NCBI RefSeq assembly: GCF_900142175.1
Contig: NZ_FQZX01000001.1
Coordinates: forward strand, 186,001 to 250,000
From: Maribacter aquivivus
GTDB taxonomy: Bacteria > Bacteroidota > Bacteroidia > Flavobacteriales > Flavobacteriaceae
DNA: 64,000 bases
Direction: 5' to 3'
Position 1 is the first letter of the stretch. Each line of letters opens with the position of its first letter. The notes beneath the pieces are model-generated. The model did not search any database and had not been told where the DNA came from. It saw only the letters and a list, made by a program, of their open reading frames with translations. A program made the translations under genes and the position numbers. Below, piece after piece: positions 1 through 64,000 of this stretch.

Positions 1-2
1 GG

Positions 3-548
3 TTACTAGCGAATAACCCTAACATTACTAGCTTTTCATTAAAAACAATAGATTTTGATGGCAAAAAACTTAAGGATATGTCTTCTGCATCTGTCATCAC
101 CTTTAAAATTCAGGAATTTGTACCAACAGACAAACCAGAATTAGATGGAAAAAAGCAAGTTTTACTAGGTTTTACCAGTCATGGCTGGATCAACGAATAC
201 GGAATTGATTTCAATAAAATAAAATGGTTTTTAATTGATGAAGCAGAATGGACAAACATGATGATTTCTTATGTAAAAGTTGCATCAGGCGAAACAAATA
301 ATTCAGAAGTCGAATCTACTATAACTAATGGAAGAATAGTTAATAAAGGAGTTAGGCTTAAAAATAAAATGTCCATCCCGTTTTATCAACTTTCAGGAGA
401 TATGTATGTAGTAACCGATTATTCTAATGAGATGAAATTTGTTTACAACGAAAAATCATTAGGCATTTTCCTAAAAGATACCGGAGACCTAGTTCAAATA
501 AAAAGAAGCAGTTTAATTGAATTACATGAATTCTTTTTTGAAGAATAG
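3..548 (+). CDS. Unknown protein, 5' end outside the window
   Basis: I do not recognise this protein. The reading frame stays open from base 3, well upstream of the first ATG at 78, so the gene almost certainly starts before the window and only its last ~180 codons are seen. The visible part is soluble, with alternating hydrophobic strands and many Lys, Asn and Glu residues, and no signal peptide or membrane segment. It ends in a Phe/Glu-rich tail. The next gene is on the opposite strand and converges on it, 73 bases away. A shorter gene starting at the internal ATG is the alternative, but the upstream codons look just as coding. Confidence 0.7.
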   Translation, partial: LLANNPNITSFSLKTIDFDGKKLKDMSSASVITFKIQEFVPTDKPELDGKKQVLLGFTSHGWINEYGIDFNKIKWFLIDEAEWTNMMISYVKVASGETNNSEVESTITNGRIVNKGVRLKNKMSIPFYQLSGDMYVVTDYSNEMKFVYNEKSLGIFLKDTGDLVQIKRSSLIELHEFFFEE

Positions 549-621
549 TAATAAATAAGCAAGCTCCTTAACCAAAAGCAATATCAATAAAAGTATACAT
601 GGAGCGTTGTAAATGGTAATA

Positions 622-1518
622 TTAAACCACCGCTGCAATATCAACCGATACATGCAATTTACTCTGACCACTACCATACACTACTCCTTTTAAAGGCGGT
701 ACATCATAATAATCTCTACCCCAACCTACTACAATATGCTGGTCTTTGGGTATTTGGTTATTGGTAGGGTCAAAATCTACCCAACCAAAACCTGGTATAA
801 AAATAGCGAACCATGCATGCGATGCATCTGCACCTACCAACTTCTTTTTACCCGGGGCAGGTAATGTTTCTATATACCCACTTATATACCTAGCTGGTAA
901 ACCAACCGAACGTATGCAGGCAATGGCAATTTGGGCGAAATCTTGACAGACACCCTTCTTCTCTTTCATTACCTCTTCTATCGGAGTAGATATTGTGGAG
1001 AATTCTGAATCAAAATCAAAATCTGTATAAATACGTTGCATCAATTCATAAGCGGCTTCAAATACAGACCTATCCCCTTTAAAAGAAACCTCAGCATAAT
1101 CACGTATCGCCTTATCTGTTCTTCTTATAAAAATAGATTCTAATATGTATTGCTTAGCCTCTAGAATTTCTGGGTGCATGCCATTTAATGCTGCCAATGC
1201 ATCGTTCATCGTTATACTCTTACAGGCATCACTATTGAAAGATTCTTGAAACTGAGCGTATGCTCTTTTAATTTTACTCCGAGTAGTAACCTTTAAGGTT
1301 TTATGTTCTGTCTGTATAGAAAAACGGGTAATATAATTACCGAAAAAATCTACTCGCTCACTTATTTCTGCCGGTTCTGGCGAAATATCAATACTGTATT
1401 CCAACAACTCTTGCCCTTTAGATTCTCTTGGGCGTAGCGTTGCTATATTATGACAATAGCTTACAGGAGCATTATAATCGTACTTAGTAATATGTGTAAC
1501 GTTAAATATCATAATCAA
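622..1518 (-). CDS. Transglutaminase-like cysteine peptidase-fold protein
   Basis: A 298-residue protein with a bacterial transglutaminase N-terminal beta domain (residues ~1-85) followed by a transglutaminase-like core. The papain-like triad is visible: Cys191 in GVCQDFAQ, His234 in DASHAWFA and Asp250 in WVDFDPTN. Members of this group are thought to cleave or form amide bonds, but substrates are unknown. Its start overlaps the stop of the upstream ATP-grasp/alpha-E gene by four bases (ATGA), which indicates translational coupling, and a larger transglutaminase-DUF2126 gene lies further upstream. Family assignment is sure; the reaction is not known. Confidence 0.9.
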   Translation of the reverse strand: MIMIFNVTHITKYDYNAPVSYCHNIATLRPRESKGQELLEYSIDISPEPAEISERVDFFGNYITRFSIQTEHKTLKVTTRSKIKRAYAQFQESFNSDACKSITMNDALAALNGMHPEILEAKQYILESIFIRRTDKAIRDYAEVSFKGDRSVFEAAYELMQRIYTDFDFDSEFSTISTPIEEVMKEKKGVCQDFAQIAIACIRSVGLPARYISGYIETLPAPGKKKLVGADASHAWFAIFIPGFGWVDFDPTNNQIPKDQHIVVGWGRDYYDVPPLKGVVYGSGQSKLHVSVDIAAVV

Positions 1519-4076
1519 ATAGGAAAAGACTGCGTAAACAATTGGGTCTGCTTGTCTGTATGATTGAAATAGGTGTTGGAAATGGACTGCGATGCCTTGT
1601 ACAACAAATCTGAAAGCTCCTCTAAAAGCGTATCTAAATCTTCACGTTTAAAATCTGTTTCTGATTTGGTCATTGCCAACTTTGTAGACTCTGCCAACCT
1701 CAACTTAGAAAATGCCTCGAAAATATACTTTTGATAATTATTTAATTGATGGTCATGTTTAGAATGTGGTAAACGTGCAATATCTTTTTGAATGCGATTG
1801 ATCATAAAAGTTAACGATCGCGCATAATCTAAATCTAACACTACCAAATCTAACACATGTGCCAACTCTATATGAGAGCGATAACTGTATCTATAAATAT
1901 TTAAGCTTTCATGACTGGTCAATAAATACTCAAGCAAATCATACTCAACCTGCTCATCATATTTTATAGTCAATAAGGCTCTGCATTTGGTAATATTTAA
2001 AGTGCTTTGCTCTAATTGTAAGCCTATGAAGTATAACAACAAACCTTGTTGTACCATAATGCTTTCTTCAATCAATCCCATAAATGCAATTAAACGTGTA
2101 ATCAATTGATTTAGGACTTTGAGAATTTTATTTATGGAGTGATCATCACCATCTACCAAGGAGTTCCAAATTTTTTGGATATTCTCAAATACACGCCACA
2201 TATCCGAGGACCATAAATTACGGATGGAATAATAGGAGTTCCCGAACATACTAATGGTATGTGCCAAACTACCTATTCTGTTTTTATCAAGAATTACCGA
2301 CAACATTTCTTCATACGGATTATCCATTGCCAGCTTACCGTTCTTATCCTTTTCTACAAAACCTGGGTATGTGCCCGTTAACTGAGTAACTGCCTTAAAC
2401 AGTACTTTAAGCTTCTCAGAATCTGGCTTTTCATCTCTATTCTGCACTATTGCCATTTGGCGCATTACCGTACGCAAAAATCGTGCATTGACCAATGTAC
2501 GACCTACATAACGACCTGCCCAATATAAATTCTCTGCTGTTAAGCTTGGTAGATCATCAAGACCAGAAATAGCTATCGATGATTTCTTTTGCCAATGCCT
2601 ATTTTTATCTTCTTTTATTTCTGCATCATCTAAAATCCAAAAATCTTTACTGGTACCTCCTCTTTGGTTTGAAACTCTTACAGTTTCGCCATCGGGTGCT
2701 ACTCGTACCAAACCGCCAGGCATAACAGAATACTCACCTTTTGATGCGATACAAAATGATCTAGCGACCACATTTCTAGGTTCTAGTTTATCTTTGGAAA
2801 GATTAGGTGCGGTTGAAAAATTAATTCGCTCTTGCGCAACAAAACGATAAGGGCGCTCTATAATAACTTTTTTAAGCTCTTCTAATTCTTTAGCGCTCAT
2901 TTGCTCACAAAAGTATATACTCTCTCTATTGGTGCGATCTATTCTCTTTATTACCAATTCAGATATATGCTCTAGTACATAGTTTCTTTCTTTCTCTTGT
3001 CCACACCACCAAGACGCAATCTGAGGTAATTTTAATTCTTCCTTCAAAAAATACTTTGCAATTGCAGGCATGAATGGAATCAATCCTGGATTTTCAATTA
3101 CCCCGCTTCCAATAGGATTGATGACAGCTACATTTTTTCTTCGTACTACATCTAGTAATCCGGCAACGCCCAAATGGGAATCTTCACGCAGTTCTAAGGG
3201 ATCTGTAAACGCATCGTCTACTCTACGTAAAACGACATCTATCTGCTTTAAACCTTGCAATGATTTCATCCACAGAAAACCATCTCTCACTACTAAGTCA
3301 TTACCCTGAACTAACGGGTAGCCTAAGAACGAAGCCATATAGGCATGCTCAAAATACGTTTCGTTATGTGAACCGGGTGTAAGAATTACAATTGTAGGAT
3401 TTTCTTTTTTACCAGGCGCCGCATCAATAAGCATTTGATTGAATTCTTGAAAGAAGCCAGACAATCGCTTTACCTTCATTTCGGCGTACATATCTGAAAG
3501 AATTCTACTAGTAGTAGATCTATTCTCCAATGCATACCCCATACCTGAAGGTGCTTCTGTACGATCATTTACTACCCACAATCGCCCATCTGTACCACGG
3601 CAAAGATCTGCTGCATAAATGGATAGATACTGTTCTATTTTAAGTTCCATACCAGAACATTGCCTTAGAAAACCACGGTGACCATAAATAACCTCATAGG
3701 GCACAATGCCATTTTTTATCAGCTTTCGTTCGCCATAGACATCTTTAAGAACCAAATTGAGCAATTCTGCCCTTTGCTTTAAGCCTGCCTCTACTTTTGT
3801 CCACTCATCTTGGTGCAACATAAAAGGAACCACGTTCAGGTTCCAAGGTCTATGTAAACCTTTTGGGTCATTATAAACATTATAGGTGACACCGTTCTCT
3901 GATAACAACCAGTCAATATCTTTTTGACGGGCGGTCAATCCTGTTATTCCTAAAGTGTCAAATTCGGTTAATAATTTATTCCAATAGGGCTTCATTCCAT
4001 TGTTCAATGAATACATTTCATCATTGCCCTTTTGGGTATCATAATTATTAAACCAGCGCGTTTTTGTTGTTGGCAT
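1515..4076 (-). CDS. Circularly permuted ATP-grasp / alpha-E fusion protein
   Basis: 853 residues. The N-terminal ~480 residues match the circularly permuted ATP-grasp type 2 family (formerly DUF404/DUF407), with typical segments such as RPWNLNVVPF, GLKQRAELLN, LKDVYGERKL and YGHRGFLRQCSG. The C-terminal ~300 residues match the helical alpha-E family (DUF403), with SLAHTISMFGNSYYSIRNLW. Many genomes encode these as two adjacent genes; here they are fused. The ATP-grasp half is predicted to join a carboxylate to an amine using ATP. It sits between two transglutaminase-like genes, overlapping the downstream one by four bases and 11 bases after the upstream one. The product is not known. Confidence 0.9.
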   Translation of the reverse strand: MPTTKTRWFNNYDTQKGNDEMYSLNNGMKPYWNKLLTEFDTLGITGLTARQKDIDWLLSENGVTYNVYNDPKGLHRPWNLNVVPFMLHQDEWTKVEAGLKQRAELLNLVLKDVYGERKLIKNGIVPYEVIYGHRGFLRQCSGMELKIEQYLSIYAADLCRGTDGRLWVVNDRTEAPSGMGYALENRSTTSRILSDMYAEMKVKRLSGFFQEFNQMLIDAAPGKKENPTIVILTPGSHNETYFEHAYMASFLGYPLVQGNDLVVRDGFLWMKSLQGLKQIDVVLRRVDDAFTDPLELREDSHLGVAGLLDVVRRKNVAVINPIGSGVIENPGLIPFMPAIAKYFLKEELKLPQIASWWCGQEKERNYVLEHISELVIKRIDRTNRESIYFCEQMSAKELEELKKVIIERPYRFVAQERINFSTAPNLSKDKLEPRNVVARSFCIASKGEYSVMPGGLVRVAPDGETVRVSNQRGGTSKDFWILDDAEIKEDKNRHWQKKSSIAISGLDDLPSLTAENLYWAGRYVGRTLVNARFLRTVMRQMAIVQNRDEKPDSEKLKVLFKAVTQLTGTYPGFVEKDKNGKLAMDNPYEEMLSVILDKNRIGSLAHTISMFGNSYYSIRNLWSSDMWRVFENIQKIWNSLVDGDDHSINKILKVLNQLITRLIAFMGLIEESIMVQQGLLLYFIGLQLEQSTLNITKCRALLTIKYDEQVEYDLLEYLLTSHESLNIYRYSYRSHIELAHVLDLVVLDLDYARSLTFMINRIQKDIARLPHSKHDHQLNNYQKYIFEAFSKLRLAESTKLAMTKSETDFKREDLDTLLEELSDLLYKASQSISNTYFNHTDKQTQLFTQSFPI

Positions 4077-4087
4077 TACCTCTTCAA

Positions 4088-7000
4088 TTACTTCTTACGT
4101 AAATCTGTTACATGCGGATACTCTGGGTTAATCGGCATCTCTTTGTATACAAATGTATTTGAACCTGACTTAGGTTCTACCATTCTACCCGTAAAATTTG
4201 TTGAAGCGACCAATTCTGTAGGTGTTACCGCATCTTGTGTTACCCCAATATCCCAAAATCTGTTGATTCTGCGCGATTCTGCTTCTAAACTGTTTACAGG
4301 GTATGTATCATAAGAACGCCCACCTGGGTGCGCTACAAAATATGTACAACCACCAATAGACTTCTTGTTCCAATCATCAACAATATCGAAAACTAGCGGA
4401 GTGTCTACACCGATAGTTGGGTGTAATGCCGACCATGGTTCCCATGCTTTGAAACGAACACCAGCAACATACTCTCCTTTTGTACCGGTTGAGCTGAGCT
4501 CTATTTTTACCCCATTACAGGTCAATATATATCGCTTACTATTAAAATTATTCACTTTTACCTGTACACGTTCTAATGAAGAATCTACATAACGCGATGT
4601 ACCACCACCGGTCATTTCTTCCCCAAGCACATTCCAAGGTTCTATCGCCATACGCAATTCCATCTGAATTGAATTTATTTCTACCATACCGTATAATGGA
4701 AAACGGAATTCAAAAAATGGATCAAACCAATCTAGCTTAAACGGATAACCCGCGTCATTCAATTGCGTTACGATATCTTTTATATCTTCTTTTACATAAT
4801 GCTCTAGCAAGAACTTATCATGCAACTCTGTACCCCAACGTACCAAATCATGCTTATACGGTTTTTTCCAAAACCAAGATACTAAAGTACGTACCAGTAA
4901 CATTTGCATTAAGCTCATTTGTGCATGTGGTGGCATATCAAAAGCACGTAGTTCTAATATACCTAAGCGACCAGAAGAAGAATCTGGCGAGTATAATTTA
5001 TCTATACAGAATTCTGCCCTGTGGGTGTTTCCCGTAATATCTGTTAATAGGTGACGGAATAATCGGTCGGTAATCCAAAACGGCACTTCTTTATCGTCTG
5101 GTATTTGAGAAAAGGCGATTTCAAGTTCGTACAAATTCTCTAATCTTGCCTCATCTACTCGTGGCGCTTGACTTGTAGGCCCTATAAATGCACCTGAAAA
5201 TAGGTAAGATAAGCCTGGGTGATGCTGCCAGAATGTTAATAGGCTACGTAATAATTGAGGGTTTCGTAATAGCGGACTATCAGCTGGCGTTACGCCGCCC
5301 AAGGTTACATGGTTACCACCACCTGTACCGGTGTGTTTGCCATCTAACATAAATTTTTCTGTTCCTAAACGGGCTTGTTTGGCTTCGGCATAAAGTGTCA
5401 ACGTATTATCTGTTAATTCTTGCCAGTTTTTTGCCGGATGCACATTTACCTCGATCACCCCTGGATCAGGTGTCACCTTTAACACCTCTAACCTATTATC
5501 TCTTGGCGGTTCGTAACCCTCCAAAATAACAGGCACTTTTAATTCTTTCGCAGTAGCTTCAATACATGCTACCAAATCTAAAAAGTCTTCTGCACTGTCT
5601 AACGGCGGTAAGTATAAAAATAATTTTTTCTCACGAACCTCCGCGCAAATTGCTGTACGTACATAAGGGTGCTTTCTTGGGTGCGAAGTAGATTTTAACT
5701 TCATTCGCTTTTGTAAAGCATCGCCAGTTGTTGGTAAATCTGGAGTATTTTCAAACAGCTCTACCTCTGCCGTTGGCTCTGACGGAATTGGTGGGTCTTT
5801 TGGTAATGCGGCTAAAGGCAAACGCAAGCCAATTGCCGAATTACCTGGAGTAAGCAACAAATTCTTATTTCTGAACTCCCATTTATTGGTAATCCATTTA
5901 TCCTCTTTTTTAATTAACGGGTATACATGACCTACCGTTTTGCCTAAACCTTGTTCTAAAATCTCCCCTAATTTTCTACGAAGGTGGCTATCGTCTTTAT
6001 TATATTTTTTCGGGTTTACATCTACAGGTAGTTTTCCCTCTTCCCACAAGAAATAAAAAGCATCTTCATAAGCAGGAATTATACTATTGGTTTTACAACC
6101 CAAATAGCCACCCAAAGTCTTTAAAAATCGTTTGGTAATATTCCTAGGCATTTTATATTCCTCAGAAAATGATGCCAATAAGCTTGGGTCTTTCCAAATT
6201 GGTTTTCCGTCTTTTCTCCAATGTATGCCAATTAACCATCTAGGTAGCGCTTCACCCGGGTACCATTTACCTTGCGCGTGATGCAACAATCCGCCTTTAC
6301 CAAAAACCTCTAATAATCTAATAGATAATTTACTTGCCAATTCTCTTTTATGTTCACCATCTGCAGCAGTATTCCACTCTTCAGACTCCATATCATCTAT
6401 AGAAACGAACGTAGGCTCACCACCCATGGTTAAACGAACATCATTTGCCTGTAGTTCTTCTTCTACCTTAAAGCCAAGATTGTAAATAGCGTTCCATTGC
6501 TCATCGGTATATGGTTTTGTCACCCTCGGAGATTCGAATATTCTAGTAACCGAATTATCGAATTCAAAGGTGGTTTCTGCAAAATCTGTGAATCCGCTTA
6601 CGGGGGCTGCACTTTCATAAGAAGGTGTACAAGCCAACGGTATATGACCTTCACCAGTAAAAAGACCAGATGTGGGATCTAAACCTACCCATCCTGCTCC
6701 TGGTAAATATACTTCTGCCCATGCATGTAAATCTGTAAAATCTTCTTCAGGACCAGACGGACCGTCCAATGATTTTTCATCTGATTTCAATTGCACTAAA
6801 TATCCTGACACAAAACGTGCCGCCAAACCTAAATGACGAAGTACTTGTACCAATAGCCAAGCAAAATCTCTACAAGAACCCAATTTAGCCTCTAGCGTTT
6901 CTTCACATGTTTGCACACCAGGCTCCATACGTAAGGTATAGTTCAGGTAAGTATACAAGTTGCTATTAAGATTTATTAAGAAATCGATACTTCTAAGCGG

Positions 7001-7411
7001 AGTTAAATCTATTTTAGAGAGATACTCTTTTAATAACGGACCACTTTCCACTTTTTCTAAATAAGGTAAAAGCTCCTTTTTAGCTTCTTCAGAATACTTA
7101 AAAGGAAACTCTTCACAAGCTTCTTCTACGAAAAAATCGAACGGATTAATGGTCTTTAAATCTGCAATGATTTCTACATCAACAGAAAGTTCAGTGGTCT
7201 TATCTGGGAACACGATACGAGCCATGTAATTACCAAATGGATCTTGCTGCCAATTAAAGAAATGATTCTCTGGTTTTATTTTTATTGAATACGCCTCTAT
7301 AGGTGTTCTACTATGTGGCGCAGGGCGTAACCTGAATATGTGAGGAGATAGATTTATACTTCTATCATAGATATATTTCGTCTTGTGTTTAATTGCAACT
7401 TTTAATGCCAT
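4088..7411 (-). CDS. Large transglutaminase-like protein with C-terminal DUF2126
   Basis: 1107 residues, first gene of the three-gene cluster. Residues 1-270 are a transglutaminase N-terminal domain plus core, with Cys180 in LGSCRDFAW, His229 in DLHAWAE and Asp245 in VGLDPT. The remaining ~800 residues are DUF2126, including a conserved GTGGGNHVTLGG segment and an Arg/Glu-rich core. DUF2126 has been proposed in the literature to be an amidoligase-like domain; I state that from memory and as prediction only. The set transglutaminase-DUF2126, ATP-grasp/alpha-E and a second transglutaminase is a known conserved neighbourhood. About 250 bases separate its start from the divergent DUF4287 gene, so its promoter should lie there. 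Confidence 0.9.
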   Translation of the reverse strand: MALKVAIKHKTKYIYDRSINLSPHIFRLRPAPHSRTPIEAYSIKIKPENHFFNWQQDPFGNYMARIVFPDKTTELSVDVEIIADLKTINPFDFFVEEACEEFPFKYSEEAKKELLPYLEKVESGPLLKEYLSKIDLTPLRSIDFLINLNSNLYTYLNYTLRMEPGVQTCEETLEAKLGSCRDFAWLLVQVLRHLGLAARFVSGYLVQLKSDEKSLDGPSGPEEDFTDLHAWAEVYLPGAGWVGLDPTSGLFTGEGHIPLACTPSYESAAPVSGFTDFAETTFEFDNSVTRIFESPRVTKPYTDEQWNAIYNLGFKVEEELQANDVRLTMGGEPTFVSIDDMESEEWNTAADGEHKRELASKLSIRLLEVFGKGGLLHHAQGKWYPGEALPRWLIGIHWRKDGKPIWKDPSLLASFSEEYKMPRNITKRFLKTLGGYLGCKTNSIIPAYEDAFYFLWEEGKLPVDVNPKKYNKDDSHLRRKLGEILEQGLGKTVGHVYPLIKKEDKWITNKWEFRNKNLLLTPGNSAIGLRLPLAALPKDPPIPSEPTAEVELFENTPDLPTTGDALQKRMKLKSTSHPRKHPYVRTAICAEVREKKLFLYLPPLDSAEDFLDLVACIEATAKELKVPVILEGYEPPRDNRLEVLKVTPDPGVIEVNVHPAKNWQELTDNTLTLYAEAKQARLGTEKFMLDGKHTGTGGGNHVTLGGVTPADSPLLRNPQLLRSLLTFWQHHPGLSYLFSGAFIGPTSQAPRVDEARLENLYELEIAFSQIPDDKEVPFWITDRLFRHLLTDITGNTHRAEFCIDKLYSPDSSSGRLGILELRAFDMPPHAQMSLMQMLLVRTLVSWFWKKPYKHDLVRWGTELHDKFLLEHYVKEDIKDIVTQLNDAGYPFKLDWFDPFFEFRFPLYGMVEINSIQMELRMAIEPWNVLGEEMTGGGTSRYVDSSLERVQVKVNNFNSKRYILTCNGVKIELSSTGTKGEYVAGVRFKAWEPWSALHPTIGVDTPLVFDIVDDWNKKSIGGCTYFVAHPGGRSYDTYPVNSLEAESRRINRFWDIGVTQDAVTPTELVASTNFTGRMVEPKSGSNTFVYKEMPINPEYPHVTDLRKK

Positions 7412-7662
7412 AATGTGGTGGGATTTCAGTACTACCTAATATAAGCACTAATATCAGCAATTACAGAACACAATGTCTTAATCGCCAAATTTTTATACAT
7501 ATTAGAGTTGCAGCGATTTTTATTGATAGATTCTTAATGTGATGATAGAATTGTTGTTTTTTCTTTGGATGGGATAATGGAGCAAGGGCGATGATTTAAG
7601 AGAAGTACATTAAAAAACTTTTAATTTTTGTACTTTGATATCTTCAACCAAACCTTAAAAAA

Positions 7663-8205
7663 ATGGAAAAGGCACTGCAAACCATGATTGATAATATGCC
7701 CGAGAAAACGGGCAAATCTTTAAACGAATGGAAAGTTGTTTTAAAAACGAAATCGTTTACCAAACATTCTGAAGGTGTCAATTTTCTAAAAAAGGAGCAT
7801 GGAGTTACACACGGTTTTGCTAATACCATAGTCACCTTGTCCAAAGAGGAGAACAATTCACCAGCTGATTTGGTTCACCAACAATTTAAAGGCAAGGAAA
7901 ACCTAATCCCAATTTACGAAGCACTTTTAAACGTTGTAAAAAGTTTAGGTGGTGATGTTACGATCACACCTAAAAAAACCACCGTAAGTATTATTCGCAA
8001 AAAACAATTTGCACTAATAAAACCTGCAACCAAAACAAGAATAGACCTCGGACTCAAAATCAAAGATAAGCCTACCGCTAACCGACTAGAATCATCTGGA
8101 CCATTTGGTTCAATGTGTACACATAGAGTTCAAATTACTGGAGCTAACCAAGTGAATGATGAATTAATTGCTTGGTTGAAGGAGGCTTATGAAAAAGCGG
8201 AGTAA
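7663..8205 (+). CDS. DUF4287 / DUF5655 domain protein
   Basis: 180 residues, cytoplasmic. The N-terminal ~65 residues match DUF4287, with GKSLNEWKVVL, SEGVNFLKKEHGVTHGFAN and a conserved TLSKE. The C-terminal ~100 residues match DUF5655, with FALIKPATKTRIDLGL and a final helix. This two-domain arrangement is common in Bacteroidota and Actinobacteria; no biochemical function is established. The ATG at 7663 follows a TACTTTG sequence at 7631-7640 that resembles a Bacteroidota -7 box one base short. The next gene starts 28 bases downstream on the same strand. Confidence 0.88.
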   Translation: MEKALQTMIDNMPEKTGKSLNEWKVVLKTKSFTKHSEGVNFLKKEHGVTHGFANTIVTLSKEENNSPADLVHQQFKGKENLIPIYEALLNVVKSLGGDVTITPKKTTVSIIRKKQFALIKPATKTRIDLGLKIKDKPTANRLESSGPFGSMCTHRVQITGANQVNDELIAWLKEAYEKAE

Positions 8206-8233
8206 GTTTGTTTAGTTCTTGACAAAAAATACA

Positions 8234-10669
8234 ATGAAAAGCATATCCATATTAATTTCGATTCTATTTCTAAGTCTCATATCTACTAGTACTCTTTTTA
8301 GTCAAGATTCACTTTTCAAAGGAATATCACCTGCTGAATTTGAAATCATTTTACTTGGAGAGCAAACCCATGGAGATGGTGCCGTTTTTGACAAAAAGCT
8401 AGAAATGATAAAAGACCTGCATGAAAACCATGGGTATAATCTATTAGTTTTTGAGAGCGGTATGTATGATAATTTTAAAGCAAACGAACTTTACAAAAAT
8501 CAAAAAGAGGAGATCGACATTTTCAAGCAAAGTGTTGGTTGGCTGTATACCACCACAGAAGTTTTTCAACAACTTTTAAATTATCTAGAAACACACCCTG
8601 AATTAAAAATACTCGGATTCGATTCTCAAGAATCAACGCTCTTTGAAGAGTACTTTCTTAATGACTTTAAATCTCTTTGCTCAAAAAATAACATTGTAAT
8701 TTCTAATGAAGACTATATAGAAATTGAAAAGACAATGATTGTTAGAGATTTTGAAAATTATGCTTTTAACAAAAAAGACTCTACCAACCTTTACAACAAT
8801 ATTAATGCTGTCATTAAAAAAATTGACCAAATTCCTAAAAATGATATTGAAACAGCAGTGTTAGTTCAAACATTTAAGAGTGTATTTTCTGACTTGGATT
8901 TCGGATTAAAAAGTTTACAAAAAGAAAAAATAGCTATTCAAAACCCTAGGGATAAACAAATGGCTGAAAACCTAATTTTCATTAAGGACATTTACCCTAA
9001 TGAAAAAATAATTGGGTGGGGCGCTAGTTATCATTTTGCCAATAAATTGAATGAATTTGAGTATACCATAGAAACTGAAAATTACATTAAAAAACAAATT
9101 ACAATCACAGACAGTATTCACGGTGATAGCCACACCAACACTGAAGAAGAAATTGCGCAAATAAAAGAAATGAAATATGCTGTGCCTATGGGTCAAATTC
9201 TTAAAGAAAAATATGGCTCAAAGTTGTTTAGTTTAGCTTTCACCTCTTATGAAGGTTTCTATTTTGATTTTTCAGTAGAACAGATTTCTCCAATTTTACA
9301 ACCGCCAGCTAATAGTATTGAATCCGATTTTAAAAATCAGAACATTAAAACAGCGCTATATGTTTTAAATAATATTCCGCATCAATTTTATTCTTCTACT
9401 CTAGGCTACATTCCGCTATCTGCCAATTGGGAAAATATTTTTGATGGTATTTTTTACATTGAAAAAATGTATCCTCCAAAGTATGTAATATATGATAATA
9501 AAAAGACTAAGACAGTTACATTTAAAGGGAGCAGCATAACGGGCTCTATTATTGACTACGATACTTCTGAACCCATAAATTATGCCGATGTATATTATTC
9601 TGATTTGAATTCAAGTACAGTTTCAAACGCAAAAGGACAGTTTAACATCCCGAATAAAAAAAGTACAAATAGCTATTTAGTATTTTCTTCAATTGGGTAT
9701 GAAAGCGATTCTCTTTCTACCAATTCACTTTCAAAACAAATTAACATCCGTCTTAAAAAATCTAAAGATGATATTGTTTTAAATGAGGTCGTTGTTTCCG
9801 CTGCAAGGATAGAATTAAGCGCTGAAGAAATCATTAAAAAAGCTCGAGAAAATATTGAAATGAATTACGTGCAAACTCCATACAACCAAAGTTTCTTATT
9901 TAAAATAAGTCAAATCAACAGCTCAGATTCGTTAGCCATTGGTGAAGAAGCCGTTATTGATACCTATAATAAAAAAGGAATTAATGGTAGCAACAAACCT
10001 GAGAGTAACATATTCGCAAACATTAAACATTTAAGAACTAATACAGATGCTTATGAGAAAAGTAAATGGCAGAATGGAATAGGCTCATTATGGGCAGTTT
10101 TAAATAGAGATATCATTTTAAGCAAAACCAATGTTTTGTACAGAAACGGTTCTTATGACCTGAAAAAGCAGAAATTATTAAACTATGAAGGACAAAAAGT
10201 GCATAAAATAGATTTCATTAACACCTCTCCTGGCTCTTATTCTACTGGGTATGGTTATCCAGCGCCAATAGCATCATCTGGCAGTATTTATATTAGTACA
10301 AAAAACTATGCTGTTTTAAAATATGAGCATACTATTGAACGTGCAGAATACCAAACTAAAAAATCTAAAAAATGGATAAAACAAGAGCACAACATTGTAC
10401 AGACTTATAAAAACGTACATGGAAAATACTTTTTTAATCTATTAGAAGTCTCAACGAACACCGATATATTTTCAAGGGGACATCAATATTTACAGAGCAC
10501 CTATACCATTAACAAACTTGTATCTAATGATATAGAGACTTCATCTGTAAAATTTTTAAACAGACCACTTATAGAATTAAAACAAGGGTATAAAAAGCAA
10601 CTAAATGACCCATATTGGGAGGACAAGCCAATGGATTTTATGATTGAAATACCGTCAAGAAATTTTTAA
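8234..10669 (+). CDS. Secreted erythromycin-esterase-like protein fused to a carboxypeptidase-regulatory-like domain
   Basis: 811 residues from the ATG at 8234, chosen over an in-frame TTG at 8219 because a signal peptide begins there (MKSISILISILFLSL to FSQ). Residues ~25-320 match the erythromycin esterase-like fold, with LLGEQTHGDGAVFDKK (His and Glu of the active site region), FESGMYDN and GWGASYHFAN. Residues ~425-510 are a CarboxypepD_reg-like beta sandwich, followed by NEVVVSAA and a ~290-residue C-terminal domain like those in Bacteroidota outer-membrane-associated proteins. The fusion is unusual for an Ere-like enzyme. A role in resistance cannot be read from the sequence; a periplasmic or surface esterase/hydrolase is the cautious call. 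Confidence 0.82.
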   Translation: MKSISILISILFLSLISTSTLFSQDSLFKGISPAEFEIILLGEQTHGDGAVFDKKLEMIKDLHENHGYNLLVFESGMYDNFKANELYKNQKEEIDIFKQSVGWLYTTTEVFQQLLNYLETHPELKILGFDSQESTLFEEYFLNDFKSLCSKNNIVISNEDYIEIEKTMIVRDFENYAFNKKDSTNLYNNINAVIKKIDQIPKNDIETAVLVQTFKSVFSDLDFGLKSLQKEKIAIQNPRDKQMAENLIFIKDIYPNEKIIGWGASYHFANKLNEFEYTIETENYIKKQITITDSIHGDSHTNTEEEIAQIKEMKYAVPMGQILKEKYGSKLFSLAFTSYEGFYFDFSVEQISPILQPPANSIESDFKNQNIKTALYVLNNIPHQFYSSTLGYIPLSANWENIFDGIFYIEKMYPPKYVIYDNKKTKTVTFKGSSITGSIIDYDTSEPINYADVYYSDLNSSTVSNAKGQFNIPNKKSTNSYLVFSSIGYESDSLSTNSLSKQINIRLKKSKDDIVLNEVVVSAARIELSAEEIIKKARENIEMNYVQTPYNQSFLFKISQINSSDSLAIGEEAVIDTYNKKGINGSNKPESNIFANIKHLRTNTDAYEKSKWQNGIGSLWAVLNRDIILSKTNVLYRNGSYDLKKQKLLNYEGQKVHKIDFINTSPGSYSTGYGYPAPIASSGSIYISTKNYAVLKYEHTIERAEYQTKKSKKWIKQEHNIVQTYKNVHGKYFFNLLEVSTNTDIFSRGHQYLQSTYTINKLVSNDIETSSVKFLNRPLIELKQGYKKQLNDPYWEDKPMDFMIEIPSRNF

Positions 10670-10709
10670 TATTAACTACTAAAAAATATCCTTTCATACT
10701 CAAGACTAC

Positions 10710-10717
10710 TACCTTTG
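10710..10717 (+). promoter_or_regulatory. Candidate -7 element upstream of the CDF gene
   Basis: TACCTTTG fits the Bacteroidota -7 consensus TAnnTTTG exactly. It ends only four bases before the ATG at 10722, so a transcript from it would have almost no leader. No good -33 TTTG box is seen at the usual distance, which lowers confidence. Confidence 0.4.
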
Positions 10718-10721
10718 TTTA

Positions 10722-11594
10722 ATGAGTATTGAACAGACGGCAATTAAGACCACGTATTTCAGCATCATAGGTAACATATGCCTTGCTTTGATTAAAGGTC
10801 TTGCCGGTTTTTTCGGCAATTCTTATGCCCTAATTGCCGATGCTATTGAATCTACCACAGATATTTTTTCTTCTATTCTGGTGCTCTTAGGTTTTAAATA
10901 TGCCGAAAGACCTGCAGATGAAAATCACCCATACGGACACGGAAAAATAGAACCTATTATTACTTTTCTTGTCGTTGCCTTTTTAGTCGTTTCTGCTACT
11001 GTTATCGCTTATGAGAGTATAGAAAATATTCAAACTCCACATAAAGTTCCTAAACCATGGACACTAATCGTTCTAGGGTTAATTATTGTATGGAAAGAAA
11101 TCTCGTACCGTATAGTTATCAAAAAAAGTGAAGAGACCCAAAGCACCTCTTTAAAAGCGGATGCTTGGCACCATAGAAGTGATGCTATTACGTCTATAAT
11201 GGCATTTATTGGTATTTCTATTGCTGTAGTACTTGGCAAAGGTTATGAAACGGCAGATGATTGGACCGCCCTTATGGCATCAGGATTTATTCTTTATAAC
11301 AGCTACTTAATTCTAAGACCTGCTTTAGGAGAAATAATGGATGAACAACGTTACGATGATCTCTTAGAAGAAATACGTATTAAATCATTAGAAGTACCAG
11401 GTATTACTGGTACGGAAAAATGTTTTATTCGTAAAGCGGGAATGAAGTTTCATGTGGACTTACATGCCATGGTAAATGGTGATATTTCTGTCACTGAAGG
11501 GCATGATATAGCTCATCTCTTAAAAGACTACCTGCACGAAAATATCCCTAATTTAGAGCATGTTTTAATTCATATTGAACCAGACAATCTTTAG
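10722..11594 (+). CDS. Cation diffusion facilitator (CDF) family transporter
   Basis: 290 residues with about six membrane segments in the first 200 residues and a cytoplasmic C-terminal domain (~205-290). CDF proteins export divalent metals such as Zn, Fe or Mn in exchange for protons. Family hallmarks are visible: GNSYALIADAIESTTDIFSS in TM2, HPYGHGKIEP after TM2, and DAWHHRSDAITS in TM5, which gives the His150-x3-Asp154 half of the metal site. In TM2 the family's common His is Glu43 here, which may affect metal selectivity. The gene converges on the flavin reductase gene with one base between stop codons. Confidence 0.93.
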   Translation: MSIEQTAIKTTYFSIIGNICLALIKGLAGFFGNSYALIADAIESTTDIFSSILVLLGFKYAERPADENHPYGHGKIEPIITFLVVAFLVVSATVIAYESIENIQTPHKVPKPWTLIVLGLIIVWKEISYRIVIKKSEETQSTSLKADAWHHRSDAITSIMAFIGISIAVVLGKGYETADDWTALMASGFILYNSYLILRPALGEIMDEQRYDDLLEEIRIKSLEVPGITGTEKCFIRKAGMKFHVDLHAMVNGDISVTEGHDIAHLLKDYLHENIPNLEHVLIHIEPDNL

Positions 11595-11595
11595 C

Positions 11596-12486
11596 CTACA
11601 AATGCAGCAATGCTAAAGCATCTTCAGTTTTACCATCTGCTAACCACTGTTGCGCTAATTTGTGTATTTCTAAAACATCTTCAGCTCCATTTAAAATAGA
11701 TTTTACCTCAGCGTGTTCTGTAATCTTGGCGATAGCTTCTTTAGTAGGCAATTCTTCCAAATTTCCTAATCTACCTAAATTATTGCCTGTTAGCACAACG
11801 CTATTTCGAACAGCTTCCGGTAGCATATCTACTCCTATTCCTTGGGTACGAATTGGTTTAGGTATCTCAAATAAAGCATCGCCATTTGCTCTACAATACC
11901 AATTACCACCCATACGTGCCACTAAATCTAACTTGGGAGTATCTAATTTCCCCTCTGCATCTAAAAATGCTTTTTTTACATGAATCTGAACTACTTTGGC
12001 TAGTACCAAATTACCAGCTCCTGGTCCATCACCCAATGCTATTACTTGATCTACCACACACTCAAAAGCTACAGGTGCCTCTCCTACTCTTGGTGGTTTT
12101 ACTTTATCGCTTGGCACTTGAGTAAAGCCGGCTTTTACAAATTCGTTTACACCATCGCCATATTCGGTACTTGACAATGACATTTGCTCTACCATATCAT
12201 AATTCACGATATTGATCACCGTTTCTTGTACCTCCAACACATTCTCTAACGTATGCTTCGTAGTATTGTCACGACCTCTTCTAGAAGGGGAGAAAATCAT
12301 GATTGGAGGATTTACACTGAATAGGTTAAAATAGCTGAACGGACTCAAATTTACATTTCCATCCTTATCGATCGTACTGGCAAAACAAATAGGTCTTGGT
12401 GCTACGGCAGATAATAAATACCCGTGTAATTCTTGTTGAGAAATACTGTTTGGATCTATAGAATTGATTTCCTCGTTCTTTGACAT
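11596..12486 (-). CDS. Flavin reductase family protein
   Basis: 296 residues of the DIM6/NTAB flavin reductase-like family, which binds FMN in a split beta-barrel. Family segments include APRPICFASTIDKDGNVNLSPFSYFN and PPIMIFSPSRRG at residues ~28-75, and FVKAGFT further on. The extra ~90 residues at the C-terminus are seen in the longer members. It starts 31 bases after the fumarylacetoacetase gene and is likely the last gene of the hmgA-fahA transcript. Its role there is not established; it may supply reduced flavin or act on a pathway intermediate. That link is inference from position only. Confidence 0.9.
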   Translation of the reverse strand: MSKNEEINSIDPNSISQQELHGYLLSAVAPRPICFASTIDKDGNVNLSPFSYFNLFSVNPPIMIFSPSRRGRDNTTKHTLENVLEVQETVINIVNYDMVEQMSLSSTEYGDGVNEFVKAGFTQVPSDKVKPPRVGEAPVAFECVVDQVIALGDGPGAGNLVLAKVVQIHVKKAFLDAEGKLDTPKLDLVARMGGNWYCRANGDALFEIPKPIRTQGIGVDMLPEAVRNSVVLTGNNLGRLGNLEELPTKEAIAKITEHAEVKSILNGAEDVLEIHKLAQQWLADGKTEDALALLHL

Positions 12487-12517
12487 GTGTTATTCTTCTA
12501 TTTTGTAAAGTATTATT

Positions 12518-13753
12518 TTATTTACTTGGCAATATTGTTCCGGTTACTTGGCCAAAACCCACTCTCTTTCCGTCTTTTTCTGCAAAACCTCGCATAGTTA
12601 CGGTATCATTATCTTCTATAAAAGTACGTTTGCTGCCATCTTTTAATTCAAACGGTTTTTTACCGCCCCAAGAAATTTCTAACAATGACCCATATGAACT
12701 TTCGTCTTTGCCAGATATGGTTCCTGATGCCATTACATCGCCTACATTCAAATTACATCCGTTTACGGTATGGTGCGCCAACTGCTGCATCATATTCCAA
12801 TACATATATTTGAAGTTAGATCTACTAATGGTTGTTTCTTCAGAAGTTGATGAAGACATACACACTTCTAACTTAATATCGTAATTGTGCTCTCCTTCAT
12901 ATTTTAAATATGAAAGTACCTCTGGTTGCTGCTCGGGTCCCTGAACTTTAAATGGCTCTAAGGCTTCTAAAGTAACGATCCATGGCGACATGGATGATGC
13001 AAAGCTTTTCCCTAAAAACGGACCTAAAGGCACATACTCCCATTTCTGAATATCGCGGGCAGACCAATCATTGAACAACACCAAGCCAAAAATATGGTCA
13101 GCAGCATTTTTTGTAGAAACCCGTTCGCCTAGTTCTGTGCTTTTACCTACTACGAAACCCATTTCCAATTCAAAATCTAAATTACCTGAAGCTTTAAAAA
13201 CCGGCACTTCCATATCATTGGTTTTCACTTGCCCCATTGGTCTGTGAATATCAGTACCGCTCACCACAATTGATGATGCACGACCATGATATCCTACCGG
13301 AATATGCCTCCAATTTGGCAACAAAGCGTTTTCTGGATCACGAAACATTTTACCCGCATTGGTAGCATGCTCTATACTTGAATAAAAATCTGTATAATCA
13401 CCAACGTGCACAGGCAAATGCATTTTTGCATCTTTTTGACTAACAAAAACCTCTGAATGATTTTTTAATGGTGAGTTTTCAATGGACAATAATTGTTGCA
13501 CATCTAAACGGACTTTATTAGTGATTTTCTTTCCTAGGGAAATAAATTCATTTAAAGTTTTTTGTTTTAAATATGATGCATCAACAGCGATTAAACCCAA
13601 CTCTGAAATTGCCGCTAAATCAATTATCTGCTCCCCAATAGCGATTCCTGCTTTTGGGGCATCATCATTAACTGAGAATATTCCAAAAGGAAGATTATAA
13701 ATTGAAAAATCTGAATTATGGGGTACAGTGACCCATGTTTTTAGTGTTGTCAA
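12518..13753 (-). CDS. fahA: Fumarylacetoacetase
   Basis: Hydrolyses fumarylacetoacetate to fumarate and acetoacetate, the last step of tyrosine breakdown. About 411 residues, the normal length. N-terminal SDFSIYNLPFGIFS, then DYTDFYSSIEHATNAGKMFR, GYHGRASSIVVSG and the metal-binding DWSARDIQKWEYVPLGPFLGKSF are all diagnostic. There is no ATG at the 5' end. I chose the TTG at 13753 because it leaves the family's usual short N-terminus before the conserved Trp; a TTG at 13780 would add nine residues and overlap hmgA. The gene starts 17 bases after the hmgA stop codon. Confidence 0.94.
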   Translation of the reverse strand: MTTLKTWVTVPHNSDFSIYNLPFGIFSVNDDAPKAGIAIGEQIIDLAAISELGLIAVDASYLKQKTLNEFISLGKKITNKVRLDVQQLLSIENSPLKNHSEVFVSQKDAKMHLPVHVGDYTDFYSSIEHATNAGKMFRDPENALLPNWRHIPVGYHGRASSIVVSGTDIHRPMGQVKTNDMEVPVFKASGNLDFELEMGFVVGKSTELGERVSTKNAADHIFGLVLFNDWSARDIQKWEYVPLGPFLGKSFASSMSPWIVTLEALEPFKVQGPEQQPEVLSYLKYEGEHNYDIKLEVCMSSSTSEETTISRSNFKYMYWNMMQQLAHHTVNGCNLNVGDVMASGTISGKDESSYGSLLEISWGGKKPFELKDGSKRTFIEDNDTVTMRGFAEKDGKRVGFGQVTGTILPSK

Positions 13754-13770
13754 GTGTTTTCTTATTTCTG

Positions 13771-14925
13771 TTATAACCAAGATTGATAATAGTCTCCATC
13801 ATCTAACTTCATTGCATTTTCAGTAACCATTAATGGCTTAAAAGTATCTATCATTACAGCTAGTTCTTCTGAACCTTTTTGACCGATACTACGCTCTGCT
13901 GCTCCTGGGTGCGGACCATGAGGGATACCTGCGGGATGCAACGATATATTACCTGGCTGCACTCCATTCCTACTCATAAAATCTCCATCAACATAATACA
14001 GCATTTCATCAGAATCTATGTTCGAATGATTATAAGGTGCCGGTATCGACAGTGGATGATAGTCATACAACCTTGGGACAAAAGAGCAAATCACAAAAGC
14101 ATTTGTCTCAAATGTTTGGTGTACTGGTGGCGGCTGGTGAATTCTACCGGTAATGGGTTCAAAGTTGTGAATAGAGAATCCGTACGGGAAATTATATCCG
14201 TCCCAACCAACAACATCAAAAGGGTGCCCAATGTAGACCATTTCATGCATGACACCTTGCTTCTTCACTTTTATTAAGTGCTCATCGGTATCGGTAAACG
14301 TTTCTAAATTTTGCGGCAGTTTATAATCGCGTTCACAAAACGGTGAATGCTCTAATAACTGCCCAAACCAATTGCGGTATCTTTTAGGCGTGTAAATAGG
14401 AGAAAACGATTCTGCGTATAGAATACGATTGTCTTCAGTATCAAAATCTATCTGATAAATAGTACCTCTAGGAATTATTAAATAATCGCCATACTCAAAC
14501 GGAATCTGACCAAAAATAGTTCTTAGTATACCTGTACCTTTATGAATGAACAACATTTCATCGGCATCGGTATTCTTATAGAAATACTCGCGTAACGATT
14601 TTCTAGGGGCAGCTACGCCAATAATAATATCGCTATTCACCAAAAGTGGTTCTCTAGCTTCTAAAAAATCATCTTTTGCCGGAGCATTAAAACTCACTAA
14701 TTTCAACGAACGTATATTTTTCTCCAAAGCAATTTTAGGAGAAACATCTGTACTCTTTAATATCTCCTTGACCATTGTTGGTCTATTGTGGTGATATAAT
14801 AAAGAGGACATACCGTCAAACCCTATAGTACCGAACAATTGTTCTGAATACAACTCTCCATCTGGTTTTCTAAACTGCGTATGTCGCTTAGGCGGCAACG
14901 CTCCTTGCTTATGATATATAGGCAT
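13771..14925 (-). CDS. hmgA: Homogentisate 1,2-dioxygenase
   Basis: Opens the ring of homogentisate with O2 to give maleylacetoacetate, using Fe(II). 384 residues, the shorter Bacteroidota form. Visible family features are the N-terminal GALPPKRHTQFRKPDG, LYHHNRPTMVKEI, the cupin segment GDYLIIPRGTIYQID and the C-terminal metal-binding part with NHSNIDSDEMLYYVDGDF and HPAGIPHGPHPG, which supplies His and Glu ligands. It heads a transcript with fahA and a flavin reductase gene. Its upstream region holds a dispersed hairpin repeat (14938-15028). Confidence 0.95.
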   Translation of the reverse strand: MPIYHKQGALPPKRHTQFRKPDGELYSEQLFGTIGFDGMSSLLYHHNRPTMVKEILKSTDVSPKIALEKNIRSLKLVSFNAPAKDDFLEAREPLLVNSDIIIGVAAPRKSLREYFYKNTDADEMLFIHKGTGILRTIFGQIPFEYGDYLIIPRGTIYQIDFDTEDNRILYAESFSPIYTPKRYRNWFGQLLEHSPFCERDYKLPQNLETFTDTDEHLIKVKKQGVMHEMVYIGHPFDVVGWDGYNFPYGFSIHNFEPITGRIHQPPPVHQTFETNAFVICSFVPRLYDYHPLSIPAPYNHSNIDSDEMLYYVDGDFMSRNGVQPGNISLHPAGIPHGPHPGAAERSIGQKGSEELAVMIDTFKPLMVTENAMKLDDGDYYQSWL

Positions 14926-14937
14926 ATACGTTGATTT

Positions 14938-15028
14938 TACTCGAAAGTCGAGATTAAAAACTACGAGGATTACCCCGAACTTTTGAATTTATGTTTTAAG
15001 AATACCTCGCGAAAATTCCACGAGGTAT
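14938..15028 (-). repeat. Dispersed hairpin repeat, copy 1
   Basis: One end is a small hairpin, ACTCGA-AAG-TCGAGATT followed by AAAAACT (14939-14962). The other end is an 8-bp inverted repeat ATACCTCG/CGAGGTAT with 11 bases between the arms (15002-15028). Two related copies occur at 34271-34361 and, as a half copy, at 55556-55580; all three are intergenic. The hairpins lack a U-tract, so I do not call a terminator. Confidence 0.6.
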
Positions 15029-15087
15029 GTAACTAATTCTTCTCTTAAAAATACGCTATTCTTGGTCGCTCAAGAAATCTGTTGAAC

Positions 15088-16218
15088 TTATAATGTTCCT
15101 CTTAATTCTTGCTCACGCTCAATAGCTTCAAATAATGCCTTGAAATTTCCTTTTCCAAAAGAAGTAGCTCCTTTTCTCTGAATAATTTCAAAAAACATTG
15201 TTGGTCTTGCTTGTACTGTTTTCGTGAAAATTTGCAATAAATATCCTTCATCATCACGATCAACCAAAATACCTAGCTTTCTTAATGATTCAATATCCTC
15301 ATCAATTTCACCTACCCTTTCTGTCAATACATCATAATACGTAGTTGGTATGTTTAGGAACTCTACTCCTCTACTCTTAAGATCTGAAACCGTCTTTACA
15401 ATATCGTCTGTTGCAACGGCAATATGCTGAACACCTTCACCTTCGTAAAATTCTAAATACTCATCTACTTGAGATTTTTTCATACCTGGTGCCGGCTCGT
15501 TAATTGGGAACTTAATACGACCGTTACCATTGCTCATTACCTTACTCATTAATGCCGTAAAATCCGTAGAGATATCCTTATCGTCAAAAGACATAATTTG
15601 CTTAAAGCCCATAACATTGGCATAGAAATCTACCCAATAGTTCATTTTACCCTCATGTACATTACCTACCATATGATCCACAAATTTCAAACCTGTAGAA
15701 GTTGGTTGGTAATCACATTCCCATTTTTGGTATCCTGGTAAAAATGTACCGTTATAATCTTTACGCTCAACAAAAATATGAACTACCTCACCGTAAGAGT
15801 AGATACCAGAAGTAACCACCTTACCATGTTCATCTTTCTCCGTCTTAGGCTCCATATAACTTTTGGCTCCTCTTTTCATAGCCTCTTCATAAGCATACGT
15901 AGCATCATCTACCCAAAGTGCAGTAACTTTTACTCCGTCACCATGCTTGTCAATATGTCTACCTACATCAGTACCACTTTTTAAAGGAGAAGTCAATACC
16001 AACCTAATCTTATCTTGCTCTAATACGTAAGATTCAAATTCTCTACTGCCCGTCTCTAAACCTTTATAGGCTAATGATTTAAAACCAAATGCAGTTTTGT
16101 AATAATGTGCTGCTTGTTTAGAGTTACTTACGTAAAGTTCTAAATAATCTGTACCATTGATAGGCATAAAATCTTGTGCCTCTTTGTGTTTGTTCTCTGC
16201 TTTTGTTGCTGTTGACAT
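15088..16218 (-). CDS. hpd: 4-hydroxyphenylpyruvate dioxygenase
   Basis: Converts 4-hydroxyphenylpyruvate and O2 to homogentisate and CO2. 376 residues, two vicinal-oxygen-chelate domains. The three iron ligands are visible in the second half: His182 in KFVDHMVGNV, His265 in GVQHIAVATDD and Glu344 in MFFEIIQRKG. The C-terminal gate segment SFGKGNFKALFEAIEREQ is also typical. It lies 62 bases downstream of the aminotransferase gene, and that gap contains a palindrome matching one upstream of the divergent MarR gene, so both may be under the same regulator. Confidence 0.96.
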   Translation of the reverse strand: MSTATKAENKHKEAQDFMPINGTDYLELYVSNSKQAAHYYKTAFGFKSLAYKGLETGSREFESYVLEQDKIRLVLTSPLKSGTDVGRHIDKHGDGVKVTALWVDDATYAYEEAMKRGAKSYMEPKTEKDEHGKVVTSGIYSYGEVVHIFVERKDYNGTFLPGYQKWECDYQPTSTGLKFVDHMVGNVHEGKMNYWVDFYANVMGFKQIMSFDDKDISTDFTALMSKVMSNGNGRIKFPINEPAPGMKKSQVDEYLEFYEGEGVQHIAVATDDIVKTVSDLKSRGVEFLNIPTTYYDVLTERVGEIDEDIESLRKLGILVDRDDEGYLLQIFTKTVQARPTMFFEIIQRKGATSFGKGNFKALFEAIEREQELRGTL

Positions 16219-16246
16219 AGTGTTGAGTTTTATTTTTGTTTTATTA

Positions 16247-16265
16247 ATTGTTGCTTCTGCAACAT
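16247..16265. promoter_or_regulatory. Candidate MarR operator upstream of hpd
   Basis: Inverted repeat TGTTG-N6-CAACA preceded by AT, in the gap between the aminotransferase and hpd. The same TGTTG-N6-CAACA arrangement, again preceded by AT, occurs at 17442-17463 next to the MarR gene. Two matching sites in one regulon are suggestive; binding is inferred. Confidence 0.5.
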
Positions 16266-16280
16266 ATATTGTAAAAAAAA

Positions 16281-17387
16281 TTATGCTGTTGTCGTTTGGG
16301 TTTTCATAAGTACTTCTAAAGCTGCTAACAGTGCTTTATTAGCTTCTCTCACACCAAATGAGATTCGTACTTTTCCTGGAGCTCCAAAATTACCTACAGG
16401 GCGCACCATAATACCACGCTGCTCTAAGAATGAGGTAAATTCCATATCATGGATTGGCGGATCTATTAGCACAAAATTACCTTGTGCAGGCCAGTATTTT
16501 ATCTGCAAAGCATCAAGTCCGTTCAAAACAAACCTTCTTTCCTCTTTTACCAATGCCACAGTTTTGTTTACAAAATCTACATCTTCCAATGCTGCAATTG
16601 CCCCTTCCAATGCCAATGAAGACAACAAAAATGGCTTACAAATTCTTCTCATATAATTACTGATCTCTAATGGAGCATAGCAATACCCTACGCGTAAACC
16701 TGCCAAACCATAGGTCTTTGAAAAGCTATTAATGGCAATTACATTTTTGCCTTCTACCACAAACGGCAAACCTGATGTGTAATCTTCTGCATCAGCAAAA
16801 TGTCTATACACTTCATCTAACACCAAAATTACATACTCTGGTAACTTTTCAATGAAGTTTCGCAACTCTGCCATAGGAATGTAATTTCCTGAAGGATTAT
16901 TTGGAGAAGCAAGAAATACCAATTTCGTTTTATCGGTAATTGCGGCTAGAATACCATCTAAATTATAATCATAATTTTCGGTCATAGGCACATTAATTGC
17001 CTTTGCCCCCATCCAACGAGTAAAAGCTGTATAAGGAAGAAAACATGGCTGACTCACAATTACCTCATCGTTTTCGTTCAAAAATGCCTTCGAAATCATA
17101 TCAATAATTTCTGAACCACTATTTGACGTAATGAAATTATCTGCAGTCAACACTCCGTCAAAATCCTTTACTAATGCTTCTCGCAATCTGATATCTGTAT
17201 TATCCGGATAAAAACTTAAATCATCTAGTGTTTTTGCTAAAGCTTTTTTCACTTTTGGGGAATACCCTAGCGGATTCTCATTAGACGAAAGCTTGTGCAC
17301 CGTAATACCATCAGGCATAACAATCTTCTTACCACCACCTTTATAGGTGCTGTCTTCTAATATATATTTCTTGAAACCTAGCTGCAT
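16281..17387 (-). CDS. Class I/II aminotransferase, HisC-like; probable aromatic aminotransferase
   Basis: A PLP-dependent fold-type I aminotransferase of about 368 residues from the ATG at 17387, preferred over an upstream TTG at 17408. Visible are SSNENPLGYSPKV, FYPDN, FLASPNNPSGNY, the PLP-Asp in LVLDEVYRHF, the Schiff-base lysine in INSFSKTYGLAGLRVGY and the Arg in RPVGNFGAPGKVRISFG. The sequence resembles histidinol-phosphate aminotransferase, but position at the head of hpd and hmgA suggests it transaminates tyrosine to 4-hydroxyphenylpyruvate. That substrate is inference; it could also be a true HisC. Confidence 0.88.
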   Translation of the reverse strand: MQLGFKKYILEDSTYKGGGKKIVMPDGITVHKLSSNENPLGYSPKVKKALAKTLDDLSFYPDNTDIRLREALVKDFDGVLTADNFITSNSGSEIIDMISKAFLNENDEVIVSQPCFLPYTAFTRWMGAKAINVPMTENYDYNLDGILAAITDKTKLVFLASPNNPSGNYIPMAELRNFIEKLPEYVILVLDEVYRHFADAEDYTSGLPFVVEGKNVIAINSFSKTYGLAGLRVGYCYAPLEISNYMRRICKPFLLSSLALEGAIAALEDVDFVNKTVALVKEERRFVLNGLDALQIKYWPAQGNFVLIDPPIHDMEFTSFLEQRGIMVRPVGNFGAPGKVRISFGVREANKALLAALEVLMKTQTTTA

Positions 17388-17441
17388 ATTTCTACTTCTT
17401 TTAACCAATTTATCCGAAGTAAATATACACTTTTTTTTAAT

Positions 17442-17463
17442 TATTGTTGCACCAACAACAATA
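17442..17463. promoter_or_regulatory. Candidate MarR operator in the divergent promoter region
   Basis: A perfect 8-bp inverted repeat TATTGTTG/CAACAATA with six bases between arms, in the 120-bp gap between the divergent aminotransferase and MarR genes. It lies just upstream of a TAnnTTTG box for the MarR gene, where a bound repressor would cover the -33 region. A related palindrome is at 16247-16265. Confidence 0.6.
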
Positions 17464-17480
17464 TTAACGATAAACTCTGT

Positions 17481-17488
17481 TACTTTTG
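17481..17488 (+). promoter_or_regulatory. Candidate -7 element of the MarR gene
   Basis: TACTTTTG matches TAnnTTTG. It lies 19 bases before the ATG at 17508 and 17 bases after the palindrome at 17442-17463. No clear -33 TTTG is seen. Confidence 0.45.
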
Positions 17489-17507
17489 GAGGAATAACAT
17501 TTGGATT

Positions 17508-17954
17508 ATGGACAGGACGGAAGGCTTCGGGGTATATATTGATCGTACTCTAAAAAAGGTTCAAAGCACTTTTTTACAAGTTTTTGCAGAGAATAATATT
17601 GATTTGACCATTGAGCAATGGGTCATATTACAACGTGTACAATTAGAAGGCAAAGAGGCATCTCAGGCTGATATTGCCAAATCTAACTTTAGAAATAGGG
17701 CAACAACTTCTAGAGTTATTAGCGGATTATGCAAAAAAGGCTTCTTACGAAAGTCTAGATTTAGAGATGATCAAAAAAGATACAAACTTGTAATCACTGA
17801 TGAAGGATCTGCACTAATAAAACAGGTAATGCCTTTTATTACCGATTTACGAAAAGTTAGTACACTGGGTATCACCGAAGAAGAGTTTGAAATATTCTAT
17901 AAAGTACTTGATCAGCTATGGGAAAATTTCGATCAATACGAGGGGCGTTCATAG
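17508..17954 (+). CDS. MarR family transcriptional regulator
   Basis: 148 residues with the winged-helix MarR fold. Helix-turn-helix region around residues 50-85 (EASQADIAKSNFRNRATTSRVISGLCKKGFLRKS) followed by the wing RDDQKRYKLVITDEG. MarR proteins bind palindromes as dimers and usually repress divergent catabolic genes until an aromatic ligand binds. It is transcribed away from the tyrosine catabolism genes, and two TGTTG-N6-CAACA palindromes fit as operators. Control of the hpd pathway is inferred from this arrangement. Confidence 0.92.
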   Translation: MDRTEGFGVYIDRTLKKVQSTFLQVFAENNIDLTIEQWVILQRVQLEGKEASQADIAKSNFRNRATTSRVISGLCKKGFLRKSRFRDDQKRYKLVITDEGSALIKQVMPFITDLRKVSTLGITEEEFEIFYKVLDQLWENFDQYEGRS

Positions 17955-18002
17955 CCGTAAATTGGCATATTAAAGAAATAATTAAATTTTTGTTGATTTT
18001 GG

Positions 18003-18033
18003 TTTTACCAGTCTATAAAAATCACTAAGTTTG
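18003..18033 (+). promoter_or_regulatory. Candidate tRNA promoter
   Basis: A -7 box TAAGTTTG at 18026-18033 matches TAnnTTTG. A T-rich stretch TTTTA sits 19 bases upstream in the -33 position (18003-18007). The box ends 25 bases before the mature tRNA 5' end. Confidence 0.5.
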
Positions 18034-18058
18034 CACCCACATTTGAAAAAATGGTGTC

Positions 18059-18132
18059 GGTCGCATAGCTCAGCTGGATAGAGCATCTGCCTTCTAAGCA
18101 GACGGTCGGAGGTTCGAATCCTCCTGCGATCA
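18059..18132 (+). tRNA. tRNA-Arg (anticodon TCT)
   Basis: A complete 74-base cloverleaf. Acceptor GGTCGCA pairs with TGCGATC (one G-T wobble), D-stem GCTC/GAGC, anticodon stem TCTGC/GCAGA with loop CTTCTAA giving anticodon TCT (reads AGA), and T-stem GGAGG/CCTCC with loop TTCGAAT. The discriminator base is A and no CCA is encoded. A terminator follows directly. Confidence 0.97.
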
Positions 18133-18137
18133 CTCTG

Positions 18138-18166
18138 AAGCCCCTTTTAGGGGCTTTTTTGTTTTT
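18138..18166 (+). terminator. Rho-independent terminator of the tRNA
   Basis: Stem AAGCCCC/GGGGCTT with loop TTTTA, followed by a run of T residues (TTTT-G-TTTTT). It lies five bases after the tRNA. Confidence 0.9.
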
Positions 18167-18268
18167 AGTACTTTCCTCTTACATTCATTTTCTTCACTTA
18201 TCTGCCTATCTATAGAGTTATTTTAACATTTTTATTATTTTTACCAATTAAGAAAAAATTCATTTTAG

Positions 18269-18700
18269 ATGTATACTTTGACTTATGAATCTGTCGCTAC
18301 TGAAACACTTAAAAGCTTTGAAATGGAAGAGCTTCTTGAGAAGGCGCGTGAGAACAATATGCGTGATGACATTACAGGTTGTCTAATCTATTACAAAGGT
18401 CGTTTTGTTCAACTACTAGAGGGTAATAAAACGAGAATAGAAGCACTTTACAGCAAGATTAAAAAAGATCCTCGCCATAAAAATGTAACTCTTTTTTCTG
18501 ATGACGAAACAAGTAAAAGAACCTTCCCAAATTGGGGAATGGCATACTACCCTATTGACGAGAACAATACTAACAGATATGAGTACGAGCAATTTAAGAG
18601 AAACCTGATTCTAATGGCAGATCTTATTGAACCTACCAATGTTACATCAAAACACTTCTGGAAGAAAATCAAAACCATGATTTCAGAACCACCAATGTAA
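18269..18700 (+). CDS. BLUF-domain blue-light photoreceptor
   Basis: 143 residues, BLUF domain over residues 1-95, then a short helical tail with no effector domain. FAD-binding and switching residues are visible: Tyr6 (LTYES), Asn30 (ENNMRDDITG), Gln48 (GRFVQLLEG), and Trp89/Met91 (FPNWGMAYY). Light changes the hydrogen bonds around Gln and Tyr, and the protein then acts on a partner. It is close to single-domain response regulators and AraC-type regulators on both strands, but no partner can be named from sequence. Confidence 0.95.
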   Translation: MYTLTYESVATETLKSFEMEELLEKARENNMRDDITGCLIYYKGRFVQLLEGNKTRIEALYSKIKKDPRHKNVTLFSDDETSKRTFPNWGMAYYPIDENNTNRYEYEQFKRNLILMADLIEPTNVTSKHFWKKIKTMISEPPM

Positions 18701-18896
18701 CCTGTAGAACATCTTAATACATTTTTACTCAAAATAGTAATATGTGCTCATATACTGGCGTTATATTTTAGGTATTGAGCTATTTTTTAAACGAATCGCA
18801 TTAGAGAATAGACTTCTTAAGTTTTACCTTGCTGTTAGATTTTGATTAAAATTTTTGTGAACAAACATTTTTTAGCGTTTTAAATTATTAATTGCC

Positions 18897-19334
18897 ATGA
18901 GCAAAAATTTACTAAATGTCTTTCTAGCTGACGATGATAGTGATGACAGAACATTCTTTTCTGATGCATTAAGAGAGATACCTATACAGACTACAATTTC
19001 TGAATTTAATAATGGCGTGGACCTAATGGCAAGTTTGCTATCAAATACCGCAGAGAAACCAGATGTTATATTCTTAGATTTAAAAATGCCAATGATGGAC
19101 GGATTTGAGTGTCTTGCTGATATTCGTGATCTTGAGAAATATGCAGATACTCCCGTAATTATCTACTCTACATCTTATCACCCTAAAGAGATTACCCGTT
19201 TAAATGAAATGGGTGCTTCTCTATATTTACAAAAACCTTCTTCATACAACCAGCTTAAAACACTTTTACACAAATGTTTACGCTATGTAAATGATTCTGA
19301 AAAAAACGAGAAGGAGTTCGTGATTTCCATTTAA
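18897..19334 (+). CDS. Single-domain response regulator (Rcp1-like)
   Basis: 145 residues consisting of a receiver domain only. Acidic pocket DDDSDD at 12-17, phospho-acceptor Asp61 in IFLDLKMPMMDGFE, Thr/Ser in IYSTSYH and Lys in LYLQKPSS. The DDDSDDR and LDLKMP features fit the Rcp1-like group that receives phosphate from phytochrome-like or PAS kinases. It stands alone, with ~195 bases of AT-rich, apparently empty DNA before it. A second very similar regulator is at 22838-23284. Confidence 0.94.
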   Translation: MSKNLLNVFLADDDSDDRTFFSDALREIPIQTTISEFNNGVDLMASLLSNTAEKPDVIFLDLKMPMMDGFECLADIRDLEKYADTPVIIYSTSYHPKEITRLNEMGASLYLQKPSSYNQLKTLLHKCLRYVNDSEKNEKEFVISI

Positions 19335-19458
19335 TATTTTTAGATACATTTAATACTACCTTTTTAAAACAACTATCCCTCTAACTATTTAAATAGTAAG
19401 GCTTTCTTCTTTAGAATTTTTTCCATCTTCAAATAGTATTTACTTACTGTTAGTAACC

Positions 19459-19484
19459 AAAAAAGCCAGCTCAATTGAGCCGGC
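19459..19484 (-). terminator. Terminator downstream of the AraC gene
   Basis: Stem GCCGGCTC/GAGCTGGC (one G-T pair) with loop AATT, read on the minus strand and followed by six T. It lies 25 bases beyond the AraC stop and could also serve the convergent response regulator gene. Confidence 0.75.
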
Positions 19485-19508
19485 CTTATCTTTTTCATAT
19501 TATTTATT

Positions 19509-20504
19509 TTATGCCGAGATTGACGCGTTTCTAATATTCATTAGGTACGCTTTAGGTGTACACTTAAATTTATTTCTAAAGATTTTTGAGAAGTAACTTC
19601 TGCTTGTAAACCCAATAGAATATACTATCTCTGAAATGTTCATATCAGACGTCTGTATTAATTCTTCTGCTAAGATCAATCTTTCGTTTCTAATGAAATT
19701 TGTTACCGTAGTACCTTCCATCACCTTAAAACCTTCTTGTAATTTTGTTGGCGAAAGACCGTATTCTTTACTTAAATCCGTTACTGTATAAGGAAACTCT
19801 GGCTTTCTCTTGATAGCGTTTACCGCTTCTTCAATTCTTAACAGCTCTTTTTTGGTTAACATAGTAGCAACTTGTCCACTGTTCTCAATATCTTGCTTAC
19901 AGTGTAAAATCTCTAATGCCAAGGTAAAGTTTACAATACCCTCTATAAGCAGTTTTCTTACCAAACCTACTTGGGTAATTGATCTAATCTGTAATAATTG
20001 TTCTTTTATTTTAAGGTTGAAAGTACCTATGTGAGCACTACCATCTTCATTTAAGAATGAAGCAAACAATTGCTCATATAATTCATTATTGTTAACATTC
20101 TTACTTAATGACTCACCATCTTGTGTTACCTTAATAATAGACAAGTTAGACTTAGTTGCCTCTCTTAATTTAATATTAATAGTCTCATGAGATCCACCAA
20201 TAACTACTGTTTGTAAAGCTTCAACTTTACTTGTTTCTTTACCTTTTGAAAATCTAAAACTACCTTCTAAACAGTAAATGAAGTATAAACTACGATTCTC
20301 ATCCAATTTTAAATCGAAATTGAAATCATCGTTCAAATCCAAATCATACTCTGTGTAAGAGATTCCTGAACCCAAAGAAACGGTCTGTATTCTACCGCTA
20401 CCTTTATCGTTATCATATTGAAGAATACGATCTCCTTGAAAACTTGAGATACTTCCTCCTAAAACATTATTAAAATGACTTAATTGATTATGAACTACTT
20501 GCAT
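19509..20504 (-). CDS. AraC family transcriptional regulator
   Basis: 331 residues. The C-terminal ~100 residues hold two helix-turn-helix motifs: YTVTDLSKEYGLSPTKLQEGFK and NISEIVYSIGFTSRSYFSKIFRNKFKCTPKAY, the signature of AraC proteins. The N-terminal 220 residues look like a cupin-type sensory domain (SLGSGISYTEYDL, IYCLEGSFRFSKG). No ligand can be inferred. A 53-codon reading frame ends 10 bases inside its start, which suggests coupled translation. Confidence 0.92.
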   Translation of the reverse strand: MQVVHNQLSHFNNVLGGSISSFQGDRILQYDNDKGSGRIQTVSLGSGISYTEYDLDLNDDFNFDLKLDENRSLYFIYCLEGSFRFSKGKETSKVEALQTVVIGGSHETINIKLREATKSNLSIIKVTQDGESLSKNVNNNELYEQLFASFLNEDGSAHIGTFNLKIKEQLLQIRSITQVGLVRKLLIEGIVNFTLALEILHCKQDIENSGQVATMLTKKELLRIEEAVNAIKRKPEFPYTVTDLSKEYGLSPTKLQEGFKVMEGTTVTNFIRNERLILAEELIQTSDMNISEIVYSIGFTSRSYFSKIFRNKFKCTPKAYLMNIRNASISA

Positions 20505-20656
20505 GAATTATTATTTAGATGGTTATTATTTAATGAAGCCTCTTGCGCTTGAAAGTTTTCGAAAAAACCAGGAGTACTACTTTGTACATTTAAGGTCTGA
20601 CCATAAGACTCTTTTGGTCTTACGTTACCTACTCTAGCATATTGAAGATTATTCAT
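20495..20656 (-). CDS. Small ORF overlapping the AraC start
   Basis: A 53-residue reading frame directly upstream of the AraC gene. Its stop TAG overlaps the AraC start by ten bases, as in translationally coupled genes. The peptide is soluble and Gln/Asn-rich, with segments ARVGNVRPKESYGQ and STPGFFENFQAQE, and no signal peptide. I recognise no family. It could be a small regulatory protein or a leader peptide. Confidence 0.45.
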   Translation of the reverse strand: MNNLQYARVGNVRPKESYGQTLNVQSSTPGFFENFQAQEASLNNNHLNNNSCK

Positions 20657-20775
20657 AAAGGCTTACATTTCTTGTTGATACAAAGATGCAGCCGATGCAA
20701 TCTAAATCTGTTACATCATTTTTAGAAGCTGTTACACAATTTTAAGAAAGGTATGTTATATAGTGTAAAAACTTA

Positions 20776-22707
20776 CTATAACAAGGTGGGAAGATAAACG
20801 GTAAACTCAGCACCTTTGCCCAATTCACCTTTTGCAGTGATGGTTCCGTTATGCGATTGAACAATTTTTTTACAAATAGATAAGCCTAACCCAGTACCTG
20901 AAAATTCTGTTTTTCCATGAAGACGTTGAAATATCTCAAAAATTTTCTCTTGGTACTTTTTCTCGAATCCTATGCCGTTATCAATAAATTGCAGCTTCAC
21001 ATAATTTATGTTTGGCAATAAACTTTCTACCGAACTTTTGTCACCGCTAACAATACTACCTTTAATTTGAATATTAGGTTGTACGTCTTCCTTCACATAT
21101 TTGAGTGAATTACCAATCAGGTTGGCGAATAACTGTTCTAACTGAAATTGAATGCCATTTACCACCGGTAAACTCACAGACACTACCTTGGCATCTAAAT
21201 CATTTATACGTTCACCTAAATCTTCTAGAACATTATTTAAAACATCATTAAGGTCTACGCGCCTTGGTTGTTCGCCCACCTCATCTATTTTAGAATAGGA
21301 AAGTAGATTGTTAATAAGGTTACGCATTCTATCTGACGAGTACTTTATTTTAGATAAGTACCCTTGTGATCTATTACTTAATCTCCCCTCTTCTTCTTCA
21401 TCTAACCTACTTACAAACATTTGAATTTTACGAAGGGGTTCTTGTAAATCATGACTGGCAACACGGTTAAAAGCTTCTAAATCTGCGTTGGTTCTTTTTA
21501 ATTCTGTATTCTTAATCTGTAGTACCGACTCTGCTTCTATTTGCTTGGTAACGTCTCTAATAACACCTACCATATACCAATTACCTTCTTTCTGGTAACA
21601 TTCGCCAATGGTGTTCATATACTTTAATTCGTTAGATTTTGTATACACACGAAAGACAAGGTCAGATTTAGTCTTATTCTTTTTAGCCTCCTTAAAACTA
21701 GATTTAACCTTATGTAGGTCATTGGGGTGTAAGAACGTTAGTAAACGATCATACTTATCATCGAACTCTTTGGGGTCATACCCGAACAACCTGTATACAT
21801 TGTCTGAATATTTAATTTCCTCCTTAGCTAGATTCCATCGAAAACTACCAATATTGGCTACATGCTCTGCTTCTGAAAGCAACCTGTTCTGTATAAATAA
21901 TTGTGCCTCGTAAGTCTTCTCTTGCGTTACATCTTTAGAGAATAGAATTAAACCATCGTTCATTTTTACTGCCCGGGTAGTCAACCAAACAGATTCTTCG
22001 TCAAATATAAATTCTTTGGTATACTCTTTATTCTCACCAGACAAATAACCATCTGCTAGAATTTCCAAAACTCCGTTCTCCGCATTATTTGGATAATACT
22101 CCAGTATCGTCTGCCCTTCAATGAACGCAGATTCTTCATTTGCAATTTCACCCATTCGATTATTTATATAATCGATACGAAAGTCTTCAACATCACCTTT
22201 TTTATTAAAAATAGGTTTCAAATAACAAATAATACTATCGTTACTATCTAAAACCCGTATTCCAAAAAGATTAGAAATTTCAAGCTCTCTCTTCCTCGAC
22301 TCAAGACTACCTAAAGGGGCTTTAGATTCTTTGTCGTTGATAAAGTTAGGTTTAACCAAAGTTAGGGTGAACAATAGACCTGTGTCAAAAGAATTGATTC
22401 TAACTTGATAACTAAGTAAATTATCTTCTTCTTTAACTATAATATTGAAATTATCTTCTTCACCAGTTTCTAGCACCTTATTCGCTAAAATTATGATTTC
22501 ATCATAATTTACAAGCTCTCCCAAAGATTTCTTTTCAATACTTTCAAAAGAAAAAGAAAAGAAATTTTGCGCACTCTGGTTCGCGTACTTAACAAAATAT
22601 TCTTTTGTGCTTAAAGAATTTGGCACCGATGGTTCAGCATATAATACAGCAGTGTTGGCGTCGTCAACTATTTTTTTTAAAAAATCATCTGCTACAGTAT
22701 TCATCAT
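20776..22707 (-). CDS. PAS-domain sensor histidine kinase
   Basis: 643 residues, cytoplasmic with no membrane segment. PAS-like regions at ~1-120, ~150-265 and ~280-390, the last with the typical IGSFRWNL, LFGYDP and FLHPNDLHKV. Then HisKA with phospho-acceptor His419 in VASHDLQEPLRKIQMF and a HATPase_c domain with LFANLIGNSLKYV, DNGIGFE and SGTGLGLSICKKI. It probably passes phosphate to a separate receiver such as the single-domain regulators on either side. The signal is unknown. Confidence 0.94.
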   Translation of the reverse strand: MMNTVADDFLKKIVDDANTAVLYAEPSVPNSLSTKEYFVKYANQSAQNFFSFSFESIEKKSLGELVNYDEIIILANKVLETGEEDNFNIIVKEEDNLLSYQVRINSFDTGLLFTLTLVKPNFINDKESKAPLGSLESRKRELEISNLFGIRVLDSNDSIICYLKPIFNKKGDVEDFRIDYINNRMGEIANEESAFIEGQTILEYYPNNAENGVLEILADGYLSGENKEYTKEFIFDEESVWLTTRAVKMNDGLILFSKDVTQEKTYEAQLFIQNRLLSEAEHVANIGSFRWNLAKEEIKYSDNVYRLFGYDPKEFDDKYDRLLTFLHPNDLHKVKSSFKEAKKNKTKSDLVFRVYTKSNELKYMNTIGECYQKEGNWYMVGVIRDVTKQIEAESVLQIKNTELKRTNADLEAFNRVASHDLQEPLRKIQMFVSRLDEEEEGRLSNRSQGYLSKIKYSSDRMRNLINNLLSYSKIDEVGEQPRRVDLNDVLNNVLEDLGERINDLDAKVVSVSLPVVNGIQFQLEQLFANLIGNSLKYVKEDVQPNIQIKGSIVSGDKSSVESLLPNINYVKLQFIDNGIGFEKKYQEKIFEIFQRLHGKTEFSGTGLGLSICKKIVQSHNGTITAKGELGKGAEFTVYLPTLL

Positions 22708-22784
22708 TTGTACTAACTTTTTACTCTTCTGTTAAGATTCTACGAAATAAGTATTTATAATTCAGCTCGACTAGTGCTAAAACA

Positions 22785-22816
22785 AAAAAAGTTGTTCCGA
22801 ATGAAACAACTTTTTT
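22785..22816 (-). terminator. Terminator of the HTH/response-regulator pair
   Basis: Perfect 12-bp arms AAAAAAGTTGTT/AACAACTTTTTT with an 8-base loop, 21 bases after the response regulator stop on the minus strand. A-rich and T-rich flanks make it bidirectional. Confidence 0.8.
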
Positions 22817-22837
22817 ACTATAGCTTTATTTGAGACC

Positions 22838-23284
22838 TTATATTTTCAATAAAAAATTCTCTTTCTTAAAATCATTTAAATGATAAGCCCAATTCATTTT
22901 AACCACTTGTTTTAATGATTTTTTAAGCTCATTGAAACTAGAAGGCTTTTTAATATAGATATTCGCCCCTTTTTCAAAAGTTTCTTCTATATCTCTTTCT
23001 GCAGAAGAGGTTGAATAAATAGCCACCAACAAATCTTTTAAATGTGGCGTACGTCTAATCGCTTCTAAACATTCAAACCCATTCATGATTGGCATATTTA
23101 AATCTAGAAACACCAAATCGGGAGTATTGTCTGTATCGGTCAATAAGTATTCCATACAGCTTTTTCCATTCTCTAGTTGATGTAAATCGGTGTTTAATTC
23201 GATTCCCTCCAATGCATCTGCAAAAAATTGTCTGTCGTCTTCGTCATCGTCAACGAGTAGTATTCTTAATTTATCCATTTTCAC
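22838..23284 (-). CDS. Single-domain response regulator (Rcp1-like), second copy
   Basis: 148 residues, receiver domain only. Acidic pocket DDDEDD at 12-17, phospho-acceptor Asp61 in VFLDLNMPIMNGFE, Ser/Thr in IYSTSS and Lys in IYIKKPSSFNELK. It is closely related to the protein at 18897-19334. It follows the HTH gene by 31 bases and is probably cotranscribed with it; a terminator follows. The PAS kinase gene downstream is a plausible partner. Confidence 0.94.
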   Translation of the reverse strand: MKMDKLRILLVDDDEDDRQFFADALEGIELNTDLHQLENGKSCMEYLLTDTDNTPDLVFLDLNMPIMNGFECLEAIRRTPHLKDLLVAIYSTSSAERDIEETFEKGANIYIKKPSSFNELKKSLKQVVKMNWAYHLNDFKKENFLLKI

Positions 23285-23315
23285 TTTTCATGTATTGAAA
23301 GAAGAACCGTTCTTC

Positions 23316-23849
23316 TCACTTTTTTCTAAACTTAATATACTGGGTGATGGTTAACCCAGTTACCTTCTTAAACTGATTCGATAAGTGAGGCACACTGCTA
23401 AAATTTAAATTGTGGGCAATCTCGCCTAAACTCGTGTTCTCTAACAGTACTAAATCCTTTACCTTTTCAATGCGCACTAATATATAAAAATTCTCTATAG
23501 AGGTAAACGTTTTACTAGAAAATAGATTTGAAAGATATGGATAACTAAAACCCAATTGTTTAGAAAGTAATTCTGAAATTTTTACATTTCTAATATCGCC
23601 CTCATAAACCATCTTCTTAATATAAATCTTAATCTCTTCAACGATATCTCGATTCTCTTTTGTCTGAATCTTTATACCAAAACCCTCTAGCTGCGATGAA
23701 ATAAATGTAAGCTTTTCATCACTTAAATCTTTAGGTAACTTAATGGTACCGTCTTGCAACATTTCAAAATTAACCCCTGCAGCGACCATTGTTTTTCGAA
23801 ATACTTCATTAACCATTTTTTCAGGGTTGTATATGAAACTATATTCCAT
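23316..23849 (-). CDS. AraC-type HTH protein, short form
   Basis: 177 residues. The C-terminal half is an AraC DNA-binding domain: KISELLSKQLGFSYPYLSNLF, then TSLGEIAHNLNFSSVPHLSNQFKKVTGLTITQY. The N-terminal ~75 residues are a small alpha/beta domain without similarity that I recognise. Short AraC proteins paired with a receiver gene occur widely in Bacteroidota. The response regulator gene follows 31 bases downstream, so the two likely form one regulatory unit. Confidence 0.9.
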   Translation of the reverse strand: MEYSFIYNPEKMVNEVFRKTMVAAGVNFEMLQDGTIKLPKDLSDEKLTFISSQLEGFGIKIQTKENRDIVEEIKIYIKKMVYEGDIRNVKISELLSKQLGFSYPYLSNLFSSKTFTSIENFYILVRIEKVKDLVLLENTSLGEIAHNLNFSSVPHLSNQFKKVTGLTITQYIKFRKK

Positions 23850-24029
23850 TCAATAAATCACAATTAGTTTGCTGCATAAGAGCTTGTAAAATTATTATTT
23901 TAGAAAAACATTATATAACAAAATACAATAAAATATTACCACTTTTAAACCTTAGCTCAAAAAACAAACTTATTGTAGGTTTTTGACTACAAAAAAATAC
24001 CCATGCGCCAATTAAAAACAGTAAGACAA

Positions 24030-25826
24030 TTAAGATTTCGTAAAAATTAATGCCCCATAAGCCGGAATATTTATTTTCCCTGTCCAGTTTTTAGCATCTG
24101 TGCTTTCTTCAATTACTTCAACACTATCTACTGATATTTCTGAGAAATCCTTATCGTAAATTGTACTACCTCCATTGATCTTTAGCTCAAAAGGTTCGTT
24201 TTCGTTTAAACCTATACCATAATCTTCATACTCTTGATTACTAAAATTCAAAACTACAAGAACTGGTTCTGTTGGATCATTGCCATCGAAACGGGTATAT
24301 GCCAATATTTTTGTTTCATGGTTAAGATGCAAAATTTCTATATGCTGACTTCTTAATCCGCGGCCACCTTCAGTTTCACCTGTTCTTAACTTAATAACAT
24401 CTCTAACCAAATTCTCTATACCCTTGTGCTTTTCTTCTTTGTTCCAATCTAAGCCTTCTGTATCCTGAAAATACTCGTCTTCAATAAATTCTTGACCTTG
24501 AAATAGCATTGGTATACCTGGCGCAGTCAATGTCAATACAATACCTAATAGTGCTCTCTTTTTAGCGAAGGCACTTTCTGCATCGCCCGGCTGTATTTCT
24601 TCTGGCACTCTTGCCTTACCATTTGCAACCTCATCATGAGATTCGGTATATACAATACGGCTAAATGCATCATTACTATATGTAAACTCTAATGCATCAA
24701 CGATTTTCTGTAGGTCCCTACTATTGTCATGTGTATCTTCTATAACCTCTCTTACTGGGTGAACAAAATTCATATCCCACTGCGATCCGTAAGCTAAACC
24801 ATCGTATTCTACAGCATCGGTAACCCTACTATCGCCTTTTAAATCTTCTGCAATAGTTAATACATGTGGATATTTCTCTCTGATTTCCGAGTTGATATCG
24901 CGCATTAAAACATTGCCTTCTTCAATCTCTGTATCGTAACCTAAACCACCACCTTCGTAGCGTATGTAAGAAGTAGCATCCATACGTAAACCGTCGCAAT
25001 GATATTTCTCGATCCACATTAATGCATTGTCCCTCAAATATTGCCTTACCTCTTCCCTACCATAATCTGGTCTGGTATCTCCCCAAGGTGTATCGCTTCT
25101 ATGGTCATTGTAGAAATAAATTCCGCCTTTGTCATTTTCGCTCCATCCATCGAACTGCCATAAATCTACATCTGACGGACCAAAGTGGTTGTAAACAACA
25201 TCCATTATTACGGCAATTCCCCTTTTATGAGCTTCATTGACCAGTTTTGCAAATGCATCTGGTCCGCCATAATCTTGTTCTATTGCAAATGGGTGAGCGG
25301 GATTGTAACCCCAAGATATTCCACCAGCAAACTCCGCCACGGGCAGTAATTCTATACAGTTAACACCTAAGTTTTTTAAGTAATCAAGCTTGACAATTAC
25401 ATCTTCAAAAGTACCCACCGCATCTGGTGAAGAACGATTAAAAGTACCTACGTGTAGTTCATAAATTACAAGCTCATTCCAGCTAGGCATTTTAAAATCT
25501 TCATCTTCCCAGTTGAAATCTAATGTTCTTATAATAGAATTACCGTTACTATTTGTTACCTCATAGGCATACGGATCATTTCTTGATAAAAGCTTACCGT
25601 TATATTCGATAAAGAATTTATATTCATCACCTTCTGATGCTTGCTCAGTACTTACTGACCAATATCCATTATTTTCTGCTTCGAGAACAATCTGGTTTTC
25701 AGACCAATTATTAAAGCTACCACCAACGAAGACTTTCGCTGCATTCGGAGCCCATACTCTAAAGGTTACAGCACCATCATTTATGACAGCACCCATACCT
25801 GCCGATTTTGTTATTGTAGTATTCAT
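24030..25826 (-). CDS. GH13 alpha-amylase-family enzyme with N-terminal CBM48
   Basis: 598 residues, no signal peptide. Residues ~10-100 are a CBM48/early-set domain (VTFRVWAPNAAKVFVGGSFNNW). The TIM barrel follows, with VIYELHVGTFN, nucleophile Asp283 in GLRMDATSY, acid/base Glu327 in LTIAEDLKG and His397-Asp398 in ESHDEV. The layout resembles glycogen branching enzymes and maltooligosyltrehalose trehalohydrolases. It probably acts on intracellular alpha-1,4/1,6-glucan; exact specificity cannot be read. It is flanked by signalling genes and looks monocistronic. Confidence 0.9.
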   Translation of the reverse strand: MNTTITKSAGMGAVINDGAVTFRVWAPNAAKVFVGGSFNNWSENQIVLEAENNGYWSVSTEQASEGDEYKFFIEYNGKLLSRNDPYAYEVTNSNGNSIIRTLDFNWEDEDFKMPSWNELVIYELHVGTFNRSSPDAVGTFEDVIVKLDYLKNLGVNCIELLPVAEFAGGISWGYNPAHPFAIEQDYGGPDAFAKLVNEAHKRGIAVIMDVVYNHFGPSDVDLWQFDGWSENDKGGIYFYNDHRSDTPWGDTRPDYGREEVRQYLRDNALMWIEKYHCDGLRMDATSYIRYEGGGLGYDTEIEEGNVLMRDINSEIREKYPHVLTIAEDLKGDSRVTDAVEYDGLAYGSQWDMNFVHPVREVIEDTHDNSRDLQKIVDALEFTYSNDAFSRIVYTESHDEVANGKARVPEEIQPGDAESAFAKKRALLGIVLTLTAPGIPMLFQGQEFIEDEYFQDTEGLDWNKEEKHKGIENLVRDVIKLRTGETEGGRGLRSQHIEILHLNHETKILAYTRFDGNDPTEPVLVVLNFSNQEYEDYGIGLNENEPFELKINGGSTIYDKDFSEISVDSVEVIEESTDAKNWTGKINIPAYGALIFTKS

Positions 25827-26025
25827 GAGTCAAAAATAGAATTGAATTCCCCTATATAATATCCTTAAAAGAATATGCTTTAACTCTAAAAAATTTTCTT
25901 TTAAATAACTTGAAAATAATCGAAATCAACTAGCTATTGACATGAAATACAATGACATACTAACTTAATCTTATCAATATAAATGAATAGATTATTAGAA
26001 CTTTGGATGAAATTATAAGTTGTAT

Positions 26026-27678
26026 TTATTGCTTTTTAGGAAGTATAATTGTAAAAACAGATCCCTTATTTAATTCACCTGTAGCACTAATGACTCCCGC
26101 GTGGTTTAGGACAATCTTTTTTACAATGGCCAACCCAATACCTGTACCAACATACTCTTGCTTAGAATGTAGTCGTTGAAATACTTCAAATATTTTTTTA
26201 GAAAACTGTTCTTCAAAACCAATGCCATTATCAGTAATAGTGATTTGAACGTATTCTTTATTTTTCAATAGCTTCTCATCTATTGAATTAGCATTAGTGA
26301 TTACTTCCGTTTTTATAGTAATTACTGGAGGTACATCACTTTTTGAGTACTTAATGGAGTTAGATAAAAGGTTGTACATCAACTGGCGAAATTGAAATTT
26401 TACCACTTCCACCTCAATTGAATTTACAAGTGTAATTGTGCCATTTTTCTTATGGAGCTCTTCACCCAAATCATTTTTAACATCTTCAACGAGACTCCTT
26501 AAATCGACAGTTTCAAAAACCCTTTTCTCTGTATCTGTGCGGGAGTATGACAACAGGTCGTTTATAAGCGATTGCATTCTGTTGGCAGCAGATTGTATCT
26601 TTTCAAATTTGGTCTTTCCTGAGGAAGAAAGTTTATCAAATTCTTTCTCCATTAACACCTCTGAAAACATCTGAATCTTACGTAAAGGCTCTTGTAAATC
26701 ATGGCTAGAAATATATGCAAAGGACTGAAGCTCTTTATTCATTTCCTCTAGCTTTAAATTACTATCTGCCAATTGTTTTGTTCTACTGCTTACTTCTTCT
26801 TTTAATTGATCTGCGAATGATTTTTGCTTGTTAATATTCATTCCTGTACCAATAAAGCCAACCATTTCGCCTCCCTCAAATTTAGGAACACCTAGTACTT
26901 TAAACCACTCATATTTTTTACTAAAATCATTTATCACTCTATATTCTAAAGTAAAACCCGTTTGTTTTTCTAAAGCTTTTCCAAAACCAGCATATACTAA
27001 AGCTAAATCATCAGGATGCACAACATCTACCCACACTTGCCCTGTAAATTCAGCCTCATTTTCTACACCTACATAATCTAATAATGCTTTGTTGGCATAT
27101 TCAATATTAATATCATTATCGGTAATCCATATCCAAACGGGAGATAGATTGGCTAGTTCCCTAAACCTACGTTCACTCTCTCTCAATCGTCGCTCCGCCA
27201 ATACCGCCTCGGTAGTTTCGGTAACTATAACCAAAACCCCAGAAACACGACCAGACTCATCCTTTACAGGACTGTAGCTAAAGGTCCAATAAACATCTTC
27301 CATTTGACCATTCCTAAAGATAGGAATCAATAAATTCTCTCGCCAAATAGATTCACCTTTATCAGTGACCACTTTAAGCATAGGTTCAATATCTTCCCAT
27401 ATCTCCGCCCAAGATTCCTTACCATTTAATCCTAATATGTACGGATGCTTTCCATCAACACCTAAAATTGGTCTATATGCATCATTATAAAAACCTTTTA
27501 GGGCTTCTCCCCAAAACAAAAACATGGGAAATGGTGAGTTCAATAAGATATTAAGTGTAGTTCTAAGACTCTGCGGCCAACCTTCAGGTTTACCTAGCGG
27601 TGTTAAAGACCAATCTTTTTCGCGCATTAACTTACCCATCTCGCCACCATCATCAAGAAAATGAAATTCTTTATTCAT
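26026..27678 (-). CDS. PAS-domain sensor histidine kinase
   Basis: 550 residues, no membrane segments. An N-terminal PAS-like domain (residues ~25-155, with MGKLMREKDWSLTPLGKPEGWPQSL in two parts, typical of PAS kinases with this leader) and a second PAS/PAC (~170-285, VVHPDDLALV). A short coiled coil leads to HisKA with His326 in YISSHDLQEPLRKIQMF, then HATPase_c with DNGIGFEEQFSKK and VGTGIGLAIVKKI. No receiver is attached, so it must signal to a separate response regulator. Related to the kinase at 20776-22707. Confidence 0.94.
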   Translation of the reverse strand: MNKEFHFLDDGGEMGKLMREKDWSLTPLGKPEGWPQSLRTTLNILLNSPFPMFLFWGEALKGFYNDAYRPILGVDGKHPYILGLNGKESWAEIWEDIEPMLKVVTDKGESIWRENLLIPIFRNGQMEDVYWTFSYSPVKDESGRVSGVLVIVTETTEAVLAERRLRESERRFRELANLSPVWIWITDNDINIEYANKALLDYVGVENEAEFTGQVWVDVVHPDDLALVYAGFGKALEKQTGFTLEYRVINDFSKKYEWFKVLGVPKFEGGEMVGFIGTGMNINKQKSFADQLKEEVSSRTKQLADSNLKLEEMNKELQSFAYISSHDLQEPLRKIQMFSEVLMEKEFDKLSSSGKTKFEKIQSAANRMQSLINDLLSYSRTDTEKRVFETVDLRSLVEDVKNDLGEELHKKNGTITLVNSIEVEVVKFQFRQLMYNLLSNSIKYSKSDVPPVITIKTEVITNANSIDEKLLKNKEYVQITITDNGIGFEEQFSKKIFEVFQRLHSKQEYVGTGIGLAIVKKIVLNHAGVISATGELNKGSVFTIILPKKQ

Positions 27679-28046
27679 AAGAATATATAATTGAGCGATC
27701 TATAATTAGATAAACGCCTACATTAAAATTATTAAACAACAATAAAAATACGCCATTGAGATTAACAATTTTGTAAAACGTATTTTGAATTTGCCTTCAA
27801 ATAAACCAATTTTAACATTATAGAATTGACTCTATAAAATTTGAAGTGCACTGTTACCGTTTGGGATTACCAATATAATAATAAACCAGAAAAAAATACC
27901 AAAATCCAAACACTTCAAAAACAGCCCGTTTTCATTCAAAAACAAGCAAAAAACTGTTTAAATTAGTCAAACTTATCATAAAAAGTGTCATTTTCTTGCA
28001 TTTTAACGAAATTATAGTATGTTATATATGAACTTAAAAATAATCT
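27679..28046. other. Intergenic region upstream of the sigma factor
   Basis: 368 bases between a histidine kinase gene and the divergent RpoD-like gene. Very AT-rich. I find no open frame of useful size, no strong hairpin and no clear TAnnTTTG promoter. Promoters for both genes must lie here. Confidence 0.6.
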
Positions 28047-28907
28047 ATGCGACAACTAAAGATCACCAAACAAATTACGAATAGAGATTCCATTTCATTA
28101 GAAAAATATTTTCAAGAAATCAGTAAAATAGATTTGATTACTGCAGAAGAGGAAGTAGAATTGGCAAGAAAAATTCGTAAAGGTGATCAGAAAGCGTTAG
28201 ACAAATTGGTAAGTGCCAATTTAAGGTTCGTAGTATCTGCCGCCAAGCAATATCAAAACAGAGGACTACGCTTGACCGACCTCATCAACGAAGGTAATTT
28301 AGGATTGGTAAAAGCTGCAAAGCGCTTTGATGAAACTAGAGGTTTCAAGTTTATCTCGTATGCCGTTTGGTGGATCCGCCAATCAATTCTTCAGGCACTT
28401 TCTAATACCTCGCGTATGATTAGAATACCGCAGAACAAAATTGCAGTAAACAGTAAAATCTATCAAGTATATTCATCTTTAGAACAAGCAAACGAAAGAC
28501 CACCGAGTGCGGACGAAATTGCATCTGAATTAGACATAAGCGTTTCTAAAGTAAAAACCTCTATTAAAAATTCCGGCAAATCTATTTCTTTAGATGCCCC
28601 TTTTAAAGAAGGAGAATCTTCTTCTTTATATAACGTGTTGGAGTCTACAAAACTAAATAGTCCTGACAATGACTTGATGGCAAAATCATTAGAAACAGAC
28701 ATTAATCAGGTGTTGAGAAAAATTCCAGAAAGACAAGGTGACGTTTTACGTCTTTTCTTTGGCTTAGGTAATCAACCTGCAATGAGTCTTATTGAAATAG
28801 GTGAAGTCTTTGATGTTACTAGAGAACGGGTACGACAAATAAAGGACAAGGGTATTAAATCTCTTAGACGTACTTCAAATACCGAATTATTACGCGCTTA
28901 CCTATAA
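28047..28907 (+). CDS. RpoD-like sigma-70 factor (group 2 type)
   Basis: 286 residues with all conserved sigma-70 regions: 1.2 (SLEKYFQEISKIDLIT), 2 (LVSANLRFVVSAAKQYQNRG, DLINEGNLGLVKAAKRFDE, YAVWWIRQSI), 3 (ERPPSADEIASELDIS) and 4 (RVRQIKDKGIKSLRR). It is as short as the Bacteroidota primary sigma factor. It departs from that protein, as I remember it, at several otherwise nearly fixed positions, for example NRGLRLTDL and SNTSRMIRIPQNK. I therefore judge it an RpoD paralogue with an alternative role, not the primary factor. Confidence 0.88.
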   Translation: MRQLKITKQITNRDSISLEKYFQEISKIDLITAEEEVELARKIRKGDQKALDKLVSANLRFVVSAAKQYQNRGLRLTDLINEGNLGLVKAAKRFDETRGFKFISYAVWWIRQSILQALSNTSRMIRIPQNKIAVNSKIYQVYSSLEQANERPPSADEIASELDISVSKVKTSIKNSGKSISLDAPFKEGESSSLYNVLESTKLNSPDNDLMAKSLETDINQVLRKIPERQGDVLRLFFGLGNQPAMSLIEIGEVFDVTRERVRQIKDKGIKSLRRTSNTELLRAYL

Positions 28908-29048
28908 TTTTTAAGTTACCAATTATCATCACAAGGAAAATCTTTTCCAATATTCATTTACCACTTTATAATAGTATAACATAAGCTTAACAGCGCTAAT
29001 TAGGAGTTAGCAACGCATATGTTATGTTATTGTTTGAAATACCATTAC

Positions 29049-29240
29049 ATGAAATTTATTTATATCAAAAGAGAAAGCAATACCAAAGAATTATACAGAA
29101 CACGTAACGGACTTAAAAAGTCGAAGGTGACCTCAATTACAAAGTACTTTATGGGTATACCTATAAAAACCCTGCACACTTACAGACAAATATATTACAG
29201 GCGTAAAAACAACGCCATTGAAAAAATGCTATTTATCTAA
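29049..29240 (+). CDS. Small basic hypothetical protein
   Basis: 63 residues from the ATG at 29049. The protein is rich in Lys, Arg, Tyr and Thr, with segments NTKELYRTRNGLKKSKV and GIPIKTLHTYRQIYY. It lacks a signal peptide or Cys motif. Composition suggests a nucleic-acid or ribosome-associated protein, but I recognise no family. It lies between the sigma factor and proC on the same strand. A longer frame from 29019 exists but its extra residues look non-coding. Confidence 0.45.
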   Translation: MKFIYIKRESNTKELYRTRNGLKKSKVTSITKYFMGIPIKTLHTYRQIYYRRKNNAIEKMLFI

Positions 29241-29274
29241 TTATACATACTATCCAATAATTAAAATTGAATTC

Positions 29275-30096
29275 ATGAAAATACTAGTAATAGGAGCCGG
29301 CAATATGGGATTGACTTATGCAGAAGGCATGTCGAAATCAAAATTACTTAAGAAGAGGAATATAATGGTGCTCGATACTTCTGAAGAGAAGTTAGAAGAA
29401 CTACGCGAGAATCCACAATTTGATGCTTTTGATGATTTAAAAAATTGTGCCCCACAGGCAGATATTATTTTTATTGCGGTAAAACCATATCACGCAGAAA
29501 GTGTTTTCTTAAAACTGAATCCCCTTGTAAAACCTGGTCAAATTGTTATTTCTATTATGGCCGGTGTTACAATCGATACTATTCAGAATTTAACGGGACT
29601 CACAAAAATAGTTCGCGCTATGCCTAATCTACCTGCATCAATTGGTAGAGGACTAACGTCATTCGTAGCTTCTAAAGAAGTAACTAGAATTGAGTTGTTA
29701 ACCATAGAAAGTTTGTTAGACACTACGGGTAAATCTATTCAAGTAAGCAATGAAAACTTCATTGACGCTTCTACCGGTATATCTGGTAGCGGACCAGCTT
29801 ATGTATTTTATTTTATGCAAAGCATGATGGAAGCTGCGCTAAAAATGGGCTTTACACCAAATGTTTCTAAAGTTTTAGTCGCACAAACATTTACGGGGGC
29901 TATTGAACTTTTTAACCAAAATGAACTTTCCCCAAATTCTTGGATGGACAAAGTTGCTAGCAAAGGCGGTACTACTCGTGCAGCACTAGATTCTATGGAA
30001 AACAATAATGTTGGAGAATTAATAAAGGAAGCCGCTTTCGCCGCATTTGAGCGTGCAGTTGAACTTGGTAAAGAACAGGTAAATTCTATAGAATAA
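29275..30096 (+). CDS. proC: Pyrroline-5-carboxylate reductase
   Basis: Reduces pyrroline-5-carboxylate to proline with NAD(P)H. 273 residues from the ATG at 29275, the normal length; a longer frame from 29218 (TTG) adds residues without family similarity. The Rossmann motif VIGAGNMGLTYAEG is at residues ~4-17. The family signature near the C-terminus (GSGPAYVFYFMQSMMEAALKMG, ASKGGTTRAALDSM) is clear. It appears monocistronic. Confidence 0.95.
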   Translation: MKILVIGAGNMGLTYAEGMSKSKLLKKRNIMVLDTSEEKLEELRENPQFDAFDDLKNCAPQADIIFIAVKPYHAESVFLKLNPLVKPGQIVISIMAGVTIDTIQNLTGLTKIVRAMPNLPASIGRGLTSFVASKEVTRIELLTIESLLDTTGKSIQVSNENFIDASTGISGSGPAYVFYFMQSMMEAALKMGFTPNVSKVLVAQTFTGAIELFNQNELSPNSWMDKVASKGGTTRAALDSMENNNVGELIKEAAFAAFERAVELGKEQVNSIE

Positions 30097-30334
30097 CATA
30101 TTATCAATACTACACACCTGAGTATTTATAAGGTAGAAGAAACACATTTACAATCACACTAAATTCTACCTAGTACTATAGAAAATAGTTTTTTGACTAT
30201 TTCATTTTAAAGAATTACAAGTTTAATATGGAATAGTCAAATCCTATTGTCTCACTTTATGACAATAATTCTTTGATTACATGTTTTTTTGTGCTTTATT
30301 TGATAAAGACAACAGAAATTTATCAAATTCACTA

Positions 30335-31033
30335 ATGAAAGGCATCAAAAATAAGAAATTCATTCCCAACCTTTCTTATGATTGCGTGATTTTTGGATTC
30401 AATGGCGTAAATCTAAAAATTCTTATTTTAGAATATCACAACACTGGTTTATTTGCACTTCCAGGGGGATTTATCAAAAAAAACCAAAGTCTACAAGATG
30501 CCGTAAATAAAGGCGTAGAAGAACGCACAGGACTAAAAAATGTGTTCTTAGATCAATTTCAAATTTTTGGAAAACCAGAAAGATCTGATCCCGCTGCCAT
30601 GCGTCGTATTTTAGTTGCAAATGATAAAAATTTAGAGAAAAATGAATGGATGATGGACCGCTTTATTACCGTAGGCCATTATGCGCTCATCAACTACGAA
30701 GATGTTAACCCGAAGCCCGATCACCTTTCAGATAGTATTGATTGGTATGACATTGATAGTGTACCCCAATTAATGATGGATCATAACGAGATAGTAGACA
30801 AAGCTCTTGAAGTACTTCGTAATAATATAAGTGAGAAGATTATAGGCATGAATCTACTACCTCCAAAATTTACTATGAAGCAGTTACAGCAAGTGTTCGA
30901 GGCTATTTTAGACCAAACACTAAGACGTACTAGTTTTCAACGTAAAATGTTATCTCTAGATATATTACAACGGCATGAAAAGCTTTTTGAGGGCAAAGCT
31001 CACAAAGCTCCATACCTATACAGTTTCAAATAA
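30335..31033 (+). CDS. NrtR-like Nudix-domain transcriptional regulator
   Basis: 232 residues from the ATG at 30335; an ATG at 30281 would add 18 residues. Residues ~10-140 are a Nudix fold (SYDCVIFGFNGVNLKILILE, LFALPGGFI) and the C-terminal ~80 residues are a winged helix (FTMKQLQQVFEAILDQTLRRTSFQRKM). In the Nudix box the catalytic Glu and REXXEE positions are altered (KNQSLQDA, NKGVEERTG), so hydrolysis is unlikely and a sensor role is favoured. Bacteroidota NrtR-like proteins often control sugar use; the isomerase-like gene 27 bases downstream is a candidate target. Confidence 0.85.
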   Translation: MKGIKNKKFIPNLSYDCVIFGFNGVNLKILILEYHNTGLFALPGGFIKKNQSLQDAVNKGVEERTGLKNVFLDQFQIFGKPERSDPAAMRRILVANDKNLEKNEWMMDRFITVGHYALINYEDVNPKPDHLSDSIDWYDIDSVPQLMMDHNEIVDKALEVLRNNISEKIIGMNLLPPKFTMKQLQQVFEAILDQTLRRTSFQRKMLSLDILQRHEKLFEGKAHKAPYLYSFK

Positions 31034-31060
31034 AATCAAATACTTAAACTAACAACAACA

Positions 31061-31939
31061 ATGAACAAATCAACACTTAACAACTTTTTAAAATGTACCG
31101 TTCTCGCAGCTCTTATGTTCGGAACATTAACAACCTACGCTCAAAAGAAATTTGGGGGTCTTGCGCTTTACACTGTTAGAGACGATATGGGTACCGATGC
31201 GAAGGCAACTTTACAAGCTGTATCTGAAGCAGGTTATAAAAATATAGAAGCTGCCGGTTACAAAGACGGCAAGTATTACGGTATGACTCCGGCAGATTTT
31301 AAAGACCTATTGAAATCTTTAAAATTAAAACCGATTAGCACACACCAAAGTGCAGTAACTGTTGACAATGCAGATAAGATGATGGCCGATGCTAAGTCTG
31401 CAGGCTTCAAGTATTTTGTAGTTCCTATTCCACCAATGGGTATGTTCACTTTCAACGAAGAAGATAGAACAATGGGCATGACAGGTACTGTAGAAGATTT
31501 GGCTAAAATTTTAACTACACTTGGCGAGAAAGCGAACAAAGCAGGATTAAAATTATTGTACCATAATCACGATTTTGAATTCAAGAAAAACGCAGAAGGC
31601 ATTGTTCCGATAGACTATTTGCTAGAAAATGTAGATCCTAAATTATTGAATTTTCAGATGGATTTATTTTGGGTAACCAAAGCAGGCGCCAACCCAATTG
31701 CTTACTTCAACAAATATCCAGGTCGTTTTAAAATATGGCATGTTAAGGATATGGATGAGCAAGGTAGATTTGCACCAGTGGGTACAGGTTCTATAGGTTT
31801 CAAAAATATTCTAGATAACAAAGAACTTTCTGGCATGAAATACTACATGGTAGAGCAAGACATGACTTTTGAAGGTCTTAAGCCTCTAGACGCTATTAAA
31901 ATTAGTCACGACGGACTTAAAGAAATAGGTTTTAAATAA
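31061..31939 (+). CDS. Secreted sugar phosphate isomerase/epimerase-like protein
   Basis: 292 residues: a signal peptide (VLAALMFGTLTTYAQ) followed by a xylose-isomerase-like/AP endonuclease family 2 TIM barrel. Typical segments are LALYTVRDDMGTD, KNIEAAGYKDG, LYHNHDFEF, NFQMDLFWVTKAG and KIWHVKDMDEQG, which supply His, Glu and Asp metal ligands. Members in Bacteroidota are often periplasmic and act on keto- or free sugars. It follows the NrtR-like regulator and is followed by a terminator. Confidence 0.9.
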   Translation: MNKSTLNNFLKCTVLAALMFGTLTTYAQKKFGGLALYTVRDDMGTDAKATLQAVSEAGYKNIEAAGYKDGKYYGMTPADFKDLLKSLKLKPISTHQSAVTVDNADKMMADAKSAGFKYFVVPIPPMGMFTFNEEDRTMGMTGTVEDLAKILTTLGEKANKAGLKLLYHNHDFEFKKNAEGIVPIDYLLENVDPKLLNFQMDLFWVTKAGANPIAYFNKYPGRFKIWHVKDMDEQGRFAPVGTGSIGFKNILDNKELSGMKYYMVEQDMTFEGLKPLDAIKISHDGLKEIGFK

Positions 31940-31965
31940 TTACTATTACCAAACAACGGAGATGA

Positions 31966-32000
31966 CCCCGAAGAGATTTTCTCTTTGGGGTTTTCTTTTT
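31966..32000 (+). terminator. Rho-independent terminator
   Basis: Stem CCCCGAAGAGA/TCTCTTTGGGG (one mismatched pair) around a short T loop, followed by TTTTCTTTTT. It lies 26 bases beyond the isomerase-like gene. Confidence 0.85.
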
Positions 32001-32065
32001 TAAGTACTTTCTCATTAAACCTTTCATCACAAATACTGTCTTAATCACTTATTAAATTATGTGCC

Positions 32066-32073
32066 TATTTTTG
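32066..32073 (+). promoter_or_regulatory. Candidate -7 element of the PepSY-TM gene
   Basis: TATTTTTG fits TAnnTTTG and lies 32 bases before the ATG at 32106. No clear -33 box is present. Confidence 0.4.
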
Positions 32074-32105
32074 CACACTGAACACCAACTTTAAAAAAGT
32101 ACAGA

Positions 32106-32618
32106 ATGAGAATGACCACAAGTTTACGCATGAGAATTATTCACAGATATTTAGGTTTCTTTTTAGCCGGTATTATGGCGATGTACTCCATTAGCGGAAT
32201 AATAATGATCTATAGAAATACAGACTTTCTAAAAAGTGAGAAAATCATAGAGCAACAATTAAAGCCAAATTTAAAAACTGCTGAACTTAGTGGTGCCTTG
32301 CGAATTAAAGGCGGAGTAAAACCTGAAAAGACCGAAGGTGATGTTGTGTACTTTAAACAAGGTGAATACAATACGGCAACAGGTATGGCTACCATTAAAA
32401 AAATGGAGCTTCCATTTATTTTAGATAAGATGGAACACCTGCATAAGGCAACCACAAATAGCCCTGTGTATTTTCTGAACATCTTTTTCGGACTCTCACT
32501 ACTATTTTTCGTGGTGTCTTCCTTTTGGATGTTTATGCCAAAGACCACAGTTTTCAAAAAAGGACTGTACTTTTCACTTGGTGGTATCGTACTAACCATT
32601 ATACTGCTTTTCGTTTAA
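32106..32618 (+). CDS. PepSY-associated membrane protein
   Basis: 170 residues with three hydrophobic segments, at ~16-34, ~121-141 and ~150-169. The N-terminal IIHRYLGFFLAGIMAMYSISGI matches the PepSY-associated TM family (HR-YLG then a TM helix ending in SG). The middle ~80 residues should lie outside the membrane. Larger relatives take part in iron or reductase functions, but this short form has no assigned role. It stands alone between two terminators. Confidence 0.8.
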   Translation: MRMTTSLRMRIIHRYLGFFLAGIMAMYSISGIIMIYRNTDFLKSEKIIEQQLKPNLKTAELSGALRIKGGVKPEKTEGDVVYFKQGEYNTATGMATIKKMELPFILDKMEHLHKATTNSPVYFLNIFFGLSLLFFVVSSFWMFMPKTTVFKKGLYFSLGGIVLTIILLFV

Positions 32619-32643
32619 TACAAACTTGACTAATTCAAACGTA

Positions 32644-32686
32644 AACCGTTGTAAGGAACTTTCTTTACAGCGGTTTTTTTGTTTTT
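32644..32686 (+). terminator. Rho-independent terminator
   Basis: A 13-bp stem AACCGTTGTAAGG/CTTTACAGCGGTT (two wobbles) with a short loop, followed by TTTTTT-G-TTTTT. It lies 26 bases after the PepSY-TM gene. Confidence 0.85.
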
Positions 32687-32708
32687 GAAAAACACTGTAA
32701 CCATCAAG

Positions 32709-32875
32709 AACCCACCCCTGACCCCTCCCGAGAGGGGAACAATTTATAACTGAAAATAAATTTTAGAGATAAAACAGACGAGGCAACTCTTATAAAAACT
32801 AAACTCGCAACACCCCACAAACCCGCAATAAAAAACGCAACTCTCCCCTCTTGGGAGGGGATTAAGAGGTGGGTT
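32709..32875 (+). repeat. G-rich inverted-end repeat element, copy A
   Basis: 167 bases. The left end carries CCCACCCCT...CCCCTCCC and a GAGGGG arm (32709-32742). The right end is its inverted counterpart (32843-32875). The AT-rich middle, including AGATAAAACAGACGA and AAAAACGCAA, is shared with copies D, F and G. The middle has no ORF. It occupies most of the 375-base gap before the amidohydrolase gene. The right end has a broken third G-run. Confidence 0.8.
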
Positions 32876-32993
32876 CCGCGATAATATCACCCTACTTCTT
32901 TATTAAAAACGAAAACGTAAACAACTTATTTTCACTACTTTCATGTAAAATAATCTAACTCAAATACAGACCATCAAAAGCAATCAATCTAAA

Positions 32994-34268
32994 ATGAAAA
33001 ATCTCTTACTACTTGTACTACTATTCACCACTACAATTTCCATTCATGCACAATCTAAACTGATAAAAGCAGATTCGTACTTAGATGTCAGAACCGGAAA
33101 ATTAATTTCTCCTGCTAATCTGCTTATCGAAAACGGAACCATAAAATCTATTAACCCAAAGGCACTTCCCGAAGGTATTGAAACAGTCGATTTAACAGGC
33201 AAAATATTATTGCCAGGTCTTATGGATATGCATGTGCATTTAGACGGTGACTTTACTGGTAGCTGGGATTATGTGTATAAAGAAAGTGCTAGCCAAGGTA
33301 CTGTAAGGGCTGTGGTCAATGCAGAAAAAACATTAATGGCAGGCTTCACTACCATAAGAAGTATAGGGCAATTACACATTACACCCGAGCTTATCGATGT
33401 TGCCGTTTCTGAGGCTTCTGATAAAGGGATGATTGCTGCACCTAGAATCATTCCTTCGGGACATATGATTTCTATTAGTGGCGGACACGGAGATATTTCT
33501 CTTGGTCTTGCCGAGGGATTAGTGACTGTTGGACCTAATGACGGAATCATTAATGGAAAATATGATGCTATCGAAGCAGTGAGATATCAAATTAAACATG
33601 GTGCTAAATTCATTAAAATGCATGCAACGGCAGGCGTACTTTCTATGGAAGATGCCATTGGTGCACAACAATTAAGTAATGAAGAAATGAAAACCGTTGT
33701 AGACGAAGCGGCAAGACATCATATTAAAGTAGCTGCCCACGCACATGGTACCGAAGGTATTAAAGAAGCTATTAGAGCTGGTGTGTATTCTATTGAGCAT
33801 GGTTCTATAATAGATGACGAGGGCATACAATTAATGAAAGAAAAGGGAGTATACCTAGTTCCAACAAGAGGACTCGCTACCATAATCGAGCCTATGATTG
33901 ATAAAATGGATCCTGTTATGGCCGGTAAAGCTAAATATGTAATGCCTATTGCCAAGCAAAACCTTAAAAATGCCATTAAAGCAAACGTCAAAATTGCCTT
34001 TGGTACAGATACGCCTATCATCCCTCATGGAAAAAATGCTATTGAATTTGCGGCATTAATGGAGTGTGGCATGAATTCTATGGAAGCTATACAAACAGCT
34101 ACCACCAATAGTGCAGAAATGTTAGGTCTTGTGGATCGCGGTGAGCTAAAACAAGGGTTACTCGCAGATATTATTGCCGTAGATGCCAATCCTATTAAAG
34201 ATATATCCACTTTAGAACATGTGAAGTTTGTAATGAAAGGTGGTGTCATTTATAAGAATGAAAAGTAA
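32994..34268 (+). CDS. Secreted amidohydrolase family protein
   Basis: 424 residues with a signal peptide ending in SIHAQ. The metal-dependent amidohydrolase fold is shown by His80-x-His82 in GLMDMHVHLDG, a metal-bridging Lys candidate in GAKFIKMHATAG, His in VAAHAHGTEG and SIEHGSIID, and Asp in FGTDTPIIPHG. This pattern fits the imidazolonepropionase-like / Xaa-Pro dipeptidase (prolidase-like) branch, whose members cleave C-N bonds in dipeptides or cyclic amides. The substrate is unknown. It follows repeat copy A. Confidence 0.9.
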   Translation: MKNLLLLVLLFTTTISIHAQSKLIKADSYLDVRTGKLISPANLLIENGTIKSINPKALPEGIETVDLTGKILLPGLMDMHVHLDGDFTGSWDYVYKESASQGTVRAVVNAEKTLMAGFTTIRSIGQLHITPELIDVAVSEASDKGMIAAPRIIPSGHMISISGGHGDISLGLAEGLVTVGPNDGIINGKYDAIEAVRYQIKHGAKFIKMHATAGVLSMEDAIGAQQLSNEEMKTVVDEAARHHIKVAAHAHGTEGIKEAIRAGVYSIEHGSIIDDEGIQLMKEKGVYLVPTRGLATIIEPMIDKMDPVMAGKAKYVMPIAKQNLKNAIKANVKIAFGTDTPIIPHGKNAIEFAALMECGMNSMEAIQTATTNSAEMLGLVDRGELKQGLLADIIAVDANPIKDISTLEHVKFVMKGGVIYKNEK

Positions 34269-34270
34269 AT

Positions 34271-34361
34271 AACCTCGTGGCAAGCCCGCGATACATTGTA
34301 TTGAAAAATAATTAATATTTCGACCCAATCGTCGCGGCATTTGAATCTCGATTATCGAGTA
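34271..34361 (+). repeat. Dispersed hairpin repeat, copy 2
   Basis: Inverted relative to copy 1 at 14938-15028. It begins with CCTCGTGG and a CCCGCG segment and ends with the hairpin AATCTCGA-TTA-TCGAGTA (34344-34361). The middle is AT-rich. It fills most of the gap between the amidohydrolase and serine hydrolase genes. Confidence 0.55.
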
Positions 34362-34408
34362 GAAGCCACTTGTTGGTACTATAGTCAATCAATTAAAAAA
34401 CGAACATC

Positions 34409-36169
34409 ATGAAATCATCGCATCACATTTTAATCAGAACACTTCTTTTAGGCTTTTCTGTAATATTATTTTCAGGTACTGTAGCATACGGCCAAACGAA
34501 AGCCGAACAGATAGATGAGCTTTTAAAGGAATATCTAGCCTATTCTAAATTTAATGGTTCTGCTCTAGTTGCCAAAGATGGAAAGGTCATTTTCAAAAAG
34601 GGATATGGCATGGCGAATATGGAATGGGATATTCCAAATAACCCCAACACCAAACATCGCCTAGGCTCTGTGACCAAGCAATTTACTGCCATGCTTATTC
34701 TACAATTGGTAGCCGAAGGTAAACTAGATCTGCAGGCACCTATTACTAACTACTTGCCAGAGTATCCAAAAGAAAACGGAGACAAAATTACTACCCATCA
34801 TTTATTAACCCATACTTCTGGTATACCGAACTACACGTCATTTCCCGATTTTTTCAAAGACGTAAGTAGAGACCCGTACACCCCAGAAGAGTTTACTACA
34901 AAGTTTCAAGATATGGAGCTAGAGTTTACTCCCGGCGAAAAGTTCAATTACAGTAATTCCGGTTATTTTTTATTGGGAGTGCTTGTTGAAAAACTATCCG
35001 GTAAAACGTATGAAGAAATGCTAGACGAGAAGATATTTTTTCCATTAGGTATGAAGGAATCCGGATTCGATCATCATTCCGACATCCTAAAAAATAGAGC
35101 AACAGGTTATGAAAATAATGGTAACGGATTTATCAATTCCCCTTTCCTAGATATGTCTATTCCGTATGCTGCAGGATCGTTATACGCTACCGTAGAAGAT
35201 TTATACCTGTGGGACCAAGCATTGTATACCAACAAATTGTTATCCCAAAAATATATGGATATGTATTTTAAACCACACACACCCGCTTTCGGCAGTTTTC
35301 ATTATGCCTACGGATGGATGGTTGGGAATGAAGCCTTAGGTAACACAACCGATAGTATCGCAGTAATTACCCATGGTGGTGGTATTAACGGATTTAATAC
35401 ACAAATTTCAAGACAGCTTTCAGACAAGTCATTGATTGTGCTTTTAAACAATACAGGTGGTGCCCCATTAGGTAAAATCACGCAATCTATACTTGGTATC
35501 ATAAACGATAAAAGTTACGACCTCCCTAAAACTCCTTTAGCATCTAAACTTTTAGAGGTCATAGCATCAAAAGGTATTGATGCAGGGGTTGCATATTTTA
35601 ATAAAAATAAAGACAACAAAGATTTTGATGTCAATGAAAATGAAATGAACCAAACGGGATATCAACTATTGAGATCGGACAAAACCAAAGAAGCTATTCA
35701 AGTTTTTAAACTGAACGTAGACGCGTATCCAAAATCTGCCAATGTATATGATAGTTATGCCGAAGCATTAATGAAATCTGGCGATAACAAAGGTGCTATT
35801 GAGAACTATACAAAAGCGGTAGAAATGAATCCTGGTAATGAAAATGCCATAGATATGCTTACAAAATTAGGTGTCGATACCAGTAACTTAACAAAAGTGT
35901 TCGAAGTACCAGAGGCACTATTAGAAAGCTACATAGGTGTCTATGAATTAATGCCCACTTTTAAAATTACCATAACCAAAGAAGGCAAGCAATTAAAAGC
36001 ACAAGCAACAGGGCAGCCGATGTTGGATATTCTCGCCAAATCGAACGATACTTTTTACTTAAAAGAAGTTGCTGCTCAAATTCAGTTTATTAAAGATAAA
36101 AACGGAGCAATTGAAAGTTTAACTCTATTTCAAAACGGGCAAGAAATGAATGGTAAGAAGGTGGAATAG
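34409..36169 (+). CDS. Secreted serine hydrolase (beta-lactamase/PBP-like) with TPR and C-terminal beta domain
   Basis: 586 residues with a signal peptide (ending VAYGQ). Residues ~30-365 are a class C beta-lactamase/D-peptidase-like domain with Ser87-x-x-Lys90 (GSVTKQFTAM), Tyr181-Ser-Asn183 and a THGGG motif. Residues ~400-490 contain a TPR-like region (YDSYAEALMKSGDNKGAIENY, KAVEMNPGN). The last ~90 residues match DUF3471-like domains found after such enzymes. Likely a periplasmic esterase or peptidase; lactamase activity is not implied. The gene ends 22 bases before a G-rich repeat element. Confidence 0.9.
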   Translation: MKSSHHILIRTLLLGFSVILFSGTVAYGQTKAEQIDELLKEYLAYSKFNGSALVAKDGKVIFKKGYGMANMEWDIPNNPNTKHRLGSVTKQFTAMLILQLVAEGKLDLQAPITNYLPEYPKENGDKITTHHLLTHTSGIPNYTSFPDFFKDVSRDPYTPEEFTTKFQDMELEFTPGEKFNYSNSGYFLLGVLVEKLSGKTYEEMLDEKIFFPLGMKESGFDHHSDILKNRATGYENNGNGFINSPFLDMSIPYAAGSLYATVEDLYLWDQALYTNKLLSQKYMDMYFKPHTPAFGSFHYAYGWMVGNEALGNTTDSIAVITHGGGINGFNTQISRQLSDKSLIVLLNNTGGAPLGKITQSILGIINDKSYDLPKTPLASKLLEVIASKGIDAGVAYFNKNKDNKDFDVNENEMNQTGYQLLRSDKTKEAIQVFKLNVDAYPKSANVYDSYAEALMKSGDNKGAIENYTKAVEMNPGNENAIDMLTKLGVDTSNLTKVFEVPEALLESYIGVYELMPTFKITITKEGKQLKAQATGQPMLDILAKSNDTFYLKEVAAQIQFIKDKNGAIESLTLFQNGQEMNGKKVE

Positions 36170-36191
36170 TGTGAGATTATTTAGTCTTATC

Positions 36192-36346
36192 ACCCACCGC
36201 TAGCCCCTCCCAAGAGGGTAACAACTAGCGTCTTCAATTAAAATATATTCTAAGAATAATTTTATGAAAACAGAAGTTTCAACTAACTCTAATTTCGCAA
36301 TCAATAATGTACTTCTCCCCTCTTGGGAGGGGATTAAGGGGTGGGT
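36192..36346 (+). repeat. G-rich inverted-end repeat element, copy B
   Basis: 155 bases. The left end (36192-36224) has two base changes relative to other copies. The right end (36315-36346) is intact and has four G-runs. It is followed by GCTACG and the truncated DUF559 copy. Bases ~36261-36418 recur at ~36481-36638 as a direct duplication with a 220-base offset. Confidence 0.8.
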
Positions 36347-36352
36347 GCTACG

Positions 36353-36448
36353 ATGAGAAAGATTATTCCATACAACCCAAATTTAGTTGAACTCGCTAGA
36401 ACACTAAGAAACAAAACAAGAAGCCCGAAAATCTTGCCCCAACCCTAA
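36353..36448 (+). pseudogene. Truncated DUF559 gene copy
   Basis: The first ~22 codons (MRKIIPYNPNLVELARTLRN) match the intact DUF559 protein downstream with few changes. The homology then stops and the frame runs into unrelated sequence, ending at a TAA at 36446. The break is followed by CCCCAACCCTAAAGGG (36437-36452), a 16-bp sequence found inverted inside copy F. Confidence 0.8.
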
Positions 36449-36534
36449 AGGGTGGATTTTCTATAATAGAGAAAATAACTTTTATGAAAAGAGAAGTTTC
36501 AACTAACAATAATTTCGCAATCAATAATGTACTT

Positions 36535-36566
36535 CTCCCCTCTTGGGAGGGGATTAAGGGGTGGGT
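36535..36566 (+). repeat. Right end of a G-rich repeat, upstream of DUF559
   Basis: Intact right-end sequence with the hairpin CCCCTC-TTGG-GAGGGG and four G-runs. The DUF559 ATG follows six bases later. It is the duplicate of the end at 36315-36346. Confidence 0.85.
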
Positions 36567-36572
36567 CTTACG

Positions 36573-36956
36573 ATGAGAAATATTATTCCATATAATCCAA
36601 AATTAGTTGAACTCGCCAGAACATTAAGAAACAACATGACCCTTGGTGAAATTGCGCTATGGAGAGAGATAAAAGGTAAAAAGCTAGGTCAAAAATTTAA
36701 TAGACAAATTCCTATCGATCAATATATAGTTGATTTTTATTGCAAAGATCTTCAACTCGCAATAGAAGTAGATGGCAGTATTCACTTTAAAGAAGGACAT
36801 GAAGAAAAAGATAAGAAAAGGCAAGCACGCTTAGAATCTCTAGGGGTACATATGCTCAGGTTTTCAGATACCGATGTGAAGAATAATTTGGGGGTTGTTT
36901 TAGAAGAGATTAAAGTAATAATTGAGAAATTAGAACAAACAAGAACCCACCCCTAG
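36573..36956 (+). CDS. DUF559 endonuclease-like protein (PD-(D/E)XK / Vsr-like fold)
   Basis: 127 residues from the ATG at 36573; a GTG at 36561 lies inside the repeat and is less likely. DUF559 proteins have a restriction-endonuclease-like core related to the Vsr mismatch endonuclease. Catalytic positions are visible: Asp54 in YIVDFYC and Glu65-Val-Asp67 in LAIEVDGSIHF, after QKFNRQIPIDQ. The last residues (Thr-His-Pro) and the TAG stop are encoded by the left end of repeat D. The gene begins six bases after a repeat right end. An N-terminal fragment of a sister copy is 220 bases upstream. No methylase is nearby. Confidence 0.88.
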   Translation: MRNIIPYNPKLVELARTLRNNMTLGEIALWREIKGKKLGQKFNRQIPIDQYIVDFYCKDLQLAIEVDGSIHFKEGHEEKDKKRQARLESLGVHMLRFSDTDVKNNLGVVLEEIKVIIEKLEQTRTHP

Positions 36957-37109
36957 CCCCTCCCAAGAGGGGAACAGCTAGTGACTTTAAATAATTTTTT
37001 TAGATAAAACAGACGAAATAGTACTTTTAAAAACGCAATTTCCCAACAACCAAAAACTCGCAACCAAAAACGAAATCCTCCCCTCTTGGGAGGGGATTAA
37101 GGGGTGGGT
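36945..37109 (+). repeat. G-rich inverted-end repeat element, copy D
   Basis: 165 bases with a left end at 36945-36977 and a right end at 37078-37109. The middle contains AGATAAAACAGACGAAATAG and CAACCAAAAACGAAAT, as in copies A, F and G. The DUF559 stop codon lies in its left end. Confidence 0.85.
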
Positions 37110-37151
37110 GCTACGGTGATGAAGATTTCATTGAACATACTAACTCAAAAG

Positions 37152-37185
37152 AACCCACCCCTAGCCCCTCCAAGGAGGGGAACAG
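37152..37185 (+). repeat. Solitary left end of the G-rich repeat, copy E
   Basis: A single left-end sequence with the hairpin changed to CCCCTCCAAGGAGGGG (a perfect palindrome) and no matching right end nearby. It lies 43 bases after copy D. Confidence 0.75.
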
Positions 37186-37267
37186 CCGTTGACTAAAATT
37201 GAATAATTGCAGACCTATACCCTTTACCTCACCCAACACTGGTATCTTGCATATATAAACTACCCTT

Positions 37268-37492
37268 ATGAAAATCAATTTACTTACTTGTGATGCTCAA
37301 AGACCAGATAGAAGAGCGATTGCGAAATGCATTGCAGAATTATCATCTAATGTTAGCGATTCGCTTGCCAATGAACTTACAGATATACTTTTAGAAGGTG
37401 ATGCAGTAGATATTGAAGTAAGCGATAAAAATTCTGGTTCTGCATTAAGGGCTTTGCGAAAGCTGAGTATAGATTATGAGATTATAGAATAA
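37268..37492 (+). CDS. Small protein resembling the L7/L12 C-terminal domain
   Basis: 74 residues, acidic, with no signal peptide. The predicted order of helices and strands and the pattern SLANELTDILLEGDAVDIEV...ALRALRKLSIDYEII resemble the C-terminal domain of ribosomal protein bL12, though key glycines are missing. I cannot name a family. It sits inside the repeat-rich stretch, ~700 bases before a ribosome-hibernation gene. The L12-like call is a weak structural inference. Confidence 0.6.
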   Translation: MKINLLTCDAQRPDRRAIAKCIAELSSNVSDSLANELTDILLEGDAVDIEVSDKNSGSALRALRKLSIDYEIIE

Positions 37493-37539
37493 GGGGTTCT
37501 ACATTCAGCTCTTGTTAGCTTGTTCGTTATAAGTACTCT

Positions 37540-37662
37540 TGTCACTTCGAGTGAACTACGAGGTACGAGGAGTTTGTATCGAGAAACATTCGTGTACCAA
37601 AGGGTTCTCGATACAATTTTAAGTTTCCATTGCATTATAACTTAAAACCACTCGAACTGACA
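37540..37662. repeat. TCGAGTG-type inverted repeat element, copy 1 (complete)
   Basis: 123 bases bounded by TGTCACTTCGAGTG and CACTCGAACTGACA, which are inverted repeats with one mismatch. An inner pair GTATCGAGAA/TTCTCGATAC surrounds the centre. No ORF. With repeats at 37711-38008 it fills the 712-base stretch between the small genes at 37268 and 38205. Confidence 0.75.
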
Positions 37663-37710
37663 ATGCGTATTCAATTCAATAAATGTTAGCCCTTTCGTTC
37701 TAATTAACAT

Positions 37711-37760
37711 TGTCACTTCGAGTGAATTTTCGAAGAATGAGAAAATTTGTATCGAGAACT
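37711..37760. repeat. TCGAGTG-type repeat, half copy 2
   Basis: Contains TGTCACTTCGAGTG and the inner GTATCGAGAACTCG but lacks the right half. It is joined to a G-rich element (copy F) by a 38-base linker, CACCATCTCCCAACTTGCC and flanks, that also occurs at 39579-39616. Confidence 0.7.
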
Positions 37761-37798
37761 CGTTTGTCACCATCTCCCAACTTGCCAAAACCCAAAAT

Positions 37799-38008
37799 AC
37801 CCACCCCTAGCCCCTCCCAAGAGGGGAACAGACCGTGACTGTGATTAAGCTTATTAGAGTAAGACCACACAACAGCACCAAACTGCGCGCGGGCGCCCTT
37901 TAGGGTTGGGGTGAGCGGGGCATTGCAAAAACGCTACTTCTCAGAAACCAAAAAACCCACAACCAAAAACGAAATTCTCCCCTCTTGGGAGGGGATTAAG
38001 GGGTGGGT
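37799..38008 (+). repeat. G-rich inverted-end repeat element, copy F
   Basis: 210 bases with left end 37799-37831 and right end 37977-38008, both with four G- or C-runs. It is longer than other copies because of an extra GC-rich segment containing CCCTTTAGGGTTGGGG (37896-37911), which is the inverse of the sequence after the broken DUF559 gene. The rest of the middle matches copy G closely. Confidence 0.8.
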
Positions 38009-38204
38009 GCTACGATACTGAAGATTTCATTAAACCCCCTCACCAATTTCTTTACAAAATTATTCCACTAAAAGCTGTGAAGGAATTAATAGTATCTATC
38101 CCTAAACAGTACCATCTCAGTATAACTTCTTGAGTTTAAGATAGTATTGGTAAAGTTCAAGTATTAAAGCTGTATAATATGAATGAACAATTAAAACAAT
38201 AGAC

Positions 38205-38348
38205 ATGGGAATGATTAAGGATAGAAAGAAATTCAATAGAACAAAAGAGCAAACCAATCCAACGAATCCGACCGGTAATACCAATCAGCTGAACAAAGAG
38301 TACAACATTGATAAGCCGACCATTAAAAAACAACAAAAAGATAAATGA
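38205..38348 (+). CDS. Small Lys/Asn-rich protein
   Basis: 47 residues, hydrophilic, rich in Lys, Asn and Gln with a PTNPTGNTNQLNKEYN stretch. It has no membrane segment and no family I recognise. It lies 67 bases upstream of a second small gene, then the hibernation-factor gene, all on the same strand. It may be a stress-induced disordered protein. The call rests on an intact frame and operon position. Confidence 0.5.
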   Translation: MGMIKDRKKFNRTKEQTNPTNPTGNTNQLNKEYNIDKPTIKKQQKDK

Positions 38349-38415
38349 TGTTGGTTATATAAAAGAGCTATAACAATCCCTTTTAAAAAATATAATAAGA
38401 TTAAAATCAGAAGAA

Positions 38416-38616
38416 ATGGAATCACAAAATGATCTTAATACTAATATTCGATTAACAACCATAAAAATACAGGAGGAACATCCAGAACTGGTTAAATACA
38501 TAAATGAAATACCACGAATCTTTTTTAAAGATGAAGAAGAAGTAAATAACAAAGCGCTAAAAGGATATTTAGATTCCCTAAATATGATATTAGAAACCTA
38601 TTCAGAAAAACACTAA
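38416..38616 (+). CDS. Small helical hypothetical protein
   Basis: 66 residues, mostly helical and acidic, with IKIQEEHPELVKYINEIPR and NNKALKGYLDSLNMILETY. Similar small proteins occur near stress genes in flavobacteria, but I know no function. It ends 12 bases before the HPF/RaiA-like gene and is very likely cotranscribed with it. Confidence 0.7.
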   Translation: MESQNDLNTNIRLTTIKIQEEHPELVKYINEIPRIFFKDEEEVNNKALKGYLDSLNMILETYSEKH

Positions 38617-38628
38617 AAAACTATACAT

Positions 38629-38949
38629 ATGACAATCCAGATAAATACAGACAAAACCATTAATGGAGAAAAAAGAAATGCCGATTTTTTTTCTTCTCAG
38701 ATTGAAGAGGCATTACAAAGGTTTGAGTCTCACATTACCAGAGTAGAGGTACATTTAAAAGATGAGAATGGAAAAAAAGACGGATTCAATGATATCTCGT
38801 GTCTGCTAGAAGCTAGAATCGAGGGCAGAAACCCCATTGCGGTTTCTAATCAAGCAGATACTATGGATCAAGCCGTTAAAGGTGCTATTGATAAAATAAA
38901 AACTGCTATAGAAAGTATTCTTGGTAAAATTCAAAAACAAAATCATTAG
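38629..38949 (+). CDS. HPF/RaiA-family ribosome-associated protein
   Basis: 106 residues matching the short hibernation-promoting factor fold (beta-alpha-beta-beta-beta-alpha): MTIQINTDKTING, IEEALQRFESHITRVEVHLKDENG, CLLEARIEGRNPIAV and TMDQAVKGAIDKIKTAIES. Such proteins bind the 30S decoding region and shut down translation in stationary phase or stress. This copy lacks the usual Lys/Arg-rich tail length and could be a secondary, stress-specific form. Two small genes precede it and one follows after two bases. Confidence 0.88.
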   Translation: MTIQINTDKTINGEKRNADFFSSQIEEALQRFESHITRVEVHLKDENGKKDGFNDISCLLEARIEGRNPIAVSNQADTMDQAVKGAIDKIKTAIESILGKIQKQNH

Positions 38950-38951
38950 AT

Positions 38952-39332
38952 ATGAAAGCAAAAAGTAATTTAGGTATTTGGATGGACCACTCCATCGCTA
39001 ATTTGATTGATATCGATGCAAGAAAAGAATGCGGATCTATTGCATCTAATTTTACATCAGACACAAAGGAAGATGCATTGAATAAGAGCGAAAATCTTAT
39101 GCATAATAAAAGACAGCAAATGAATGAAAAATTCTATGACACAATTGGAGCTCAAATTTTAAAATATAACCACGTGCTGCTATTTGGACCAACAAACGCA
39201 AAAGTAGAATTGCACAATTATTTGAATAAAGATTCACATTTTAAGAATATTAAGATTGATGTAGTATCATCAGACAACATTACAGATAATGAACAAGTAG
39301 CTTTTGTGAAAAATCATTTTGCTAAAGTTTAG
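38952..39332 (+). CDS. Small protein resembling eRF1-like / translational-machinery proteins
   Basis: 126 residues. It opens with LGIWMDHSIANLIDI and has YNHVLLFGPTNAKVELHNYL and a C-terminal NEQVAFVKNHF. This FGP-x-xAK-x-EL pattern is like the second domain of bacterial eRF1-like (host attachment / translational machinery) proteins. It starts two bases after the HPF-like gene, so the two are probably made together. A ribosome-related role is inferred from this pairing and remains to be shown. Confidence 0.75.
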   Translation: MKAKSNLGIWMDHSIANLIDIDARKECGSIASNFTSDTKEDALNKSENLMHNKRQQMNEKFYDTIGAQILKYNHVLLFGPTNAKVELHNYLNKDSHFKNIKIDVVSSDNITDNEQVAFVKNHFAKV

Positions 39333-39384
39333 AATTCTATTAGAGCAATAGGTATTAGGTTAATATGATGCCGCTAAGTGCTGT

Positions 39385-39474
39385 TGTTACTTGGAGTGAA
39401 TTATATCGAGAACAGCTTTGGTGCACCAAAGCTGTTCTCGATACATTTTCTTTCAGAAAACACTCGAACTGACA
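39385..39474. repeat. TCGAGTG-type repeat, copy 3, with a perfect 40-bp palindrome
   Basis: 90 bases bounded by TGTTACTTGGAGTG and CACTCGAACTGACA. Its centre (39404-39443) is a perfect palindrome of two 20-base arms, the left being TATCGAGAACAGCTTTGGTG. With copies 4 and G it fills most of the gap between 39332 and 39780. Confidence 0.85.
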
Positions 39475-39520
39475 GACGTTTATATTAAGCTCGCGTTAGC
39501 TTGTTCGTTATATGTACCAT

Positions 39521-39578
39521 TGTCACTTCGAGTGTTTTATAGATGAGCAGAGCGGTTCTAAAAAATGTATCGAGAACT
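39521..39578. repeat. TCGAGTG-type repeat, half copy 4
   Basis: Starts with TGTCACTTCGAGTG and ends with TGTATCGAGAACTCG; no right half. Like half copy 2 it is joined to a G-rich element by the CACCATCTCCCAACTTGCC linker. Confidence 0.7.
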
Positions 39579-39616
39579 CGCTTGTCACCATCTCCCAACT
39601 TGCCAAAACCCAAAAT

Positions 39617-39780
39617 ACCCACCCTAGCCCCTCCCAAGAGGGGAACAGACCGTGACTGTCATTTAGCTTTTTAGATACATTAGAAGAAATAGTAGTTGTA
39701 GAAACAGAAGCTCTAACAACCAAAAAACCCACAACCAAAAACGAAAATCTCCCCTCTTGGGAGGGGATTAAGGGGTGGGT
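39617..39780 (+). repeat. G-rich inverted-end repeat element, copy G
   Basis: 164 bases with left end 39617-39648 (one C missing) and right end 39749-39780. Both ends keep four C- or G-runs. The middle matches copy F apart from the GC-rich segment present only there. Confidence 0.85.
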
Positions 39781-39856
39781 GCTACAGTGCACTAATTTCA
39801 ACTACAAACGCAGCTCGTTATATTCTCTTTACACCTCATTTATTTTTCTGACAGTT

Positions 39857-40012
39857 TTACGGAAACCCGTAAGAAAATATACCGTAAACTTCTTTATATT
39901 GCAGTACCAAGCAAAGTATACTCCCCCTACCACTTTAACGGAAATTATATTAATAACTATTACATATATACCTCAATATTTAGGAGTGGATGTAATTATA
40001 CATATACCGTAA
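39857..40012. promoter_or_regulatory. Repeated CCGTAA sites upstream of the ATPase/DUF4435 pair
   Basis: An inverted pair TTACGG-AAAC-CCGTAA at 39857-39872, and ATATACCGTAA as direct repeats at 39877-39887 and 40002-40012. They lie in the 275 bases before the ATPase gene. An operator function is inferred from repetition and place only; no TAnnTTTG box was found. Confidence 0.35.
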
Positions 40013-40055
40013 TGTTAGCTGGAGTGCCAAAAAACCTTGAACTAAAAATTAAAAT

Positions 40056-41438
40056 ATGAGAATTACAAAATTTGAAGCAGAAGGCGTAAACGGATACTTG
40101 CGCTTCAATATCGACTTCAACGAATCATTAACTTTTCTGATAGGAATAAATGGTTCGGGTAAAACAACTGCTATAAAATTGATATTAGGTTTGCTTAGTC
40201 CAAGCTGGATAAATCTAACTCAGATAAAATATGAATATGCTCAGGTCGAATGTGAAATCAATGATGAATTAATAAGGATTAAATCTGACTTTAATGATAA
40301 AGAAAAAATAAAGCTCAGTATTTCTTATCCTAATACAAAGAAAAAAACCATTACAAGTACAGTAAGAGTACAAGAATTGCCTAATATTCAAATGAGTGAT
40401 TATGGCAGGATGGAGTATCGTCAAATTATGAGTCGATTTTCTCGATACGAATCTCACTTTATTGAATTAGATGCAGTAAAAAAGATAAAAGAAATTAGTA
40501 CACCTGTATTTTTAGGGTTGGATAGACGTATTTATGAAGGTGGTGAAATTGACCTATTAAGTATTGACTCTTTTATGCAAAAAAGAGACTTTACAACTGA
40601 CATTAAAGGTAATTTGTATGAGAGCTTATTAGAAATAGAATCTTTAATAAAAACGAATTTTATTGAATATTCTCAAAAACAAGCATCCATCAGTGCTTCC
40701 TTAAAGAATAAAATCATTTATTCTTCATTTGATATAATACAAGGAAATGAAAATTTTGGTTTTAACACTAAAACAGATGTTGATATAGAATCAAGGAAAA
40801 AACGAATTATTGAAGCATCAAAAAACTTTGAAATTCCTGATTTAGAGTCAAAAATTATTGATTATTTCAATGAATTGAGTAAAATTCAAAAATCACTTCA
40901 AAAAGAGCAAGATAAAAAAGGGAAAGACAAGGAAACAAGTCAACAATTTTTAAAAGTTTTAGGACAATGGTTTATTAATAATCCTCAACTTGAGAGAATT
41001 GATAATATTATTTCACTTTACGAAAATGCTCAAACAGAGATTGAATTAAGCTATAAGGAGTTTATAAAATTTGAGTCTTTGGCCAATCTATACTTTGAGG
41101 AAAACAATAAGAAACTTACTATTAAAAAGAATGGGGAGATTTCAATAAAACTACCCACTGATAATACAACAGGAATTTTTAAACTTTCGTCAGGTGAAAA
41201 ACAGATAATTGTAATGCTTGCCCAATTAATTTTCGGAAAGAAGAGACAAATATTTATAATCGATGAACCAGAATTAAGTCTTCATCTAGGATGGCAAGAG
41301 TTATTCGTTAATTCTCTCTTAGAAGCAAGTCCTAATACTCAATTCATAATGGCGACACATTCACCAACCATTATTGGAAAAATAGAAAACCAACTGTATT
41401 GCCAAGATTTGTCGCAATCAATGACAAATCGAGGATAA
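40056..41438 (+). CDS. AAA/ABC-type ATPase, PARIS AriA-like
   Basis: 460 residues. Walker A GINGSGKT at 30-37, ABC-like signature FKLSSGEKQIIVMLAQL, Walker B IFIIDEPELSLH (Asp403-Glu404) and switch His435 in MATHSPTIIG. A helical and coiled-coil insertion (~150-340) separates them, as in SMC-like and OLD-like ATPases. One base downstream starts a DUF4435 gene. An AAA ATPase paired with DUF4435 is the arrangement of the PARIS anti-phage system (AriA/AriB). Family and pairing are seen; defence is inferred. Confidence 0.88.
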   Translation: MRITKFEAEGVNGYLRFNIDFNESLTFLIGINGSGKTTAIKLILGLLSPSWINLTQIKYEYAQVECEINDELIRIKSDFNDKEKIKLSISYPNTKKKTITSTVRVQELPNIQMSDYGRMEYRQIMSRFSRYESHFIELDAVKKIKEISTPVFLGLDRRIYEGGEIDLLSIDSFMQKRDFTTDIKGNLYESLLEIESLIKTNFIEYSQKQASISASLKNKIIYSSFDIIQGNENFGFNTKTDVDIESRKKRIIEASKNFEIPDLESKIIDYFNELSKIQKSLQKEQDKKGKDKETSQQFLKVLGQWFINNPQLERIDNIISLYENAQTEIELSYKEFIKFESLANLYFEENNKKLTIKKNGEISIKLPTDNTTGIFKLSSGEKQIIVMLAQLIFGKKRQIFIIDEPELSLHLGWQELFVNSLLEASPNTQFIMATHSPTIIGKIENQLYCQDLSQSMTNRG

Positions 41439-41439
41439 T

Positions 41440-42294
41440 ATGCTGAAATTTAAAGATTTTGTTTTACCAAACGTTGGCTTGTTTTTTAGGTATAAAAATA
41501 CAGTAGATGTTTTTATAGAAGACTCTTATGATGATGAATTTTATCTAACATTAGTCAATAGAGTTTTCGAAAAAACTGGACATAAAATAAACAAGTTAAT
41601 TTCTTTAGGTTGCAAGAATAATGTTTTAGCAGCTTGTCAATCCGACCAAGTAAAAAGAGATGTTTTGCGAGTTTATATTGTAGACGGTGACCTTGAATTA
41701 ATTACAGATACTAATGAAAAAACATTAAAACATTTGTTTGTACTTGAAAAATATTGCATCGAAAATTATTTAATACATAAAGAAAGTATAATCGAGATTA
41801 TTCACGATTATCTAATTATAGATAGAGATAAAATTGAAAAACAATTAAGTTTTGAAAATTGGCTGAAAGGTTTGTCTAAAGATTTAATAGATTTATTTCT
41901 ACATTACTCTATTTCAAAAGAAGTATGTCCAACAATTCCAACAATCTCTTTAGGTGTTGGAAATCTTTGTGAACCAATAAAAAGAATACCTGTTTTAAAT
42001 GAAGATAAGTGCAATAAACGAATTGCAGATATAAAAAAAGAAATTCTCAAATCTATCTCAGCCGAAGAGTACAATGACAAAATATATGAGCTAAGAGAGA
42101 AATGGCCGTACAATATGGAAACAATGCTCAAAATTGTTTCTGGGAAAGATTACATTTTACCTTTATTAGAATTTAGATTTCATAAGTTTAAGTCAACGAA
42201 TTCAATAATTATGAGACGAGAAACCTTAAGATTAAGATTAGCTAAATTATGTGATGTTTCTGAATTAAAGAAAATAGCGGGAAAAATAGCGTAA
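41440..42294 (+). CDS. DUF4435 (TOPRIM-like) protein, PARIS AriB-like
   Basis: 284 residues. The N-terminal half has DUF4435 features: VDVFIEDSYDDEFYL with Glu27, ISLGCKNNV, and LRVYIVDGDLELI whose Asp-x-Asp fits the second TOPRIM-like motif, then LEKYCIENYLI. In PARIS, AriB is a toxic nuclease released from AriA when a phage anti-restriction protein is sensed. It follows the ATPase gene after one base. The C-terminal ~130 residues are helical and diverse, as expected for a fast-evolving effector. Confidence 0.85.
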   Translation: MLKFKDFVLPNVGLFFRYKNTVDVFIEDSYDDEFYLTLVNRVFEKTGHKINKLISLGCKNNVLAACQSDQVKRDVLRVYIVDGDLELITDTNEKTLKHLFVLEKYCIENYLIHKESIIEIIHDYLIIDRDKIEKQLSFENWLKGLSKDLIDLFLHYSISKEVCPTIPTISLGVGNLCEPIKRIPVLNEDKCNKRIADIKKEILKSISAEEYNDKIYELREKWPYNMETMLKIVSGKDYILPLLEFRFHKFKSTNSIIMRRETLRLRLAKLCDVSELKKIAGKIA

Positions 42295-42411
42295 GCGCAG
42301 CAATTAACAATGTATAAAAAATTGGATAAAAAGTGCTTAATCAAAAGACCTGGGTTTATTTGCAAAGTCGCCAAATTTTTAAATTTGGTATAATTAAAGA
42401 AAGAGAAGGAA

Positions 42412-43152
42412 ATGAACAAACCGACATTAATTTTACTTCTAATTCTTACAGTGTTTGGTTGTAAAAAAAATGTTGAGCGGAAGAATATTGCAAATGAATT
42501 ACGAGGGAATACTTTTGATATGTTCTCTATTGAAGAAAAAGATACGCTCACAATAGCATTTAAAGATTCGACATATGCAGTATTTGAATATAACGACAGA
42601 GAATTACCATGGAGAATTGCAACTTTTGACAATAACGACATTTTAGTATTTAACAATCGATTAATTGCTATCAAACAAATAGCTGATAATAGCTTCGAAG
42701 GGCTTTTCATTTCTGAAAAAGATTATGAAATAAAAATTGAAAAAAGAAAAGTAAAATGGAGTAAAGAACTTCTAAATGGAACATGGATCGAAGAGCAGCA
42801 TCATGCACTGTTCTTTAATGACAGTACTGAAAAACCGCCTCTTCCACCTGCGCCTCCAGGAGTATCTATAGAGAATTTTCAATATCCCCCATTATATATA
42901 ATAGACAAAGATTCTATTTCTACAAAGTATTTTTATCAAGAGTCAAAATCAAAAATTGAGATCAATAATACCGCAGAATTTATTAGAATGAACTTACGCG
43001 GTGAGTTTAATAAGGTTGAGGAACAGTGGGTAATTAAGAATCTAACTGATAGCATAATGATTATTGACAGAACTCTAGAAAGGGAAAATGAAAAATTTAG
43101 TTTCTTGAAAACTAAAGAGAAAAATATAAAACTGATTAAAATCAATAGATAA
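42412..43152 (+). CDS. Hypothetical lipoprotein
   Basis: 246 residues with a lipoprotein signal peptide: MNKPTLILLLILTVFGC, lipobox Cys17. The mature part is beta-rich and hydrophilic with a Pro-rich segment (EKPPLPPAPPG) near residue 145. I recognise no domain. It lies 117 bases after the DUF4435 gene on the same strand, but nothing links it to that system. Confidence 0.75.
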   Translation: MNKPTLILLLILTVFGCKKNVERKNIANELRGNTFDMFSIEEKDTLTIAFKDSTYAVFEYNDRELPWRIATFDNNDILVFNNRLIAIKQIADNSFEGLFISEKDYEIKIEKRKVKWSKELLNGTWIEEQHHALFFNDSTEKPPLPPAPPGVSIENFQYPPLYIIDKDSISTKYFYQESKSKIEINNTAEFIRMNLRGEFNKVEEQWVIKNLTDSIMIIDRTLERENEKFSFLKTKEKNIKLIKINR

Positions 43153-43187
43153 ACATCTTATCATTGAAAAATTAAAATCGCTCAATC

Positions 43188-43311
43188 CTATTTCAATAGT
43201 TCTTTCCACAAAACCTGTTCACCAGAACAGAAACAATTAGCAATTTCACTCCATTTTCTAGCAATATGATAGCAATTATCACTATTTTCAATAGCATCTT
43301 ATTGAAAATAG
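43188..43311. promoter_or_regulatory. Repeated CTATTT(T)CAATAG palindromes upstream of the alginate-lyase-like gene
   Basis: CTATTTCAATAG at 43188-43199, and a pair of inverted copies at 43282-43293 and 43300-43311 that form a perfect 12-bp inverted repeat with six bases between arms. There is no T-run, so a terminator is unlikely. Possible operator for the gene at 43429. Confidence 0.4.
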
Positions 43312-43428
43312 CTATTTCTATGCATTTACAGCATTTTTGGTATACACCACAAACATCAAGTTTAAATAAAATTTAATTAGATTGTAGGCCGCATTTTTCA
43401 TTTCAAACTTGCCATAAAAAATTACATC

Positions 43429-44670
43429 ATGAATACTCTGCTAAAGCAACGGCTCCACTTCCTTTCTCTGTCATTGGTATTGATGCTAAGTACAGCTTTC
43501 ACTTTCGCCCAAGACATTGAAACTAATACCACACCATCTTTATTACTGGGTCAAGGTGATCAGCTCCCAAGAATAAAAAAAGAACTTGCGGCAGGCAAAA
43601 CTGATTTGGTGGCAGCTTTGAAAAATATCGTTGCAGAAGCCGATGCCGCGCTTGAGCAACCCATTGTAAATGTAGTAGCAGAAGGTGCCTTGCCACCGAG
43701 CGGCGACCCGCACGATTACTTTAGCTATAGCCCTTATTGGTGGCCAGATGCTGAAAACCCTGATGGTCCTTACATTTGGCGTGACGGAGTTACAAACCCT
43801 GATCGCCGCACTTCTGATGTCTCTAGGCTAGAAGCCATGAGCAAGGCGGTAACTTCTCTTGTTCCTGCTTGGTATTTCACGGGCGAAGAAAAATATGCCG
43901 AACGTGCCGTGCAGCAAATTCGTGCTTGGTATCTAGATCCTGAAACCAAGATGAACCCTAATTTTCGCTATGGTCAAAAGCGCCGTGGTCACGATTACAA
44001 CAGTAGTGGTGGCATACTAGAATCTAATCGTATGGATTGGGTTGTGGATTGTGCTATCCTGCTAGAAGACTTTTCTGGCTGGACAGCTAAAGACAAAACC
44101 GACCTACGTAACTGGTTTGGTGAATTAGCTACCTGGATGGTGGAAAGTCCGGAAGGTATTGAAGAAGCTATGCAGCCCAACAACCATGGAGCTTGGTATA
44201 ATCAGCATCTTATTCTCTTTTCGCTCTATGGTGAAAAACCCGAGATTGCACGCACTTATCTTGAGCTCATGCCCGCACGTATTTTTGGACAGGTCTTTAT
44301 AGATGGTCGCCAACCGCAGGAACTTATTCGTACAAATGCATTAAGCTATAGTATTTACGGTGCACGTGCACTAGTAGGTGTTGCCCGACTTGGTCTTCAT
44401 CTTGATGTTGATTTATTTACCTATCGTAGCACTGAAGGAAGAAGTATACGGCTTGCCATAGATTACATTACGCCCTTTATTCTCGGTAAAGAAGAATGGC
44501 CAGGCAATCAAATTAGACCGCTGCGTACTGGAAGAGCCAACGAGTTATATTGGAATGCGGCACTTGGATTTCAGGAGCGTGAATTTGCCACTATTCTACA
44601 AAAGCTTCCGGGAGATTCCATGCCATCGCCTATTGTGCAGTTATTAGATCCTCTACCAGAAGGCTGGTAA
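43429..44670 (+). CDS. Secreted alginate-lyase-family polysaccharide lyase
   Basis: 413 residues with a signal peptide ending in FTFAQ. The (alpha/alpha) toroid alginate_lyase family is shown by DYFSYSPYWWPDAENPDGPY, the NPDRR segment, NNHGAWYNQHL (catalytic Asn/His/Tyr region) and RTNALSYSIYGARAL. Such lyases cut uronic acid polymers such as alginate or glucuronan by beta-elimination. It may belong to CAZy family PL38, but I cannot confirm the family number. The gene looks richer in G and C than its neighbours, which may mean later acquisition. No SusCD pair or other lyase is nearby. Confidence 0.85.
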   Translation: MNTLLKQRLHFLSLSLVLMLSTAFTFAQDIETNTTPSLLLGQGDQLPRIKKELAAGKTDLVAALKNIVAEADAALEQPIVNVVAEGALPPSGDPHDYFSYSPYWWPDAENPDGPYIWRDGVTNPDRRTSDVSRLEAMSKAVTSLVPAWYFTGEEKYAERAVQQIRAWYLDPETKMNPNFRYGQKRRGHDYNSSGGILESNRMDWVVDCAILLEDFSGWTAKDKTDLRNWFGELATWMVESPEGIEEAMQPNNHGAWYNQHLILFSLYGEKPEIARTYLELMPARIFGQVFIDGRQPQELIRTNALSYSIYGARALVGVARLGLHLDVDLFTYRSTEGRSIRLAIDYITPFILGKEEWPGNQIRPLRTGRANELYWNAALGFQEREFATILQKLPGDSMPSPIVQLLDPLPEGW

Positions 44671-44811
44671 AACTTGCTTGTTCTAAAAAAATAGGCGGCC
44701 TCCATTTTCTGGATATTATAAATTACAGAGCGTATACAGTGAATTGGCTTAACGAGTAGTCGCATTCCAATAATAGAGTACATTAATGGAGCATCTCAAT
44801 CAAAAATTGTT

Positions 44812-45306
44812 ATGAAAAGTAACCTTATCCTCTTAGTATCTACCCTATTCTTTTTAGGCGCTTATGCCCAAGACAGTTTCAAAAAACTCCCTCTAGCAGC
44901 AAAAATTAACTGCCCAATGCTATTGATTGACGAGCATATCATCGCCAATAGAAATATCATCACTTCAAAGGAAGATATTGAAGAAATAGCAGTGATAAAA
45001 GATAAACCTAACCGCGAAACCCATGACTTTTACAATCTGAGTGAAAACGGTATTGCTTCAGTGACTTTAAAGAAAAAAATAGCCTCTAAAACTCAAGCTG
45101 AGCTAAACACCTTTTTTGGTTTAAATGCGAACAATAGTATTTATGTAAATGGGTATTTAATAGAATCCGCTAAATACAAATTCTCAACCGAAAGTATTGT
45201 TGAAGTGGAATTGGTGACACCTACTGCCGAAAATAAACTAAAGCAAAAAGTCATCAATATTTGGACATTAACACAAGATGAAAGAGTTAATGGGTGTAAA
45301 CAGTAA
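44812..45306 (+). CDS. Secreted hypothetical protein with plug-like motif
   Basis: 164 residues with a signal peptide (VSTLFFLGAYAQ). The segment EDIEEIAVIKDKP...NGIASVTLKKK resembles the TonB-dependent receptor plug pattern (a -V-K- strand followed by G-x-I-x-V-T-x-KK), but no barrel follows. It may be a small periplasmic relative of plug domains. It precedes the DinB-like gene by 45 bases and could be cotranscribed with it. Confidence 0.65.
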   Translation: MKSNLILLVSTLFFLGAYAQDSFKKLPLAAKINCPMLLIDEHIIANRNIITSKEDIEEIAVIKDKPNRETHDFYNLSENGIASVTLKKKIASKTQAELNTFFGLNANNSIYVNGYLIESAKYKFSTESIVEVELVTPTAENKLKQKVINIWTLTQDERVNGCKQ

Positions 45307-45351
45307 TAAAAGAATTAAATTTAATTGCTAATCATCTCATCATCAATCATC

Positions 45352-45888
45352 ATGAATAAAACAATCACACTTATTACCTTCCTCCTATTTACAACAACTT
45401 GTCTTTTCGCCCAACAAGATAAATTTATTGAAGACTCCATAGAGCGATTAGAAAACTCCCGTAAGTACTTGTTACTGGTAGCCGATATGATGCCTGAAGA
45501 AAAGTATGGGTATAAAGCAACAGATGAGTCTTTGAGTTTTTCAGAGAACCTAATGCATATTGGGTATGCGCTAGATTGGCACAGCCAGTCGCTCATAGGA
45601 GACCGAGAAGCACGCGTGTACCAAACGGACACCATTTTTAAACCTGCCAACAAAACAAAAGCAGAAATGATGGCACGTATAGACCAAACGTTTACCGAAG
45701 CCATTGCGCTTTTACAAGATGTTAAACCTGCAGAATTAGATATTGAACTAGACTATTTTGGATCTACCAGAAGTAAGCGCCAAATTTATATGCTATTGGC
45801 AGACCATATTACCCACCACAGAGCACAAATGCTGGTATCTATGCGATTAAATGGGCTAGTGCCGCCTAGATATGTGTTGTATCAATAA
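45352..45888 (+). CDS. Secreted DinB-family protein
   Basis: 178 residues from the ATG at 45352, chosen over an upstream TTG because the signal peptide (LITFLLFTTTCLFAQ) starts there. The mature part is a four-helix DinB fold with metal-ligand histidines in NLMHIGYALDWH and ADHITHHRAQM. DinB-like proteins are often thiol transferases, and secreted ones are common in Bacteroidota. No specific substrate is suggested. It converges on a small membrane protein gene five bases away. Confidence 0.85.
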   Translation: MNKTITLITFLLFTTTCLFAQQDKFIEDSIERLENSRKYLLLVADMMPEEKYGYKATDESLSFSENLMHIGYALDWHSQSLIGDREARVYQTDTIFKPANKTKAEMMARIDQTFTEAIALLQDVKPAELDIELDYFGSTRSKRQIYMLLADHITHHRAQMLVSMRLNGLVPPRYVLYQ

Positions 45889-45893
45889 AAACC

Positions 45894-46028
45894 TTACTCT
45901 TGCTTTTTCTTATCGTTCTTCATTAAATTTAGAACAACAAGTACTAGCCCTAAACATACTACTGCAAAACTGGCAATAAGAATTACGCCATAGCTCCAAT
46001 TAACAAGGGGTATCATCTGTGAAATCAT
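45894..46028 (-). CDS. Small single-span membrane protein
   Basis: A 44-residue frame: a short N-terminal part with MIPLVNWSYG, one long hydrophobic helix (VILIASFAVVCLGLVLVVLNL) split over residues ~15-35, and a basic tail KNDKKKQE. The positive tail predicts a cytoplasmic C-terminus. No family recognised. The hydrophobic pattern and clean stop support a real gene despite its size. Confidence 0.6.
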   Translation of the reverse strand: MISQMIPLVNWSYGVILIASFAVVCLGLVLVVLNLMKNDKKKQE

Positions 46029-46204
46029 AGGTCGGTCATTTTAGAGCAACAAAAATAGATTGAAGTTGCAAGGCATCATATGACAATTGTCAGTAAATCA
46101 AAATACTAGCGCATTTATATATTTTCATTTCATAAGAGTGCGATCAAATATTGTAGGCTTGGTAAGGGTTCTGTATTTTTATAGTTGAATTTGGTATGTT
46201 ATAA

Positions 46205-47446
46205 ATGATGGTAGATAAAATTAAGTGTCCCAATTGTGCGCATGAGTTTGATGTTGAAGAGGCGTTGTCCGGTAAAATGCAAGCACATTTTAAGGCTGAG
46301 TACGAGCGTAAGGTAGCAGAACAGGCAGAAATCTTTAATAAGGAGCGTAATAAACTTGCGCTAGAAGTTGAAGAATTCGAGAAGAAAAAAGAGAAAGAAA
46401 ACGAGCTTTTTAAAGAAAAGCTAGCACAACGCCTTGCCAAAGAATCTGAAAAAATACAACAGCAGACCAACGAATCTTTTGAGCAAAAGTTAAAAGCGCT
46501 ACAAGAAGAGAACGAGAAAAAGAAAGAGGAAAACAGGGCATTACGTTCGCAAGAAATAGATTTACTGAAACGGGAGAACGAGCTTAAAGAAAAAGCGGAG
46601 GATCTAAAGCTGAACGTGCAAAAAGAATTGCTGGAAAAGCAGACCGAAATTGAAGAAAAAGCCAAGGCCAAAGAACGCGAATCTATGGCGCTTAAGGAGA
46701 AGGAATACCAAAAGCAACTAGACGACCAAAAGAAGCTTATTGATGAAATGAAGCGCAAGGCAGAGCAAGGTTCTATGCAAATGCAGGGCGAGGTGCAAGA
46801 ATTGGCTTTAGAAGAGCTGTTACGTGCTACCTACCCTTTTGATGATATAGATGAGGTAGGCAAAGGTGTACGTGGTGCAGATTGCGTACAAACGGTTATT
46901 AACTCGCTACAGCAAACCTGTGGTTCTATTGTTTATGAGAGTAAGCGTACCAAGAACTTTAGTAACGACTGGATCAATAAATTAAAGCAAGATCAAATTA
47001 ACTGTAAGGCAGATATTGCCGTGATCGTAACCGAAACTTTTCCGCCAGATATGGATCGCTTTGGAGAGAAAAACGGTGTGTGGATCTGCGGATTTAACGA
47101 GGTTAAAAGTGTATCGCTGGTATTACGTGAGTTGCTGCTTAAAACCCAATCTATTAAATCTTCGGATGAAAATAAAGGTGATAAGATGGAGCTGCTATAT
47201 TCTTACCTTACCAGTAACGAGTTTGTACAGAACATTAATAGAATTATAGAGAACTACGATTCTATGATTAAGCAACTGAACTACGAGAAGAAAGCGGCAT
47301 TCAAGAATTTTGCGGTTCGTGAGAAACAAATTTGGGGCGTTCAAGAAAACATCAACGTGCTATTCGGTTCTATTAAAGGCATTGCAGGTAATGCGTTATC
47401 TACAAGTACCATTTTAGAATTACCGGATGCGGAGATAGACGAGTAA
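46205..47446 (+). CDS. DUF2130 domain protein
   Basis: 413 residues. It starts with a zinc-binding-like CPNCAHEFDVEEAL, followed by a long charged coiled coil (~25-200, rich in Glu and Lys). The C-terminal ~200 residues are the DUF2130 core with RGADCVQTV, YESKRTKNFSNDWI and KADIAVIVTETFP, whose Asp/Glu-x-Lys arrangement resembles PD-(D/E)XK nucleases. The function is unknown. The antisense frame over the coiled coil is a shadow. Confidence 0.92.
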   Translation: MMVDKIKCPNCAHEFDVEEALSGKMQAHFKAEYERKVAEQAEIFNKERNKLALEVEEFEKKKEKENELFKEKLAQRLAKESEKIQQQTNESFEQKLKALQEENEKKKEENRALRSQEIDLLKRENELKEKAEDLKLNVQKELLEKQTEIEEKAKAKERESMALKEKEYQKQLDDQKKLIDEMKRKAEQGSMQMQGEVQELALEELLRATYPFDDIDEVGKGVRGADCVQTVINSLQQTCGSIVYESKRTKNFSNDWINKLKQDQINCKADIAVIVTETFPPDMDRFGEKNGVWICGFNEVKSVSLVLRELLLKTQSIKSSDENKGDKMELLYSYLTSNEFVQNINRIIENYDSMIKQLNYEKKAAFKNFAVREKQIWGVQENINVLFGSIKGIAGNALSTSTILELPDAEIDE

Positions 47447-47494
47447 TTAGTGAGATAGTGGGTTAGTGAAATAGTTTGTTAGTGAGCTAGTTTG
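47447..47494 (+). repeat. Three 16-bp tandem repeats
   Basis: Three units close to TTAGTGA-N-ATAGTTTG in head-to-tail order, directly after the DUF2130 stop codon. Units differ at two or three positions. No coding or hairpin potential seen. Confidence 0.75.
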
Positions 47495-47572
47495 CTATTG
47501 AATTAATGGTTTTGCGCTGCGCGCTTTTTATTTTGCGTGATGCGTTTGGCGCATTGCGAAATACACGTTACC

Positions 47573-47767
47573 CTATGTGCTCCTTGTTTTTGAATTTAGC
47601 TGAGCAATCATTTTTTCGACTTTGAATGATATCCAAATTAGGTAAATACATCCTGCGGCACTGTAAATATTACTACTTGAAGCATCTTTAAAATAAAAAA
47701 CATTTAAAATAGTAGCAACCAAGCCTAAAACGCCAATAGTAAGTAAAAAATATTTTAAGAATTTCAT
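47573..47767 (-). CDS. Small two-span membrane protein
   Basis: 64 residues with two hydrophobic helices (residues ~4-24, FLLTIGVLGLVATILNVFYF, and ~36-48, SAAGCIYLIWISF) and a basic C-terminus. No domain recognised. It follows another tiny membrane protein gene by ten bases, so the two likely share a transcript. Confidence 0.65.
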   Translation of the reverse strand: MKFLKYFLLTIGVLGLVATILNVFYFKDASSSNIYSAAGCIYLIWISFKVEKMIAQLNSKTRST

Positions 47768-47777
47768 AGTAGATGAT

Positions 47778-47906
47778 TTAATGTGTTTTTGCTAATGCCG
47801 TTCCAAATGTCTCGCCCAACTCAAAAAAATACCCGAACGCTAATAAGTTCATAATCAAAAATATAACCATGTGCCAATAATATGAAGTCTTTAATTTTTT
47901 CATCAT
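47778..47906 (-). CDS. Small single-span membrane protein
   Basis: 42 residues: a basic start MMKKLKTSYYW, one hydrophobic helix (VIFLIMNLLAFGYFF) and a short polar end. Located ten bases upstream of the two-span protein gene. Intact start, stop and membrane helix support it; no similarity is known to me. Confidence 0.5.
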   Translation of the reverse strand: MMKKLKTSYYWHMVIFLIMNLLAFGYFFELGETFGTALAKTH

Positions 47907-48051
47907 AATGGGAGTTATATATAGCAACTACTAATTGGTAGCTTATTGAACATATTTGTTACAGCATACGTTGAAATAAATTTTCAATCCCTCTAAAAAC
48001 CTATATTAGCAAATTACACAAACAAAACTTAGGTTCACTTACGCATACAAT

Positions 48052-48351
48052 ATGGATATTTTAGATTGGATACAAGATTGGTTTAAGGATAATTGTGATG
48101 GCGATTGGGAAAGTAGTGATGCTATTCAAATAAACACATTAGATAGACCGGGGTGGGAAGTGGAAATTGATATATCGAACACTTCTATAGCTAGTATGGA
48201 GCTAGATTGGATCCTTAATGAAACCAGTAAACAAGATTGGTACGGGGTTAAAATTGCGGACCAAAAATTTACCGCCGCAGGTGACCCCGATAAACTCAAA
48301 TTTTTATTGAACCTTTTTAAAGAGATGATCGATAAAATTGAAAATCAGTAG
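48052..48351 (+). CDS. Imm53-family immunity protein
   Basis: 99 residues, acidic and Trp-rich. Matches the Imm53 family: LDWIQDWFKDNCDGDWESSDAIQ, NTLDRPGWEVEIDISNT and DWYGVKIADQKFTAAGDP. Imm53 proteins neutralise polymorphic toxins in the same locus. Here no toxin with a recognisable delivery domain is nearby, so this is an orphan, perhaps protecting against toxins of neighbours. Confidence 0.88.
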   Translation: MDILDWIQDWFKDNCDGDWESSDAIQINTLDRPGWEVEIDISNTSIASMELDWILNETSKQDWYGVKIADQKFTAAGDPDKLKFLLNLFKEMIDKIENQ

Positions 48352-48379
48352 CGCAGGTTTCTTTTCTGGTAACGGTTGA

Positions 48380-49141
48380 TTAAGAGCCTACCCAATTTTT
48401 AAATTCCGACGCTTTTGCCTTGCTTACCACAATTCGTTCACTACACACAGGGTGAACATCTACCAACAACTTACTATTAAAATGGAATTTAATGGCGGTA
48501 ATAGCTTCTCGCCTAACAATAAACTGTCTGTTTGCCCTATAGAACACTTCAGGATCCAAAGCCTCTTCTATATCTTCTAATTTAATATCGAGCACATATG
48601 ACCGATCTTGTACCGTTACCGCTTTTACAAGACCGGTATCTATAAAGAAATAAGCAATATCCTCAGTTTTAATCGGTAATAATTGGTCGCCCAATCCTAC
48701 TAAAAATGTCTGCTTAAAATGTGTAGGTTTATGCTGGATTAGTTGCATTAAACTTTGCATTTGTTGCTCATCAATACCCTTTTGTTGGTTTAGGGCATTA
48801 AACCGATCTAGCGCATCAGACAATTCTTCTTTATCTATTGGTTTCAATAAATAATCGATGCTATTTACCTTAAATGCCTTTAACGCATATTGATCATAAG
48901 CGGTGGTGAATATGATCGGAATAGTAATATCTACTTGATCAAAAATCTCAAAGGAGATACCGTCTGCCAAATGAATGTCCATAAACACCAAAACCCCATC
49001 ATGCGGCTTGGAAAAATAATCAACGGTTGCTTTTACCGTATCTAGAATTTGAATTACCTCTATATCTGGATCTATTTTAGTTAATAGATACGACAGGTTA
49101 TCACTAGCAGCAAGTTCATCTTCTACAATAATTACTTTCAT
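48380..49141 (-). CDS. LytTR-family response regulator
   Basis: 253 residues. Receiver at 1-120 (VEDELAAS, phospho-acceptor Asp55 in LVFMDIHLADG, Lys in YLLKPIDKEEL), then a LytTR DNA-binding domain at ~145-250 (IAYFFIDTGLVKAV, FYRANRQFIVRREAI). It overlaps the sensor kinase gene by four bases and forms its pair. LytTR proteins bind direct repeats; no such site was picked out near here. Confidence 0.95.
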   Translation of the reverse strand: MKVIIVEDELAASDNLSYLLTKIDPDIEVIQILDTVKATVDYFSKPHDGVLVFMDIHLADGISFEIFDQVDITIPIIFTTAYDQYALKAFKVNSIDYLLKPIDKEELSDALDRFNALNQQKGIDEQQMQSLMQLIQHKPTHFKQTFLVGLGDQLLPIKTEDIAYFFIDTGLVKAVTVQDRSYVLDIKLEDIEEALDPEVFYRANRQFIVRREAITAIKFHFNSKLLVDVHPVCSERIVVSKAKASEFKNWVGS

Positions 49142-50172
49142 GCCGGTTGGTTTAAAGGGAGTTCTACTTTAAATATTTCATTATCGTTACTTACGATCAG
49201 TTCTTTTTTCAACAAAAGAGAATACCGCTTTTTAAGATTATAGAGTCCGGTTCCCATACCTTCTGCCAATGTGCTACGGCTACGAATAGGGTTTTCTACA
49301 AATAACGACTCTCCGTTAGAATATACTTTTACCGTTAACGGGTTGGTAGAGGAAATCTCATTATGCTTTACCGAATTTTCTACCAGTGATTGCAATGCCA
49401 ATGGCGGAACCATACGATCCAAAAAATCATCTGCAACATCCACTTCTATTTGTATGCGGTCTCTATAACGGGTCTCCATTAAAAATATATAGCTACGCAA
49501 AAATTTTAACTCGTCTTTTACCGGTACCAAATTAGTCTCTCCGCTTTGTAAAATATAACGGTACATGTACGAGAGTTTATTTACAAATTGAGTTGCCTTT
49601 TCATTTTCACGAATTAACGATGATAAGGAATTTAAGGAATTGAATAAAAAGTGTGGATCGATCTGATTTTTTAAAGCTGCCAATTCATTCTCCAAATTTT
49701 GCTGCTTTAATTGCTCGTTCTCTATTCTACTTTCTTGCTTATCTGTACTTACACGAAGTAACCGGGCAATAAAAAATAGTACAATAGATAGGTTGATAAA
49801 CGTAAAATTGATCCAGCCCTCTTCATTCGGTTTTAGATCCCTACCGTTTATTAGTGGATAAAATGCTTTAATCACTTTTATAACAGCAAAAAGCAACACC
49901 ACATTAATGATTAATATTACAATCCATTTAAGAATTGGAGACCATTTAAATCCGTCATAATCAATGTTGGCATTTAGTTGAATGACCAACCAGGAAAAAC
50001 AATAAAAGAATAGATAACGGTATAGAAAATCTGTTACCCAAGACATGGAGAAATCTAAGTTTCCCTCCATAATACCATTGTATAAATAAATGGTTTTTGG
50101 CAATGATACCAGAATACCTAATAAAAGGGCGGTTTTAACTACCTCTCCTTGTTTAACTTTTGTTAATGCCAT
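49138..50172 (-). CDS. LytS-like sensor histidine kinase
   Basis: 344 residues with four hydrophobic segments in the first 140 residues (about 12-30, 48-66, 83-103 and 123-138). It then has a coiled coil and a HisKA_7TM-independent His_kinase domain with phospho-acceptor His174 in QIDPHFLFNSLNSLSSLI and an ATPase segment LVENSVKHN and GMGTGLYNLKKRY. It is coupled to the LytTR regulator by a four-base overlap. The signal is unknown. Confidence 0.93.
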   Translation of the reverse strand: MALTKVKQGEVVKTALLLGILVSLPKTIYLYNGIMEGNLDFSMSWVTDFLYRYLFFYCFSWLVIQLNANIDYDGFKWSPILKWIVILIINVVLLFAVIKVIKAFYPLINGRDLKPNEEGWINFTFINLSIVLFFIARLLRVSTDKQESRIENEQLKQQNLENELAALKNQIDPHFLFNSLNSLSSLIRENEKATQFVNKLSYMYRYILQSGETNLVPVKDELKFLRSYIFLMETRYRDRIQIEVDVADDFLDRMVPPLALQSLVENSVKHNEISSTNPLTVKVYSNGESLFVENPIRSRSTLAEGMGTGLYNLKKRYSLLLKKELIVSNDNEIFKVELPLNQPA

Positions 50173-50293
50173 GTAACTTCTTTTCTAATCGGTATTTCTC
50201 AAATATACCCTAATAAACCTTTTCAACCGTAATGCATGAAAAGTTGGTCTTTACCTAAGCAAAGACCAACTTAATTTAAACTACACTAACCTT

Positions 50294-50677
50294 TTAAAGT
50301 GAATAAGCATTGAACTCTGTTGGCAAATATGCCGCTGTGTCAAAACCTAAATCTACTATTTCTTCTTTTTCAAATATTTCAAAATCTTGCTCCGTTAAAT
50401 TATTACCTGCGTATGCATTAAAATCTAGTGGCAAATATTCAAAGGCATCAAAACCTAAATCTATTTCTTCATTAATCTCTACAACTTGAATTTCACTGGC
50501 ACCCAATTGATCCATCTTTAAAGATGCTTCTAGTTGTGCTTCTAAATCAATGATGCAATCATCGAAAATCGCAGTGATTTCTGCCTTCTCTGTTTCTTTA
50601 TGTTTATGCACTCCTTTAAAGGAGATAAAGGTGACGGCAAGTATGATTACTGCAGATACTATTTTAATATGTTTCAT
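50294..50677 (-). CDS. Secreted or anchored small protein with a duplicated motif
   Basis: 127 residues with an N-terminal hydrophobic segment (IVSAVIILAVTFISF) and no cleavage Cys. The C-terminal half contains two copies of a 20-residue motif: DLGFDAFEYLPLDFNAY at ~72-88 and DLGFDTAAYLPTEFNAY at ~108-124. Acidic overall. I recognise no named family, though similar GFD-x3-YLP-x2-FNAY stretches occur in Bacteroidota secreted proteins. It lies 122 bases upstream of the LytS gene on the same strand. Confidence 0.75.
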   Translation of the reverse strand: MKHIKIVSAVIILAVTFISFKGVHKHKETEKAEITAIFDDCIIDLEAQLEASLKMDQLGASEIQVVEINEEIDLGFDAFEYLPLDFNAYAGNNLTEQDFEIFEKEEIVDLGFDTAAYLPTEFNAYSL

Positions 50678-50884
50678 TATATAAGTTTTTAGAATTGTTT
50701 TCTATACCCCAAAGGTATTGCGGATTACTGCTGTAAAATGGGATAAGTACCCCAACCGTCTATTTTACCATCTAAAGCGGCCTTAGACTATTCTGAATTT
50801 TTAATAGATTGACAATGAAGCGGATGTACCCATAAAAATGTTTAATTTTAATAGTAATAAATGGAATCTTAAATCAATATCATC

Positions 50885-51379
50885 ATGTGGAAAAAAGCAG
50901 GAATTGCCATCGTCATTATTCTAATTGTCATTCAATTTATACGACCGGATAAAAATGTTTCTGGTGATGAAACATTTGCTATAGAAACCAAATACAGTAT
51001 ACCAAATGATGTAGAGAATATTTTGCAGGTATCTTGCTATGATTGCCATAGTAACACTACTGAATATCCTTGGTATTCAAATGTACAGCCAATTGCATGG
51101 TTTCTGGACGAACACGTAACCGATGGAAAGAAGCATTTGAATTTTTCTGAATTTACGAACAAACCACTTTTTGTACAAAACCATAAGTTAGAGGAAACTA
51201 TAGAGATGGTAGAAGAAAAAGAAATGCCATTACCATCCTATACTTATTTTGGTCTTCACCAAGAAGCTGACCTGACAGATGCACAACGCCAGAAAATTAT
51301 AGATTGGGCAAACTCGCAAATGAGCTACTTAAAAGAAACGTACCCAGCAGATAGTTTGGCGTTCCCAAAAAGAGACTAG
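50885..51379 (+). CDS. Haem-binding domain protein (c-type)
   Basis: 164 residues with an N-terminal anchor (AGIAIVIILIVIQFI) followed by the haem_bd family domain. The c-type haem site CYDCHS is at ~46-51 in ILQVSCYDCHSNTTEYPWY, with VQPIAWFLDEHV, and a later EKEMPLPSYTYFGLHQEA containing a possible second axial ligand. It is membrane-anchored in the periplasm. Function in electron transfer is presumed for the family. Confidence 0.92.
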   Translation: MWKKAGIAIVIILIVIQFIRPDKNVSGDETFAIETKYSIPNDVENILQVSCYDCHSNTTEYPWYSNVQPIAWFLDEHVTDGKKHLNFSEFTNKPLFVQNHKLEETIEMVEEKEMPLPSYTYFGLHQEADLTDAQRQKIIDWANSQMSYLKETYPADSLAFPKRD

Positions 51380-51418
51380 TATAACTTTTAAGCCATGGTT
51401 ATCCCATAAAGGTTTTAT

Positions 51419-53734
51419 TTACTTTGTAAACCAATCGCGCACCGTTTCTTCTGCCAATTTATTGTTGGGTGTAAAAGCGCTGTTTTGCTCGCCACGGTAT
51501 TCGATGAAGCTAGGGAATTTCCACCACAATATACCTTGGCACCAAGGTTCATCTTGTATGCCTTCAAAGATGATTTCGTAAGATCTACGCTGTGCTTCTT
51601 CGTTAATGGTATCGTCTGCCTCTGCATGCGGATTCTTCCACGGGGTGTCAACACTTCTAAAGCCTATTTCTGTAAATACGATGGGTTTTTTAAAGCGATC
51701 ATAGACCTTTTTAATCTTTGTCTTTACCGTATCGAACTGCAGTCTTAATTCTTCATTAGTAGGATTGTCTTTTTTACTCAATGGATAATAAGAGTTTAAA
51801 CCTATGAAGTCTAAATCGTCCCAAAACTCAATTTTTTCAAATTCAGCTCCCCAATTGGCGGCATAGGTCAGTTGCCCAGAATATAATGCCCGCGTTTTTT
51901 TGATCATCTCACGCCAAGCATCGGGTTGTGACAATGTCGCTTTGGTAAACTCCACACCTATGCATAAGGCATCCATCTCATGAATTTCTGCTAAAAAGGC
52001 ATAGTGACGAATCCACCGGTAATAGTAATCATGAAACTTATCCCAATGTGCATCGGTAGGCATATCTATGCCACCTGGCCAGCTACCGCCCACATATATT
52101 TGAGGTTTCAACAAGGTATACATGCCCATATCACTCGCCATCGCCACCGCGTGTACTACGGCGTCATCATTTTCACTACCCGCATTATTACTAAAATGAA
52201 GTGGCGTTGGTGTATTTATATCATTAATCCCCGTATATGGTACAATCGCCATAGCATTACTGCCCATGTTCTTTTGCTTCAATAGAGATTCCGTGGCTTT
52301 TTGAGAACCATAGCCGTTGTAAATACTATAGCCCTCATGTGCAAAATTGAAACCTTTTAAGTAGGGTAATTTTTTCTTTTCCGTTTTTTTCTTCGGATGT
52401 TGTTTTGGTAATCCCCTTAAATAATTCTGCCACTTTACCTCTAGACTTTTTATTTCTCGTTCAGAGAGTGATGCATTTTTGTAACGTTTTAGGTACGTAT
52501 CTTTCCCCCAAGTGCTAATTAGAAAATTGGTAAATGCCCCTGCCATACAATCTCTAATAAGTGATGATTCCATCTCCATAAAAGAATTGTCTAACAGCTC
52601 AGTCACCGTAAACGTATTCTCAGATTCTACTAACCTTGCCGACCAATATTGGTAGCCTTTCATTTGCCAGGTTTCTGTAAAATAAATGGGTAGACCTAAT
52701 GTGATTATATCCTTATCGCTCTTACCAATAAGGTTATGCAATAACAAGGCATTATCTCTACCAATGTTATTATTGGCATAGATTTTATTGACAATAGTAT
52801 GTACAGAATTTGTAACCGTATCAAAAGTAGAGTGGTCAGTATTGCCCGTCATCAAGCCTTTTTCTTCTGTACAGGTATAAAAATTATAGGTGATTTTTGG
52901 TGTATTATTACCACCTACAAAATCTACAATGGTTGCTTTTGATGCCTTAACCTTTGCTTGCCAACTAGCAACATCTACTAATTCAATAGCTTTTTGGTGG
53001 TCTATAAATTTAAACTCATCTGTATCCAATAGAACTCTGGTACCCGTGGCAAAATTGAAAAATGTAGAACCTTCAATACCCCAATTGGTATTAAAATCTC
53101 CCATGACCAATCGCTCTTTATTCTCATATACCTCATATTCTAAATTCTGACGGTAGAACGATTGACCTCGTTCAGCTACTTTTTCTGCAAATAATGAAAA
53201 TACTTCTTCTGCATCTGTTCCAGTTAAAAAACTAAAAGGAATTTTAGGATCCGTAGGATTCGGATAAAAACAGACTCCCAATATAGAATTGTTATTGGGT
53301 ACTTCTTTTGACCCTATTTTAATTTCTGAGTGTGAAACCTGAAAAGGCGTATCACCCATATATTTTTTTATCAGCGGATTCTCATCTATGGCACCTACCA
53401 AAAAAACAATATTATTGCTCAATGATTGTTCGCTTACCTCAGCAACATTTTGGTAACTGACCTTTACACTGCGCCAAGATTTGGAAACCTCCTTTATAGA
53501 AAGCTCATGAAGCATATTTTTATACTGCTGTTGCAATGCTGAATCTTTTGCACCATAGACCACTAAAATCTCTCTTTTATCAAAGAAGCTTCTACGAAGA
53601 TCTCTACGTGTAGCCACAGAATCTATGGTCTTGGGTATTCTCTCATTTTCAGCTGTAGGGAAGTATTCTGTACCGGCAAAGCCAACAATACCGACAACAA
53701 CAAATAACACAACAAAGAGATATTTCTTTTTCAT
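51419..53734 (-). CDS. Secreted fusion: peptidase-like N-terminal region and GH113-like TIM barrel
   Basis: 771 residues from the ATG at 53734; a TTG at 53752 would add six residues before the signal-anchor (KKKYLFVVLFVVVGIVGFAG). The C-terminal ~320 residues form a GH113-like glycosidase TIM barrel: KGFNFAHEGYS, IYVGGSWPGG, CIGVEFTKAT (acid/base Glu) and PIVFTEIGFRS (nucleophile Glu), DFIGLNSYYPL. The first ~430 residues have a helical segment IRDCMAGAFTNFLISTWGK and look like a degenerate gluzincin-type peptidase, though no HExxH is present. The combination is uncommon. Confidence 0.82.
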   Translation of the reverse strand: MKKKYLFVVLFVVVGIVGFAGTEYFPTAENERIPKTIDSVATRRDLRRSFFDKREILVVYGAKDSALQQQYKNMLHELSIKEVSKSWRSVKVSYQNVAEVSEQSLSNNIVFLVGAIDENPLIKKYMGDTPFQVSHSEIKIGSKEVPNNNSILGVCFYPNPTDPKIPFSFLTGTDAEEVFSLFAEKVAERGQSFYRQNLEYEVYENKERLVMGDFNTNWGIEGSTFFNFATGTRVLLDTDEFKFIDHQKAIELVDVASWQAKVKASKATIVDFVGGNNTPKITYNFYTCTEEKGLMTGNTDHSTFDTVTNSVHTIVNKIYANNNIGRDNALLLHNLIGKSDKDIITLGLPIYFTETWQMKGYQYWSARLVESENTFTVTELLDNSFMEMESSLIRDCMAGAFTNFLISTWGKDTYLKRYKNASLSEREIKSLEVKWQNYLRGLPKQHPKKKTEKKKLPYLKGFNFAHEGYSIYNGYGSQKATESLLKQKNMGSNAMAIVPYTGINDINTPTPLHFSNNAGSENDDAVVHAVAMASDMGMYTLLKPQIYVGGSWPGGIDMPTDAHWDKFHDYYYRWIRHYAFLAEIHEMDALCIGVEFTKATLSQPDAWREMIKKTRALYSGQLTYAANWGAEFEKIEFWDDLDFIGLNSYYPLSKKDNPTNEELRLQFDTVKTKIKKVYDRFKKPIVFTEIGFRSVDTPWKNPHAEADDTINEEAQRRSYEIIFEGIQDEPWCQGILWWKFPSFIEYRGEQNSAFTPNNKLAEETVRDWFTK

Positions 53735-53848
53735 AAATGCAACAATGAGCAAACTATTGTTTAAGATAGCAAAACTGCAAAACCTAAATCTACAAATGGC
53801 GTTATTTAACTTTTAAAAAGGGGTTTGTGTGGTAGCGTGTTCCAAACC

Positions 53849-53906
53849 TGTTCTCGATATATTTTTAAAATTCGCTACGCTCCTTTCAAAAACACTCGAA
53901 CTGACA
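53849..53906. repeat. TCGAGTG-type repeat, half copy 5
   Basis: Contains TTCTCGATA and the end CACTCGAACTGACA seen in the 37-40 kb copies, but lacks the left half. It lies upstream of the DUF2807 gene, between it and the divergent fusion gene. Confidence 0.65.
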
Positions 53907-53964
53907 TTTTAAGCAAAAAAGGTTTTGAAACAATAGCCGTTGTGAAACGAACCCATTTGTATCT

Positions 53965-53972
53965 TAACTTTG
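53965..53972 (+). promoter_or_regulatory. Candidate -7 element of the DUF2807 gene
   Basis: TAACTTTG matches TAnnTTTG, 23 bases before the ATG at 53996, with GTTG 22 bases upstream (53939-53942) as a possible -33 box. Confidence 0.5.
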
Positions 53973-53995
53973 TACTACCAAATAGGCAACACTAC

Positions 53996-54676
53996 ATGAA
54001 ATCAATTCTACTTTTTGCTTGTATCTTCTTTTCAACTTTAAACGCTGTTGCTCAAGGCATCGCAACTGTTCCTCTAGAGAAATATACAGAGCTACGTGTG
54101 TATGATAGAATTAGTGTTACACTTGTAAAGGGCGAAGAGAATAAAATTGAAATATCTGCCGAGAATAAAAAAGATTTGAGCATAACCGAAAATGACGGTC
54201 GTTTACGATTGAAAATGTGCTCTGGAGAATCTGTACTGAACTCCATCTTAAACATTAAACTTTTCTATACCGATGCACTTTCTGTTATTGATGCAAATAA
54301 GAACTCTCGTATTATTTCTACAGGATTAGTCATTGGTAACGACCTGGCTATTGAAGCGCAAGATGCCAGTACCATCACCTTAAATATTGCTTACAATAAT
54401 GTTTCTGCAAAAAGCATAAGTGGTAGTGAAATAAAATTATCTGGTACTAGTCGTAATCAAGAAGTGATGATCAATACCGGAGGTAGACTTTTTAATAAAG
54501 GTCTAAAGACCAAAAGGAGTACTGTAATTGTGCTGTCTGGTGGTAGCGCCGAAGTTTATGCTAGTGAAGCTGTTATTGCAAAAGTAAAAGCGGGTGGGTC
54601 AATTACCGTGTACGGTAATCCAAAATCTGTGGATAAAGATGATACTTTCGGTGGCAAAATCGCCATACCCGAATAG
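53996..54676 (+). CDS. Secreted head-GIN domain (DUF2807) protein
   Basis: 226 residues from the ATG at 53996, which begins a signal peptide (ILLFACIFFSTLNAVAQ); a longer frame from 53825 runs back through repeat sequence. The DUF2807 beta-helix-like domain is visible as repeated strands: YTELRVYDRISVTLVKGEENKIEISAE, DLAIEAQDASTITLNI, SAKSISGSEIKLSG. The family is common in Bacteroidota envelopes with no fixed function. It converges directly on the CPXCG protein gene with no gap. Confidence 0.88.
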   Translation: MKSILLFACIFFSTLNAVAQGIATVPLEKYTELRVYDRISVTLVKGEENKIEISAENKKDLSITENDGRLRLKMCSGESVLNSILNIKLFYTDALSVIDANKNSRIISTGLVIGNDLAIEAQDASTITLNIAYNNVSAKSISGSEIKLSGTSRNQEVMINTGGRLFNKGLKTKRSTVIVLSGGSAEVYASEAVIAKVKAGGSITVYGNPKSVDKDDTFGGKIAIPE

Positions 54677-54859
54677 CTATTGTTCTATACTCTGAACATC
54701 AAAACCTACAAGCTCGTTTTCTTGAAACTGCGGAGTAACCTCTATCGGGTTACAACATACCTCGCAATCTTCTACATATGTCTGTTGTGAAATAGATGGG
54801 TCTAGAAGCATAGAAACTTCTTCCCAACAATACGGACATTGAAAATAATGCTCGAACAT
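54677..54859 (-). CDS. CPXCG-motif cysteine-rich small protein
   Basis: 60 residues with two metal-binding pairs: CPYCWEEV at 8-15 and CEVCCNPIEV at ~33-42. This four-Cys zinc-ribbon-like pattern defines the CPXCG family found in proteobacteria and Bacteroidota. No role is known. It starts nine bases after the neighbouring membrane protein gene ends and is probably cotranscribed with it. Confidence 0.88.
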   Translation of the reverse strand: MFEHYFQCPYCWEEVSMLLDPSISQQTYVEDCEVCCNPIEVTPQFQENELVGFDVQSIEQ

Positions 54860-54868
54860 AATTATAAT

Positions 54869-55537
54869 TTATGCTTTCAATTCTTTTGCCAGCTCTTTTA
54901 AAGTAAGGCTCTGTATTAAATTACCACCATTAGAAGTAAATATAGTATCGTGACCCAATTTTAACGAAAGTAAATCATGATCGCTATCTAAATGAATGTC
55001 TGAAGGATTTACATTGATTTCCTCTAACTTCACATCAAAACGCTTTTTTAACGTTACCAATCCGTTAAGCTTACGTAATTCAAATCCGTAGAAATCAAAC
55101 AAGCGTTGTAATCCGCTGAAAAAGCTAATTCCAATAAAAATTAGACCTGCCATGGCAAATTTATAAGCCAGGGTAAAAACATCTAATTCATCACCATTTA
55201 TAAAAGTATACACCAAATTAATACAGCCATAAATACCTAACAAGAATACTAGTAGACCAACGATAACAGCAAGCACATCATTAAGCAATGCTTTGGTAGT
55301 TCTGGTCACCGTTAAGCCATCTGCTGTTTTGTTAGCCTGAAATCCGAAATCTTTTAGATACTCTAGATTATTTATTTGAGCTAGTTTATTGGCAATGGTA
55401 GTTTCTAAACCACTAATATCTACAACAATAGCGCGTTTCTGCAACTCATCTTGTAAATTTAACTGCGCTTCAAAAGTGAGTAATGAATGTTGATCCAGAA
55501 TCTCTATAAGCTCGCTATTTGTTCTATCGCTATACAT
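54869..55537 (-). CDS. Hypothetical membrane protein
   Basis: 222 residues. A helical N-terminus (~1-75), two hydrophobic segments (~88-111, DVLAVIVGLLVFLLGIYG, and ~125-145, LAYKFAMAGLIFIGISFF), and a cytoplasmic beta-rich end. No family recognised. It precedes the CPXCG gene in the same direction. The dispersed hairpin repeat at 55556-55580 lies just upstream of its start. Confidence 0.75.
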   Translation of the reverse strand: MYSDRTNSELIEILDQHSLLTFEAQLNLQDELQKRAIVVDISGLETTIANKLAQINNLEYLKDFGFQANKTADGLTVTRTTKALLNDVLAVIVGLLVFLLGIYGCINLVYTFINGDELDVFTLAYKFAMAGLIFIGISFFSGLQRLFDFYGFELRKLNGLVTLKKRFDVKLEEINVNPSDIHLDSDHDLLSLKLGHDTIFTSNGGNLIQSLTLKELAKELKA

Positions 55538-55555
55538 GTTATTCCCTAATTAATT

Positions 55556-55580
55556 TACTCGACAATCGAGATTAAAAACT
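55556..55580 (-). repeat. Dispersed hairpin repeat, half copy 3
   Basis: TACTCGA-CAA-TCGAGATT followed by AAAAACT, identical to copy 1 at 14938 except for the loop. Only the hairpin end of the element is present here. Confidence 0.6.
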
Positions 55581-55594
55581 TCAAGACCTACTTC

Positions 55595-56956
55595 TTACAA
55601 TTCTATATTCAATAACTGCCCCGTAAGTTGCAATAATTGAAGCTCTGCCAACTTTGCATCGTACTTCGCCAAATTCTTATTGGTCTGTGCATTCAACAAA
55701 TTGATCTGTGCCTGTCTAAACTCGATCGATGTAATACTCCCCAATTGAAATTGCTCTTTTGAACGTTCAAAATTGTTTTGGTTTGTAAATACGTTTTGCT
55801 CTTGAATTTGATATATTTTCAAAAGATTCTCATACAATGCCAAAGCATTCTGCATATCTCTATTCACCTCTAGTTCTACCTGCTTGCGCAACAATTCTTG
55901 ATTAGCATATGTAATCTTTGCATTCTTAACACTTACCGTTGTGCTACCACCATCAAAAAGATTCCAAGTAAGACTTGCACCTAAAGATACACTACCCGCA
56001 ATAGAATTTGTACCTGGAAAAACAGCCCCTGTTAAGAAAGCAGATGGTGCATTCTGGTTTCTGTTCCAACCATAAGAACCTGTTAGATTTAGAGTTGGCA
56101 AATACCCAGATTTGCTCACCTTAATATCATAATCGTTAATAGTTAAATTAGATTCGGTCTGTAGCATAGCAACGTTATTTGTCACCGCCTGATCCATAAA
56201 CTCTATAATCTGAAACTTAGGTAAAAACACAATGGTCGTATCTACTGCATATTGCGAACCTAAATTTTGGTTCAATACCACATTTAAATCTCGCTTTGCA
56301 TTCGCCAACTGCTGTTCCGTATTCAACAGATTAATACTATCATTGGTCATATCTACCTGAGCATTCAATATATCTAACTTGGTATTTTGACCGTACTCAA
56401 AAGAATATTCTGAACGTTGAATTCTATCTGTTGAAATTTCTAATGCCTGTTTCTGTACATTTTTATTTTCGGTTAATCTGGCGATTTCAAAATATACCGT
56501 AAACATTTGAATAATCGTATTCTCTATAGTCTCACGCGCTTGTAACGTACTTAAATTGTACTGCTCCTTTAACCTTTTGTAATTATAAAACCTACCTAAA
56601 CCATCGAACAATGTATAATTAAGATTTAGCGCGGCATTATAGCGTTGACTTTCAGCATCATTAACCTCTATATTGTCACGAGCACTACCATCATCATTCA
56701 ATTGACCTGGAAATTCAGTAGTAGTGTCATTGGTATTATACGTGGCACCAGCAGTACCTGTTAACGTTGGTAAATATCCTGAATTAAGAATACTGGCGTT
56801 ATTCTCCGCAATATCAACTTGGCTTTTCGCAATCTCAATTCCGAAATTATTTTCCAAAGCTTTTACAACCGCCTCTTCTTTTGAAAGTGTTTTCTCTTGT
56901 GCAAAAACTACACAAACTGGGAGAAACACTAATAATATGATGAATTTTAATCTCAT
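55595..56956 (-). CDS. TolC-family outer membrane efflux protein
   Basis: 453 residues with a signal peptide (LLVFLPVCVVFAQ) and the two repeated helical-coil OEP regions of TolC proteins: EEAVVKALENNFGIEIAKSQ, TLTGTAGATYNT and the paired YLPTLNLTGSYGWN, SLTWNLFDGG. It forms the outer-membrane channel for the RND pump encoded upstream. Its ATG overlaps the permease stop by one base (TAATG), so translation is coupled. Confidence 0.94.
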   Translation of the reverse strand: MRLKFIILLVFLPVCVVFAQEKTLSKEEAVVKALENNFGIEIAKSQVDIAENNASILNSGYLPTLTGTAGATYNTNDTTTEFPGQLNDDGSARDNIEVNDAESQRYNAALNLNYTLFDGLGRFYNYKRLKEQYNLSTLQARETIENTIIQMFTVYFEIARLTENKNVQKQALEISTDRIQRSEYSFEYGQNTKLDILNAQVDMTNDSINLLNTEQQLANAKRDLNVVLNQNLGSQYAVDTTIVFLPKFQIIEFMDQAVTNNVAMLQTESNLTINDYDIKVSKSGYLPTLNLTGSYGWNRNQNAPSAFLTGAVFPGTNSIAGSVSLGASLTWNLFDGGSTTVSVKNAKITYANQELLRKQVELEVNRDMQNALALYENLLKIYQIQEQNVFTNQNNFERSKEQFQLGSITSIEFRQAQINLLNAQTNKNLAKYDAKLAELQLLQLTGQLLNIEL

Positions 56957-59900
56957 TATAACTTATCTATATTCTTATATGGGTGTGAACCACCTTCTAT
57001 TTGCTCTTGATGCTCATTGCCTTCAATTGCTTCTTGTGAATGACCTTCTAAATGAACAGCTTCTTTTCGTTCTTTAATCGCTCTTTCTACTTCTTCTTTC
57101 GTAATCTTATGACCCGAAGCAAAAGAAAGATTCTGTGCTTTTAAGTTGTTACTAAACGATAAGAACAATGGCAACATCAATAAGGTAAGTACCGTAGCGA
57201 TACCAATACCATAGGCGATAGAAATAGCCATTGGCTTCAAAAACTGTGCTTGTCTACTCGTCTCTAACATTAAAGGAGCTAAACCTGCTATAGTCGTTAT
57301 CGATGTTAAGAAAATTGCTCTAAATCTAGATTTACCTGCTTCAAATATTGCATTATCAAAGGACATACCTTCTCGTAAATTTGAATTGAACTTACCTATA
57401 AGCACCAAACCATCATTCACCATAATACCTATTAATGCGATAATTCCTAATATAGAAAGTACGTTTATTGGGAAATCATGAATCCAGTGACCCCATGCCA
57501 CTGCAGTAAAGCTAAATGGTACTAATAACAATAACATTAATGGCTGACTGAAACTTCTAAATGTAAATGCGATGGTAATGTAGATTAATAATATTACCGT
57601 AAAACCAACCAACTTTAAAGAGCCTGTTAATTTCTCTAACTCTCTATTCTGACCTTCATATGATGCGCTTACCGTTGGATATTTAGATTGTATCTCTGGC
57701 ATGTGCACATTCTGAATTTCGGTCATGATTTCCGTAGGACTATCCTTTACATCTTTCATATCGGCAGAAATCTGAATTTCTCGTCTACCTTCTAAACGAT
57801 TGATAGCAACATCGCCACGTTCAATAGTATAATCTGCAATCTCACTCAATGGCACACGATCACCTGAAGGAGTTACAATTCGCATATCATCTAAATTGGA
57901 GATTGACGATCTCTCATCCCTATCGTAACGAACCCAAACCCTAATCTCATCTTGAGAACGCTGAAAACGTTGCGCCTGTACACCAAAGAAACCAGCACGA
58001 ACTTGAGTCATTAACGTTTGAAGATCTAACCCTAATAAATAGGCATTCTCCTTTAAGGTTAATCGAATCTCTTTAATACCCGCCGGATCATTATCTGAAA
58101 TATCCTTTAACCTTGGGTTTTTTGTCAAAATTCCTTTTAACTCTGCTTTAGCCGCTTTTAGTTGTTCTATATTATTACCCAATAAAGATACTGAAACCGG
58201 TGAGCCACCAAAGTTTCCACCAGAACCATAAATAAGACTTTCTACTCCCACAACCGGACCAACAAGTTCTTCTAATCTACTGGTGACCAAATCTGCAGAA
58301 ATTTCATTTGGTCTTTCTTCACCTGGCAATAAGTTAATAGTCAATACCGCTGATGATGATCCCGGACCTAATCTTTTGATTACATTCTCAAAAACATCTT
58401 TATCAGAATTAACCATATACTCCTCTGTCAATTCTTTATTGACAATCAAAGCCTTCTCTTCTATCAATGAGATAATAGAGTCTGTAATTTTCTCATTGGT
58501 ACCGTTTGGCATCTCTAATTCTATGCCTACCCTATCACTAGCAATTCTTGGAAAGAAAGCCGTTCTAATAATACCTCCACCAACTGAACCTAATGTTAAA
58601 ATGAAGGCTGATGCAAATACGGCGAACATGAATATTTTATGATTCATTGAAAAACGCAGAACTGGTGTATACAATGTATCACGCATCCATACCATTAACT
58701 TATCACCAAACTCATTAATCACCCTAAGTTTAGCAAATGCATTTGCCAAACCGCTTTTTGGTTTATTATCTATTGGTTGCAATGCTTTAGAATGAGCCAA
58801 GTGAGCAGGTAAAATAACCAATGCCTCAACTAACGACACAACTAATGTCAAAATAACAATAACCGATACTTCACTAAAAAACTCACCAATTCTACTATCT
58901 AAAAACAAGAAAATTGAAAAGGCTAAAATTGTTGTAATAATTGCAGAAATAATAGGAGGCAAAACTTCCATTGTACCATCTACAGCTGCTTGCACAGGAG
59001 ATTTCCCTTTTTCATAATGCTGATAGATGTTTTCAGCAATAACAATACCATCATCTACCAGAATACCAATAACGATAATCATACCAAACAATGAAAGTAC
59101 ATTGATGGTCACATCAAAGAAACCCGCAAAAACAAACATTCCCAAGAATGCAACCGGTAGACCAAAGGCAACCCAGAACGCTAATCTTGTATTTAAGAAA
59201 AGAGATAAAAATATTAATACCAAGACCATACCCATGATGGCATTCTCAGTTAATAACTGTGTTCTTTGATTTAGCGTTACTGATTGATCGGAAACAACAT
59301 CTAACTTAATGTTGTTATATTTTTGATTGAACTCAACAACATATTCATTTACCTGATCTGCAGCTGCTATTAAATCTTCATTATTAGTACTTGTAATAGT
59401 TGTACTTACCGATAAGTTACCATTGAAAAATGTTGCATTAGGACTTTCTGCAAAACGATCTCTTACTACAGCTACATCTTTTAAACGAATAACATTACCA
59501 GATTGATCTGCACGAACTACAAGATTACCTAGCTCACTACCATAGTAAGAACGGTTATTGGCACGTATTAAATATTCCTCTGCATCAGTTTTAATATTAC
59601 CACCCGTTACTAGAATATTCGCATTTGCTACTGAACTTGCTACTTCAGAAAACGATAAACCATAGGCCAAAAGATCATTTTCATTTACGGCAATTTCAAT
59701 TTCTTCATCAGGGAAACCAGATATTGCTATTTGCGAAATTCCCTCCATTGCCCTAAGGTCATTTTCAATATCTCTACCTACACTTTTAAGGGTTGCTAAT
59801 GGAATATCTTCGCCACTAATAGCAAATGAAATGGTTTGACGAACAGTCTCTAGAATAGAAACAATTAAAGGCTCCATACCTGTTGGAAAAGTAGGTACTC

Positions 59901-60243
59901 TATCTACTGCATTCTTCACCTCTAAAAGCATGAAATCGATATTCTCTCCTTTTTCGATTTCTACATTTATAGTACCACTGTTCTCCCTAGAAGTAGAAGT
60001 TACACGATCAACACCTTCAAGTCCTTTTAAGTTATCTTCGATTTTTAGAACAATACCTTCTTCTACCTCTTGTGGCGATGCACCAGGGTATGTAATGGTG
60101 ATTGCAATATTCTTAGAATCCGTCAACGGAAAGTAAGAAGACTTCAATGCTTTTGCTCCTACAATACCAAATAAAGCAAAAGAGATAACTACAACATTAA
60201 CGGCAACATGATACCGAATAAAATATTCTATCAGTTTACGCAT
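56956..60243 (-). CDS. RND efflux transporter permease
   Basis: 1095 residues with twelve membrane segments and two large periplasmic loops (AcrB/MexB fold). Visible are the N-terminal helix (FIRYHVAVNVVVISFALFGIVGA), TYPGASPQEVEE, and the TM4 proton-relay region GMIIVIGILVDDGIVIAENIYQHYEKG with two adjacent Asp, plus its mirror GIIALIGIMVNDGLVLIGKFN. The C-terminal ~60 residues are His/Glu-rich and beyond the normal end. It is the inner membrane pump between the adaptor and TolC genes; substrates unknown. Confidence 0.95.
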   Translation of the reverse strand: MRKLIEYFIRYHVAVNVVVISFALFGIVGAKALKSSYFPLTDSKNIAITITYPGASPQEVEEGIVLKIEDNLKGLEGVDRVTSTSRENSGTINVEIEKGENIDFMLLEVKNAVDRVPTFPTGMEPLIVSILETVRQTISFAISGEDIPLATLKSVGRDIENDLRAMEGISQIAISGFPDEEIEIAVNENDLLAYGLSFSEVASSVANANILVTGGNIKTDAEEYLIRANNRSYYGSELGNLVVRADQSGNVIRLKDVAVVRDRFAESPNATFFNGNLSVSTTITSTNNEDLIAAADQVNEYVVEFNQKYNNIKLDVVSDQSVTLNQRTQLLTENAIMGMVLVLIFLSLFLNTRLAFWVAFGLPVAFLGMFVFAGFFDVTINVLSLFGMIIVIGILVDDGIVIAENIYQHYEKGKSPVQAAVDGTMEVLPPIISAIITTILAFSIFLFLDSRIGEFFSEVSVIVILTLVVSLVEALVILPAHLAHSKALQPIDNKPKSGLANAFAKLRVINEFGDKLMVWMRDTLYTPVLRFSMNHKIFMFAVFASAFILTLGSVGGGIIRTAFFPRIASDRVGIELEMPNGTNEKITDSIISLIEEKALIVNKELTEEYMVNSDKDVFENVIKRLGPGSSSAVLTINLLPGEERPNEISADLVTSRLEELVGPVVGVESLIYGSGGNFGGSPVSVSLLGNNIEQLKAAKAELKGILTKNPRLKDISDNDPAGIKEIRLTLKENAYLLGLDLQTLMTQVRAGFFGVQAQRFQRSQDEIRVWVRYDRDERSSISNLDDMRIVTPSGDRVPLSEIADYTIERGDVAINRLEGRREIQISADMKDVKDSPTEIMTEIQNVHMPEIQSKYPTVSASYEGQNRELEKLTGSLKLVGFTVILLIYITIAFTFRSFSQPLMLLLLVPFSFTAVAWGHWIHDFPINVLSILGIIALIGIMVNDGLVLIGKFNSNLREGMSFDNAIFEAGKSRFRAIFLTSITTIAGLAPLMLETSRQAQFLKPMAISIAYGIGIATVLTLLMLPLFLSFSNNLKAQNLSFASGHKITKEEVERAIKERKEAVHLEGHSQEAIEGNEHQEQIEGGSHPYKNIDKL

Positions 60244-61373
60244 TATTCTTTTATATTTTCTGGTTGTTCTGAGTAAATTTTTACAGCCATACCTGTAAAG
60301 GCTCCACTAATAGGCTTAGACACTATTGTAATGCCATCAGGTACGTCTTTAAGCACCACACTCTTATCTGAAAAATAAACAGGGTTAACATCTATCTTAT
60401 CAAGTACCGAGTCGCGTACAATAAATATCTTGTTACCTTCCAACAACAACCCTCTATCTACCTGAATAGCATTTTCTTCTTTCTTAGCATCTAAATCTGC
60501 CTCTAGATACATACCTTCTCTTAAATTCTTATCGTCAACTTCTATATATGCATTTACCGTTTGGGTAAGCTGATCAATACTACCACTAATTCTAGTCACC
60601 TTGCCTTTATATGTACTATTATCATCTAAGTTGGTAAGTTCAACAGACTCCCCTACTTTTAATAGATCGGTATAGCGCTTGCTAATAGCAACTTCAAGTT
60701 CGTAAACTTCAGTGTTAATGAATTCTCCTAATTTCTGACCTGATCTAACTAAAGTACCCTCTGTTACCAAAGTCTCTGTAAGAATCCCTGAGAACGGAGC
60801 CACTATACGGTATTTAGATAACCGTTGCTCTAAATTTTTAACATTATAAAAGCTGGTTAAAATACCTCTACCTGATATGAAAAACTTTTCTTTCTCCGTA
60901 GCCAATTCTGGAAGCGGTGGAGTGGTTTTAGACATATCGAAATTTGAAAGGTAATCTTGCCACTTAGAATATATATCTGGATAGTCTAATCGTAAATCGG
61001 GCATTACTGCCGTTAATTGATTGAAAAGATTACTCTTTGCAGACTGTACACTTGCTGCATATTCATTTGCATCGATACTTATGATGGTCTCACCTTTACG
61101 AAAAGCTTGCCCTTCTTTAAATAGCTTACTACCTTTTTTAAATACACCCTGCACCTCAGCATATAACTCTACACGTTGCTTAGCCGTCAGATTACCATTT
61201 GCAGATACTACAATTGGTACCGTGCCATTTTTTACTACCTCTGTAAAAACAGTTTTCACTACTTTCTCAGATTTCGGCTTGAAAGTTTTCTTACTATCAA
61301 TAATAGCTCCTGCTAGAAAAAAGGATACTACAACTAGTAAAATACCTAGAACGGTAAAAATAATTTTTCGCAT
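60243..61373 (-). CDS. RND efflux periplasmic adaptor (MFP) subunit
   Basis: 376 residues with an N-terminal membrane anchor (IFTVLGILLVVVSFFLAGAII). Barrel-sandwich and beta-barrel segments are recognised in VSANGNLTAKQRVELYAEVQGVF, FRKGETIISIDANEY, YRIVAPFSGILTETLVTEGTLV and LREGMYLEADLD. It links the permease to TolC. It is the first gene of the operon and overlaps the permease gene by one base. A -7-like box and two TGAAACGAC repeats lie upstream. Confidence 0.94.
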   Translation of the reverse strand: MRKIIFTVLGILLVVVSFFLAGAIIDSKKTFKPKSEKVVKTVFTEVVKNGTVPIVVSANGNLTAKQRVELYAEVQGVFKKGSKLFKEGQAFRKGETIISIDANEYAASVQSAKSNLFNQLTAVMPDLRLDYPDIYSKWQDYLSNFDMSKTTPPLPELATEKEKFFISGRGILTSFYNVKNLEQRLSKYRIVAPFSGILTETLVTEGTLVRSGQKLGEFINTEVYELEVAISKRYTDLLKVGESVELTNLDDNSTYKGKVTRISGSIDQLTQTVNAYIEVDDKNLREGMYLEADLDAKKEENAIQVDRGLLLEGNKIFIVRDSVLDKIDVNPVYFSDKSVVLKDVPDGITIVSKPISGAFTGMAVKIYSEQPENIKE

Positions 61374-61413
61374 TTTATTATAATTTATAAGCGTATTTTA
61401 AAAAACACAGAGT

Positions 61414-61421
61414 CAAAAATA
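61414..61421 (-). promoter_or_regulatory. Candidate -7 element of the RND operon
   Basis: TATTTTTG on the minus strand fits TAnnTTTG, 40 bases before the adaptor ATG at 61373. A -33 box is not clear. Confidence 0.45.
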
Positions 61422-61455
61422 CTTTTTAATATCGGTTAGATTTTTGCTAATGAAA

Positions 61456-61485
61456 TGAAACGACCAAATTTCGAAGTGAAACGAC
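61456..61485. promoter_or_regulatory. Direct-repeat candidate operator of the RND operon
   Basis: TGAAACGAC occurs at 61456-61464 and 61477-61485, exactly 21 bases apart (two helical turns), just upstream of the -7 box. Direct repeats at this spacing suit a LytTR or other dimeric regulator bound on one DNA face. Binding is inferred. Confidence 0.45.
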
Positions 61486-61756
61486 TTTGACACTATTTCA
61501 GCTCAATTCTCAATTACTCTTCCTGAACTTTATTTCCATAAAATATCAATACTAACGTCTTAAATTTTGCTCTTCATGTCTTTAAACAATCAAAGTATTG
61601 TTAAAATTGAACCGCAATTTTAAATAGACTTTAACCAGAAACTTTTGGAAATCAATTAATCATCGGCGAAACTACGAAAAAACACTTCTGGCAATGAAAG
61701 CCTTAATGGTTAAAGTAATCATAAAACTGTAGCTATCTAAGATTATTAGAAACAAA

Positions 61757-61782
61757 AAAAGGGATGCTTTTGCATCCCTTTT
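61757..61782 (-). terminator. Terminator of the first LRR gene
   Basis: Stem AAAAGGGATGC/GCATCCCTTTT with loop TTTT, 19 bases beyond the LRR stop on the minus strand, ending in T residues. Nearly symmetric, so it can work both ways. Confidence 0.85.
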
Positions 61783-61801
61783 AATTTATATTTCAACTTC
61801 T

Positions 61802-62686
61802 TTAGTTTCGCTTTACATCTTCGTATTTTGTGTCTACAATACGGGTTCTACTAGCTTCTGTTGTTCCAAATTTCATATTTAAAAATTCATCGTCACTATC
61901 AAAAACTGCGAGTTTAGAACTTTGCATTCTTAACAGTGAATTTAAAGATCTAAAATCGTTACCCTGTAATTGTACAAACTCTAAATTACTTAAGGTTGCC
62001 ATACCCGTTGGCAAATCACCTTCAAACTGGTTATATGAAAGAATCAATTCTTTTAAATTTACCAAACGCCCTAGATCTACTTCTATAGCACCTGCAAGTT
62101 TATTACCGAAAAGCTCTAACCTTTCTAACTTACTTAATTTTTCAATTGACTTAGGTAGGCTTCCCTCTAAATAGTTACTTGAGAGGTTTAAAGATTTTAA
62201 ACTTGATAGCTCTCCAATACCATTAGGAATTGCACCTTGTAATAAATTATTGAACATTGACAGCTCTTCTAACTGCGTCATTTTTGAATAATCTTGAGGT
62301 AAACTACCTGTTAGTTTATTCATCTCTAAACGCATAGATGTCAACTTTTCTAATTTAAATATATCTTCTGGCAAACTACCTTCGATTACATTAAATGCAA
62401 GATTTAATGTCTGTAAATGAGATAGGGCCGAAATTCCTTCAGGAATAGTTCCTGTAAGATTATTACGATATAGCTTTAATGCTGTTACGTGACCATCATT
62501 GATCTCTATACCGTACCAGGTTGACGGGTCTGCTTTCACATCCCATTTATTTTGCCATTGATTACCAATGGTACTTTTATTAAGATCTAAGAGGTATTGT
62601 TTTTCGCTTTTAGGTATTTGTGCGTTGACCACAAAGCTGCAGGTCAGCAAAAGAATTAAGCAGGTATTGGTTAGAACATTTTTCAT
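61802..62686 (-). CDS. Secreted leucine-rich repeat protein, plant-type
   Basis: 294 residues with a signal peptide (LILLLTCSFVVNAQ). After a capping region (WQNKWDVKADPSTWYGIEI), about eight LRR units of ~24 residues with the plant-type pattern L-x2-L-x-L-x2-N-x-L-x-G-x-IP/LP, for example LTGTIPEGISALSHLQTL. It ends in RIVDTKYEDVKRN. LRR repeats bind proteins or ligands; no partner is known. A paralogue lies 211 bases upstream in the same direction, but each has its own terminator. Confidence 0.92.
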   Translation of the reverse strand: MKNVLTNTCLILLLTCSFVVNAQIPKSEKQYLLDLNKSTIGNQWQNKWDVKADPSTWYGIEINDGHVTALKLYRNNLTGTIPEGISALSHLQTLNLAFNVIEGSLPEDIFKLEKLTSMRLEMNKLTGSLPQDYSKMTQLEELSMFNNLLQGAIPNGIGELSSLKSLNLSSNYLEGSLPKSIEKLSKLERLELFGNKLAGAIEVDLGRLVNLKELILSYNQFEGDLPTGMATLSNLEFVQLQGNDFRSLNSLLRMQSSKLAVFDSDDEFLNMKFGTTEASRTRIVDTKYEDVKRN

Positions 62687-62834
62687 ACTGAAAAAATTAT
62701 ATTGTTTGGGGAAACTTTACACATACCATTTACACAACTATACTGATATTAATTGAGTTAGTGTAAAAAGTACTTTTATTATAACGTGCAAAAAATACAT
62801 TTATGATACATAGCTGGTAATAATGCATAAAAAC

Positions 62835-62866
62835 AAGAAAGAGATGCTGTTCAACATCTCTTTCTT
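62835..62866 (-). terminator. Terminator of the second LRR gene
   Basis: Perfect 12-bp arms AAGAAAGAGATG/CATCTCTTTCTT with an 8-base loop, 31 bases beyond the LRR stop. Read on the minus strand it has a weak T-run. Confidence 0.7.
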
Positions 62867-62897
62867 TCACCAAACTAACTAAAAGTGTAAACTACTC

Positions 62898-63773
62898 TTA
62901 CTCTTCTATATCTTCAAACTTCGTATCTGCCATTCTGGTTTTACTGAAGTTGATATCTTTAAACTCTAATTTTCTATCATCTTTATCATAATCAAAAACC
63001 AAATACTCTTTCGTTTCTAAAAACTCTAAAGCTTTAAAAGAACTGAAATTATTATTCTGAATTTGAAATACTTCTAAACTTGCCAAATCAGCAAACTCAC
63101 TAGGTATATCACCTATAAATCTATTATTTGCCAAAACCAATTCTTTCAACTTGCTTAACTTACCCATATCTCTTGGTATAGCACCTTCTAATCTATTTTC
63201 AAATAGCCCTAAAGTTTCTAATTGAGATAGTGCACCTAACGAATTAGGTATGTCACCATAAAACTCATTACTTGAAAGGTTCAGTACTTTTAAAGCCGTA
63301 AGGTTACCTAACGTAGCTGGAATTTCACCTGTGAAAAAATTATTGAAAGCTGAAAGCTCTTCTAATTGTATTAAACTACCAATACCTTCTGGCAATTCAC
63401 CATTAAGCCTATTCATCTCTAATTTTAAAACTTTTAAATTAGATAGGTTTGCTATTTCTGCAGGTAAAGAACCTGTTAATGAATTGAATGCAAGATTTAA
63501 TACTTTAAGGTTTTCTAAATTTCCTATTTGCGAAGAAATTGCGCCCATAAGATTATTATGGAATAAATTAATTTCTACTACTTTATCATTTTCTACCGTA
63601 ATACCGTGCCACTGAGAAACAGGAGTCTTTAAATCCCATTTTTTTACCCAATGAGTACCATTGGCGGTTTCATAAATATCAATTAACGCTTTCTTCTCCT
63701 TTTGAGAGACTTCCGCAAAACAAACAGTTGTCAGAAATAATAGACTGAAACTTAAATAGTATAATTTTTTCAT
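62898..63773 (-). CDS. Secreted leucine-rich repeat protein, plant-type, paralogue
   Basis: 291 residues with a signal peptide (SFSLLFLTTVCFAE). The capping region (WVKKWDLKTPVSQWHGITV) and ~8 LRR units of the G-x-IP type (FTGEIPATLGNLTALKVLNL) match the downstream paralogue closely, as does the C-terminal RMADTKFEDIE. This indicates a tandem duplication. Probable location is periplasm or surface. Confidence 0.92.
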   Translation of the reverse strand: MKKLYYLSFSLLFLTTVCFAEVSQKEKKALIDIYETANGTHWVKKWDLKTPVSQWHGITVENDKVVEINLFHNNLMGAISSQIGNLENLKVLNLAFNSLTGSLPAEIANLSNLKVLKLEMNRLNGELPEGIGSLIQLEELSAFNNFFTGEIPATLGNLTALKVLNLSSNEFYGDIPNSLGALSQLETLGLFENRLEGAIPRDMGKLSKLKELVLANNRFIGDIPSEFADLASLEVFQIQNNNFSSFKALEFLETKEYLVFDYDKDDRKLEFKDINFSKTRMADTKFEDIEE

Positions 63774-63934
63774 AAGATGGTGGTTTGATAAATTCTGTAT
63801 ACTAAGAATTATCCTACAAATTTGAACTAATAACGTCGAAAACTGAAATTTTATCGTTCATTGACCCCTCTTTGTTGTGAAAGTAGAAGAATATGTTGTG
63901 AAACCCCAAAAACTGTATGTCAGTATATGTAGGA

Positions 63935-64000
63935 CTAAATTAACTCATCAATATCAATTGTAAGAGTTTCCCAGTTCTGCATTAGTGTTTCCAATTTTTT
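63935..64000 (-). CDS. C-terminal end of a gene running out of the window
   Basis: On the minus strand the frame is open from the edge to a TAG at 63935, giving 21 codons that end in NWETLTIDIDELI. Codon use looks like its neighbours. The start and identity lie outside the window. The 161 bases between it and the LRR start would hold the LRR promoter. Confidence 0.5.
   Translation of the reverse strand, partial: KKLETLMQNWETLTIDIDELI

Follow-up and report, generated by a model that had tools for sequence, protein, structure and literature searches.

Among the described systems closest to the locus analysed here, REPINs are doublets of inverted palindromes with a spacer (PMC3116915), while the stems of REP sequences have a GTAG or CGTC tag alongside, and the CGTC repeats are apparently without a dedicated transposase, as far as the available text of the 2013 survey goes (PMC3733652). 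REPINs are dispersed, share their palindromes with the flanks of a RAYT gene that encodes an HUH transposase and exist as gene-less copies; the available text of a 2025 REP survey contains no word that begins with 'nuclease' (PMC12306157). EDxHD or Vsr-like homing endonucleases such as I-Bth0305I and other free-standing homing genes lie in introns or between conserved genes, and the portions of their descriptions at hand mention neither hairpin ends nor gene-less derivatives. Rickettsia palindromic elements (RPEs) are palindromic DNA located in frame in coding genes and measure about 150 bp according to a review whose accessible text does not contain 'nuclease'. E. coli YcjD and other solo PF04480 nucleases belong to the same protein family as the enzyme described below. 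A search of titles and abstracts, with subscription papers mostly outside its scope, returned no paper that pairs DUF559/YcjD with palindromic repeats.

The window is a stretch of 64,000 nucleotides from Maribacter aquivivus (GCF_900142175.1, NZ_FQZX01000001.1, positions 186,001 to 250,000, forward strand) and all coordinates refer to it (Table 1). The sequence-only reading of this DNA had described five full copies of a repeat with inverted ends plus a lone left end and an extra right end, and all of these are present. It had also placed a DUF559 gene between two ends, and the ATG (36573) indeed lies 6 nt past a right end and the TAG stop (36954-36956) within a left end. A partial duplication of about 160 nt (36255-36414 corresponds to 36474-36634 with 92.5% identity), absent from M. 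stanieri and from genome G004, accounts for the extra right end. The AT-rich middle, which had been described as conserved, is not uniformly so: copy F and the segment 36414-36474 contain parts of a DUF559 element of another type. Relatives at the window's locus carry this other type of DUF559 gene (type-2) with different ends, and the window retains relics of both type-2 ends.

Table 1. Parts of the DUF559 locus, in window coordinates
Feature	Position	Strand	Evidence
DUF559 (YcjD-type, Vsr-like fold) nuclease gene, 127 aa	36573..36956	+	Pfam PF04480 match, structure model, dN/dS
Right end: hairpin, linker ATTA and head AGGGGTGGGT, directly 5' of the DUF559 gene	36536..36566	+	
Left end: head ACCCACCCCTAG and hairpin CCCCTCCCAAGAGGGG; gives the DUF559 gene its stop codon	36945..36975	+	
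Copy A, gene-less: both ends around the AT-rich middle	32710..32874	+	
Copy B: both ends around the middle; directly past a serine hydrolase gene	36192..36346	+	
5' remnant (~20 codons) of a further, truncated type-1 DUF559 gene	36353..36414	+	Translation; inside the 92.5% duplication
Relic left end of a type-2 DUF559 element	36414..36474	+	93% identity over 61 nt to the same-locus type-2 element of G017
Copy D: both ends around the middle; 3' of the DUF559 gene	36945..37109	+	DNA fold z -5.2
Lone left end E	37153..37183	+	
Copy F: middle holds type-2 relic right end (match 37876-38014)	37799..38008	+	86% over 140 nt to G017
Copy G: both ends around the middle	39617..39780	+	
All left ends (n = 6)	32710-32740, 36192-36222, 36945-36975, 37153-37183, 37799-37829, 39617-39646		
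All right ends (n = 6)	32844-32874, 36316-36346, 36536-36566, 37079-37109, 37978-38008, 39750-39780		

The protein encoded in frame 36561-36956 is a member of the DUF559/YcjD family, scoring 105.7 bits against PF04480 (curated cut-off 20.6); the only other profile reported was PF18741, below its cut-off, and the Vsr family profile PF03852 was unmatched. Its structure model (pLDDT 88) is predicted to resemble most closely 3hrl, a Neisseria DUF559 protein, followed by the homing endonuclease I-Bth0305I and then Vsr. The fold is Vsr-like, as had been described, but as modelled it corresponds to the nuclease fold of the EDxHD homing endonucleases and lies closer to I-Bth0305I than to Vsr. The gene is under constraint, with dN/dS values of 0.05-0.12 against six congeneric copies, and residues D54 and E65 are invariant.

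The core motif of the ends, CCCCTCCNNNGAGGGGA, has 20 matches in the 4.58-Mb genome, where the reversed control pattern has none, and single-stranded DNA of copy D folds more stably than any of 200 shuffles, so that a chance origin of the ends is ruled out. They are not intrinsic terminators either, because the gene has a hairpin with its head on each side, in inverted orientation, and in the window the hairpin is not followed by a T run. The single match in an Rfam scan of the window was a tRNA.

Within the genus the ends follow the gene. The motif occurs in 17 of 19 congeneric genomes with a small DUF559 gene versus one of 16 without (35 genomes), and inverted ends flank 20 of 25 flavobacterial loci of the window gene's close relatives. 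Ends occurring freely without a DUF559 gene, or genes of this subfamily normally lacking the repeats, had been named as observations that would speak against the association; neither was encountered in strong form, which upholds the claim that the ends belong with the gene. Genomes G007 and G034 lack a motif match although both contain small DUF559 genes, and the one G007 gene that was flank-tested has no inverted flanks. In Maribacter itself a flank test with a score of at least 26 was positive at one of six long-frame loci and also in 15 of 171 control windows (L068 and L069 were excluded as too short).

Beyond the flavobacteria, inverted flanking ends were found at 12 of 16 DUF559 loci outside Bacteroidota and at 9 of 16 plasmid or phage loci that were picked for spread among 37 matches, the single phage record being negative; loci without inverted flanks in the same test numbered 5/25, 5/19 and 7/16 in three sets. 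A separate test in Bacteroidota gave inverted ends at 16 of 25 testable DUF559 loci, with nine lacking them, versus none of 29 Vsr loci. The raw counts were 16/30 and 0/30 before genes misplaced at contig edges were dropped (DUF559 loci L187, L191, L195, L202 and L204; Vsr locus L231); two of the 16 positives (L178 and L180) are indistinct from their own locus, and 13 of the 30 loci are distinct at the 1% level. The DUF559 gene of Neisseria gonorrhoeae has hairpin repeats on both sides, but in the same direction instead of inverted, and scored negative. A sizeable minority of DUF559 genes is without such ends, among them E. coli ycjD, in which the flank test found none; this gene has a fixed place and may represent a copy that is immobile or was taken over by the host.

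Comparison yields a recurrent unit, a lone DUF559 gene between two inverted ends that each have their own hairpin; units in other phyla have different end sequences and the same plan. Alongside the unit occur tandem arrays and gene-less copies, in which the two ends enclose only the middle. Related DUF559 domains are found in frame within RecG, leucyl-tRNA synthetase (LeuRS), methionine synthase (MetH) and restriction-modification genes, where they are under purifying selection. This in-frame placement in coding genes recalls the RPEs, from which the full elements differ in carrying a nuclease domain under such selection; the window copy is not placed in this way. The RecG and LeuRS relatives, unlike the window copy, occur patchily, at a fixed position within a conserved gene; the end pairs of these inserts in Maribacter were identified by eye, without support from the score-26 flank test.

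Judged from sequence, the locus is probably a nuclease-only mobile element with its debris, which would spread selfishly in a homing-like manner and leave gene-less, REPIN-like derivatives. The nuclease would recognise ends or targets of its own kind and then nick or break the DNA, whereupon host repair could copy the element into the cut site by homing-like gene conversion; alternatively, local multiplication might take place where several ends are adjacent. The edges of the element would be marked by its hairpin ends, which might also protect it from self-cutting and would let gene-less copies travel in trans. An insertion inside a gene would be retained only if it keeps the reading frame and falls in a tolerant loop. 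A system that guards repeats agrees less well than a selfish nuclease element with the in-frame insertion of relatives into essential genes. Against the homing-like reading stand the loci without inverted flanks, the genomes G007 and G034 and the defence-library match given below. In addition, heads point toward the gene in Maribacter and S. meliloti but away from it in Deinococcus and in RecG, and other insert/host pairs have dS values that are saturated or just mildly lower. Comparison of empty and occupied sites at the C2:745147 array, the copy A site and the C1:53093 site met diverged or different flanks in which no target duplication was readable (the intergenic site of copy A differs in relatives L030, L032 and L033), and among these sites, too diverged for the purpose, no exact junction, target duplication or recent insertion was found.

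A different route, which is unlikely, would replace homing by a single-strand hairpin mechanism like that suggested for IS200/IS605 and TnpA-REP: DUF559 would nick hairpin ends exposed in single strands, and the excised strand would be joined in at another place. It would account for the hairpin in the matching arm at 39 of the 43 loci positive for inverted flanks, despite stem sequences that vary between phyla, and for the gene-less doublets and arrays. However, the fold family cuts DNA and is not known to have a joining chemistry, and in the tree the DUF559 domains group by host gene, which resembles homing or vertical descent.

It is more doubtful still that the repeats are true REPINs, in which a RAYT/HUH transposase encoded elsewhere moves inverted palindrome pairs as single-stranded DNA and DUF559 is a passenger in the arrays. 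The parallel drawn by the sequence-only reading is real in layout, as two inverted palindromes and a spacer can fold into one long, strongly stable hairpin, and one S. meliloti record has dispersed doublets at constant spacing (28 matches, with three pairs 106 nt apart). The spread in Maribacter is not REPIN-like, because, of 137 motif matches in 11 genomes, 93 are no more than 10 kb away from the DUF559 gene and many are in tandem arrays. Against a transposase acting from elsewhere, the presence of ends follows the DUF559 gene within the genus, and at one site different nuclease types come with different ends. What the flanking ends enclose is a DUF559 gene, with no adjacent HUH (Y1) transposase gene among the scanned window neighbours, and no GTAG/CGTC tag was seen beside the stems of the window ends.

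Least probable is a nuclease in the service of the host (Vsr-like mismatch repair, methylation-linked restriction or hairpin removal) with the hairpins as terminators or policed structures: Caulobacter VsrA is linked to cytosine methylation in the part of the report available (PMC12907096), the best match of the window protein in a defence library is a methyl-directed restriction enzyme profile (E 6e-8, above a homing endonuclease profile), and ycjD lies between sapF and fabI without such ends and is described as conserved in phylogroups A, B1 and C (PMC12817139, seen in part), but patchy presence, operon and in-frame insertions, scars and one-site replacement suit a mobile element and the testable Vsr loci are all without inverted flanks.

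It is possible, though somewhat short of probable, that DUF559 with hairpin ends constitutes a pan-bacterial class of one-nuclease (PD-(D/E)XK-like) mobile elements, which spawns GC-rich head-plus-hairpin repeats in many phyla, enters essential genes in frame and mobilises palindromic repeats that lack an enzyme. If so, a widespread group of GC-rich palindromic repeats would gain an owner and a large 'domain of unknown function' family (1638 homologues in one search) a biological role, and a single nuclease gene with hairpin ends could act as a mobile element with relatives inside LeuRS, RecG or MetH. Although the window ends are not CGTC repeats, the involvement of a nuclease can now be tested for such orphan repeats. 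Insertion may also have produced the proteins in which an internal DUF559 domain is annotated.

The window (G000:C1:186001-250000) is part of a Maribacter-type genome, the loci nearest to it being named Maribacter. Its main array consists of inverted repeat ends placed around a small DUF559 nuclease gene. The sequence-only reading had counted five full copies, each a left end, a middle and a right end, together with a single left end and an extra right end, and this is borne out by the six left and six right ends found; the gene does indeed start six bases past a right end, and a left end contributes its stop codon. Across the genome of the window the core motif of the ends has 20 matches and its reversed control none, 11 of the 20 lying within 10 kb of the DUF559 gene, and one full copy, taken as single-stranded DNA, folds far more stably than shuffled sequences (z -5.2). 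The extra right end is due to a partial duplication (36255-36414 recurs at 36474-36634 with 92.5% identity) which is not present in M. stanieri (locus L023), and the stretch between the two duplicate copies is foreign to the end family of the window. A second repeat family with inverted arms, GTCACTTCGAGTG ... TATCGAGAAC, lies beside the main array at 37500-37770 and 39399-39600, and TERSRS-type peptides that stand in frame in the LeuRS of some relatives might stem from repeats of this type. Directly behind the main array (40056-42294) is a two-gene PARIS-like defence pair made up of an AriA-type AAA_15 ATPase and an AriB-type DUF4435 protein. Two congeners, G017 and G011, have other sequence in place of this pair, so the main array may adjoin a variable spot.

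Features of the repeat array in the window and loci with in-frame DUF559 domains elsewhere
Feature	Position or locus	Description
Left ends (n=6)	~32.7-39.8 kb	head ACCCACCCCTAG followed by hairpin CCCCTC-CCAA-GAGGGG
Right ends (n=6)	~32.7-39.8 kb	inverse of left end, linker ATTA
DUF559 gene	36573-36956	127 aa, PF04480 match
DUF559 fragment	36353-36414	~20 codons, left over from partial duplication
Relic of second-type end	36414-36474	93% identity
Relic of other second-type end	37876-38014	86% identity
In-frame DUF559 in LeuRS	L067, L070, L072, L179, L182	
In-frame DUF559 in MetH	L199, L205	
In-frame DUF559 in HsdR	L183, L185	
In-frame DUF559 in methylases	L177, L178, L193	

In G017 and G011 the corresponding chromosomal site, just behind the serine hydrolase, is occupied by another type of DUF559 gene, whose open frames run to 162 and 152 aa and which has its own ends, built on CCCCAACCCTAAAGGGTG. 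The window retains relics of both of these ends, and exact matches to the core of the second motif occur in five of 60 genomes, namely at the window's locus in G000 (the window's own genome), G011, G017 and G018, and in G052 from outside the genus. The second-type gene in the relatives and the two relics in the window indicate that two nuclease types have occupied this one site and that the ends switch together with the nuclease. G015, which has no stand-alone (solo) DUF559 gene, still carries a degraded left-middle-right copy at the locus of the window, as is expected of a relic and also of independence. On contig C2 of the window's genome, which has no DUF559 match, three tandem units (L174, G000:C2:745147-745754) share with the main array the ends alone, with another middle and spacer, and this counts against a model that couples nuclease and ends.

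A solo gene, defined by a nearly full-length domain match and an open frame of at most about 165 aa, is present in 19 of 35 congeneric genomes; this rule excludes G029 (256 aa) as well as G025, whose frames are 210 aa (interrupted by a stop) and 299 aa, and G010 and G035 were kept despite one in-gene stop each. The sequence-only reading took free occurrence of the ends in genomes lacking any DUF559 gene as refuting its proposal, and the end motif is found in 17/19 genomes with the solo gene versus 1/16 without (Fisher p = 6.4e-7, shared ancestry ignored), or 17/21 versus 1/14 if G025 and G029 are re-classed as solo. The one motif-bearing genome without a solo gene, G005, has a single match, and the exceptions among the solo-bearing genomes are G007 and G034, where no end motif was found; outside the genus it occurs in 4 of 24 genomes with one or two matches apiece. 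In the 11 solo-bearing genomes with all matches listed, 93 of 137 end motifs are no more than 10 kb away from the gene, and they stand partly in tandem arrays with a step of ~208 nt, as in G016. REPINs are inverted REP doublets linked to RAYTs (PMC3116915), and a survey that assigned most REPs to the GTAG or the CGTC type identified no transposase dedicated to the latter (PMC3733652). The Maribacter ends differ from classic REPINs in clustering locally near the gene, and a pairing of DUF559 with such palindromic repeats was not found among the titles and abstract openings of the literature searched.

Inverted ends were sought more widely by aligning the left flank of each DUF559 gene to the reverse complement of its right flank, with same-shaped windows from the same locus as control and a score of at least 26 as positive. 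The arrangement is general: 20 of 25 flavobacterial loci are positive. Positive too are 14/19 other genome loci (three of the 19 are Bacteroidota; 12/16 outside that phylum, including members of Zixibacteria, Cloacimonadota, Nitrospirota, Chloroflexota, Omnitrophota and Clostridia) and 9 of 16 plasmid and phage collection loci taken from 37 matches (Sinorhizobium twice, Sphingobium, Sphingomonas, Novosphingobium, Deinococcus and three cyanobacteria), against 1.4-6.1% of background windows. The matching arm holds a stem of at least five pairs in 19 flavobacterial, 12 other and 8 plasmid or phage positives. Among the window's relatives, 15/19 small-frame loci score as positive versus only 1/6 long-frame loci. 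An evenly drawn Bacteroidota sample has a PF04480 match in 109 of 198 genomes, some being weak cross-matches to Vsr genes; 16 of its best-scoring 30 DUF559 loci are positive (16/25 once five negatives misplaced at contig edges are left out), with 13 at or below 1% of their own controls, and long frames make up 11 of the 30, eight of which are positive. None of the best 30 true Vsr loci (29 testable) reaches the cut-off.

A hairpin beside a G/C-rich head recurs across phyla, with varying stem sequences. In one 3.7-Mb S. meliloti record CCCTCACCCTNACCCTCTCC has 28 matches (control 0), among them three pairs spaced 106 nt, and it was found in two of six records searched. The head points toward the gene in Maribacter and S. 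meliloti and away from it in RecG and Deinococcus, which makes the edges of the element tentative. No inverted ends were detectable at 9/25 testable Bacteroidota, 5/25 flavobacterial, 5/19 other and 7/16 plasmid or phage loci; among these is E. coli ycjD, a gene present in 3365 of 5426 genomes (megablast). Some end-less loci may be immobile or domesticated copies, may have decayed ends, or may never have had any.

The gene with its ends behaves like an insertion, to judge from its neighbours: it sits between paaD and paaZ in Deinococcus, separates two transhydrogenase genes in Sphingomonas and lies inside a carboxylase cluster in Sphingobium. Related domains are held in frame by conserved genes, and in-frame insertion in genes is described for Rickettsia palindromic elements (PMC10969869). 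A RecG site after WHK is occupied at 5 of 30 loci (one seen in part), scarred at two and empty at 23, and the occupied, scarred and six of the empty genes form one clade of 13. Both scars (L144 in G030, L147 in G005) are short, in frame and resemble the right end of the relatives' insert, as would result from loss of the element. One LeuRS loop is occupied at 5 of 29 loci by two DUF559 lineages, separated in the tree with moderate support (91/86). Further in-frame hosts are MetH and HsdR (twice each), HsdM and methylases, and a PurQ/PurL-type amidotransferase carries one such domain at its end. Many in-frame domains are bordered by palindrome-coded linkers rich in proline and glycine, and restriction-modification genes give the impression of being frequent hosts.

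The dN/dS ratios are low for solo pairs (0.05-0.22), LeuRS pairs (0.07-0.11) and one RecG pair (0.14), and the DUF559 domain is therefore maintained by selection. Comparison of these loci establishes a recurrent unit of one nuclease gene and paired ends, with gene-less derivatives; it also establishes that operons and genes have received insertions, that the nuclease is under selection, and that at one site the ends correspond to the type of nuclease. The most likely explanation is homing-like copying started by the nuclease, which would break or nick its own target or ends, whereupon host repair would copy the element; PMC6083498 gives an introduction to the classes of homing endonuclease and to free-standing homing genes. 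Local arrays could then arise by repeated copying or by unequal exchange between neighbouring ends. A rival version keeps the same nuclease and replaces this step by strand transfer via the hairpins. The insert may also have been transferred independently of its host gene, as hinted by one RecG pair (dS 0.129 for the insert, 0.515 for the host gene) and one LeuRS pair (0.277 and 0.415); dS is saturated or nearly so in the remaining insert and host pairs.
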